The notes under the pieces: generated by a model
Seen by the model: only the letters and a program-made list of their open reading frames with translations
What the model was told of the DNA's origin: nothing
The model's database searches: none
In this document: positions 1 to 34,329 of the stretch, piece after piece
Layout: every line of letters begins with the position of its first letter
How positions within the stretch are numbered: the first letter of the stretch is position 1
Assembly: GCA_014860225.1 (NCBI GenBank)
Contig: JACZKE010000015.1
Span: 1 to 34,329 of the forward strand
DNA length: 34,329 bases
From: Desulfuromonadales bacterium
Lineage (GTDB): Bacteria; Desulfobacterota; Desulfuromonadia; Desulfuromonadales; BM103
Reading direction: 5' to 3'
Position numbers and translations under genes: made by a program

Positions 1-149
1 TACGGGCCGAAGCGAAAATTTGGATGTTTGAGAACAGATTTTAGCTCATTTGCAGGTTCATAGCCGTAGCTATGGACCAAAAAGGAGCTGAAATATGGGC
101 CAAACAGCCGGATTTGCAGCTGGCTCATGGATAGTCCGACAGACTGCTA
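1..149 (-). repeat. 167-bp inverted-terminus repeat, copy A (truncated by window edge)
   Basis: Read on the minus strand, this is nearly identical to the copies at 7624, 15916 and 34192. It starts with the terminal repeat (TAGCAGTCTGTCGGACTAT, one change from the 19-bp consensus) and runs to the window edge, which lacks the last 18 bases of the element. It contains the GC-rich small hairpin and the CATAGC-TACG-GCTATG hairpin seen in the others. It lies 3' of the minus-strand dehydrogenase gene and points the same way as that gene. No transposase is present, so it is a MITE-like or REP-like non-autonomous element. Confidence 0.9.
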
Positions 150-372
150 GGCATGATTCTTTAGATAATACCGCTGATAGGCTTGTGATGACAAAGCATT
201 AATTTCTTAAATGTGTCCAATCGTGCGGCAGGTGATAGGCAGGTTTAACTTTGAGATCGCAGGGCAAAAAATGTGTGGCCCTTTGCGGGAGCATTCCGGG
301 GCAGGTTGTTCGGTTCCTATGTGCAATGAGCCAATAGATTTTTAATCGCCCTCTTTCATCAACAAGTCGAAC
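150..372. other. intergenic stretch without a recognisable gene
   Basis: These 223 bases separate the repeat from the stop codon of the minus-strand dehydrogenase gene. I see no convincing ORF, RNA gene or strong terminator. A weak AGGGC/GCCCT hairpin near 257-278 is the only structure noticed. Confidence 0.5.
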
Positions 373-1302
373 CTAAAACCCGTATTTCTGCTTCAGCTTG
401 TAGAGTTCAACCAGGGCGTCATCGCGCCGCAGCGAGAGGGTCTCCTCATTCTGGCCTTCCAACTCTTTTTCCAGCCCGGCCACCAGCAGGGCTTTGACCT
501 CTTCGGTGAGTCTGGGGCTGCCATGATCTTGCCAGCGAGCTTCCTGGGTCGGCCCGAGATGGTCGAGATAAGCTTGATAACCACCGGCACCGCCGCCCAG
601 ATGATAGGTCAGGTGCGGACCGAGAAGTGCCCAGCGCATCCCCGGGCCGTAGGTGATCGCTTTATCGATATCGGCAACCGAGGCTATCCCTTCCGCCGCC
701 AGGTGGACCGCTTCGCGATAGAGTGCCGAGGTCAGCCTGTTGGCCAGATGGCCAATGACTTCCTTCTGCACGCGGATGGTGACCCGTTGCATCCGGCGGT
801 AAAACGCCTCGGCCGTTTGCAGACTCTCTGCAGACGTCTGCTCGCCGGCGACCAACTCGACCATCGGCACCAGATGAGGGGGATTCATAGGATGACCGAT
901 CAGGATTCGCCCGGGATGCTGTGCTCCGGATTGAATGTCAGATGCCAGCAGCGACGAGCTGCTCGAAGCAACCACCACCTCCGGGTCAATGATCTGCTCC
1001 AGTTGCCTGATCAGTTCGCGCTTGATCTCAATGCGGTCCGGACCGCTTTCCTGAACAAACTCGATTCCGGCCAGTCGACTGAAATCATTGGTCACTTCGG
1101 CCTGACGGACGGTGTCGCTGATGGTCAGTCCCAGAGCCTGTAATTTAGGCCAGGCCTCAGCAACAAACTGACGCAGCTGTATCTCTGCCTCCGGACGGGG
1201 TTCGACGACGATTACCGTCATTCCCCGGGCCAGAAACAGGCTGGCCCAACTCATGCCGATCAGGCCGCCACCAACCACGCCGATCTTTTGCAGCTCTTTC
1301 AT
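373..1302 (-). CDS. 3-hydroxyacid dehydrogenase of the lambda-crystallin / L-carnitine dehydrogenase type
   Basis: This 309-residue NAD-dependent dehydrogenase belongs to the 3-hydroxyacyl-CoA dehydrogenase superfamily. The N-terminus carries a Rossmann nucleotide-binding loop (GVVGGGLIG, residues 8-16) followed by an acidic residue at the end of the second strand (VVEP), which favours NAD over NADP. The middle holds the family's SSSS and GHPMNPPH segments around the catalytic His (about residues 113-143). The remainder is the helical C-terminal domain. The length matches single-domain enzymes that act on free 3-hydroxy acids (L-carnitine dehydrogenase, L-gulonate 3-dehydrogenase) rather than long multidomain FadB proteins. 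It is probably co-transcribed with the carboxymuconolactone-decarboxylase-family gene 44 bases upstream. In context it could oxidise a 3-hydroxy acid to the 3-oxo acid used by the divergent CoA-transferase and thiolase. The substrate is unknown. Confidence 0.85.
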   Translation of the reverse strand: MKELQKIGVVGGGLIGMSWASLFLARGMTVIVVEPRPEAEIQLRQFVAEAWPKLQALGLTISDTVRQAEVTNDFSRLAGIEFVQESGPDRIEIKRELIRQLEQIIDPEVVVASSSSSLLASDIQSGAQHPGRILIGHPMNPPHLVPMVELVAGEQTSAESLQTAEAFYRRMQRVTIRVQKEVIGHLANRLTSALYREAVHLAAEGIASVADIDKAITYGPGMRWALLGPHLTYHLGGGAGGYQAYLDHLGPTQEARWQDHGSPRLTEEVKALLVAGLEKELEGQNEETLSLRRDDALVELYKLKQKYGF

Positions 1303-1346
1303 ATCCTGCCTTGTTACGTCCGGAATTTAAGTCCAGAACCGCGGAA

Positions 1347-1931
1347 TCAGCGGGGGAATTCCGCCTCGAATTGTGTCTTGTTGACAGTTGCGGGTAATTT
1401 TTCCTGTACATGTTTGTCCAGTTCGAGAGACCAGGTATTGATCATACCACCGAGGATCACATACATCCCGTGAATAGCGATCAGATCCATCACCTGCCGG
1501 ACGCTGTAATGCTGGTACAACTCATTCAGGGTCTTTGCATCAATGGCATGCCCGGCAAACAATTCGTCCACTGCTTTTAATAAAAGCGCTTCAGCGGGAT
1601 CCCATTCAGCTGCTTGCGCCCCTTGCTTGACCCGTTCAATCTCCTCCAGAGTCAGACCACAGGCCAGTGAACGTTCGACATGTGAGCCCCATTCATACCA
1701 GGCTTTGAGATGCAGGGCCACACGCAGAATGACCAATTCGCCATTTCGTTTACCCAGCTCGCCACCGCTGACTGCATAGTTGCGGAAACTCCACCAGGCT
1801 TTTAGTAAATCCGGGTGATGCGCCATCAAAGCATGGACATTGAGCGGCTGGCCATGCATGTCGTCGCTGACATGAGCAAGGGAAGCATCCCAGGCCGAAA
1901 CCGGAAGAGGGTTAAGAAAGGGGGTTTTCAT
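1347..1931 (-). CDS. carboxymuconolactone decarboxylase family protein
   Basis: This 194-residue all-helical protein belongs to the CMD/AhpD superfamily. The core motif is visible as ELVILRVALHLKAWYEWGSH (about residues 64-83). It has the Glu-Trp-x-x-His arrangement of PcaC-like members and lacks the CxxC of AhpD-type peroxidases, so a disulfide peroxidase role is unlikely. Many such proteins accompany aromatic or organic-acid catabolic genes without a proven reaction. It is the first gene of the minus-strand pair and faces the aminotransferase operon across a 377-base divergent region. The ATG at 1931 is the only reasonable start, although its ribosome binding site is weak. The family call is firm; the reaction is unknown. 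Confidence 0.82.
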   Translation of the reverse strand: MKTPFLNPLPVSAWDASLAHVSDDMHGQPLNVHALMAHHPDLLKAWWSFRNYAVSGGELGKRNGELVILRVALHLKAWYEWGSHVERSLACGLTLEEIERVKQGAQAAEWDPAEALLLKAVDELFAGHAIDAKTLNELYQHYSVRQVMDLIAIHGMYVILGGMINTWSLELDKHVQEKLPATVNKTQFEAEFPR

Positions 1932-2308
1932 CTACTCAGGCCCCACAACAACGTAAAATCGACAATTGCGATAATGAAGTTCTTCATGGCTTTGTCCTTT
2001 ATCTCATTATCCTCTTGTTTAAAGAGTGTCCATCCGGAAACTCCAGACAACACAGGCCGTTTCCGGACGAAAGCTAAATAACAGTGACAGAGCCTCCACT
2101 TCCAACCTGAAATGAACCTGAAGGAACAGCACTGAACAGCACAGAAGGTTGACAGGTGCCGGGTGAGAGTCTAACCTTAAGGCGTTTGCTGACCGGAGGT
2201 GGATGTCTCATCCATCCCTGAAGCGCCGGCACCGCCCCTCAAAAGCAATTCCCATCTTCAGTTTCCTGTCATTATTTCAAGGAGCAATAACAAATTACAG
2301 GCGAAAAA
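1932..2308. promoter_or_regulatory. divergent control region of the catabolic cluster
   Basis: This 377-base stretch between divergent genes holds no convincing ORF. A TTGACA at 2149-2154 lies 17 bases before TAACCT, a possible plus-strand promoter with a poor -10. TGGATGTCTCATCCA at 2200-2214 is a perfect 6-bp inverted repeat that could be an operator. TCCGGAAAC (2033-2041) and its complement (2059-2067) form a 9-bp hairpin. The 13-mer TCCATCCGGAAAC here (2029-2041) recurs at 20413-20425. No regulator gene is adjacent, so the controlling protein is unknown. Confidence 0.4.
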
Positions 2309-3688
2309 ATGAAAGATCAAGCATTGACAATGGATAATCTGGATAATTTCAGCACCGATTACCTTTTCTACCAGTCACGAAAAAAAATGCCTTTCATCGA
2401 AAGAGCCGAAGGCATTTACATCTGGGATCACACCGGTAAAAAATATCTCGATGGCAGCTCGGGCGCAGTCAACTGCAATATCGGTCATGGCAACAACCGT
2501 ATTGCCAACCGCCTCGCCGACCAGGCCCGCAAGGCCGTCTTCGCTTACCGCACCCAGTTTGAAAATGAACCGGCCCATCGTTACTCCGCCGAACTTGTGA
2601 AACATCTGGCGCCACATCTGCAGCGCGTTTTTTTTGTTTCAAGTGGATCCGAGGCGGTAGAAGCGGCGATGAAACTTTGTCGACAATATTTCTTTAATCG
2701 CGGTCAGAAGTCCCGATATCAGTTCATCTCCCGGACACCGTCCTACCACGGTTCAACTCTGGGCGCATTGGCGCTGACCTCCTATGCACCTCTCGAAATC
2801 CCTTTTCGGCCGATGATGCAGGCCTATCCGAAAATACCAGCCCCTTATTGCTATCGTTGCCCCTTCTCCAGAAAAACCGCCTGCAATCTTGAATGTGCGT
2901 GGGCGCTCGAGAAAGCTATCCTTGAGCAGGGGCCGGAAAGTATTGCCGCTTTTATCGCCGAACCGATCGGTGGCGCTAGTACCGGGGCGGTTGTTCCCCC
3001 CAAAGGTTATTTCAGGGTCATTGAGGATATTTGCCGCAAGTATGGAATTTTTCTTATCCTTGATGAGGTCATGACCGGTTTCGGACGCACCGGAAAACTT
3101 TTTGCCTATGAACATTGGGATGTAGACGCCGACATCGTCGTCATGTCCAAAGGCATAACTTCGGGAGCCTATCCATTGGGCGCCATCGCCGCCCGTACAG
3201 AATATGTTGACGAGATGATGGATAATGGCGATTTTGCCCACGGCCACACCCTGGCGGGAAATCCCATGGGCTGCGCAGTCGGCCTGGAGGTCCTTAACGT
3301 GATCACAGAAAATCGTTTGAGCGAAAATGCCGCGGCCATGGGGAAAATACTCAGGGCCGGTTTGGATCGTCTGAAAAAACGGTTTGAATTCATTGGCCAG
3401 GTTCGTGGTCAAGGTCTGCTTACAGCAATCGAGATGGTTCAGGATCGCAAAACACGCGAGCCGTTTCCTGCAGAACGCAATATCCATTTTCTTCTCACTG
3501 ATGAGGCCTACGACGAAGGACTGATTGTCTACCCACGGCGGCCGATTAATGGTCTCAGAGGGGATCATGTGATGGTGGCGCCGCCGCTGATCTCCACTCG
3601 CAAAGAGATTTATGAGCTTCTGGCACTGCTTGAACGCGCTCTGCAGCGTACCGGGGACAAGCTGCCTTCGTCGAGGCAACTTCCATAA
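2309..3688 (+). CDS. class III aminotransferase (PLP-dependent)
   Basis: This 459-residue protein is a fold-type I, class III (omega) aminotransferase, the family of GABA, acetylornithine, beta-alanine and diaminobutyrate aminotransferases. Visible landmarks are the SSGSEAVEAAMK phosphate-binding segment (about 111-122), the LILDEVMTGFGRTGK segment whose Asp contacts the pyridine nitrogen (about 249-263), and the Schiff-base Lys in MSKGITSGAYPLGA (about 279-292). A Cys-rich insertion (CYRCPFSRKTACNLEC, about 177-192) is conspicuous; I recall similar insertions in one proteobacterial subgroup but cannot verify that here. The gene heads the plus-strand operon, 35 bases before the CoA-transferase genes. 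A transaminase here suggests amine removal from an omega- or beta-amino acid to give an oxo acid. The start at 2309 has only a weak Shine-Dalgarno sequence; ATG at 2330 is an alternative. Confidence 0.9.
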   Translation: MKDQALTMDNLDNFSTDYLFYQSRKKMPFIERAEGIYIWDHTGKKYLDGSSGAVNCNIGHGNNRIANRLADQARKAVFAYRTQFENEPAHRYSAELVKHLAPHLQRVFFVSSGSEAVEAAMKLCRQYFFNRGQKSRYQFISRTPSYHGSTLGALALTSYAPLEIPFRPMMQAYPKIPAPYCYRCPFSRKTACNLECAWALEKAILEQGPESIAAFIAEPIGGASTGAVVPPKGYFRVIEDICRKYGIFLILDEVMTGFGRTGKLFAYEHWDVDADIVVMSKGITSGAYPLGAIAARTEYVDEMMDNGDFAHGHTLAGNPMGCAVGLEVLNVITENRLSENAAAMGKILRAGLDRLKKRFEFIGQVRGQGLLTAIEMVQDRKTREPFPAERNIHFLLTDEAYDEGLIVYPRRPINGLRGDHVMVAPPLISTRKEIYELLALLERALQRTGDKLPSSRQLP

Positions 3689-3723
3689 CGACAAGCGCAG
3701 CAATACGCAGAGGACCTCTGATA

Positions 3724-4419
3724 ATGATTGACAAGACCACAACCATCGACAACGCCCTCAGCCAGGTATATGACGGTCAGACCATCATGGTCGGCGGTTT
3801 CGGCGGACCGGGCACTCCGTTTACCCTCATCGAACTTTTGCATCAACAGGGTGTGAAAAATCTCACCCTGATAAAAAACGATGCGAATGAACCGGGAATG
3901 GGGATTTCCAGGCTGTTGGAGGCGGGTCAGGTGAAAACTCTCATCGCTTCCCATATCGGCCTTAATCCTGCAGCCGTCGCCATGATGAATCGAAGAGAAC
4001 TCGAAGTCCTCCTCTATCCACAAGGGATCCTTGCAGAGAAAATCCGTGCCGGAGGGGCCGGTCTGCTCGGTTTTTTGACGGATATCGGAGTTGATACCAT
4101 CTTGCGTGACAGCCGGGAAGTGATGCATCTCGATGGTCGTGAGGCGATCCTGGAGAGGGCTTTGCGTGCGGATGTGACACTGATTCATGCAGCAATTGCT
4201 GATCGGGCCGGCAATCTGATTTTTGCCAAGAGTGCCCGCAATTTTTGTCCCTTGATGGCGACAGCTGCCGACAGGGTTATCGTGGAGGTCGAAAAGGTGG
4301 TTGATACCGGTAGTCTTGATCCGGACCAGATCCACCTGCCGGGCGCGTTTGTCGACTCTATCCTGGCTCTTGATGAGCTCACCCCTGACTATGGAATTTT
4401 GCCCCAGCATGCCTTATAA
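3724..4419 (+). CDS. 3-oxoacid CoA-transferase, subunit A
   Basis: This 231-residue protein is the alpha subunit of a family I CoA-transferase (the SCOT/AtoD/ScoA group). The N-terminus shows the expected MVGGFGGPGTPFTLIELL glycine-rich CoA-binding segment (about 20-37), followed by the conserved LTLIKNDA and IASHIGLNP blocks. The subunit has no catalytic Glu of its own; that residue is in subunit B. The reading frame overlaps the next gene by 11 bases, consistent with translational coupling and a 1:1 heteromer. The enzyme moves CoA from a donor such as succinyl-CoA or acetyl-CoA to a 3-oxo acid, preparing it for the thiolase encoded in the same operon. The actual acceptor cannot be read from the sequence. 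Confidence 0.92.
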   Translation: MIDKTTTIDNALSQVYDGQTIMVGGFGGPGTPFTLIELLHQQGVKNLTLIKNDANEPGMGISRLLEAGQVKTLIASHIGLNPAAVAMMNRRELEVLLYPQGILAEKIRAGGAGLLGFLTDIGVDTILRDSREVMHLDGREAILERALRADVTLIHAAIADRAGNLIFAKSARNFCPLMATAADRVIVEVEKVVDTGSLDPDQIHLPGAFVDSILALDELTPDYGILPQHAL

Positions 4420-5059
4420 AAACAAGATAGCAGCGCGCGCGGCCCTGGAAATGCGCTCCGGACAGGTCATCAATCTTGGCATCGGTATTCCGAATCTGAT
4501 TCTCGATTATCTGCCTGCAGGTCTTGAGGTTTTCATTCAGTCGGAAAACGGTATCCTCGGCATCGGCCCTCGCAGCGCTGCCGGTAGTGAGGATCGCAAC
4601 CTGATTGACGCCGGAGCCAATTATGTGACACTCAATCCGGGTGCCTCATTTTTTGACAGCGCACTCTCCTTTGCACTGATTCGCGGGGGGAGGGTGAATC
4701 TCAGCTTTCTCGGTACTCTGGAGGTTTCACAAAACGGCGACCTGGCCAACTGGATTGTCCCGGGGAAGATGGCACCTGGTATCGGTGGCGGCATGGAGTT
4801 GGCCCAGAAGGCGCAACGGGTGATCGTAACCACTTCTCACTCAACCCGGGAGGGAGCCCCCAAAATTCTGACCCAATGCACCCTGCCTCTGACAGCGCGA
4901 GGCTGTGTCAAGACGATCATCACCGAACTGGCGGTGATCGACGTAACACCTCAGGGGCTGATGCTGCGGGAGATCGCTCTTGAATCGACTCTGCGGGAAG
5001 TGCAGGAAAGGACCGATGCGCCCCTTCTTTTCCCACCGGGAGAGATTCCCAGATTTTAA
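4409..5059 (+). CDS. 3-oxoacid CoA-transferase, subunit B
   Basis: This 216-residue protein is the beta (catalytic) subunit. It has the N-terminal ARAALEMRSGQVINLGIGIP block, then QSENGILGIGP, where the Glu of SENG is the residue that forms the glutamyl-CoA intermediate. GGGMELAQKAQRVIV follows further on. ATG at 4409 gives the N-terminus usual for the family (MPYKNKIAARAAL) and overlaps subunit A. An upstream ATG at 4391 would add six residues and is less likely. The aspartate- and glycine-rich active-site region is complete, so the enzyme looks functional. Together with subunit A and the downstream thiolase it forms a standard 3-oxoacid activation and cleavage module, as in acetoacetate or 3-oxoadipate catabolism. 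Confidence 0.92.
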   Translation: MPYKNKIAARAALEMRSGQVINLGIGIPNLILDYLPAGLEVFIQSENGILGIGPRSAAGSEDRNLIDAGANYVTLNPGASFFDSALSFALIRGGRVNLSFLGTLEVSQNGDLANWIVPGKMAPGIGGGMELAQKAQRVIVTTSHSTREGAPKILTQCTLPLTARGCVKTIITELAVIDVTPQGLMLREIALESTLREVQERTDAPLLFPPGEIPRF

Positions 5060-5087
5060 CCTCGTCCAATAAAGCGGAAATCAGACA

Positions 5088-6356
5088 TTGAAGACCAAGG
5101 AGAGTAAAATCCTGTCCACTGTAGATGCCCTGGCCGATGACATCATCGACTTTACCGGGCGACTGGTCCGCGAGCCCAGTATCCTTGAGAATGAGGCGTC
5201 TGCTTTGCTGGTCATGGAAGATGAAATCGATCGCTTCGGATGGGTGTCGGAGCGGGTGCAAATCGATCAGGAAAAGCTTGCCCTGCATCCCGGGTTCGCT
5301 TCGGTTCCCTGGAACTACCAGGGACGTTACAATCTGGCGGCGACGCGACCGGCGGACAGTCCGGGTGGCCGAAGTGCTTTATTCAACGGGCATCTGGACG
5401 TGGTGAGTCCCGAACCAGTTGAAAACTGGACGACTGATCCTTTCACCCCGGTGGTCCGTGATGGCTGGCTTTATGGGCGTGGCGCCGGAGATATGAAGGG
5501 TGGGGTGGCGGCTATGACCTATGCTCTCCACGCCGTTGAAAAAGCCGGCTTCGGTCTGCGTGCCCCGGTGACCCTGGAGGCGGTCATCGAGGAAGAATGC
5601 TGCGGTAATGGTGCGTTGGCTTGTCTGGTTGCCGGCTACGATGCCGAGGCGATCCTCATACCCGAACCTTTCGGGCCCAAAATATACCTGTCTCAAGTCG
5701 GAGTCCTCTGGTTCAAGGTGCATATGCGTGGTCTGTCATGCCATGTCCTGGCAGCGACCGTGGGGGCCAACGCCATCGAAAAAAGCTATCCCGTCATAGC
5801 CGCTCTGCGTCTGCTGGAAGAGACGATGAACGCCGAAGCGCGTCCCGATGCCTATGACAATATCAGTCACCCACTGAACCTGAACATCGGCATCTTCAAG
5901 GGCGGCGACTGGCCATCCACTGTCCCGTCGGCCGCCGAATTCCATGGTCGTCTCTCCTTCTTTCCTGGCACCTCCTATGAGGACGTATGCCGTCGTATTC
6001 AAGCCGCGGTTGCCGATGCGGCACAAGCGGACCCCTGGTTGGCGGAAAATCAACCTGAAGTAGAATTCTATGGTTTTCGTTCCGAGGGCCACACGGTGAG
6101 TCGCGAGTTGCCGGCATTGGTGACTCTGAACGACTGTCATCACACTCTTACCGGCGAGGATGCCGCAAGCTACATCTCAACCTGCACTACCGACTTGAGG
6201 GCTTTCCATTTTTTCGGAAAAGGGCAGGGAACCTGCTATGGTCCGGTGGCGGAGAACATCCATGGCGCCAATGAACGGGTGAATATCGACAGCATCCTGC
6301 ATGTGACACGTGCCTATGCGCTGTTTCTCGCCCGCTGGTGCCAACTGGCCGAGTGA
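5088..6356 (+). CDS. M20 family metallohydrolase (ArgE/DapE/acetylornithine deacetylase-like)
   Basis: This 422-residue zinc hydrolase cleaves amide bonds of N-acyl amino acids or related compounds. All five expected metal ligands are visible: His in FNGHLDVV, the bridging Asp in GAGDMKGG, the catalytic Glu pair in VIEEEC, Glu in IPEPFGP and the final His in ENIHGANE. A dimerisation domain (about 210-330) interrupts the catalytic domain, as in the family. The frame opens with TTG at 5088. An unusually good AAGGAG lies just inside it, followed by ATC and CTG rather than ATG, so the true start is uncertain. In the operon it probably releases a free amino or hydroxy acid from an N-acylated substrate before transamination. 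The substrate is unknown. Confidence 0.88.
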   Translation: MKTKESKILSTVDALADDIIDFTGRLVREPSILENEASALLVMEDEIDRFGWVSERVQIDQEKLALHPGFASVPWNYQGRYNLAATRPADSPGGRSALFNGHLDVVSPEPVENWTTDPFTPVVRDGWLYGRGAGDMKGGVAAMTYALHAVEKAGFGLRAPVTLEAVIEEECCGNGALACLVAGYDAEAILIPEPFGPKIYLSQVGVLWFKVHMRGLSCHVLAATVGANAIEKSYPVIAALRLLEETMNAEARPDAYDNISHPLNLNIGIFKGGDWPSTVPSAAEFHGRLSFFPGTSYEDVCRRIQAAVADAAQADPWLAENQPEVEFYGFRSEGHTVSRELPALVTLNDCHHTLTGEDAASYISTCTTDLRAFHFFGKGQGTCYGPVAENIHGANERVNIDSILHVTRAYALFLARWCQLAE

Positions 6357-6381
6357 ACATGAGCCGAAGGGAGAAATATCA

Positions 6382-7584
6382 ATGCAGGACGTGGTGATTG
6401 CCGGTTATTTACGCACAGCCTGTTCCAAAATCAAACCCAGCGATCCTGGTAAAGACTGGTTCCATTCAGTGCGCGCTGACGACCTTCTAGGCGAGGTCAT
6501 TCCACATTTACTGCAACGATGTGAGACTGAAGGCACCGAGGTGGAGGATCTTCTGGTCGGTTCGGCGCTGGGCGTGAGCGAGCAATGGACCTTTGGTGGC
6601 CGCACTGCAGTTTTCATCGCCAACCTGCCTGCACATGTACCGGCCAAGTTTATCGATCAACAGTGCGGATCCAGCATGGCGGCAATCCACACAGGTTTTC
6701 TGGAGATTGCCGCCGGCTATGCTGATGTGGTTCTGGCCACCGGGATGGAACACATGGGACGGGTACCGGTCGGGCCGACTCTGTTCGAGAAGGGTGCTCT
6801 CTCCATCAATCCTCGCCTTTACCAGGAAGAACGCTTCCGGCACTGGGACATGAAAACTACCATGCACATGGGTTTTACTGCAGAGAAACTCTGTATCGGC
6901 AGCGGCTTCAATCGTGAAGATCTCGATTCCTGGGGCGTCCGCTCTCACCAGCGGGCGGCAAAGGCGCAATCAGAAGGGTTTTTCGACGGCGAGATTTTGC
7001 CGATTGAGGCTCGTCAGGATCACGGCAACATGATGAACGTCTGCCGCGACCAGGGGATTCGAGAAAATGTCAAACTGGAAGATCTGGCGAAACTGGCTCC
7101 GGTTTTTTGTGTCGATGGGCTTATCACGGCTGGTAACGCTTCCCCCTTGAACGCCGGGGCCGGTGGCCTTCTGCTGATGTCTCGAGCCAGCGCAGAGGCT
7201 AAAAACCTGAAACCTCTCGCAACCATCCGCTCCTTAGGTTTTGCTGGTGTCGACCCGACCCTGATGGGGAGCGGACCGGTTCCTGCGGTACAAAAAGCGC
7301 TGAAAAAAGCTGGACTCAATCCGAGAGACATTGATTACTGGGAGATTAATGAGGCCTTCAGCATCGTGGTACTTAACGCAATGAAAGAGTTGGGCGTCGA
7401 CCCTGAACGGGTTAATGTCAATGGTGGTGCTATTGCCATCGGCCACCCCCTCGGGGCCACCGGTGTTCGGCTGGTGGGAACGCTGGCACGTATCCTCCAG
7501 GCTAACGGCGCTCGCTACGGCTGTGCCACGGCCTGTATCGGCGGCGGGCAGGGGATTGCGACCATCATTGAAACAGCGGGGTGA
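6382..7584 (+). CDS. thiolase (acetyl-CoA C-acyltransferase family)
   Basis: This 400-residue thiolase has every catalytic residue in place: the nucleophilic Cys in [10 protein letters not shown] (about 87-96), the NEAF block, His in [14 protein letters not shown] and the second Cys in ACIGGGQG near the C-terminus. It should cleave a 3-oxoacyl-CoA with free CoA, releasing acetyl-CoA and a shortened acyl-CoA. ATG at 6382 is preceded by GGGAGAAA at good spacing. The gene follows the M20 hydrolase by 25 bases and is the last gene of the operon. A copy of the 167-bp repeat begins 39 bases after its stop. The length and loop sequence fit degradative thiolases (FadA/PcaF type) at least as well as biosynthetic acetoacetyl-CoA thiolases, so chain length is open. 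Confidence 0.93.
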
Positions 7585-7623
7585 AATATGGTTTTCGATA
7601 GACAAGCATCTTATATTTAATCC

Positions 7624-7790
7624 TGGCAGCCTGGCGGACTATCCATGAGCCGGCTGCAAATCCGGCTGTTTGGCCCATATTTCAGCTCCTTTTTGGCCCA
7701 TAGCTACGGCTATGAACCTGCAAACGAGCTAAAATCTGTTCTCAAACATCCAAATTTTCGCTTCGGCCCGTATAGTCCGACAGGCTGATA
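7624..7790 (+). repeat. 167-bp inverted-terminus repeat, copy B
   Basis: This is a full-length copy aligned without gaps to the one at 15916-16082, with about ten base differences, mostly in the terminal repeats. Its ends are less perfect (TGGCAGCCTGGCGGACTAT against TATCAGCCTGTCGGACTAT in reverse complement). The internal CATAGC-TACG-GCTATG hairpin is intact at 7699-7714. It lies directly after the thiolase stop and before the ABC transporter genes, pointing the same way as the thiolase gene. Confidence 0.93.
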
Positions 7791-7834
7791 GGTTCTCAGC
7801 GTTCTCTGCAGTGAGCCTGTATTGTCAATGGTCT

Positions 7835-7850
7835 GCCCGGAATTCGGGGC
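7835..7850. promoter_or_regulatory. possible operator upstream of the ABC transporter
   Basis: GCCCGGAATTCGGGGC is a near-perfect inverted repeat centred on GAATTC, 28 bases before the start of the binding-protein gene. Its position between the repeat and the gene fits an operator or a small leader hairpin. No promoter hexamers are clear around it. Confidence 0.3.
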
Positions 7851-7878
7851 AACCCTCAAAACAAAGGAGTCATAGCCT

Positions 7879-8646
7879 ATGTACAGAGCTCTTGTGTCCA
7901 CACTGTTTGTCGCCGGTTTCTTCGTGATCGCCAACCCCTGTGTCGCCACCGAGCTTGATCAGATCCTTGAGACGGGTGAAATCAGCTTCTCCATGAGCGG
8001 ACAATATCCGCCGTTCAACTTTGTAAATGAAAATAATGAGCTGGCCGGATTCGATGTGGATATCTGCAGCGAAATCGCCCGTCGCATCGGTGTCAAACCA
8101 CAGCCACTGACGACAGCCTGGGACGGCATTGTCGCCGGTCTTCTGGCAGGAAAATACGATCTGATCTGCGGTAGCATGGCGATCACCGATGCACGCCTCA
8201 AAGCCATTGACTTCTCTGATCCTTATTATCGCTCCGGAGCCCAACTCTTTGTGCCCAAGGGCTCGGATATTACCTCGACAGGCCAGTTGAAGGGCAAGAA
8301 AATCGGCGTTACCCTCGGCACTACATTTGATGAGTGGGTGGGCGCCAATCTTCCCGACGTGGAAGCACGCACCTACAAGGGTGTTCCCGATATGATTCTT
8401 GAAGTCGCCAACGGCCGCATTGATGGTTTCATTACCGATCGCATCGTTGGTGCCATGGCCATAGCCGAAAAAGGTGCGCCGATTCAAATGGCCGGCCCGC
8501 TGCTCTATGAAGAGCGCATGGGAATCGCCCTTACCCAGGGCAACCCCAAGCTTCGTACAGCGATTAACGAGGCACTTGTAGCCATGAAAAATGACGGCAC
8601 CTATCATGATATCAGCATGAAATGGTTGAAGATCGACGCACGCTGA
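7879..8646 (+). CDS. periplasmic amino acid-binding protein of an ABC transporter (SBP_bac_3 family)
   Basis: This 255-residue protein has a clear signal peptide (hydrophobic residues 8-22, likely cleavage after CVA or CVAT near residue 24). The type II periplasmic binding fold of the polar amino acid family follows. FSMSGQYPPFNFVNENNELAGFDVDIC and LLAGKYDLICGSMAITDAR are the usual ligand-site blocks, including the conserved Asp and Arg that clamp the alpha-amino and carboxylate groups. The start is supported by AAAGGAG seven bases upstream. It is the first gene of a binding protein-permease-ATPase set on the same strand. The ligand could be the compound processed by the adjacent catabolic operon; this is inference from proximity. 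Confidence 0.9.
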   Translation: MYRALVSTLFVAGFFVIANPCVATELDQILETGEISFSMSGQYPPFNFVNENNELAGFDVDICSEIARRIGVKPQPLTTAWDGIVAGLLAGKYDLICGSMAITDARLKAIDFSDPYYRSGAQLFVPKGSDITSTGQLKGKKIGVTLGTTFDEWVGANLPDVEARTYKGVPDMILEVANGRIDGFITDRIVGAMAIAEKGAPIQMAGPLLYEERMGIALTQGNPKLRTAINEALVAMKNDGTYHDISMKWLKIDAR

Positions 8647-8744
8647 TCATCCGTTTCGAAAAAGTATTGAGTATAAATAGATGGGAACGGTTGGACTGAA
8701 TTGTAATTTGATCCAGCAACCTACTGAACGGGGAGACTGAATCC

Positions 8745-9401
8745 ATGCTCGACTGGCAGATCATTACCCACTATTTTCCTTTCCTTGTGAAAGGGGCGAT
8801 AATCACGCTGGAGATTTCAGTGATCTCCCTTGTTCTTGGCCTGGTTGCTGGCCTGGCGGCAGCGTTGTGTATTCTCTCCACCAATCCTCTGCTGCACTGG
8901 CCCGCCCGGTTTTATGTCTGGATTATTCGTTCGACGCCCCTTCTGGTGCAACTGTTCATCATCTACTTCGGTCTGCCTCAATTTGGAATCGGTCTCAGCC
9001 CCTTCTGGTCAGGAGTACTGGCGCTTGCGCTGAACACTGGCGCCTACAACGCCGAAACGATCCGCGGAGGAATTCTCGCTGTCCCGAAAGGGCAACGTGA
9101 GGCCTCCCGCTCTCTCGGCATGAGCAAGGCTCTGACCATGCGCCGCATTATCCTGCCACAGGCCTTGCGCCTTATCATTCCGCCATTAGGCAACAATTTT
9201 GTCATCCTCATCAAAGATACATCTCTGGTTTCCACCATCACGCTGGTTGAACTGACTCTGACTGCACAGCGCCTGATTGGTTCCACATATAAACCCTTTG
9301 AAATGTACCTGATGGCAGCGGTGCTTTACGCGATCCTCACCACCGGTGCGTCACTGTTGTTGCGCCAGGTCGAGCGACGCACCACTTGGGGGCATGTATG
9401 A
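8745..9401 (+). CDS. amino acid ABC transporter permease (HisM/GlnP family)
   Basis: This 218-residue inner-membrane protein has about five hydrophobic spans. The EAA loop that docks on the ATPase is visible as [36 protein letters not shown], in pieces over residues 116-151. The family signature [10 protein letters not shown] occurs near residues 63-72. Only one permease gene is present, so it probably works as a homodimer, as in the GlnP/ArtQM-like single-permease importers. Its start follows GGGGAGA, and the frame ends in an ATGA overlap with the ATPase gene. The 98-base gap after the binding-protein gene may help keep that protein in excess. Confidence 0.92.
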
Positions 9402-10183
9402 ATGATACCAGGAATCTTTCAAAAGCAGAGGACCCGATGATTCGCCTGCATAACCTGAGAAAAAGTTTCGGTAATAACGAAGTTCTCAAAGGGATCAATC
9501 TTGAAGTAGACCCCAGCGAGGTGCTGGTGCTGATCGGTCCGAGCGGGTCGGGTAAAAGCACCTTGTTGCGCTGCATCAATAACCTGGAAAGTCCGACGGG
9601 GGGAGAGGTCACGGTGGATGGTGAATGGGTCAACCGCACCGACCTGAAGCCACGCGCGTTTCAGAAGCACATCAACCGTGTCCGCACCCATATGGGAATG
9701 GTCTTTCAACATTTCAACCTCTTCCCCCATAAAACTGTGCTTGAAAATATCCTTGAAGCACCAACGCAGGTCTTGCACCGGAACCAGGAGGAGATCACCG
9801 CTGAAGCCTTGGAATTGCTGGACAAGGTAGGCCTGGCAGAAAAAAAAGACAGCTACCCGGTGCAGCTATCCGGAGGACAGCAGCAACGTGTAGCCATTGC
9901 CCGGGCCCTGGCGATGAGGCCCTCGGTGATGCTGTTCGACGAGGTGACAAGCGCCCTTGACCCCGAACTGGTGGGAGAGGTGCTGCTGGTCATGGAAAGC
10001 TTGGCCGCCGAAGGGATGACCATGATCGTGGTAACTCACGAAATGGGCTTTGCCGAGCGGGTAGCCAATCGGGTGGTATTCATGTCCGAAGGGCAGATCG
10101 TGGAAGAGGGCGTGCCGAAAGAAATTTTCAGCAATCCCCGCGAGGAACGCACAAAACAATTTCTCGCTGATGTTCTTAAATAA
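9398..10183 (+). CDS. amino acid ABC transporter ATP-binding protein (GlnQ/ArtP type)
   Basis: This 261-residue ATPase energises the importer. It has Walker A (GPSGSGKST), the Q-loop ([12 protein letters not shown], typical of polar amino acid systems), the signature LSGGQQQR, Walker B ([12 protein letters not shown]) and the switch His ([18 protein letters not shown]). In place of the usual DEPTSALD it reads DEVTSALD; this substitution is also familiar from amino acid importers. ATG at 9398 overlaps the permease stop (ATGA), favouring coupled translation. ATG at 9437 would give the shorter N-terminus usual for the family. It is the last gene of the transport operon and converges on the response regulator gene. 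Confidence 0.93.
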
Positions 10184-10284
10184 AACAAACGTGAGTAGGA
10201 TTAAGGGCGTTGCGACAAACCAGAGGGCCGGTCGTGCACGCCACGCTCATGCATCCGGATTGAAGAAGATAGTTGTTTGTCCTG

Positions 10285-11208
10285 TCAGGCAGGAAGGGCA
10301 CTCTCGACTCGATTTCGACCGTTGCCCTTGGCCATGTACAGGGCGTCATCTGCGAGACGAATCAAATCCTCGGTCGAATTGACTTTTATGTTTGGAACTG
10401 CGGCGATGCCAATGCTGGCGGTTATCTTCAGGTCAGAGATAGGTCCGGTGAATTGTCTCTTGCTGACGATCTGCCGCAATCGTTCTGCAACCATGATCCC
10501 TTCATCAAGCGTGGTTCCCGGCAAAATCAGAGCGAATTCTTCACCACCGAAGCGGGCTGCTGAATCGTACTGGCGCAATTGTGCCTGAATCTCCTGCGAA
10601 ACTGATTGCAGCACCTCATCACCCTGCTGGTGACCATAAGTGTCGTTGACCTGTTTGAAATGGTCGAGGTCGATCATCAGCAGGGCGAATGGTGTGCTGG
10701 TCCGTTTGCTGCGGTCAAACTCCGACTCCAGCGTCGCCATCATGTGCCGTCGGTTGTATAATCCGGTCAGCATATCGGTCTGTGACAGCTTTCGCAGTTG
10801 CCTGTTGCTTTCTTTGAGATGATCCTGCAAAGTCTTGATCTTGAGCTGGATCTTAACCCGGGCCAGCAGTTCCTCGGGACTGAACGGCTTGGTCACATAG
10901 TCGCTGGCCCCCTGTTCGAGACCGCGTATCTTGGTCGCCATATCTTCATGGCTGGTCAACAACAGAATCGGGATGTCCTGCAGCTCATTGCGGGAGTTGA
11001 CCATTCTCAAAAACTTGAAGCCATCCATACCCGGCATCTCAACATCACATATTACAATGTCTATTTTTTCGTTGAGGAGGGTTTTGAACCCTTCGATACC
11101 ATTTGCTGCCTCAAAGTAGTTACTGAACAGACCGGCGCTGTGCAGAGTGTTGAGAATCTGCCGGCGGACTGAACTGGTGTCATCAATGATGAGAATGGTA
11201 TAGCCCAT
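10285..11208 (-). CDS. response regulator with diguanylate cyclase (GGDEF) output, PleD-like
   Basis: This protein of about 307 residues (322 if the ATG at 11253 is used) makes cyclic di-GMP in response to phosphorylation. The N-terminal receiver has the acidic pocket (IIDD), the phospho-acceptor Asp in VICDVEMPGMDG, the Thr/Ser position (LLLTSHED) and the Lys in VTKPFSP. A short coiled linker leads to the GGDEF domain, which starts at DMLTGLYNRRHM and carries an intact GGEEF active site. The product-inhibition I-site RxxD (RQYD) lies five residues before it, as in PleD. No histidine kinase is nearby, so the input is unknown. Neither candidate start has a good ribosome binding site; homology favours 11208. 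It converges with the ABC operon. Confidence 0.9.
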   Translation of the reverse strand: MGYTILIIDDTSSVRRQILNTLHSAGLFSNYFEAANGIEGFKTLLNEKIDIVICDVEMPGMDGFKFLRMVNSRNELQDIPILLLTSHEDMATKIRGLEQGASDYVTKPFSPEELLARVKIQLKIKTLQDHLKESNRQLRKLSQTDMLTGLYNRRHMMATLESEFDRSKRTSTPFALLMIDLDHFKQVNDTYGHQQGDEVLQSVSQEIQAQLRQYDSAARFGGEEFALILPGTTLDEGIMVAERLRQIVSKRQFTGPISDLKITASIGIAAVPNIKVNSTEDLIRLADDALYMAKGNGRNRVESALPA

Positions 11209-11341
11209 GGGGGGAAATTTTCTGTGATAATTGGAGTTGTCTTCTGCGTACATTTATAGCGCGGCTTGCTTATTCGCGTCTATAAAAATATTGCTGGAAT
11301 AAAGGGATTAAAAAACACGCGTAAGAGGAGTGACCCATAAT

Positions 11342-11367
11342 AAAAGGCGGCCTTTCGGCCGCCTTTT
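11342..11367 (-). terminator. bidirectional rho-independent terminator
   Basis: AAAAGGCGGCC-TTTC-GGCCGCCTTTT is a perfect hairpin with A and T runs on its two sides, so it can stop transcription from either strand. It most likely ends the minus-strand transcript coming from the cmoA-cmoB-deacylase block and insulates the response regulator gene downstream. Confidence 0.85.
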
Positions 11368-11722
11368 CCAAGTCTTGTGGCTAATAAAACAACAGTGACG
11401 AAACTGCCGCTGGGCTACCCTGAATCGACTGCTTTACTCAACAGTTGCTGCATCCGCTACCTTTTAAAGTAGTTCTGCTGCTTGATTCAGATCCTGTCTT
11501 GGCTGTCTGGCCGTGCCGTCAGGCTTTGCCATGTCGCCTGCAGGTTTTTTACGTGCTCCACGCTGGCCTATTTCGTCACTGTCTGATTGAAATATAGCGG
11601 TTCTTCGACGGTTGTCAACACAACATCAAAATTAAAATATCTGTTGATCTGCTCATGAGAAAGCCGTTTGTCTAACATAGGTCTGGCCTTGCATGTTGCG
11701 GCGCCTTCAAATTTCAAGGCGA
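11368..11722. other. intergenic stretch, possible 36-residue minus-strand ORF
   Basis: These 355 bases lie between the terminator and the deacylase gene. The only ORF of note is on the minus strand, from ATG at 11678 to TAG at 11568-11570. It codes for 36 residues starting MLDKRLSHEQINR, with a weak ribosome binding site. In another frame the reading continues for about 40 charged residues before a stop, as if an older gene had been frameshifted. I cannot assign it to a family; it may be a remnant or chance. Confidence 0.25.
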
Positions 11723-12190
11723 CTAATGCCGAGTGGAGAATCGCAGAATTTTTGGTTTGACCAACTTGGCAAAAGTCGCAAAGGGCATCTTGACCAGGTC
11801 GGTATGTGTGCCGGCGTTAAAGGCAATCACCTCGTCTTCCGCCAGGCTCTCTGCCACATACACCTCGAGGCCGTAAAGATTGCCGAAAGGCGGCATTGCA
11901 CCGATTTCTATGTCGGGGAAGATATCCTTGAACTCGTCCTCGCGAGCAAGCTCGATGTTGGTCGCTCCGGTGGCCTCTTTCAAGAGGTGGAAGTTGACGT
12001 GATAAGCCGCAGGAAGAACGGCCATGACCATCTTGCCATCAAGCTTGATCATAACGGATTTGGCCAGGTCCTTCCCGGAGATGTGGGTGTTTGCCGCGAT
12101 CTCTTGGGCAGTGTAGGTCGGACGGTGGCTGATGGTGGTATAGCGGACATGCTGATTGTCCAGGTACTCGCGTAAACTCTTGGCTACCAT
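11723..12190 (-). CDS. YbaK/ProX-type aminoacyl-tRNA deacylase domain protein
   Basis: This 155-residue stand-alone editing domain belongs to the YbaK/EbsC superfamily. Members of this superfamily hydrolyse mischarged tRNAs such as Cys-tRNA(Pro) or Ala-tRNA(Pro). The conserved Lys is in GKDLAKSVMIKLDGKMVM, and FGNLYGLEVYV and FNAGTHTDLVKM match the GxxP-like and C-terminal conserved blocks. ATG at 12190 is chosen because GGAAAGGGA precedes it at about seven bases; an upstream TTG would add eight residues. It has its own predicted promoter and lies downstream of the cmoAB genes on the same strand. The exact tRNA substrate cannot be read from the sequence. Confidence 0.88.
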   Translation of the reverse strand: MVAKSLREYLDNQHVRYTTISHRPTYTAQEIAANTHISGKDLAKSVMIKLDGKMVMAVLPAAYHVNFHLLKEATGATNIELAREDEFKDIFPDIEIGAMPPFGNLYGLEVYVAESLAEDEVIAFNAGTHTDLVKMPFATFAKLVKPKILRFSTRH

Positions 12191-12312
12191 GGCAATTCCC
12201 TTTCCGGTTGCCAAAGGGCCTGAAGCACGATGGATGCGATGGGTGGCTCTTCAGCTTCCAGTCTCCCGGCCTGTAAGGTTGTATGTGCGGCCGTCAGATA
12301 ATCTCTTATTGA

Positions 12313-12340
12313 ATTATACCTCATTTTTATTCGTATTGAA
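12313..12340 (-). promoter_or_regulatory. predicted sigma70 promoter of the deacylase gene
   Basis: On the minus strand, TTCAAT (12340-12335) is followed after 16 bases by a perfect TATAAT (12318-12313). The -35 is weak but the -10 is consensus. The site lies about 120 bases upstream of the deacylase start and after the cmoB stop codon. Confidence 0.45.
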
Positions 12341-12373
12341 CAGGCAACAGAGCAGTAAAACAAACCCTGGTGT

Positions 12374-13345
12374 TCAAGGCTTGGTAGCGATGAAGATCGC
12401 TCTTAGCGGGGCGGGATAACCTTCGATAGTTTTCGTATGATCACCTGGATCGAGGTAGTCGGTTAACGATTCATAGCTCATCCAATCCGTCTGGCGTTGC
12501 TCTTCTATACGCGTACGGTTGGTGTCAACACAAACGACATCTTTGAAACCACAGCGATGCAACCATAACGCCAAGGTCGGAATAGAGGGGAGAAACCAGA
12601 TGTTGCGCATCTTGGCATAACGCCCTTCTGGCATGAGCACCGTGCCTTCATCTCCTTCCACGATGAGCGTCTCCAATATGAGCTCTCCGCCGCTGCGCAA
12701 ACAACCACGCAGTTCAAGCAGATGGTCTAAGGGAGAACGCCGGTGATATAGCACCCCCATAGAAAAGACGCTGTCAAAACAGGCTAAATCAGCAGGAATA
12801 TCCTCAATCCCCAGGGGCAATACATAATGATGGTCATCCCCTGCATAACGTTGCATTACCTGATATTGCATCACGGAAACCAGGGTTGGATCGATGCCCA
12901 GTACCAGATTTGCCCCTTCGCCGCGCATGCGCCAACCGTGATAGCCGTTGCCACAGCCGATGTCGAGCACTTTTCTGCCTGTCAGGGGTTGAATGTACGG
13001 CAACAGACGATCCCACTTCCAGTCTGAACGCCACTCAGTATCGATTTCAACCCCGAATAAGCTGTAGGGCCCTTTCCGCCAGGGATGAAAGGCTTTAAGT
13101 TGATCTGTAAATCTTTCCAGCTTGACAGCGCCAAGATCCTCTGCGCGGCCAATTTCGACCTTCTCTTTAAGCTCAATATGTGATGGCCTTAATTGAGGCA
13201 ACGCATGCAAGGCTCTTAACCAGCCAGGCATTTTTCCATGACTGGCTAAAGCCATTTTTTCTGGAAGAGTCTGCTGCAATTGCTGCGACCAGAGAACAAG
13301 CCCCATTGCTTCCAACTGTTGATACAAAGGCTGATAAATATTCAT
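12374..13345 (-). CDS. cmoB: tRNA 5-(carboxymethoxy)uridine(34) synthase CmoB
   Basis: This 323-residue protein has the length typical of CmoB. It transfers the carboxymethyl group of carboxy-S-adenosyl-methionine to 5-hydroxyuridine at tRNA wobble position 34, giving cmo5U. The C-terminal methyltransferase-like Rossmann domain has [20 protein letters not shown] (in pieces, about 124-143) and GIDPTL. The family-specific [10 protein letters not shown] and [14 protein letters not shown] blocks are also visible. The N-terminal segment ([18 protein letters not shown]) matches the helical part used for tetramer assembly. The start overlaps the cmoA stop (ATGA), so the two are coupled, in line with one enzyme making the cofactor for the other. 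Confidence 0.95.
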
Positions 13346-14076
13346 TTTACGGCGACCAGCGAAGCGAAGTTAAAGCATTGGAACCACAGATCGCTAAACT
13401 CAAATCCAGCATCTTTCAGACGTTGATGATGACATGCAAGGGTCTCCGGAATCAGCACACGTTCCAGTGCGGTGCGTTTCTGACTGATTTCCAGATCGCT
13501 ATAACCGTTGGCGCGTTTGAAATCATGATGTGCATTTTGATGAAAGTGCTGTCTGTCCTGTTCTTCAAAACATAACTTTTCTGACAGTATGAGGATGCCG
13601 CCCGGTTTTAAACCGTGATAAATGCGCTTTATCAACACCAAACGTTCTGCAAGTGGAACGAATTGCAAAGTAAAGTTCATAACCACGATAGAAGCACTCT
13701 CTATTGGGACATCCTGTATATTGGCGCATACCATGGTGACTGGAATGGTTGACGTCTTATCAGCGATCAGAAGTCGTCGGCCATGCTCAATCATTGCCTG
13801 AGAGTTATCCACACCAATGATATCGCAATCAGGTTGCCGAATACGTTGCCGCATCGCAAGACTGACTGCACCTAAAGAGCAACCCAGATCATAGCAATGG
13901 CTGTTGGCTTGAGCATATTTTGCAGCCAGGGTCCCGATCATTGAAAGCATCGTTGCATAGCCGGGCACCGAACGTTGAATCATGTCTGGAAAGACCTTAA
14001 CCACCCGTTCATCAAATTTAAAATCAACGATGTCATCTAATGGTGCGGCATAAATTGCGTCTGGTTTTTTTATCAC
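13342..14076 (-). CDS. cmoA: carboxy-S-adenosyl-L-methionine synthase CmoA
   Basis: This 244-residue enzyme converts SAM and prephenate to carboxy-SAM, the unusual cofactor used by CmoB. The family N-terminus ([22 protein letters not shown], in part, about 17-39), the SAM-binding [15 protein letters not shown] and [16 protein letters not shown] are all present. [11 protein letters not shown] and the C-terminal [10 protein letters not shown]...[10 protein letters not shown] blocks also match. Its 3' end overlaps cmoB by four bases. It is the first gene of the pair. The promoter should lie in the 311-base divergent region upstream, but none is clear. Confidence 0.95.
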
Positions 14077-14387
14077 GAATTGTGCACCTTTTTTAAAATG
14101 ATGGTTACACCAATGCAGCGTTGCCAGTTATTGGAGATGGCTGTCTCAGTGTGAGATTGTCCATCCGGCTGGCAAGGTTGTCAATAGGCTCCCGGTAAAT
14201 GTCATGCTTGCAGTTAACATGATATACCGTGCAAAAAGGGCACAGCATGCATTTCATTAAAAATATTCAAGCTGGATAAATTATGACATACTATCCGCCC
14301 ATAGATGAAAAAGGCAAAAGGGGAATATTGTTTTGTGACGCTACCTGCCATCGGGCATTCTCCTGAGTTTTTGATATACTGCAAATT
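14077..14387. promoter_or_regulatory. divergent intergenic region between cmoA and the dioxygenase-like gene
   Basis: These 311 AT-rich bases contain no convincing ORF. A TATACT about 16 bases before the ATG of the plus-strand gene resembles a -10 but lacks a clear -35 partner. No terminator or RNA gene is seen. Confidence 0.35.
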
Positions 14388-14879
14388 ATGAAAACACAGG
14401 CCATCATGCGATTATCAGTGATCATTTTGCTCATTCTGACCTGCCTTCCAGTATGGTCGCTCCCTGCAATCGCTGCAGAGCAACCATTCCGATGTGAACC
14501 CACTCCGGAAGATGAGATGGGACCTTTCTATCGTCCCGATGCCGTTTATCGTACCAGTATAGGGACCGGCTACCTGCTGTTTGGTACTGTCAAATCCGCC
14601 AGAGACTGCAGTCCGATAGCCAATGCCAGGATCGAGTTCTGGATGACCGGCCCGCAAGGACGTTATGGCGACGACTGGCGAGCAACTGTTTTTAGTACGG
14701 CCGCAGGAACTTATCATTTCATGAGTCACGCCCCGACCGACTTCGGCAGCCGTCAGCCGCATATTCATGTCAGGGTTACAGCAGAAGGCTTCGCAACTCT
14801 CGTCACCCAGCATTATCCGGCAAAAGACGCTGGCGAAGCCTTGTTTGACATAGTTCTTATCCCATCGCCGACACAGTGA
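14388..14879 (+). CDS. exported intradiol ring-cleavage dioxygenase-like protein
   Basis: This 163-residue protein has an N-terminal signal peptide (hydrophobic residues 8-29, ending PAIAA) and a beta-sandwich related to protocatechuate 3,4-dioxygenase. Landmarks are EMGPFYRP, IEFWMTGPQGRY with the first iron-ligand Tyr, and PHIHVRV with the two His ligands. The loop that normally carries the second Tyr ligand is shortened and reads SHAPTDFGSRQ, so the ferric site may be incomplete. Export of a ring-cleavage enzyme is uncommon but is known for small secreted intradiol-like proteins of unclear role. The next gene, an SDR, follows after 79 bases on the same strand and may share its transcript. 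Activity on catechols is unproven. Confidence 0.78.
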   Translation: MKTQAIMRLSVIILLILTCLPVWSLPAIAAEQPFRCEPTPEDEMGPFYRPDAVYRTSIGTGYLLFGTVKSARDCSPIANARIEFWMTGPQGRYGDDWRATVFSTAAGTYHFMSHAPTDFGSRQPHIHVRVTAEGFATLVTQHYPAKDAGEALFDIVLIPSPTQ

Positions 14880-14958
14880 CAGCCTCAGGAGTTGTCGCAA
14901 AACATCTTACGCGAGAGCGCCCCAGCTATGAAATTTGATATAAGACAGGCAGGCTGAC

Positions 14959-15744
14959 GTGGATTTACAATTGACTAAAAAAACTGCCCTGATCGTAGCC
15001 TCAAGTAAAGGGCTCGGTAAGGCGATCGCCAGTCAAATGGCCGCAGAGGGATGCGACGTGATGCTGACCAGTCGCAATGCCGAACAGCTGGACGTCGCCA
15101 GACAGCAGCTGCTGCCGCATGCCAAGGGCAGGGTGGAATGCCATCCCTGTGATATTACCAGGCTTGATGACATCCAGTCCCTGGTTGCCGTGACCCGCGA
15201 ACGGCTTGGTCCCATTGATATCCTGATCAACAATGCCGGCGGTCCTCCGGGCGGCGGGTTTGAGCAGGTTGATGATGTCGCCTGGCAGGCCGCCTTCGAG
15301 CTGAACCTGCTCAGTTATGTGCGGCTGATACGCGAAGTTCTTCCCGATCTGAAGCAGAGAGGGGGACGGATTATCAATATCACTTCCTCCTCGATCAAGC
15401 AGCCGATTCCCGGACTGATTCTCTCCAACGCCTTCCGCATGGGGATTCTCGGCCTGTCGAAAAGCCTGGCCGATGAATTGGCACCTTACAACATCCTGGT
15501 CAACACCGTTGCGCCGGGGCGAATTGCGACGGAGCGCACCGCCTACCTCGACCAGTTCAAGGCTGTTAAACGCGGGGTCAGCAAAGAGCAGGTGGTCGCC
15601 GAATCGTTGCAGAACATCCCCTTGAAGCGCTACGGAGACACAGAAGAATTTGCCAAGGTGGTTTGTTTCCTCGCCTCCGGTGCCAGTTCTTACGTCACCG
15701 GCAGCACGCTCATGGTCGACGGTGGCATGGTCAAGGGTTACTGA
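14959..15744 (+). CDS. SDR family protein with atypical active site
   Basis: This 261-residue Rossmann protein belongs to the short-chain dehydrogenase/reductase family, FabG-like subgroup. The cofactor loop reads ASSKGLG in place of TGxxxGxG. NNAGGPPGG and the catalytic-serine segment ITSSSIK are present. At the place of the catalytic YxxxK the sequence is SNAFR (within LSNAFRMGILGLSKSLA), so both Tyr and Lys are replaced. The C-terminal VTGSTLMVDGGMV is standard. The start is GTG at 14959 behind AGGCAGG. I recall a branch of SDRs (with S-N-A-x-R) that naturally lacks YxxxK; if so, the chemistry differs from ordinary ketoreduction. It is followed by the promoter and repeat of the TAXI gene. 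Confidence 0.85.
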   Translation: MDLQLTKKTALIVASSKGLGKAIASQMAAEGCDVMLTSRNAEQLDVARQQLLPHAKGRVECHPCDITRLDDIQSLVAVTRERLGPIDILINNAGGPPGGGFEQVDDVAWQAAFELNLLSYVRLIREVLPDLKQRGGRIINITSSSIKQPIPGLILSNAFRMGILGLSKSLADELAPYNILVNTVAPGRIATERTAYLDQFKAVKRGVSKEQVVAESLQNIPLKRYGDTEEFAKVVCFLASGASSYVTGSTLMVDGGMVKGY

Positions 15745-15851
15745 CTACAGAAACGTATACGATTGGAATGAAAGGCTTGTACACATATGTTTACAAACCC
15801 TGAGTTGTCCAGTAAAGTCTTGATCAGAGTTTTCGTCTGTAATATCCCAAC

Positions 15852-15879
15852 TTTACCATTTTTGCCATGCTGTTATAAT
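15852..15879 (+). promoter_or_regulatory. extended -10 promoter driving the TAXI gene
   Basis: TGTTATAAT (15871-15879) is a consensus -10 with the TGn extension. TTTACC lies 16 bases upstream as a fair -35. Transcription would start near 15886, so the complete 167-bp repeat (15916-16082) would sit inside the 5' leader of the TAXI mRNA. Confidence 0.6.
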
Positions 15880-15915
15880 GGGCAGCAGGCTTGAGAGAAG
15901 CAGTCCCACTTAATT

Positions 15916-16082
15916 TAGCAGCCTGTCGGACTATCCATGTGCCGGCTGCAAATCCGGTTGTTTGGCCCATATTTCAGCTCCTTTTTGGTCCATAGCTACG
16001 GCTATGAAGCTGCAAATGAGCTAAAATCTGTTCTCAAACATCCAAATTTTCGCTTCGGCCCGTATAGTCCGACAGGCTGCTA
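15916..16082 (+). repeat. 167-bp inverted-terminus repeat, copy C (complete)
   Basis: This is the best-preserved copy: the ends TAGCAGCCTGTCGGACTAT and its reverse complement are identical over 19 bp. Both ends finish in TA, which fits insertion at a TA dinucleotide. Inside are GCCGG-CTGCAAAT-CCGGt, a small GC hairpin, and CATAGC-TACG-GCTATG at 15991-16006, whose transcript gives a C(UACG)G tetraloop. It encodes no protein. It ends two bases before the GAGGAGG ribosome binding site of the TAXI gene. Confidence 0.95.
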
Positions 16083-16094
16083 GAGGAGGAAAAA

Positions 16095-17117
16095 ATGATG
16101 ATGCGGATCAGGCAACTCATGTTTGTCGTTGCAGCGGTGGCCCTGCTGCTTGGCTCTGTCGACACAGCTCAGGCTGCGGAGGAACGCAGTTACCTCATGG
16201 CGACCGCCTCCACCGGTGGCACCTACTACCCGGTTGGCGTCGCCCTGTCGACCTTGATCAAAGTAAAATTACAGCCAACCGAGAAGATTGGAATGTCGGC
16301 CATCAGCTCTGCTGGCTCCGGAGAAAATATCAAGCTGTTGCGCGAAAATGAAGTTCAGTTCGCCATTCTCCAGGGTCTGTACGGTGCTTATGCCTGGAAG
16401 GGAACCGGTCCGATCGAAAGTGAAGGACCACAGAAAAACCTGCGTTCGGTAACCATGCTCTGGCAGAATGTCGAACACTTCGCGGTGAATAAAAAATTTG
16501 CCAAAACCGGTACTGCCTCCGACCTGCTCGGCATGAAAGGGGAGACCCTTTCACTGGGAGCCAAAAACTCCGGTACCCTTGGCTCCAACACTGTGCTGTT
16601 GAGCAACCTCGGGGCAGACGTGGAGAAGGACTACAACCTGATATACGTTGGTTATGGCCCCTCTGCTGACGCTATGCAGAACGGGCAGGCGGCAGGCATG
16701 AGCATCCCGGCCGGCGTTCCGGCCGGGGCGATAACCAAGGCGATGGCCAACATGGGGAGCGACCTTGTCGTTGTCGATTTTACCGATGAGCAGTTGAAAC
16801 AGGCGGATGGCGGCATGGAGCTGTGGACTCGCTATGTAATTCCGGCCGGCACCTATCCGGGGCAGACCAAGGATATCAATACCATCGCCCAGCCAAACTT
16901 CCTTTCGGTGCGCGCTGATGTCGATGAGGATGCAGTCTACCAGATCACCAAGACTGTTTATGAAAACCTGCCATTCCTCAATGCCATTCACGGCGCCACC
17001 AAGGCGATGTCAGTCGAAAAAGCGATTGCCGGACTGCCGATGCCGCTACACCCGGGTGCGGCCAAGTATTACCAGGAAGTCGGCATCCAGATCCCTGACC
17101 GTCTGCTCGCACAATAA
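16095..17117 (+). CDS. TAXI family TRAP transporter solute-binding protein
   Basis: This 340-residue periplasmic protein captures the substrate of the fused TRAP permease encoded downstream. A signal peptide covers about residues 1-27 (hydrophobic core LMFVVAAVALLLG, cleavage after AQA). The family opening YLMATASTGGTYYPVGVALSTLI (in pieces, residues 32-54) and SAGSGENIKLLRENEVQFAILQG follow, with LSLGAKNSGTL later. TAXI proteins bind organic acids such as glutamate or 2-oxoglutarate in the few studied cases; the ligand here is unknown. GAGGAGG precedes the ATG at ideal spacing. The gene has its own promoter, a repeat-containing leader and a downstream hairpin that should reduce read-through into the permease gene. 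Confidence 0.94.
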   Translation: MMMRIRQLMFVVAAVALLLGSVDTAQAAEERSYLMATASTGGTYYPVGVALSTLIKVKLQPTEKIGMSAISSAGSGENIKLLRENEVQFAILQGLYGAYAWKGTGPIESEGPQKNLRSVTMLWQNVEHFAVNKKFAKTGTASDLLGMKGETLSLGAKNSGTLGSNTVLLSNLGADVEKDYNLIYVGYGPSADAMQNGQAAGMSIPAGVPAGAITKAMANMGSDLVVVDFTDEQLKQADGGMELWTRYVIPAGTYPGQTKDINTIAQPNFLSVRADVDEDAVYQITKTVYENLPFLNAIHGATKAMSVEKAIAGLPMPLHPGAAKYYQEVGIQIPDRLLAQ

Positions 17118-17131
17118 GTTGAGTGACATTA

Positions 17132-17170
17132 CCCGGCTGCCAGTTGCAAGGCGGCCGGGCTGTATTTTTT
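17132..17170 (+). terminator. intercistronic rho-independent terminator/attenuator
   Basis: CCCGGCTGCC-AGTTGCAA-GGCGGCCGGG forms a ten-pair stem with one G-U, followed by CTGTATTTTTT. It lies 15 bases after the TAXI stop codon and before the permease gene. It would limit permease expression relative to the abundant binding protein. Confidence 0.78.
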
Positions 17171-17244
17171 CTTCTGCTTCAAGGAGAAATGCACTCGCAA
17201 AAACTCATGGGATGGCTAAGCAAAATTTTCATCCTACAAGGCTT

Positions 17245-17302
17245 GGTGTTTTTTCAGGGGCGAAGGCATACATATGATATGTCGAGGCCCTGAAAAAACG
17301 CC
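17245..17302 (+). repeat. 15-bp inverted repeat before the TRAP permease gene
   Basis: The arms GGTGTTTTTTCAGGG (17245-17259) and CCCTGAAAAAACGCC (17288-17302) pair over 15 bases with one G-U. They enclose a loop that can itself pair (ACATA-TGA-TATGT). No T run follows on the plus strand, so this is not an ordinary terminator. A 34-residue ORF (17189-17293, MHSQKLMGW...) overlaps it, but its AAGGAG lies only two bases from the ATG. Confidence 0.65.
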
Positions 17303-17349
17303 ATAACGCCGTAGGGTTGACTTTTTGCAACGCCATCAAGGAGAGGGTG

Positions 17350-19437
17350 ATGACCGAACCAGAGACTGGACCTCAACCACCACAAACCCGACTGCTCATC
17401 ATTCTCGGTGTTGCCGTTTCATTGATGCATATCTGGTTCAACGTCGCGACCGTCTTGTCATCACTTTGGCAGAACTCCCTGCACTTTGCCGGATTTGCCC
17501 TGATGGCCGCTCTGGTTTACCCGTTGCGCAAGAACCCATCGATTCCCTGGCGTCTCCTGGATATTCTGCTCGGCCTTCTGGCTGCTGGTTCAGCCCTTTA
17601 CCTGATTGCCATGGAAGATGCTATTTACGCGCGTGGCGTACGGATGGTTCCGGCCGAGTGGCTCGCGGGAATCATTCTGATTCTCTGTGCCCTGGAGTTC
17701 ACGCGTCGGGTGGCTGGCTGGTTTATTCCGGTTCTGATTATCATTGCCCTGAGCTATGTCGGTTGGTGGGGAGGGGAAATCAGCGGGGTCTTCAGGTTTG
17801 CCGGTTTAAACCCTGAAACCATCCTGTTCCGCAGCATCTATGGTGACGATGCCCTGTTCGGCACCATAGCCAGCATATCTTCCAGCTATGTATTTATGTT
17901 CATTCTCTTTGGCGCCTTCTTACTGCGTTCCGGTGCTGGTGAATTCGTCATCGATCTGGCTCGCGCCGTCGCCGGGCGGATGGTCGGCGGACCCGGACTG
18001 GTCGCGGTAATGGCCTCCGGTCTGATGGGAACTATCTCCGGTTCTGCGGTCGCCAACACCGCCTCGACCGGTGTTATCACCATCCCGTTGATGAAACGGG
18101 CCGGCTTTCCGGCCAAGTTCGCGGCAGGGGTCGAGGCTGCGGCTTCGACCGGTGGCCAGTTGATGCCGCCGATCATGGGGGCAGGTGCCTTTGTCATGGC
18201 CTCTTACACGCAGATTTCCTACAATACCATCGTTGTGGTCAGCATTCTGCCGGCTATCCTCTATTTTGCCGCAGTTGGTTTCTTCGTGCGGATTGAGGCC
18301 AAGCGCAGCCACGTCAATGCTATGGATAACGAGAAAGTCTCGGCGATCGAAGTCTTTAAAAAAGGCGGGATTGTCTTTCTTCTACCGATCGGGGTGTTGA
18401 TCGGCCTGCTGATTTACGGCTATACCCCCACCTATGCCGCAGGGATCAGTATCGTTTCGGTGATAGTCGCCTCATGGTTCAGTCCCAACCGCATGGGCCC
18501 TAAGGCGATCATTGAGGCGCTGGCGCTAGGCGCGCAGAACATGGTAATGACCGCCATCCTGCTCTGCTCTGTCGGCCTGATCGTCAACGTCATTTCCACC
18601 GCCGGGGTTGGCAACACCTTCTCACTGATGATCAACGTCTGGGCAGGCCACAGTATGGTCATCGCCATAGTCTTGATCGCACTGGCCTCGCTGGTGCTCG
18701 GCATGGGACTACCGGTCACCGCCGCCTATATTGTCCTTGGCACCCTGTCGGCGCCGGCTTTGCATGCCCTGATCTCAGACAGCCTGCTGGTCAATGCATT
18801 AGTCAGCGGACAAATTCCGGAAACGGCCAAGGCGATCTTCATGCTCGCCGCGCCGGATAAACTGGCCGAGATCGGCAATCCGATGTCGATTTCCACTGCC
18901 CGAATGATTGTTGACGCGGTACCGGTCGACATGGGCAGTATGGTTCGTGAAGCTGTCCTCACTCCTCATCAACTGACCTACGCTCTACTCTCCGCGCACC
19001 TGATCATCTTCTGGCTGAGCCAGGATTCCAACGTCACGCCACCGGTCGCCCTGGCTGCCTTCACCGCCGCCGCTATCGCTGGCACCAAGCCTATGGTCAC
19101 TGGTTTCCAGTCCTGGAAGCTGGCAAAGGGGCTGTACATCATCCCCTTGTTGTTTGCCTATACCCCGTTTATCGGAGGTTCCTGGTCGGAAGACTTTATA
19201 ATTTTCTTTTTTGCATTTTTTGGTCTCTATGCTTTTGCTGCAAGCCTGGAGGGATTCATGGAAACGCGCCTCAGCCTGGTTGTCCGCCTGCTGACCCTTG
19301 GCTGTGCTATTGCACTCCTCTGGCCGGCTGCATGGTGGGTTCATTCGATCGGACTGGTGGTGCTGGTCGGACTTTTCCTGACCAGTTTCCGCACCTCGCG
19401 AAGTGAGACTTCTCCTGCATATCAAGCAACCTCATGA
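17350..19437 (+). CDS. TRAP transporter fused permease (4TM/12TM, DctQ-DctM fusion)
   Basis: This integral inner-membrane protein of about 695 residues unites the small and large TRAP subunits, as is usual for TAXI-type systems. The first four or five hydrophobic spans form the DctQ-like part. The large DctM-like part contains GLMGTISGSAVANTASTGVITIPLMKRAGFP and EAAASTGGQLMPPIMGAGAFVMA (each in pieces), the repeat-related VLGMGLPVTAAYIVLGTL and the final SQDSNVTPPVALAAFTAAAIAG. It should import an organic acid with sodium or protons after capture by the TAXI protein. ATG at 17350 follows AAGGAGAGGG; an in-frame TTG at 17317 lacks such support. The frame ends three bases before an exceptional 24-bp hairpin. 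Confidence 0.94.
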   Translation: MTEPETGPQPPQTRLLIILGVAVSLMHIWFNVATVLSSLWQNSLHFAGFALMAALVYPLRKNPSIPWRLLDILLGLLAAGSALYLIAMEDAIYARGVRMVPAEWLAGIILILCALEFTRRVAGWFIPVLIIIALSYVGWWGGEISGVFRFAGLNPETILFRSIYGDDALFGTIASISSSYVFMFILFGAFLLRSGAGEFVIDLARAVAGRMVGGPGLVAVMASGLMGTISGSAVANTASTGVITIPLMKRAGFPAKFAAGVEAAASTGGQLMPPIMGAGAFVMASYTQISYNTIVVVSILPAILYFAAVGFFVRIEAKRSHVNAMDNEKVSAIEVFKKGGIVFLLPIGVLIGLLIYGYTPTYAAGISIVSVIVASWFSPNRMGPKAIIEALALGAQNMVMTAILLCSVGLIVNVISTAGVGNTFSLMINVWAGHSMVIAIVLIALASLVLGMGLPVTAAYIVLGTLSAPALHALISDSLLVNALVSGQIPETAKAIFMLAAPDKLAEIGNPMSISTARMIVDAVPVDMGSMVREAVLTPHQLTYALLSAHLIIFWLSQDSNVTPPVALAAFTAAAIAGTKPMVTGFQSWKLAKGLYIIPLLFAYTPFIGGSWSEDFIIFFFAFFGLYAFAASLEGFMETRLSLVVRLLTLGCAIALLWPAAWWVHSIGLVVLVGLFLTSFRTSRSETSPAYQATS

Positions 19438-19440
19438 TAA

Positions 19441-19491
19441 TTAGTACCATAGGACCCCCCCGGCAAAGCCGGGGGGGTCCTATGGTACTAA
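19441..19491. repeat. perfect 24-bp hairpin with AAA loop after the TRAP gene
   Basis: The arms 19441-19464 and 19468-19491 are exactly complementary, with a three-base loop. Each arm contains seven C or G in a row. It starts three bases after the permease stop codon. It has no T run on either side, so it looks less like a classical terminator than a 3' stabilising stem or a small palindromic element. Confidence 0.9.
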
Positions 19492-19522
19492 AAAGCGCTC
19501 CGCGGATTACCGCGGAGCGCTT
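19489..19522 (-). terminator. terminator of the cold-shock gene
   Basis: On the minus strand, AAGCGCTCCGCGG-TAAT-CCGCGGAGCGCTT is a perfect 13-bp stem whose end runs into TTTTTAG. It lies 24 bases beyond the cold-shock protein stop codon. Confidence 0.85.
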
Positions 19523-19546
19523 GTGCTAATCGACGCTGAAATTTAT

Positions 19547-19747
19547 TTAAATTTTGCGTACATTAGACGACTGGGGACCTTTTTGGCCCTGTGTAACATC
19601 GAAACTCACCCGATCTCCTTCGGCTAGGGATTTGAAACCATCGCCCTGGATTTCGGAAAAGTGGACGAACACGTCTGGTCCATTATCCTGCTCGATAAAA
19701 CCAAAACCCTTTGCATCATTGAACCACTTAACTGTACCTTCTGCCAT
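19547..19747 (-). CDS. cold-shock domain protein (CspA family)
   Basis: This 66-residue single-stranded nucleic acid-binding protein folds as a five-stranded OB barrel. The two RNA-binding motifs KGFGFI and VFVHF are intact, and the start [20 protein letters not shown] is characteristic. Such proteins melt RNA secondary structure and act as chaperones in cold or stationary phase; whether this copy is cold-induced cannot be told from the protein. An upstream AGGAG precedes the ATG. About 400 bases without a gene lie upstream, leaving room for the long leader typical of cold-regulated csp genes. Confidence 0.96.
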
Positions 19748-20146
19748 TTACTCCTCCATCTTTCCCTGTGGGAACTTTTTTTGTTGTGCAAATCACGATC
19801 GCCTGAAACAGAAAACAAAGAGTCCAAATGGGTCTGTTTGCTCTGATGTATGCTGACACCATGTCAAACCGATAGCGACTGAAAATGCACAAGCCTTCAT
19901 AATTGTGCAAATAGTATCAGGAAATTTCAAGAAAGCAAAAAAAAATAGTTACAACTGAACAAGGATATAAATGGGGCTGGTCAAGGTTTATAAACTTCAG
20001 ACCAAACCCTGGCAAAATCCTTGATTGTCGCCATATTGATTTAAGAACTGGAAATGTAAGTTTCTTTTCCCTCCCTGAATAATGTAAAATCGGGCCAGGT
20101 CTACACAATTCACAAAAAATGTCATGTTTTTGGGATTTAGAAAATC
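19748..20146. promoter_or_regulatory. divergent upstream region of the csp and yheU-like genes
   Basis: This 399-base AT-rich stretch contains no convincing gene; the short ORFs in it look random. It should hold the csp promoter and leader on the minus strand and the promoter of the YheU-family gene on the plus strand. I could not fix hexamers or a cold-shock box with confidence. Confidence 0.4.
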
Positions 20147-20407
20147 ATGTCTCGGGATAAACTAACCAGTCATTATCAGGCAGATCATCATGAAGCAGGG
20201 GTTGAGGTACCGTACGATCGGATTAACCCTGAGACGTTGCGTAACTTGATCCAGGAGTATGTGACGAGAGACGGCGCAGACTGGGATGAGGCTGGCTGTA
20301 AGCTTGAAGATAAGTGCGAACAGGTTCTTCAGCAATTGAGAATCAAACGTGTGAAGGTCGTTTTTGACCTGACTTCACAAACAGCCAATATTGTTGTCTG
20401 TCGTTAA
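20147..20407 (+). CDS. YheU family protein (UPF0270)
   Basis: This small 86-residue soluble protein matches the YheU family along residues 21-82: VPYDRINPETLRNLIQEYVTRDG (in part), then a D-W-x-E segment, a Lys/Cys-rich helix and a final strand pair ending in NIVV. E. coli YheU is about 72 residues; the first 18 residues here are an extra polar, His-rich tail (HYQADHHEAG), or the true start could be internal. The function is not established for the family. It is followed by a hairpin and converges with the slipin gene. Confidence 0.8.
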   Translation: MSRDKLTSHYQADHHEAGVEVPYDRINPETLRNLIQEYVTRDGADWDEAGCKLEDKCEQVLQQLRIKRVKVVFDLTSQTANIVVCR

Positions 20408-20507
20408 TCGATTTCCATCCGGAAACGGCAGTTGTTCCATCCGGAGTTTCTTGATGGACACGAATTAATCTTCAAACAGATACCGGCCAATCCCTCGAGC
20501 TTAGGTC

Positions 20508-20536
20508 ATGGCGACACATTTTATATGTGTCGCCAT
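20508..20536. terminator. convergent hairpin between the YheU-family and slipin genes
   Basis: ATGGCGACACAT-TTTAT-ATGTGTCGCCAT is a perfect 12-bp stem with a five-base loop between two converging genes. No T run follows on either strand, so its strength as a terminator is doubtful, but its place suggests that role. Confidence 0.5.
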
Positions 20537-20551
20537 CCCACCCTTGATTGC

Positions 20552-21319
20552 TTATTTCTCTTTATTCGCTGCATCCAGAAACGGTTTGAACAAGTCGATT
20601 GGCAGAGGGAAGATAATGGTCGAATTCTTCTCGGCCGCAATCTCGGTCAAGGTCTGCAGAAATCGCAGTTGCAGAGCGCCGCTCTCTTGAGAGATGACTC
20701 CGGCGGCATCGGCAAGTTTCTGAGAAGCCTGGAATTCTCCTTCGGCGTGGATGATCTTGGAGCGCCGCTCGCGTTCAGCCTCGGCCTGACGGGCCATGGC
20801 GCGTTGCATCTCCTGCGGCAGGTCGACGTGCTTGATTTCGACGTTCGAGACCTTGACCCCCCAAGGGTCTGTCTGTCTGTCGAGGATTACCTGCAACTGT
20901 TGGTTGATGCGGTCGCGGTGTGAGAGCAGCTCGTCAAGTTCGGCCTGGCCGAGCACGCTTCGAAGCGAGGTCTGGGCCAGCTGGCTGGTGGCGTACAGAT
21001 AATTCTCGACCTCGATCAACGCCTTGTCGGGATGTACCACGCGAAAGTAGAGGACGGCGTTTACCTTGACCGAGACGTTATCCTTGGTGATGACGTCCTG
21101 TGGCGGCACGTCCATAGCAACGGTGCGCAGGCTGACCTTGACGATCTTGTCGACCACCGGGATAATAAAACGCAGGCCCGGCCCCTTGACCATGGCGAAG
21201 CGACCGAGGCGGAAAACCACGCCGCGTTCATATTCGTAAAGAATGCGGACAGCACTGGCGATGATGCTGATGAGCAATACCAGGACGACCAGCCCGCCGA
21301 TCAGATTAGTCGGGATCAT
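20552..21319 (-). CDS. slipin (stomatin/prohibitin-like SPFH membrane protein)
   Basis: This protein of about 255 residues has one N-terminal membrane anchor ([19 protein letters not shown]) and then an SPFH/band 7 domain, with the family's [14 protein letters not shown] and [15 protein letters not shown] charged coiled-coil stretch ([20 protein letters not shown]) and a C-terminal hydrophobic segment ([12 protein letters not shown]) follow. Slipins form large membrane-scaffold oligomers. Their usual partner is the NfeD protease, encoded directly upstream and overlapping here. In archaeal homologues the NfeD protease cuts the hydrophobic C-terminus of the slipin. ATG at 21319 is preferred because AAGGAG lies seven bases before it; ATG at 21325 is almost on top of that site. 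Confidence 0.94.
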
Positions 21320-22673
21320 TTTCATTCTCCTTGATTGAGAGGGCTGCAGGACCTGATTCGACCGCGCGGACCAGCAGTTTCAGGTTGTCTTCGGCACGTA
21401 CAATCTCTATTTCGCTTCCTTCGTCGATCGGCTTCTCGGCATGAGCGTCCCAGTATTCACCGTGGACATACACCCGGCCGCCCGGATCCAGTGCAGTCAC
21501 AGCCCGGCCGCGCTCACCGACCATCCCTTCAAGCCCGGAGAAGTAATGGCTCTTCTGTGCGCGTACCACGAAAATCAGCACCAGACTGATAAAACCTCCG
21601 CAGACCGCGACGGTCGCTGCGATCACTGCGCGTGAGATCTGCAGGTAAGGAGCAGGGCTGTCAACCAGAATCAATGAACCGAAAGTCATTGCCACGAGCC
21701 CGGCGATTGTGAGCATGCCATAGGAGACCACCTTGATCTCCAGGATAAACATGACGATGGCGAGCAGGATCAGCAGACCGCCGATGTAGTTGACTGGCAG
21801 GGTCTGGAAGCCGAGGAAAGCGAGCAAAAGGGCAAGAGCACCGATCGCTCCGGGCAGGATCACACCGGGTTGGGAAATTTCGAAGAAGATGCCGAGGATG
21901 CCGAGCATCAGCAGCATATAGGCAATGTTCGGATTGCTGATGATGTAAAAAAGCTCCTGACGCCAGGTCATCTCCGCGTAGCTGAGCACTACGTCCCGGG
22001 TCTCGAGCTTGTGGGTAACGCCGTTACGCAGGTAAGTCCGGCCATCCAGTTCCTCGAGCAGGGCAGTTTCATTTGCCGCGATCAGATCGATAACCTTGAG
22101 ATCCAACGCCTCCTCGGCCGGGGTGGATACCGATTCACGCACGATCTGCTCGGCCCAGTCGCGATTGCGGTCGCGCTGGTCGGCTAGACTGCGCGCGTAA
22201 GCGACTGCATCGTTAACCACCTTCTCCACCATGGTTTCGCCTTGTCCATTGTCTCCCTGGCTGCCGACCCCGATTGACACCGGGTGGGCTGCACCGATAT
22301 TGGTCCCTGGAGCCATGGCAGCAAAATCGGCGGCGAGTGTAATCAGTGCACCGGCCGAGGCCGCCCGCGCACCAGAGGGATAGACATAAACAATTACCGG
22401 TATGCGTGATCCGAGCATTTGCTGGATAATGCTGCGCATCGAGGTGTCGAGCCCGCCGGGCGTGTCAAGTTCGATAAGGAAAGCCCTTGCGTTGCCGGCA
22501 TTGGCCGCAGCCAGCTCAGCGCTGATGAAGTCAGCCAGTACCGGGTTGATCACTCCGGCGACCCTAACCACCCGGATTTCTGCAGGCGCAGACATTTCTT
22601 CTGCTCCGAACAGCAGGCCAGAGCTGAACAGTAATATGATAATCAGTATGCTGATGTAAGCACGGCTTAACAT
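21306..22673 (-). CDS. NfeD-family membrane serine protease (NfeD1b, ClpP-class domain)
   Basis: This 455-residue long-form NfeD has a signal peptide or anchor (residues 5-24). A ClpP-like protease domain (about 30-230) follows, with the oxyanion segment [12 protein letters not shown], the nucleophile Ser in [13 protein letters not shown] and a Lys in [17 protein letters not shown], the Ser-Lys dyad of this class. A group of four to five membrane spans (about 240-370) and a C-terminal OB-fold domain ([28 protein letters not shown], in pieces) complete it. It is the first gene of a two-gene unit with slipin, overlapping by 14 bases, consistent with joint membrane quality control. The minus-strand start at 22673 leads directly into the signal sequence. 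Confidence 0.94.
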
Positions 22674-22808
22674 GCATCAATAATATCAAGAGGGAGGAAA
22701 CTGTCAAAAAAAGCATTATTTTAGGGCGATAAGACCGTGAAGATGAAAGCTTAAAGCTATGCGTTATAATCGGTATTATCGTTTCCGGTATTCCACGAGG
22801 TAAGCGCC

Positions 22809-23378
22809 ATGGCGCCAAAATCATTTTCAGTCCGCATCTTTCTCCAGGACGGTCATGCCGACGGCGTTCAAATAATCGCTAAATCGAAGTGGTCAGGTCG
22901 CGGTCTGGTAATACCGAGAGCCTCCATTGCCGTGGAGATAAAACGCACGGAGCTCAACGCACCTGGTGTGTTTATCCTGGTTGGTCCACCAACAGAAAGA
23001 GATCGACAGTCCATTTACATCGGTGAGGCCGATCCGGTCTGTCGCAAACTGGAACAGTACGACGCGCAAAAAGATTTCTGGAACAGGGCTGTTGTCGTTA
23101 CCTGCAAAGATGGCAGCCTTAATCGATCGCAAATCCAGTACCTTGCGGCACTTCTGGTGCGGCGGGCAAAAGAGGTCAAAAGGTCTCATCCTGGCAACCT
23201 GGCTACCCCAAAAGATTCAAAACTCTCCGCAACGGAGCGGGTCGACGCCGAAACGTTTTTCGCTCACATGTTAAGTATCCTGCCATTGCTGGGCTTGCAT
23301 GCTTTCGAAGGGTCGGATGTTGAAAACGGTGTTGAGCCAATTGACCCGGGATGCGATCAACCATCAAATTCTTCATGA
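22809..23378 (+). CDS. GIY-YIG nuclease domain protein
   Basis: This 189-residue protein has a GIY-YIG-like core in the middle: GVFILVG (about 53-59), SIYIGEADPVCRKLEQY with the expected Tyr and Arg, then DFWNRAVVVTCKDGSLNRSQIQYLAALLV. In active members the last helix usually carries the metal-binding Glu in a YLE-like motif; here the corresponding residues read YLA, so catalysis is doubtful. The flanking N-terminal (residues 1-50) and acidic C-terminal parts are unassigned. The gene is divergent from nfeD across 135 bases that include TATAAT at 22765-22770. It is a single housekeeping-style gene, with no sign of a homing intron or restriction system around it. Confidence 0.72.
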   Translation: MAPKSFSVRIFLQDGHADGVQIIAKSKWSGRGLVIPRASIAVEIKRTELNAPGVFILVGPPTERDRQSIYIGEADPVCRKLEQYDAQKDFWNRAVVVTCKDGSLNRSQIQYLAALLVRRAKEVKRSHPGNLATPKDSKLSATERVDAETFFAHMLSILPLLGLHAFEGSDVENGVEPIDPGCDQPSNSS

Positions 23379-23440
23379 CTCGGCATAATGAAATCGTGTC
23401 GATTGGCAGTCTGATGGCCAACTCTTTGTAGAGGATGCGT

Positions 23441-24070
23441 GTGAGCTTGAAAATTGGCTTGATAAGTGATGTTCATGCAACGCCGGCCCCTGTGAATGAA
23501 GCGCTGACGATCTTTCGGCGTGAAGGGATCACTACAATCCTTTGTGCGGGAGACGTTGCCGGTTACGGGGAAGAACTGGAGCAAACCGTTGAATTGCTGA
23601 TCAAAAGTCAGTGCCAAGTCATTCTGGGGAATCATGATCTCTGGCAGCTTAGCCGTTCCGACGATGTGGCAAATGGCCCTGCTGAAGAGTATCTACGCAG
23701 TTTGCCAGCGGTCATGGAATCCTTTGTCGAAGGAAAAAAAATCTTTATGGTTCATGCCAGTCCGTACGGATACTTCATGAAAGGGATTAAGCTCCTGGAC
23801 GAGAACGCAGAGCTGCTGCGAGATCAAAAGAATTACTGGGCCGATGATTTAAAAACCTTTCCTGCCGACGTACTGATCGTTGGACATACACATCAGGTAT
23901 TTGCTGAACGCTTGGGGCATATCCTGGTTGTGAATCCCGGCAGCACCCTGTTCAATCATACTTGTGCGATTCTGACTCTGCCGGAGATGACGGTTCAGAT
24001 ACTGTCCTTGTCCAATAAAGCTCCGGTGCTGAGTTGGAATTGGGGGATGTTATATGCAGACCTTCAGTAA
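23441..24070 (+). CDS. calcineurin-like metallophosphoesterase (YfcE/MJ0936-like)
   Basis: This protein of about 209 residues is a compact binuclear metal phosphoesterase. All ligand motifs are present in order: Asp and His in ISDVHATP, Asp in CAGDVAGYG, GNHDLW, His in MVHASPYG and GHTHQVF near the C-terminus, followed by VVNPGS. The size is that of stand-alone YfcE-like enzymes acting on phosphodiesters; the natural substrate is unknown. GTG at 23441 is chosen because AGAGG lies six bases before it; the ATG at 23435 overlaps that ribosome binding site. The gene lies between the GIY-YIG gene and the presenilin-like gene, on the same strand. Confidence 0.88.
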   Translation: MSLKIGLISDVHATPAPVNEALTIFRREGITTILCAGDVAGYGEELEQTVELLIKSQCQVILGNHDLWQLSRSDDVANGPAEEYLRSLPAVMESFVEGKKIFMVHASPYGYFMKGIKLLDENAELLRDQKNYWADDLKTFPADVLIVGHTHQVFAERLGHILVVNPGSTLFNHTCAILTLPEMTVQILSLSNKAPVLSWNWGMLYADLQ

Positions 24071-24194
24071 CGCTTCAAAGCCCGGTTTTTGATTTTAACC
24101 GTGGCTCTTGCAGGTTTCAGCGCGGTTGATAATGTTATTGAGCTTAAAACCGGTTGCAGATCTGTCGTTTTCAGTGTCCCCCTTTGGTTAAGCA

Positions 24195-25067
24195 ATGCAT
24201 AATAGCGCAATGTCACCGTATAAATTCATCTGCTTCAGCAAGCCGAACCGGCGCATGTTATTTCTTCTGATTGCCAGCCACCTGCTGTGGAGTTGCGCTG
24301 TTTTTGGCCTCTGGTCGACCGGGCGACTCATCGATGCGGATAACCTGTGGTGGTCAGGAATTTTCATCGCACTGCAACTCTACGCCGCCGCCCAATTGCT
24401 TATGCCCGCTCTGCTCCTGCACCCCGAAGAACGCAGTCGCGGCTTTTATCTCTTCTGGGGGCTGTCCCTGGCAGTGTTTATCTGGCTGATCAACCAATTT
24501 TCTCCATCCGGGACCTGGCAGCCGCTGCTGGCTGTGGTCAAGTCGGGGCTGCTGTTGCTGGTCGCAACCTTCGTCGGGGCAGCTATAGCCAGGTATGTTA
24601 ACCATCTCTGGGAGCTTGTGCCGATCTGTCTTGTCATGACGCTTGCGGACTTCACCAGTTGGCTTTATGGCCCGACCGCCGGATTCACGCAGCAGATAAA
24701 GGAACATTACCTGGCGCCTGCAGGCCAGCCGCCATTAGTCGACATGATTCTGGTCAAGCTGGCGTTTCCGGGTTTTGCCGCTTTGGCGCCGGTATTCGGA
24801 ATTGCCGACTGGATTATGGTGGTTTTCTTTGCTGTCGTCGCCGGTCGTTATGAGATCAATGACAATCTGATTGGTCCCCGTGGTGAGACGCTGGCGAGGC
24901 AGGGACGGATCGGGTTCTATCTGCCGGTTTCAGTGGTCGCGCTCATCGGTGCGATTGTATTGGCACAAACGACAGGTCTCTTTATTCCTGCGTTGCCAGT
25001 GATTGCCCTGATCATGCTCCTCTGGTACGCTTTGCGTTACTTAATGTCCCGTTGTTTTAATGACTGA
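24195..25067 (+). CDS. multispan membrane protein with presenilin/SPP-like (GxGD aspartyl protease) motifs
   Basis: This 290-residue protein has about eight to nine hydrophobic spans (roughly 21-41, 50-74, 83-100, 109-131, 138-158, 182-217, 240-261 and 262-284). Three features coincide with intramembrane aspartyl proteases of the A22 family. Asp152 lies within a span (LADFTSWLYGP). Asp205 follows in the next (FGIADWIMVVFF, compare the LGLGDFIF of presenilin). A PALP motif opens the last span (IPALPVIALIML, residues 264-275). The spacing of the two Asp residues (53) and the overall length are close to archaeal presenilin homologues as I remember them. GIAD departs from GxGD by Gly to Ala. If active, it would cut membrane helices. 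No good ribosome binding site is seen; the ATG at 24210 is an alternative start. The downstream yciH-like gene follows directly. Confidence 0.6.
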   Translation: MHNSAMSPYKFICFSKPNRRMLFLLIASHLLWSCAVFGLWSTGRLIDADNLWWSGIFIALQLYAAAQLLMPALLLHPEERSRGFYLFWGLSLAVFIWLINQFSPSGTWQPLLAVVKSGLLLLVATFVGAAIARYVNHLWELVPICLVMTLADFTSWLYGPTAGFTQQIKEHYLAPAGQPPLVDMILVKLAFPGFAALAPVFGIADWIMVVFFAVVAGRYEINDNLIGPRGETLARQGRIGFYLPVSVVALIGAIVLAQTTGLFIPALPVIALIMLLWYALRYLMSRCFND

Positions 25068-25089
25068 TTTTTCCTTTGTCGAGATTCGA

Positions 25090-25452
25090 ATGTCCATGAA
25101 AAGAAACGCTTCTCTTGTCTATTCCAGCGAATTGGGCCGTATCTGCCCGAAATGTGACAAGCCCGTTACTGGCTGCATCTGTAAACAAACGACAATGATC
25201 GCATCCAAGGCTGACAGCATAGTGCGGGTCGGCCGGGAATCCAAGGGGCGCAAAGGCAAGGGAGTCACTTTGATCAGCGGTGTGCCCTTAACCCCAGAGG
25301 GACTCAAAGATTTGGCCAGGGAGCTGAAACAGAAGTGCGGCAGTGGAGGAACTCTGAAAAATGGTGTGATCGAAATTCAGGGCGATCACCGTGATATCTT
25401 GACTGAGCTGCTCAAAGCCAAAGGCTGGACGGTGAAACGCAGTGGCGGGTGA
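25090..25452 (+). CDS. SUI1/eIF1-like translation factor (YciH family)
   Basis: This protein of about 120 residues has a C-terminal SUI1 domain: RKGKGVTLISGVPL, LAREL-KQKCGSGGTLKNGVIEIQGDHRD and LLKAKGWTVK. E. coli YciH influences initiation fidelity and stress translation. The N-terminal part adds LVYSSELGRICPKCDKPVTGCIC, in which two CxxC-like pairs could bind zinc; this cluster is absent from E. coli YciH but, as I recall, common in other proteobacterial groups. The frame is open from an ATG at 25060 that overlaps the preceding membrane-protein gene. ATGs at 25090 and 25096 give N-termini closer to the family. None has a strong ribosome binding site, which hints at translational coupling. 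Confidence 0.9.
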   Translation: MSMKRNASLVYSSELGRICPKCDKPVTGCICKQTTMIASKADSIVRVGRESKGRKGKGVTLISGVPLTPEGLKDLARELKQKCGSGGTLKNGVIEIQGDHRDILTELLKAKGWTVKRSGG

Positions 25453-25503
25453 GTCATTCGTGATGAGCTTTGAGGGACGTGTTGTGAGTCGAGAGGGAAA
25501 ATT

Positions 25504-25878
25504 ATGAAAATCTTCGTTTTAATCGGCAGTCTGAGTGCTTTTCTCGGGGTTGCTTTGGGGGCTTTCGGCGCTCATGGTTTGAAAACCAGAGTCACTCCAG
25601 AGCTGTTGATCATTTGGCAGACCGGTGTCCAGTACCACCTTGTCCACGCGCTCGGTCTGGTGCTGATCGGCATTCTCTGCCAACTCTTGCCGGAAGCCTC
25701 CCTGATCCGCAGCGCCGGCTGGATGTTTTTAGCCGGAAGCGCGCTTTTTTCCGGATCGCTCTACATTATGGTTCTTTCCGACGTTCGCGCTCTTGGCATG
25801 ATTACCCCGCTGGGCGGGATTGCCTTTCTCATCGGCTGGTTGATGCTTGCTATCGCCGTCTGGCAGCAGGCTGTCTGA
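25504..25878 (+). CDS. DUF423 family membrane protein
   Basis: This 124-residue inner-membrane protein has four predicted helices. It shows the family N-terminus (LIGSLSAFLGVALGAFGAHGLK), the QTGVQYHLVHALGLVL block and the C-terminal LGMITPLGGIAFLIGWLMLA. No function is established for DUF423; E. coli YgdD is the best-known member. It is preceded by GAGAGGGAAAATT at reasonable spacing, lies 51 bases after the yciH-like gene and converges with the RRM gene. Confidence 0.92.
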   Translation: MKIFVLIGSLSAFLGVALGAFGAHGLKTRVTPELLIIWQTGVQYHLVHALGLVLIGILCQLLPEASLIRSAGWMFLAGSALFSGSLYIMVLSDVRALGMITPLGGIAFLIGWLMLAIAVWQQAV

Positions 25879-25927
25879 ATTTATCCCGATGAATCCGGTT
25901 CACGAAGCGAAACGTTCGCCCGCAGAC

Positions 25928-26266
25928 TTATTTGCGTCGCTTTGGCGGACGTCTTGTCTTTTTAGGCTTTTCAGGTGCGGCTTTTACCGCAGTAACTGCG
26001 GTTTTTCTCGGCAATGCTGCCGTGACGCTGATGCAGCGTTTATGCAAGGAGGTGCCGTCAAGTGTGGTGATGGCATCCTTGGCTTCGACAGCGGTTGTCA
26101 TATGAACGAAGGCACAGCCTTTGGATAAACCCGATTTCTGATCGGTGATCATATGGATTGCGCGCACCGTCCCACAGATGGCGAAGAGCTTCCGCAGATC
26201 CTCTTCTTCGGTCTCGAAGGAGAGGTTGGCTACGTACAGGTCTTTGATTGTCGGTTTCTCTTTCAT
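25928..26266 (-). CDS. RNA-binding protein with one RRM domain
   Basis: This 112-residue protein starts with a complete RNA recognition motif (about 8-85). RNP2 is visible as LYVANLSF and RNP1 as KGCAFVHM, the latter with Cys and His where Gly and Phe are more usual. The tail (86-112) is Lys/Arg/Pro-rich (PEKPKKTRRPPKRRK) and probably adds non-specific RNA affinity. Bacterial single-RRM proteins of this kind (Rbp type) are often cold- or stress-linked, but no target is known here. The gene stands 27 bases downstream of the Cys-cluster gene on the same strand, so the two may be co-transcribed. Confidence 0.92.
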   Translation of the reverse strand: MKEKPTIKDLYVANLSFETEEEDLRKLFAICGTVRAIHMITDQKSGLSKGCAFVHMTTAVEAKDAITTLDGTSLHKRCISVTAALPRKTAVTAVKAAPEKPKKTRRPPKRRK

Positions 26267-26293
26267 ACGTTTATTGCTCGCTTGCAGGTTCGT

Positions 26294-26680
26294 TTACAGA
26301 ATTTGAGTTTTCCGGACACGGATCACGGGGTTTTGCCGATAGCCGTTACAGCCGGTTGCGTCGGCATGCTCCTGATGCTCAGGATAGGCCCGGCAGTGAT
26401 CGGGTTTGATAGCGTCGATTCCACACAGGTGGCCTTTCTGGCCGAGCCGGTCGAGTAGCCAGGGACAACGCTCGACGTCATCGCCGGTCTCGGGGTTGAC
26501 CCAGGCCATGTGCAGATGGTTGCCCGGGCCCAGTTCGAGGGTTTTGATCCAGATCAGCAGATCGCTGCGACCCAGCTCTCGCCAGCGTTGCAGGTCTGCG
26601 TCACTGACGCAGCCATTATAGGCATCAATCAGGTTGAGGCAGCAATGGCCGCAGCAGCGGCAGTTAAAAGTGCGTTTCAT
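26294..26680 (-). CDS. YkgJ-type Cys-cluster protein (zinc/iron chelating)
   Basis: This 128-residue protein carries the N-terminal Cys cluster FNCRCCGHCCLN (residues 4-15) and further Cys in ERCPWL, GHLCGID, DHCRAYP and ATGCNGY, the pattern of the CxxCxxCC (YkgJ) family thought to bind zinc or iron-sulfur. The function is unknown in the family; a metal-storage or redox role is usually proposed. It precedes the RRM gene on the minus strand and is divergent from moeA across 251 bases. Confidence 0.85.
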   Translation of the reverse strand: MKRTFNCRCCGHCCLNLIDAYNGCVSDADLQRWRELGRSDLLIWIKTLELGPGNHLHMAWVNPETGDDVERCPWLLDRLGQKGHLCGIDAIKPDHCRAYPEHQEHADATGCNGYRQNPVIRVRKTQIL

Positions 26681-26931
26681 TGCCTGTATACTGTCACTGA
26701 ATTGTTGTTGTGAACAGACTTTTATTTCTGTGTTTATAAATCAACAAACTGCTTATCTATTTCTCTTAAGAAAAGAAGCTGTCGATCTCCTCGCCACTTC
26801 GTTTAAATCTGCCTGTAAATATGATTAAAAATAAAGTATATATAACCAGCTTGACGTTCGACCCTTACGCTGATGTCTCGTATGAGTGAGGCGTCACCCA
26901 TTTACTTTGAATTCTAAACGGAGAAGACAAT

Positions 26932-28155
26932 ATGGCTGAAACTTTTGAATTTGCAAGGGCTCTGATCCTGGGAAAAATCACTTCCTTGCCAGCTGAACAG
27001 GTGCCTTTACTCGAAGCTGTCGGCCGGGTGCTCGCCGCAGAAGTCAAGGCCCCATGGGATCTGCCGCGTTGGGATAATTCGGCCATGGATGGCTTTGCTG
27101 TCCGGGCGGAAGATTGTCAGTCGTCGCAGCCCCTCTTGATTGATGGTTGTCTCCCGGCCGGCTGTAGTGCCGTCGGTATCAGCGTCAGCCCGGGATGTGC
27201 GGTCAGGATTATGACAGGGGCCCCTGTCCCGGCTGGGTGCGATACGATCGTGCCCTTTGAAGAGGCCGAAGAGAAAGACCAGCACGTTCTCATTAAAACA
27301 CACGTCAGGGTCGGTGATCATATCCGTTTCCGCGGTGAAGACGTCCAGCAGCATCAGGTTGTAATCGCCGCCGGCAGTGTCCTGCGACCTGCAGGGATCA
27401 ATATGTTGGCCTCATTCGGAATGGATAATGTTACCGTCTTCGGTCGCCCCAAAGTGGCTATTTTATCGACCGGTGACGAGCTTGTGGAACTGGGTGAACC
27501 CGTCGGGCCTGGCCAGATTATCAACAGCAACGCCTATTCTTTGGCCGCTGCGGTACTGGAGGCAGGCGGCGAACCGGTGGTACTCGGCATTGCCCGGGAT
27601 AATCGCGAAAGTCTCATAGAAAAACTGACTGAGGGGCTGCAAGCTGATGTGCTGATTACCTCGGCCGGTGTATCGATGGGTGACCTTGACCTGGTTCGCG
27701 AGTCCATGGAGGCAGTAGGGGTTGAACGCCTGTTCTGGAAAGTTGATATCAAGCCTGGTCGACCGACCGCCTTCGGGATCAAGGATGGCAAACCGGTCTT
27801 CTCCCTGCCGGGAAATCCTGTGTCGACCATGATCACCTTTGAAGAATTCGTCCGCCCCGCATTGCTGAAAATGATGGGACATTCGAGAGTCATCAGGCCC
27901 TTTGTCAAGGCAAACCTTCAAGAATCGATCACCAAGAAAGCAGGTCGTGTGCAGTTCCTGCGGGTAAGGGTGGTAAACAAAGACGGGCATCTGATTGCTT
28001 CAAGTTCAGGCGATCAGAACACCGGGATCCTGAGCACCATGCTGCGTGCCAATGGCATTGCAGTCCTGCCAGCCAGCCGCGAACGCATCGAGGCTGGCGA
28101 AGAGGTCGAAATTCACATGATTGATGCTGTTGCTGATCTTGACCCATCCCTTTAA
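26932..28155 (+). CDS. moeA: molybdopterin molybdotransferase MoeA
   Basis: This 407-residue enzyme inserts molybdate into adenylylated molybdopterin, the last general step of molybdenum cofactor synthesis. Conserved blocks include PRWDNSAMDGFAVRAED, GCAVRIMTGAPVPAGCDTIVP (in part), the MoCF-domain segments AILSTGDEL and INSNAYSL, SAGVSMGDLDLV and KPVFSLPGNPVS. The length and four-domain order fit a full MoeA. It stands alone, without moaA, mobA or mogA nearby, and is preceded by ACGGAGAAG. An intrinsic terminator follows at 28295. GDLD replaces the more usual GDYD/GDFD, a conservative change. Confidence 0.96.
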   Translation: MAETFEFARALILGKITSLPAEQVPLLEAVGRVLAAEVKAPWDLPRWDNSAMDGFAVRAEDCQSSQPLLIDGCLPAGCSAVGISVSPGCAVRIMTGAPVPAGCDTIVPFEEAEEKDQHVLIKTHVRVGDHIRFRGEDVQQHQVVIAAGSVLRPAGINMLASFGMDNVTVFGRPKVAILSTGDELVELGEPVGPGQIINSNAYSLAAAVLEAGGEPVVLGIARDNRESLIEKLTEGLQADVLITSAGVSMGDLDLVRESMEAVGVERLFWKVDIKPGRPTAFGIKDGKPVFSLPGNPVSTMITFEEFVRPALLKMMGHSRVIRPFVKANLQESITKKAGRVQFLRVRVVNKDGHLIASSSGDQNTGILSTMLRANGIAVLPASRERIEAGEEVEIHMIDAVADLDPSL

Positions 28156-28395
28156 AGGCAGAGTTACACGATCTACCCGGACAATACGGCGAACTATGCA
28201 TGGAATAAAGCTTTTATGCCGGTTAGATGTCCGACGCACATGGAAAAAAGTTGCCTGGATCAGTGAACAGTGGTATAGATTCAGAGTACGAAGACCACGG
28301 GGAATGGCCCTGTGGTTTTTTGTTTTCCAGTCAAGTTAATTTCAACCTGGATGAACCGTTAACCTACGGGCCCGGGTTCAAGGGATGTCTTACCC
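28156..28395. other. intergenic region with a terminator
   Basis: These 240 bases between moeA and the ABC-F gene contain short overlapping ORFs that look random and the terminator listed separately. ATG of the ABC-F gene is not preceded by an obvious promoter; the stretch 28330-28390 must hold it if the gene is not read through from moeA. Confidence 0.4.
28295..28326 (+). terminator. rho-independent terminator after moeA
   Basis: CCACGGGG-AATGG-CCCTGTGG forms an eight-pair stem with one G-U, followed by TTTTTTGTTTT. It lies 139 bases after the moeA stop codon and isolates the ABC-F gene. Confidence 0.82.
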
Positions 28396-30009
28396 ATGAT
28401 CAGCGCATCAAATATCTGTTTAGCCTATGGCAAGCGGACTATTTTCAAAAACGTCAACATCAAATTTACACCTGGTAACTGTTATGGTCTGATCGGCGCC
28501 AATGGAGCCGGCAAGTCGACCTTTCTTAAAATTCTGGCTGGCGATTCCGCCCCCGACAAAGGGGAAGTAACGCTTGGCAAGGGGCTGCGCCTGGCCGTAC
28601 TGCGACAGGATCAATTTGCCTTTGACGAGGAGACCGTGTTCAATACTGTGATCATGGGTCATGAACGTCTTTATGCCGTTATGGTCGAACGCGAGGCAAT
28701 TTATGCAAAGGGTGAGTTTACCGAGGAGGATGGTGTTCGTTCCGGTGAACTGGAAGCCGAATTTGCCGATATGAACGGTTACGAAGTTGAATCCGAGGCC
28801 GCGGTTTTGTTGAACGGCCTGGGAATTTCCGAAGCACTGCGTCATAAGAAAATGAAAGAACTGGAGGGTGGCGAAAAAGTGCGGGTATTGCTGGCCCAGG
28901 CACTCTTTGGCAACCCCGATATTCTGCTTCTTGATGAGCCGACCAACAACCTTGACCTCAAGTCGATTCAATGGCTCGAAGAGTTTCTCTGCCGTTTCCA
29001 GAATACGGTGATTGTGGTTTCGCACGATCGTCACTTCCTCAATCAATCCTGTACCCATATTGCCGATATTGATTTCGGCTCGATCCGCACCTATGTCGGC
29101 AACTACGATTTCTGGTATGAGGCCAGTCAGCTGGTTCTGAAGCAGAAACAGGATGCCAACAAGAAAGCCAGTGAAAAAGCAAGCGAACTCAAGGATTTTA
29201 TCGCCCGTTTCAGTTCCAACGCTTCCAAAGCCAAGCAGGCGACTTCACGTAAAAAACTTCTGGATAAACTGGACATCGAAGAGTTGCCGGTGTCGTCACG
29301 CAAATATCCTTTTGTGGTCTTCAAGCCCGAGCGCCCCTGCGGCGATATTATCCTCGAAATCAAGGGATTGAGCAAAACTCTCGATGGTGTCAAGGTGCTG
29401 AACAACCTCGACTTGATCGTCAACAAAGGAGACAAGATCGCTTTTGTCGGCGTCAACAGTCTCGCCAAGACCACGCTGTTGCAGATTCTCGCTGGCGAAA
29501 TGGAGCCCGATAGCGGCAATTGCCGTTGGGGCGTGACCATTACCAGTGCCTATTTCCCCAAGGAAAACAGCGTCTATTTTGCCAACGACCTGAATCTCAT
29601 CGAGTGGCTATGTCAGTATCCACCCCACGAAGGAGAGAGCTTTGCCCGCGGTTTTCTCGGCCGCATGCTCTTCTCCGGTGACGAGGCGACCAAGATGACC
29701 AACGTCCTCAGTGGTGGGGAGAAGGTACGCTGCATGCTTGCTCGGATGATGCTGACCAATGCCAACGCACTGTTGTTCGACGAACCGACCAACCATCTCG
29801 ACCTGGAATCGATCACTGCGCTCAATAACAGTCTGATTAATTATTCCGAGGTGATTCTTTTCACCTCCCACGACCATAAATTTGTCTCCACAGTGGCCAA
29901 CCGGATTATTGAATTGACCCCCGGCGGGGTCATCGACCGGGTGATGAGTTTTGACGAATATCTGGAAAATGCAGATGTTAATGCGTTACGCGAAGAGTTG
30001 TCTTCCTGA
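28396..30009 (+). CDS. ABC-F family ATPase (YbiT-like)
   Basis: This 537-residue soluble protein has two ABC domains and no membrane part; ABC-F proteins bind the ribosomal E site and relieve stalling. The first domain has Walker A GANGAGKST, signature LEGGEKVR and Walker B ILLLDEPTNNLD. The charged linker (about 245-300) is the P-site tRNA interaction motif region. The second domain has signature LSGGEKVR, Walker B ALLFDEPTNHLD and switch His (FTSHDH), but its Walker A reads GVNSLAKTT, with Ser and Ala in place of two Gly. The length and the DEPTNNLDLKSIQWLE block suit the YbiT branch better than EttA or Uup. It is monocistronic. Confidence 0.9.
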   Translation: MISASNICLAYGKRTIFKNVNIKFTPGNCYGLIGANGAGKSTFLKILAGDSAPDKGEVTLGKGLRLAVLRQDQFAFDEETVFNTVIMGHERLYAVMVEREAIYAKGEFTEEDGVRSGELEAEFADMNGYEVESEAAVLLNGLGISEALRHKKMKELEGGEKVRVLLAQALFGNPDILLLDEPTNNLDLKSIQWLEEFLCRFQNTVIVVSHDRHFLNQSCTHIADIDFGSIRTYVGNYDFWYEASQLVLKQKQDANKKASEKASELKDFIARFSSNASKAKQATSRKKLLDKLDIEELPVSSRKYPFVVFKPERPCGDIILEIKGLSKTLDGVKVLNNLDLIVNKGDKIAFVGVNSLAKTTLLQILAGEMEPDSGNCRWGVTITSAYFPKENSVYFANDLNLIEWLCQYPPHEGESFARGFLGRMLFSGDEATKMTNVLSGGEKVRCMLARMMLTNANALLFDEPTNHLDLESITALNNSLINYSEVILFTSHDHKFVSTVANRIIELTPGGVIDRVMSFDEYLENADVNALREELSS

Positions 30010-30069
30010 ATGCTGAAAGCATTACTTTAACGTTTGAGGCCTGTGGATGGAGAAGGAAGAGGAGAGCTG

Positions 30070-30606
30070 ATGGCACAATCCGCCACCATTTTTAAGGCCC
30101 ACTTGCAGATATCCGACATGGACCGTCACTATTACGACGAGCACCAGTTGACACTGGCGCGTCACCCATCGGAGACAGATGAACGCATGATGGTGCGGTT
30201 GCTCGCTTTTGCACTGCATGCTAATGATCATCTGAGTTTTACCAAGGGGTTGTGTGACGATGACGAGCCTGCTCTTTGGCAGAAGAGTTTCAGCGATGAG
30301 ATCGAACTCTGGATTGATGTCGGTCTGCCTGATGAACGTCGGCTACGCAAAGCCTGCAGTCGCGCTACACAGGTCTGTTTGTACATTTACGGTGGGCGTA
30401 ATGCTGAATTGTGGTGGCAGCGTAACATCGACAAGCTGCGGCGTTTTACTAACCTCAGTGTGATCGAAATACCCGAAGTTGCATGCAATGCACTGGCGAC
30501 CCTGGTCCAACGCAGCATGCAGCTGCAGTGCACTATTCAGGACGGCGAGTTCTGGTTGAACTGTGGTAATCAGACGATCAGTGTTTCACCTCTGGTGAGG
30601 AAATGA
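30070..30606 (+). CDS. YaeQ family protein
   Basis: This 178-residue protein matches YaeQ along its whole length: ATIFKAHLQISDMDRHYY, LTLARHPSETDERMMVRLLAFA, GLCDDDEPALWQK, IELWIDVGLPDERRLRKAC, ELWWQRN and LQCTIQDGEFWL. YaeQ has a PD-(D/E)XK nuclease-like fold; the GLPDERR and DEP residues correspond to that fold, but nuclease activity is not established. In E. coli it was linked to suppression of rfaH phenotypes. ATG at 30070 follows AGGAGAG and fixes the start; an upstream in-frame ATG at 30034 has no such support. It lies 60 bases after the ABC-F gene. Confidence 0.94.
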   Translation: MAQSATIFKAHLQISDMDRHYYDEHQLTLARHPSETDERMMVRLLAFALHANDHLSFTKGLCDDDEPALWQKSFSDEIELWIDVGLPDERRLRKACSRATQVCLYIYGGRNAELWWQRNIDKLRRFTNLSVIEIPEVACNALATLVQRSMQLQCTIQDGEFWLNCGNQTISVSPLVRK

Positions 30607-30681
30607 TAAGCTCTTCTCCAAAACGAGTATTCTTGGAGCATAGCGTCAGTTTTTAAATCGCAGCACAGCAATGGAGATTCA

Positions 30682-30855
30682 ATGGAATATCTTATCTTAT
30701 GGGTCGTCTTCGGCTTTGCCGCAGCCTCCATGGCCAAGGGGAAAAATAGACCTGCAGTGCTGTGGTTCATCATTGGTTTATTGACCGGACCCTTTGCAAT
30801 ATTGATCATTGCTTTAATGAAACCGGGTCCCGGACCGGATCAGGGATATCATTAG
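30682..30855 (+). CDS. 57-residue hypothetical membrane protein
   Basis: A small ORF starts with ATG behind GGAGATTC and encodes 57 residues with two hydrophobic helices (about 3-16 and 27-46) separated by the charged turn KGKNR. The tail is proline/glycine-rich (KPGPGPDQGYH). The segment WFIIGLLTGPFAILIIALM resembles the short PLD-nuclease-N/superinfection-immunity-like two-helix proteins, but this is only a resemblance. The codons look real and the ribosome binding site is good. It lies between yaeQ and the converging hrpB gene, nine bases from the latter's end. Confidence 0.7.
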   Translation: MEYLILWVVFGFAAASMAKGKNRPAVLWFIIGLLTGPFAILIIALMKPGPGPDQGYH

Positions 30856-30864
30856 ACTTGTCCC

Positions 30865-33363
30865 CTACGCCTTCCTTTTAACCTTTCTGGTCGCTTCCGC
30901 TTGCCATGGATTGTCTGGCCATGGATGCCTGGGATAGCGCCCTTTCATCTCTTTCTGAACTTGCGGATAGACCGTATTCCAGAAATTTTTCAAGTCGCGG
31001 GTGATAGCCAGAGGTCTGCCGGCCGGTGAGAGCAGATGGATCAGAACCGGGGCACGGCCGTCAGCCAGACGCGGGGTGTCAGCGAGGCCGAACATCTCCT
31101 GCAGCTTGACGGACAGCACCGGATAATCCTGTACGCTATAGTCGAGTTTGATGCGTGAACCGCTTGGCACTTCAAGCCTTTCCGGGGCCAGACGATCAAG
31201 CTGATTGTGTCGCTGCCAGCCGAGTCGAGCCTTGAAAGCCGCAGTCAGATCGATGCGATTCAAATCATTACGGTTCTTCACCGTAGTCAGCCAGTGGGGC
31301 AACCACTCTTCCAGGTCGTTGATAAGTGCCTTGTCCGACCAATCCTGCCAACCCTGTTCTGCCAGTTGCCGGTGCAGGAAGGCGGCACGGGCCCGCAACT
31401 GCAGCGACTCACGTGTCCAGGGGAGGATTGCCAGCCCCTGGTGTCGAATCAGGTCGAGCAGAGCGGGGAGGGTGTCGTTCACTGTCGTAGCGACGGGGCG
31501 TTCCTGCAGGACGACAGCGCCTATTCGACGGACCTCCCTGGCAATCACCCGTGTCGACCCATCATCCCAGCCTGCTTCACGTCGCCATTCCAGGCCGCCG
31601 CCAAACAATTCCTCGACTGTAGCCCGGGATAGCCTGCTGGCCAGGCGGATTTCGTCTTCAGCAGCTTTGTGGCCTACGGTTTCGACCGCCACCAGCCATT
31701 CTGCATCACGCACTACTGAACTTGCTGCGATCGCGACCCCTTGACCGTTGCTCAGCAGGTAGCGTTGACTTCCCGGTTTGCGTTGCTTTCCGATGCGGTC
31801 AGGGTAGGCGCAGGCCAGCAGACGGCCAACAGCGTCTGCATCCGGGACCGGCTCATGAACGGCTCTTGTCAGCTTGCGCCAGAAACTGGCTGCCCGCCGG
31901 ACCGGCACAGTGCTTGGCGTCTGCTCGCGGCGCAGAATATCAAGCCGGTCGAGCAGGTCACTCGGCCCCGTGGCACGGGCAGTCTGCCGGTCTCCTGCCA
32001 GGAGATCACGCTCGGCGAGCAGGGCGACCAGGTCGCTGCCAAGCCCCTGGCAGTCATCCTTGATCGCCGCCACCAGCAGGCGGGCCAAGCGTGGATGTGC
32101 AGGATATTCAGCCATCTCATGCCCCAGGGCGGTCAGGACCCCGTTTGCGCTTATGGCCCCGAGGTCGGCCAGCAGGCGGCGTGCGGCAGTCATGTGCCCG
32201 TCCGGAGGCAAATCCAGCCAGCTCAGACTGGCCGCATCATGTATGCCCCACTGGGAGAGTTCGAAGGCAAGCGGCGCCAGGTCGGCCTGACGGATTTCGG
32301 GTGGAGCAAAAGGGAGCAGGGAGCCCTGGGTCCCTTCCGTCCAGAGTCGATAACAGCGTCCCGCCCCCAGACGACCTGCCCGACCGGCACGCTGTTCGGC
32401 GCTGGCCCGGGAGATGCGCAGCGTCTCCAGTCGGGTCATACCACGGGCCGCATCAAAGCAAGGCCGACGTTCCCAGCCGCTGTCGACCACGGTCTCGATC
32501 CCTTCGATAGTAAGGCTGGTCTCGGCAACATTGGTGGCCAGCACAACCCGTCGCTGTATGCCGGGCAGGATCGCGGCTTCCTGGGCTGCAATGGGAAGGC
32601 CTCCATATAGTGGACGCAGGGCGATCTCCGGTGAAAGGTCCTGAAGCAGATTACAGCAGCTGTGGATTTCTCCGCTACCGGGGAAAAAGGCGAGGATGTC
32701 GCCTTTGGTTTCCTTGAGGGCGCGACGGATTCCCAGTGCCATTGCATCGGCGATCCGAAATTGGTCGGCGTCGGCCAGGTGGTCAATAGTGACCGGAAAG
32801 GAACGTCCACTTGTGGTTATAATTGGACAATCGCCGAGCATGCAGGCCAGCGGTTCGGCATCCAGGGTGGCTGACATGACAAGGATGCGCAGATCATTAC
32901 GCAGCTCTTGCTGGACATCACGACAGAGTGCCAGTGCGAGATCGGCCTGCAGGCTGCGTTCGTGAAATTCGTCGAAAATCACCAGGCCGATTCCGGAGAG
33001 TTCCGGGTTGCTCTGCAGACGCCGGGTCAGCAAGCCTTCGGTGATGACTTCGATTCGTGTGTCTGGACCGATCTTGCGTTCATATCGGATCGCGTAGCCA
33101 ATTGTCCTGCCGACTGACTCATTGTGCAAAGACGCCATGTAACGTGCTGCGTTGGTCGCCGCCAGGCGGCGTGGCTCGAGCATTAGAATGTGGCGGCTTG
33201 CCAGCCAGGAGCTACCGAGCAGGGCCAAGGGAACACGGGTGGTCTTACCTGAACCGGGAGGGGCCTGCAATACCACGGTCCGCTCTGTAGCCAGGGCGTG
33301 ATTAAGCTCTGGCATGATTGCTTCTACCGGGAGTTGTAAAGTGTCAGGTCGCATTGCTGCCAT
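30865..33363 (-). CDS. hrpB: ATP-dependent RNA helicase HrpB
   Basis: This 832-residue DEAH-type helicase has Walker A APPGSGKTT (about 34-42), the PRRLAATNAA motif Ia, Walker B in the HrpB form DEFHERS (131-137), the SAT motif (164-166), motif VI QRAGRAGRLGAGRCYRLW and the long family-specific C-terminal region ending in GRPLAITRDLKNFW...KGRYPRHPWPDNPW. The length is close to E. coli HrpB (about 810). Its biological role is poorly known; in several bacteria HrpB-like helicases affect mRNA processing. The true start may be the ATG three codons downstream (MRPDTLQLP). It is divergent from the exonuclease gene across 138 bases. Confidence 0.96.
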   Translation of the reverse strand: MAAMRPDTLQLPVEAIMPELNHALATERTVVLQAPPGSGKTTRVPLALLGSSWLASRHILMLEPRRLAATNAARYMASLHNESVGRTIGYAIRYERKIGPDTRIEVITEGLLTRRLQSNPELSGIGLVIFDEFHERSLQADLALALCRDVQQELRNDLRILVMSATLDAEPLACMLGDCPIITTSGRSFPVTIDHLADADQFRIADAMALGIRRALKETKGDILAFFPGSGEIHSCCNLLQDLSPEIALRPLYGGLPIAAQEAAILPGIQRRVVLATNVAETSLTIEGIETVVDSGWERRPCFDAARGMTRLETLRISRASAEQRAGRAGRLGAGRCYRLWTEGTQGSLLPFAPPEIRQADLAPLAFELSQWGIHDAASLSWLDLPPDGHMTAARRLLADLGAISANGVLTALGHEMAEYPAHPRLARLLVAAIKDDCQGLGSDLVALLAERDLLAGDRQTARATGPSDLLDRLDILRREQTPSTVPVRRAASFWRKLTRAVHEPVPDADAVGRLLACAYPDRIGKQRKPGSQRYLLSNGQGVAIAASSVVRDAEWLVAVETVGHKAAEDEIRLASRLSRATVEELFGGGLEWRREAGWDDGSTRVIAREVRRIGAVVLQERPVATTVNDTLPALLDLIRHQGLAILPWTRESLQLRARAAFLHRQLAEQGWQDWSDKALINDLEEWLPHWLTTVKNRNDLNRIDLTAAFKARLGWQRHNQLDRLAPERLEVPSGSRIKLDYSVQDYPVLSVKLQEMFGLADTPRLADGRAPVLIHLLSPAGRPLAITRDLKNFWNTVYPQVQKEMKGRYPRHPWPDNPWQAEATRKVKRKA

Positions 33364-33501
33364 TCTGCCACAAAATGCTGATTGATGTTTGCCCTTCTAT
33401 AGTCTTCTCCGTTAATATCAATCACATTGGGGAACAGGGTGCTTTGCGGCTCCTTCGTAACGCCTCTTCATAACGATCCATTTATAACAACGAAAGACAT
33501 T

Positions 33502-34179
33502 ATGCCGAATTCCGAACAGAAATTACTTTTTATTGATGTTGAGACAACCGGTGTCAATCCTGACCGTAACGGGCTAACCCAGATTTCCGGATGTGTGCAG
33601 GTCGGTGATGAAGTCAGGGAATACTTCGACTACTTCGTACGGCCTTATCCACAGGACGAGATTGAAATTGCTGCCCTTGAAGTCACCGGGATGAATCGCA
33701 GGCAGTTTTTGCCGCCAGATCATCCTGATCACCTTGCCGTTCCCGGGCAGTACTTTGAAGACCCGAAAGAGATCTTTGACCGTATGACAGCCATGCTCGG
33801 TAAATACGTCAGCAAGTTTGACAAGGCCGACAAGTTCCAGTTTGTCGGTTACAATGCTCACAGCTTCGACATGCCGTTCATGCGCCGCTTCTGGGAGAAG
33901 AACGGCGACCGTTACTTTGGCAGCTGGTTCTGGTATCCGTGCCTCGATGTCATGCTGGTCTGGGCGCAAATCCTTCAACCTGTGCGTAACGAACTCTCCA
34001 ACTTCAAGCTGGCCACGGTGGCTCGACACAGTGGCATAAAAGTCGACGATAACCGTCTGCACGACTCCCGGTACGATATCGAACTGACCCGGGAACTCTG
34101 GTTGGTAGCCCGCAAGATTATCGATCGTGGCAATAACAGTCACGTGCAGCCATCCTGGACACAGGGGGAATTGTTTTAA
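33502..34179 (+). CDS. DEDDh 3'-5' exonuclease (DnaQ-like)
   Basis: This 225-residue nuclease has all acidic ligands of the DEDDh class: Asp and Glu in LFIDVETTG (near the N-terminus), Asp in VGYNAHSFDMPFM and the final His and Asp in LHDSRYDIELT (H-x4-D). LATVARHSGIKVDDNRLHD is the usual segment before the last motif. It may act in DNA repair or RNA trimming; it lacks the extra domains of polymerase III epsilon. ATG at 33502 gives a standard N-terminus; the open frame extends 25 codons further upstream without homology. A copy of the 167-bp repeat begins 12 bases after its stop codon. Confidence 0.9.
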   Translation: MPNSEQKLLFIDVETTGVNPDRNGLTQISGCVQVGDEVREYFDYFVRPYPQDEIEIAALEVTGMNRRQFLPPDHPDHLAVPGQYFEDPKEIFDRMTAMLGKYVSKFDKADKFQFVGYNAHSFDMPFMRRFWEKNGDRYFGSWFWYPCLDVMLVWAQILQPVRNELSNFKLATVARHSGIKVDDNRLHDSRYDIELTRELWLVARKIIDRGNNSHVQPSWTQGELF

Positions 34180-34191
34180 ACAAGGTTGCTC

Positions 34192-34329
34192 TAGCAGCCT
34201 GTCGGACTATCCATGAGCCGGCTGCAAATCCGGCTGTTTGGCCCATATTTCAGCTCCTTTTTGGTCCATAGCTACGGCTATGAACCTGCAAATGAGCTAA
34301 AATCTGTTCTCAAACATCCAAATTTTCGC
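34192..34329 (+). repeat. 167-bp inverted-terminus repeat, copy D (truncated by window edge)
   Basis: The first 138 bases are present and start with the perfect 19-base terminus TAGCAGCCTGTCGGACTAT; the last 29 lie outside the window. The sequence differs from copy C at only a few positions. It lies 12 bases after the exonuclease stop codon, in the same orientation as that gene. Confidence 0.93.

Follow-up and report, generated by a model that had tools for sequence, protein, structure and literature searches.

Does the open reading frame at 24195–25067 (+ strand) of the 34,329-nucleotide stretch of Desulfuromonadales bacterium DNA analysed here (contig JACZKE010000015.1, the window) encode a bacterial protease of the presenilin type? 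Presenilin is the Alzheimer's-linked enzyme that cuts proteins within the membrane, and the family to which this gene belongs may be its bacterial counterpart. PMC2947513 describes presenilin-type proteases from eukaryotes and archaea. No bacterial family of this type is named in the titles or abstract openings of the literature matches listed. A title by Steiner from 2000 mentions "bacterial polytopic aspartyl proteases", reportedly the prepilin peptidases, and Raut et al. 2021, a paper cited in PMC9263693, has a title on archaeal roots.

Translation of 24195–25067 gives a polytopic membrane protein (hydropathy and charge; eight helices predicted by AlphaFold2) exactly as the preliminary description had it: 290 residues, with Asp152 in LADFTSW, Asp205 in FGIADWIM (G202-I-A-D205) and PALP at 265–268. 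The spacings are 53 residues from D152 to D205 and 60 from D205 to P265, and the earlier remark that they lie near those of archaeal PSH is borne out by the 58 and 56 residues of the PDB 4hyc sequence. Translation may start five residues later than the open reading frame, at Met6 (24210–24212, + strand): Met stands there in 57/64 family rows, a count biased toward Met6 by the script that picked starts near the expected place, and AAGGCATAATAG just 5' of it is exact in 4 of 14 aligned upstream stretches (the window and 13 relatives) and has one mismatch in six more, the window's included. The same alignment of 14 upstream stretches showed no consensus pair that would point to a conserved RNA.

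The family has so far been found in Desulfuromonadales only. The window protein was the query for a pattern scan of 84,980 species genomes, a method that reaches close relatives only; it gave 33 loci whose record titles name Desulfuromonadales, families or genera thereof, or plain Deltaproteobacteria (we take the families and genera named in some of these titles to belong to Desulfuromonadales). A search with a 52-sequence profile found the family in 73 of the 136 genomes searched within its order, a figure that includes one marginal match (18.8 bits), two partial ones (G513 and G520) and a genome with the gene in two pieces (G072), and in 3 of the 395 genomes of the phylum sample, all three from the same order. 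No relative was found in the viral contigs, plasmids or phages searched, which together with the confinement of the phylum matches to one order argues against a mobile origin or a wider spread; the E. coli search was made at the DNA level and carries low weight on this point. The family tree (midpoint-rooted for drawing only) contains two deep clades of 15 and 48 rows, and members of the distant clade are 27–34% identical to the window protein. One locus, L076, was dropped from the tree; its family gene (1066–1845) is split into two frames (genome G072, two matches), possibly by assembly error or decay.

Do the two aspartates and PALP vary freely among these relatives, as the preliminary description allowed they might? 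They do not. In an alignment of 64 distinct members drawn from 83 loci, D205, G202, F201, P199, K188, P265 and L267 are invariant (64/64) and D152 and S155 are each present in 63/64, the D152 exception being L076, whose gene is apparently frame-shifted, its two matching pieces lying in separate frames; the remainder of PALP is nearly as constant (A266 57/64, P268 60/64). When L076 is dropped, D152 and D205 are kept in all 63 rows, in both deep clades, and are the only invariant acidic positions of the window protein; E140 and D183 are each present in 62/63 and K188 in 63/63. The departures A-D and GIAD, already noted in the window protein, have their parallel throughout the alignment, since YD and GxGD occur in none of the 64 rows: the residue preceding D152 is A in 59, V in 3, T in 1 and R in 1 (the broken L076 gene), and that preceding D205 is never Gly but mostly S, otherwise A, T or V (giving GxSD, GxAD, GxTD or GxVD).

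How often would such a set of residues arise by chance? We defined the constellation as two intramembrane Asp, G-x-x-D and P-x-L at the spacings of the window protein. Of 2000 block-shuffled copies of the query, 156 show it, as does one of 39 other polytopic open reading frames (a fortieth, Natrinema PSH, also carries it), so the single sequence alone is unremarkable. The constellation is retained in 63 of the 64 distinct family members, and the remarkable part is this fixation across two deep clades, not its occurrence in one sequence.

The charge pattern and hydropathy of both clades, for which helix ends were placed by hand and the positive-inside rule was applied, indicate that the N- and C-termini are inside and that D152, D205 and PALP are on the same, outer side of the membrane, and not with the two Asp on opposite faces, the arrangement that the preliminary description had set against its own proposal. 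Mean K+R is 1.5–4.1 in inner loops and 0.1–0.9 in outer loops, the long TM5–TM6 loop excepted, where charges are roughly balanced (K+R 2.2 vs D+E 2.6 in the near clade, 3.7 vs 3.1 in the distant clade). In the distant clade a further hydrophobic segment follows the PALP helix, at the C-terminus.

The best of five AlphaFold2 models (34-row alignment) has a mean pLDDT of 85.4 and a pTM of 0.85; the other four have lower pLDDT, 70.5–79.2. Helices are predicted at residues 16–43, 51–67 and 69–73, 82–100, 109–132, 138–157, 160–173 and 181–185, followed by strands 186–189 and 198–202 and helices 203–218, 230–236, 245–260 and 266–289. In window coordinates (all + strand), the predicted TM5 (138–157; 24606–24665) carries Asp152 (24648–24650); a short helix (160–173; 24672–24713) stands where presenilin has TM6a; strand 186–189 (24750–24761) contains the invariant Lys188; strand 198–202 (24786–24800), with the invariant P199, F201 and G202, leads directly into G202-x-x-D205; and TM6 (203–218; 24801–24848) carries Asp205 (24807–24809). 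TM7 (245–260; 24927–24974) follows, and PALP (24987–24998) opens TM8, the last helix (266–289). Substrate-bound presenilin has TM6, the short TM6a, β1, β2 just before GLGD, TM7, TM8, and PAL heading TM9, and the predicted order of elements in the window protein is that of this presenilin core. Residues 183–193 (24741–24773) read LVK..FPG, include K188 and are partly strand (186–189) in the model; we take this stretch to resemble APIKLVFP of eukaryotic SPP. Two features of family A22, in which PMC9263693 lists archaeal SPP, are thus present: two family-conserved Asp in neighbouring transmembrane helices (138–157 and 203–218), and P-x-L opening a helix (from 266) two helices past that of GxxD. 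A22 proteins have nine transmembrane helices, the last of which carries PAL; the AlphaFold2 model of the window protein has eight.

The significant profile match to presenilin-type families that the preliminary description anticipated was not obtained, either in Pfam (PF06550 and PF04258 included) or with PSH or presenilin in the PDB; nor was one to PF01080 or a known A22 member. Among all Pfam-A models the best match of the window protein is POPDC1-3 (E 2.6), and NCBIfam and the PDB gave no usable match to it; over 52 members, the best values are E 0.012 (Pfam) and E 0.0075 (NCBIfam), each from one member. PF06550 has no match at E ≤ 0.001 in the window genome or the 395 phylum genomes, and both control genomes (Haloferax volcanii and Methanosarcina acetivorans) match it; the lack of a PF04258 match in the window genome has low weight, as no control matched either. 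Run against the PDB, the family profile reaches neither PSH nor presenilin at E ≤ 10, whereas as a control a two-sequence PSH profile finds presenilin-1 there with E 0.0012. Full-length hhalign comparison with PSH scores 13.8, no better than the mean of 15.2 for 21 decoys, and its best short match sets the GxxD helix on GxGD with P 0.43.

Comparisons limited to the core, a region picked after the motifs were known, gave weakly positive results. Aligned globally and without anchors to SPP, PSEN1, PSH and Natrinema PSH, the core profile sets AD on YD, GxSD on GxGD and PALP on PAL, with a weak score (E 0.078 for one comparison). Column shuffles equalled the local core score of this pair (23.0; E 0.0052) in 0, 0 and 1 of 200 cases, and that of a TM7–TM9 version in 0, 1 and 0 of 200. 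Of 157 decoy segments, 4 matched the core score with SPPL2A, 5 that with SPP, 4 with PSEN1, 8 with PSH and 115 with Natrinema PSH, and 3 reached the combined-alignment score of 20.7 (2 of 102 in the first decoy set). By the same test the present family scores 17.2 against the eukaryotic proteins, compared with 28.1 for the PSH family against them and 41.4 for SPP against PSEN1. When the GxGD, PAL and YD columns are masked, 52 and 53, and 158 and 152, of 200 shuffles reach the score, which is noise; the detectable sequence signal is thus the motifs and their order alone, and the core-only result is no independent proof. Homology by profile was consequently set aside. The presenilin/SPP homologue of the preliminary description therefore survives in part: that the protein works like presenilin/SPP is a well-supported prediction, but homology lacks a profile match and its core signal depends on the motifs. 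Membership in A22 is not established, and the family should not be filed there, since the tests for YD, GxGD, nine helices and profile similarity all came out negative.

The best explanation for the product of 24195–25067, and in our view a probable one, is a presenilin-like di-aspartyl intramembrane protease. The protein would be a stand-alone enzyme with a presenilin-like catalytic core, in which Asp152 of TM5 and Asp205 of TM6 would activate water to cleave a peptide bond within a transmembrane segment, the latter partly unfolded against strands 186–189 and 198–202, while PALP at the head of TM8 would shape the active site; contact between the two Asp, catalysis and substrates are what we infer for this protein from the evidence above. 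By the positive-inside rule the N-terminus would be cytoplasmic and the TM5–TM6 loop periplasmic, so that the protein is probably oriented like SPP. SPP and archaeal PSH share this orientation, which suggests type II-oriented substrates, perhaps spent signal peptides or small membrane proteins. It is also likely that the family is a bacterial branch, as yet without a name, of the presenilin-fold intramembrane aspartyl proteases, with GxSD for GxGD and an eight-helix body; such a branch would either belong to the archaeal and eukaryotic class as its bacterial member or have arrived at the same active site independently.

The results of the masking test, together with profile scores that fall within the decoy tail, are also what would be expected of an unrelated polytopic protein (a transporter, or a lipid or glycan enzyme) that uses two Asp, a Lys and a proline-kinked helix otherwise and resembles presenilin by chance or by convergence of motifs. 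The additional conservation of E140, D183 and K188, a set that is not known to be typical of A22, and the additional C-terminal segment of the distant clade fit such a protein as well; however, it would have to account for the specific predicted order of helix, short helix, strand, strand and helix around the Asp pair with PALP opening the last helix, and for motifs that stay fixed while the remainder diverges to 27–34% identity, and we regard it as unlikely, though a rival to be taken seriously.

Pseudoenzymes usually lose their catalytic residues, and the persistence of both Asp in every intact row of both clades makes it improbable that the protein has the presenilin fold but no catalysis, or only very slow catalysis, its role being that of a membrane-protein chaperone or scaffold. 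What speaks for that possibility is the replacement of the Gly before the second Asp throughout the family (by S, A, T or V), since the matching G-to-A change slows archaeal PSH (PMC2947513). Least credible, at a very low probability, is a divergent type IV prepilin or preflagellin peptidase of A24, the other GxGD family: these enzymes likewise carry a pair of membrane Asp, the second of them within GxGD, but no A24 family is among the Pfam, NCBIfam or PDB profile matches, and the A24 layout does not suit a protein with PALP and with this helix count and Asp placement.

The surroundings of the gene provide no functional clue and no partner gene among the 53 loci scanned, many of which are short, so that absence is weak evidence there. 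SUI1/YciH directly follows the family gene only in L003, L006, L010 and L012, and a relative of the window's NfeD-type protease reading frame is present only in L011; a partner-gene reading was dropped. Close to the candidate, at 20552–22673 (− strand), the window has what we take to be a stomatin-like protein paired with an NfeD/ClpP-class membrane protease, and at 19491–19838 (− strand) a cspA thermoregulator-like leader RNA that scores 65.4 bits, below the Rfam gathering score of 78. Loci of relatives carry other regulatory RNA matches: L083, the locus of a distant family member, has two c-di-GMP-I-GGC riboswitch matches at 8065–8139 and 9591–9665 (54.2 and 61.5 bits; gathering score 59), and in the distant clade cobalamin riboswitches are at 4285–4462 of L074, 3895–4076 of L082 and 9645–9796 of L075.

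How does the proposed protease compare with known systems? Type IV prepilin peptidases and FlaK (A24) share with it two membrane Asp but differ in helix number and in Asp placement, and gave no profile match. Presenilin (PF01080) has a similar arrangement of helix, short helix, strands and helix around the catalytic Asp, and it has PALP; it differs in its orientation, which is opposite to that proposed here, and in the large loop between its Asp helices, and shows no profile match. Eukaryotic SPP/SPPL (PF04258) is alike in probable membrane orientation (as compared with that of SPP), in P-A-L and in the basic and aromatic end of the GxxD helix (GRY in the window protein and RRY in relatives such as L036, RRF in SPPL2A), but the present family is bacterial, is without GxGD and YD, and has no profile match to it. 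Archaeal PSH (Methanoculleus marisnigri MCMJR1, PDB 4hyc, PF06550) is similar in length (about 290–300 residues), in having its Asp in neighbouring helices at similar spacings, in Ser three residues after the first Asp and Gly three before the second, and in P-x-L close to where a late helix begins; it differs in YD for AD and GxGD for GxSD/GxAD, in the lack of significant profile similarity, and in one more N-terminal helix (nine in all). If the proposal is correct, the family would offer a small enzyme for structural work and would bear on the origins of presenilin. According to PMC2947513, MCMJR1 shares YD, GXGD and PAL with presenilins and SPPs and is predicted to have eight helices with its Asp in TM5 and TM6, as in the window protein; mutation of either Asp abolishes its activity and G219A slows it considerably. 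A bacterial branch that has Ser in place of the Gly with which PSH works at full speed would, if real, permit a direct test of the role of that Gly.
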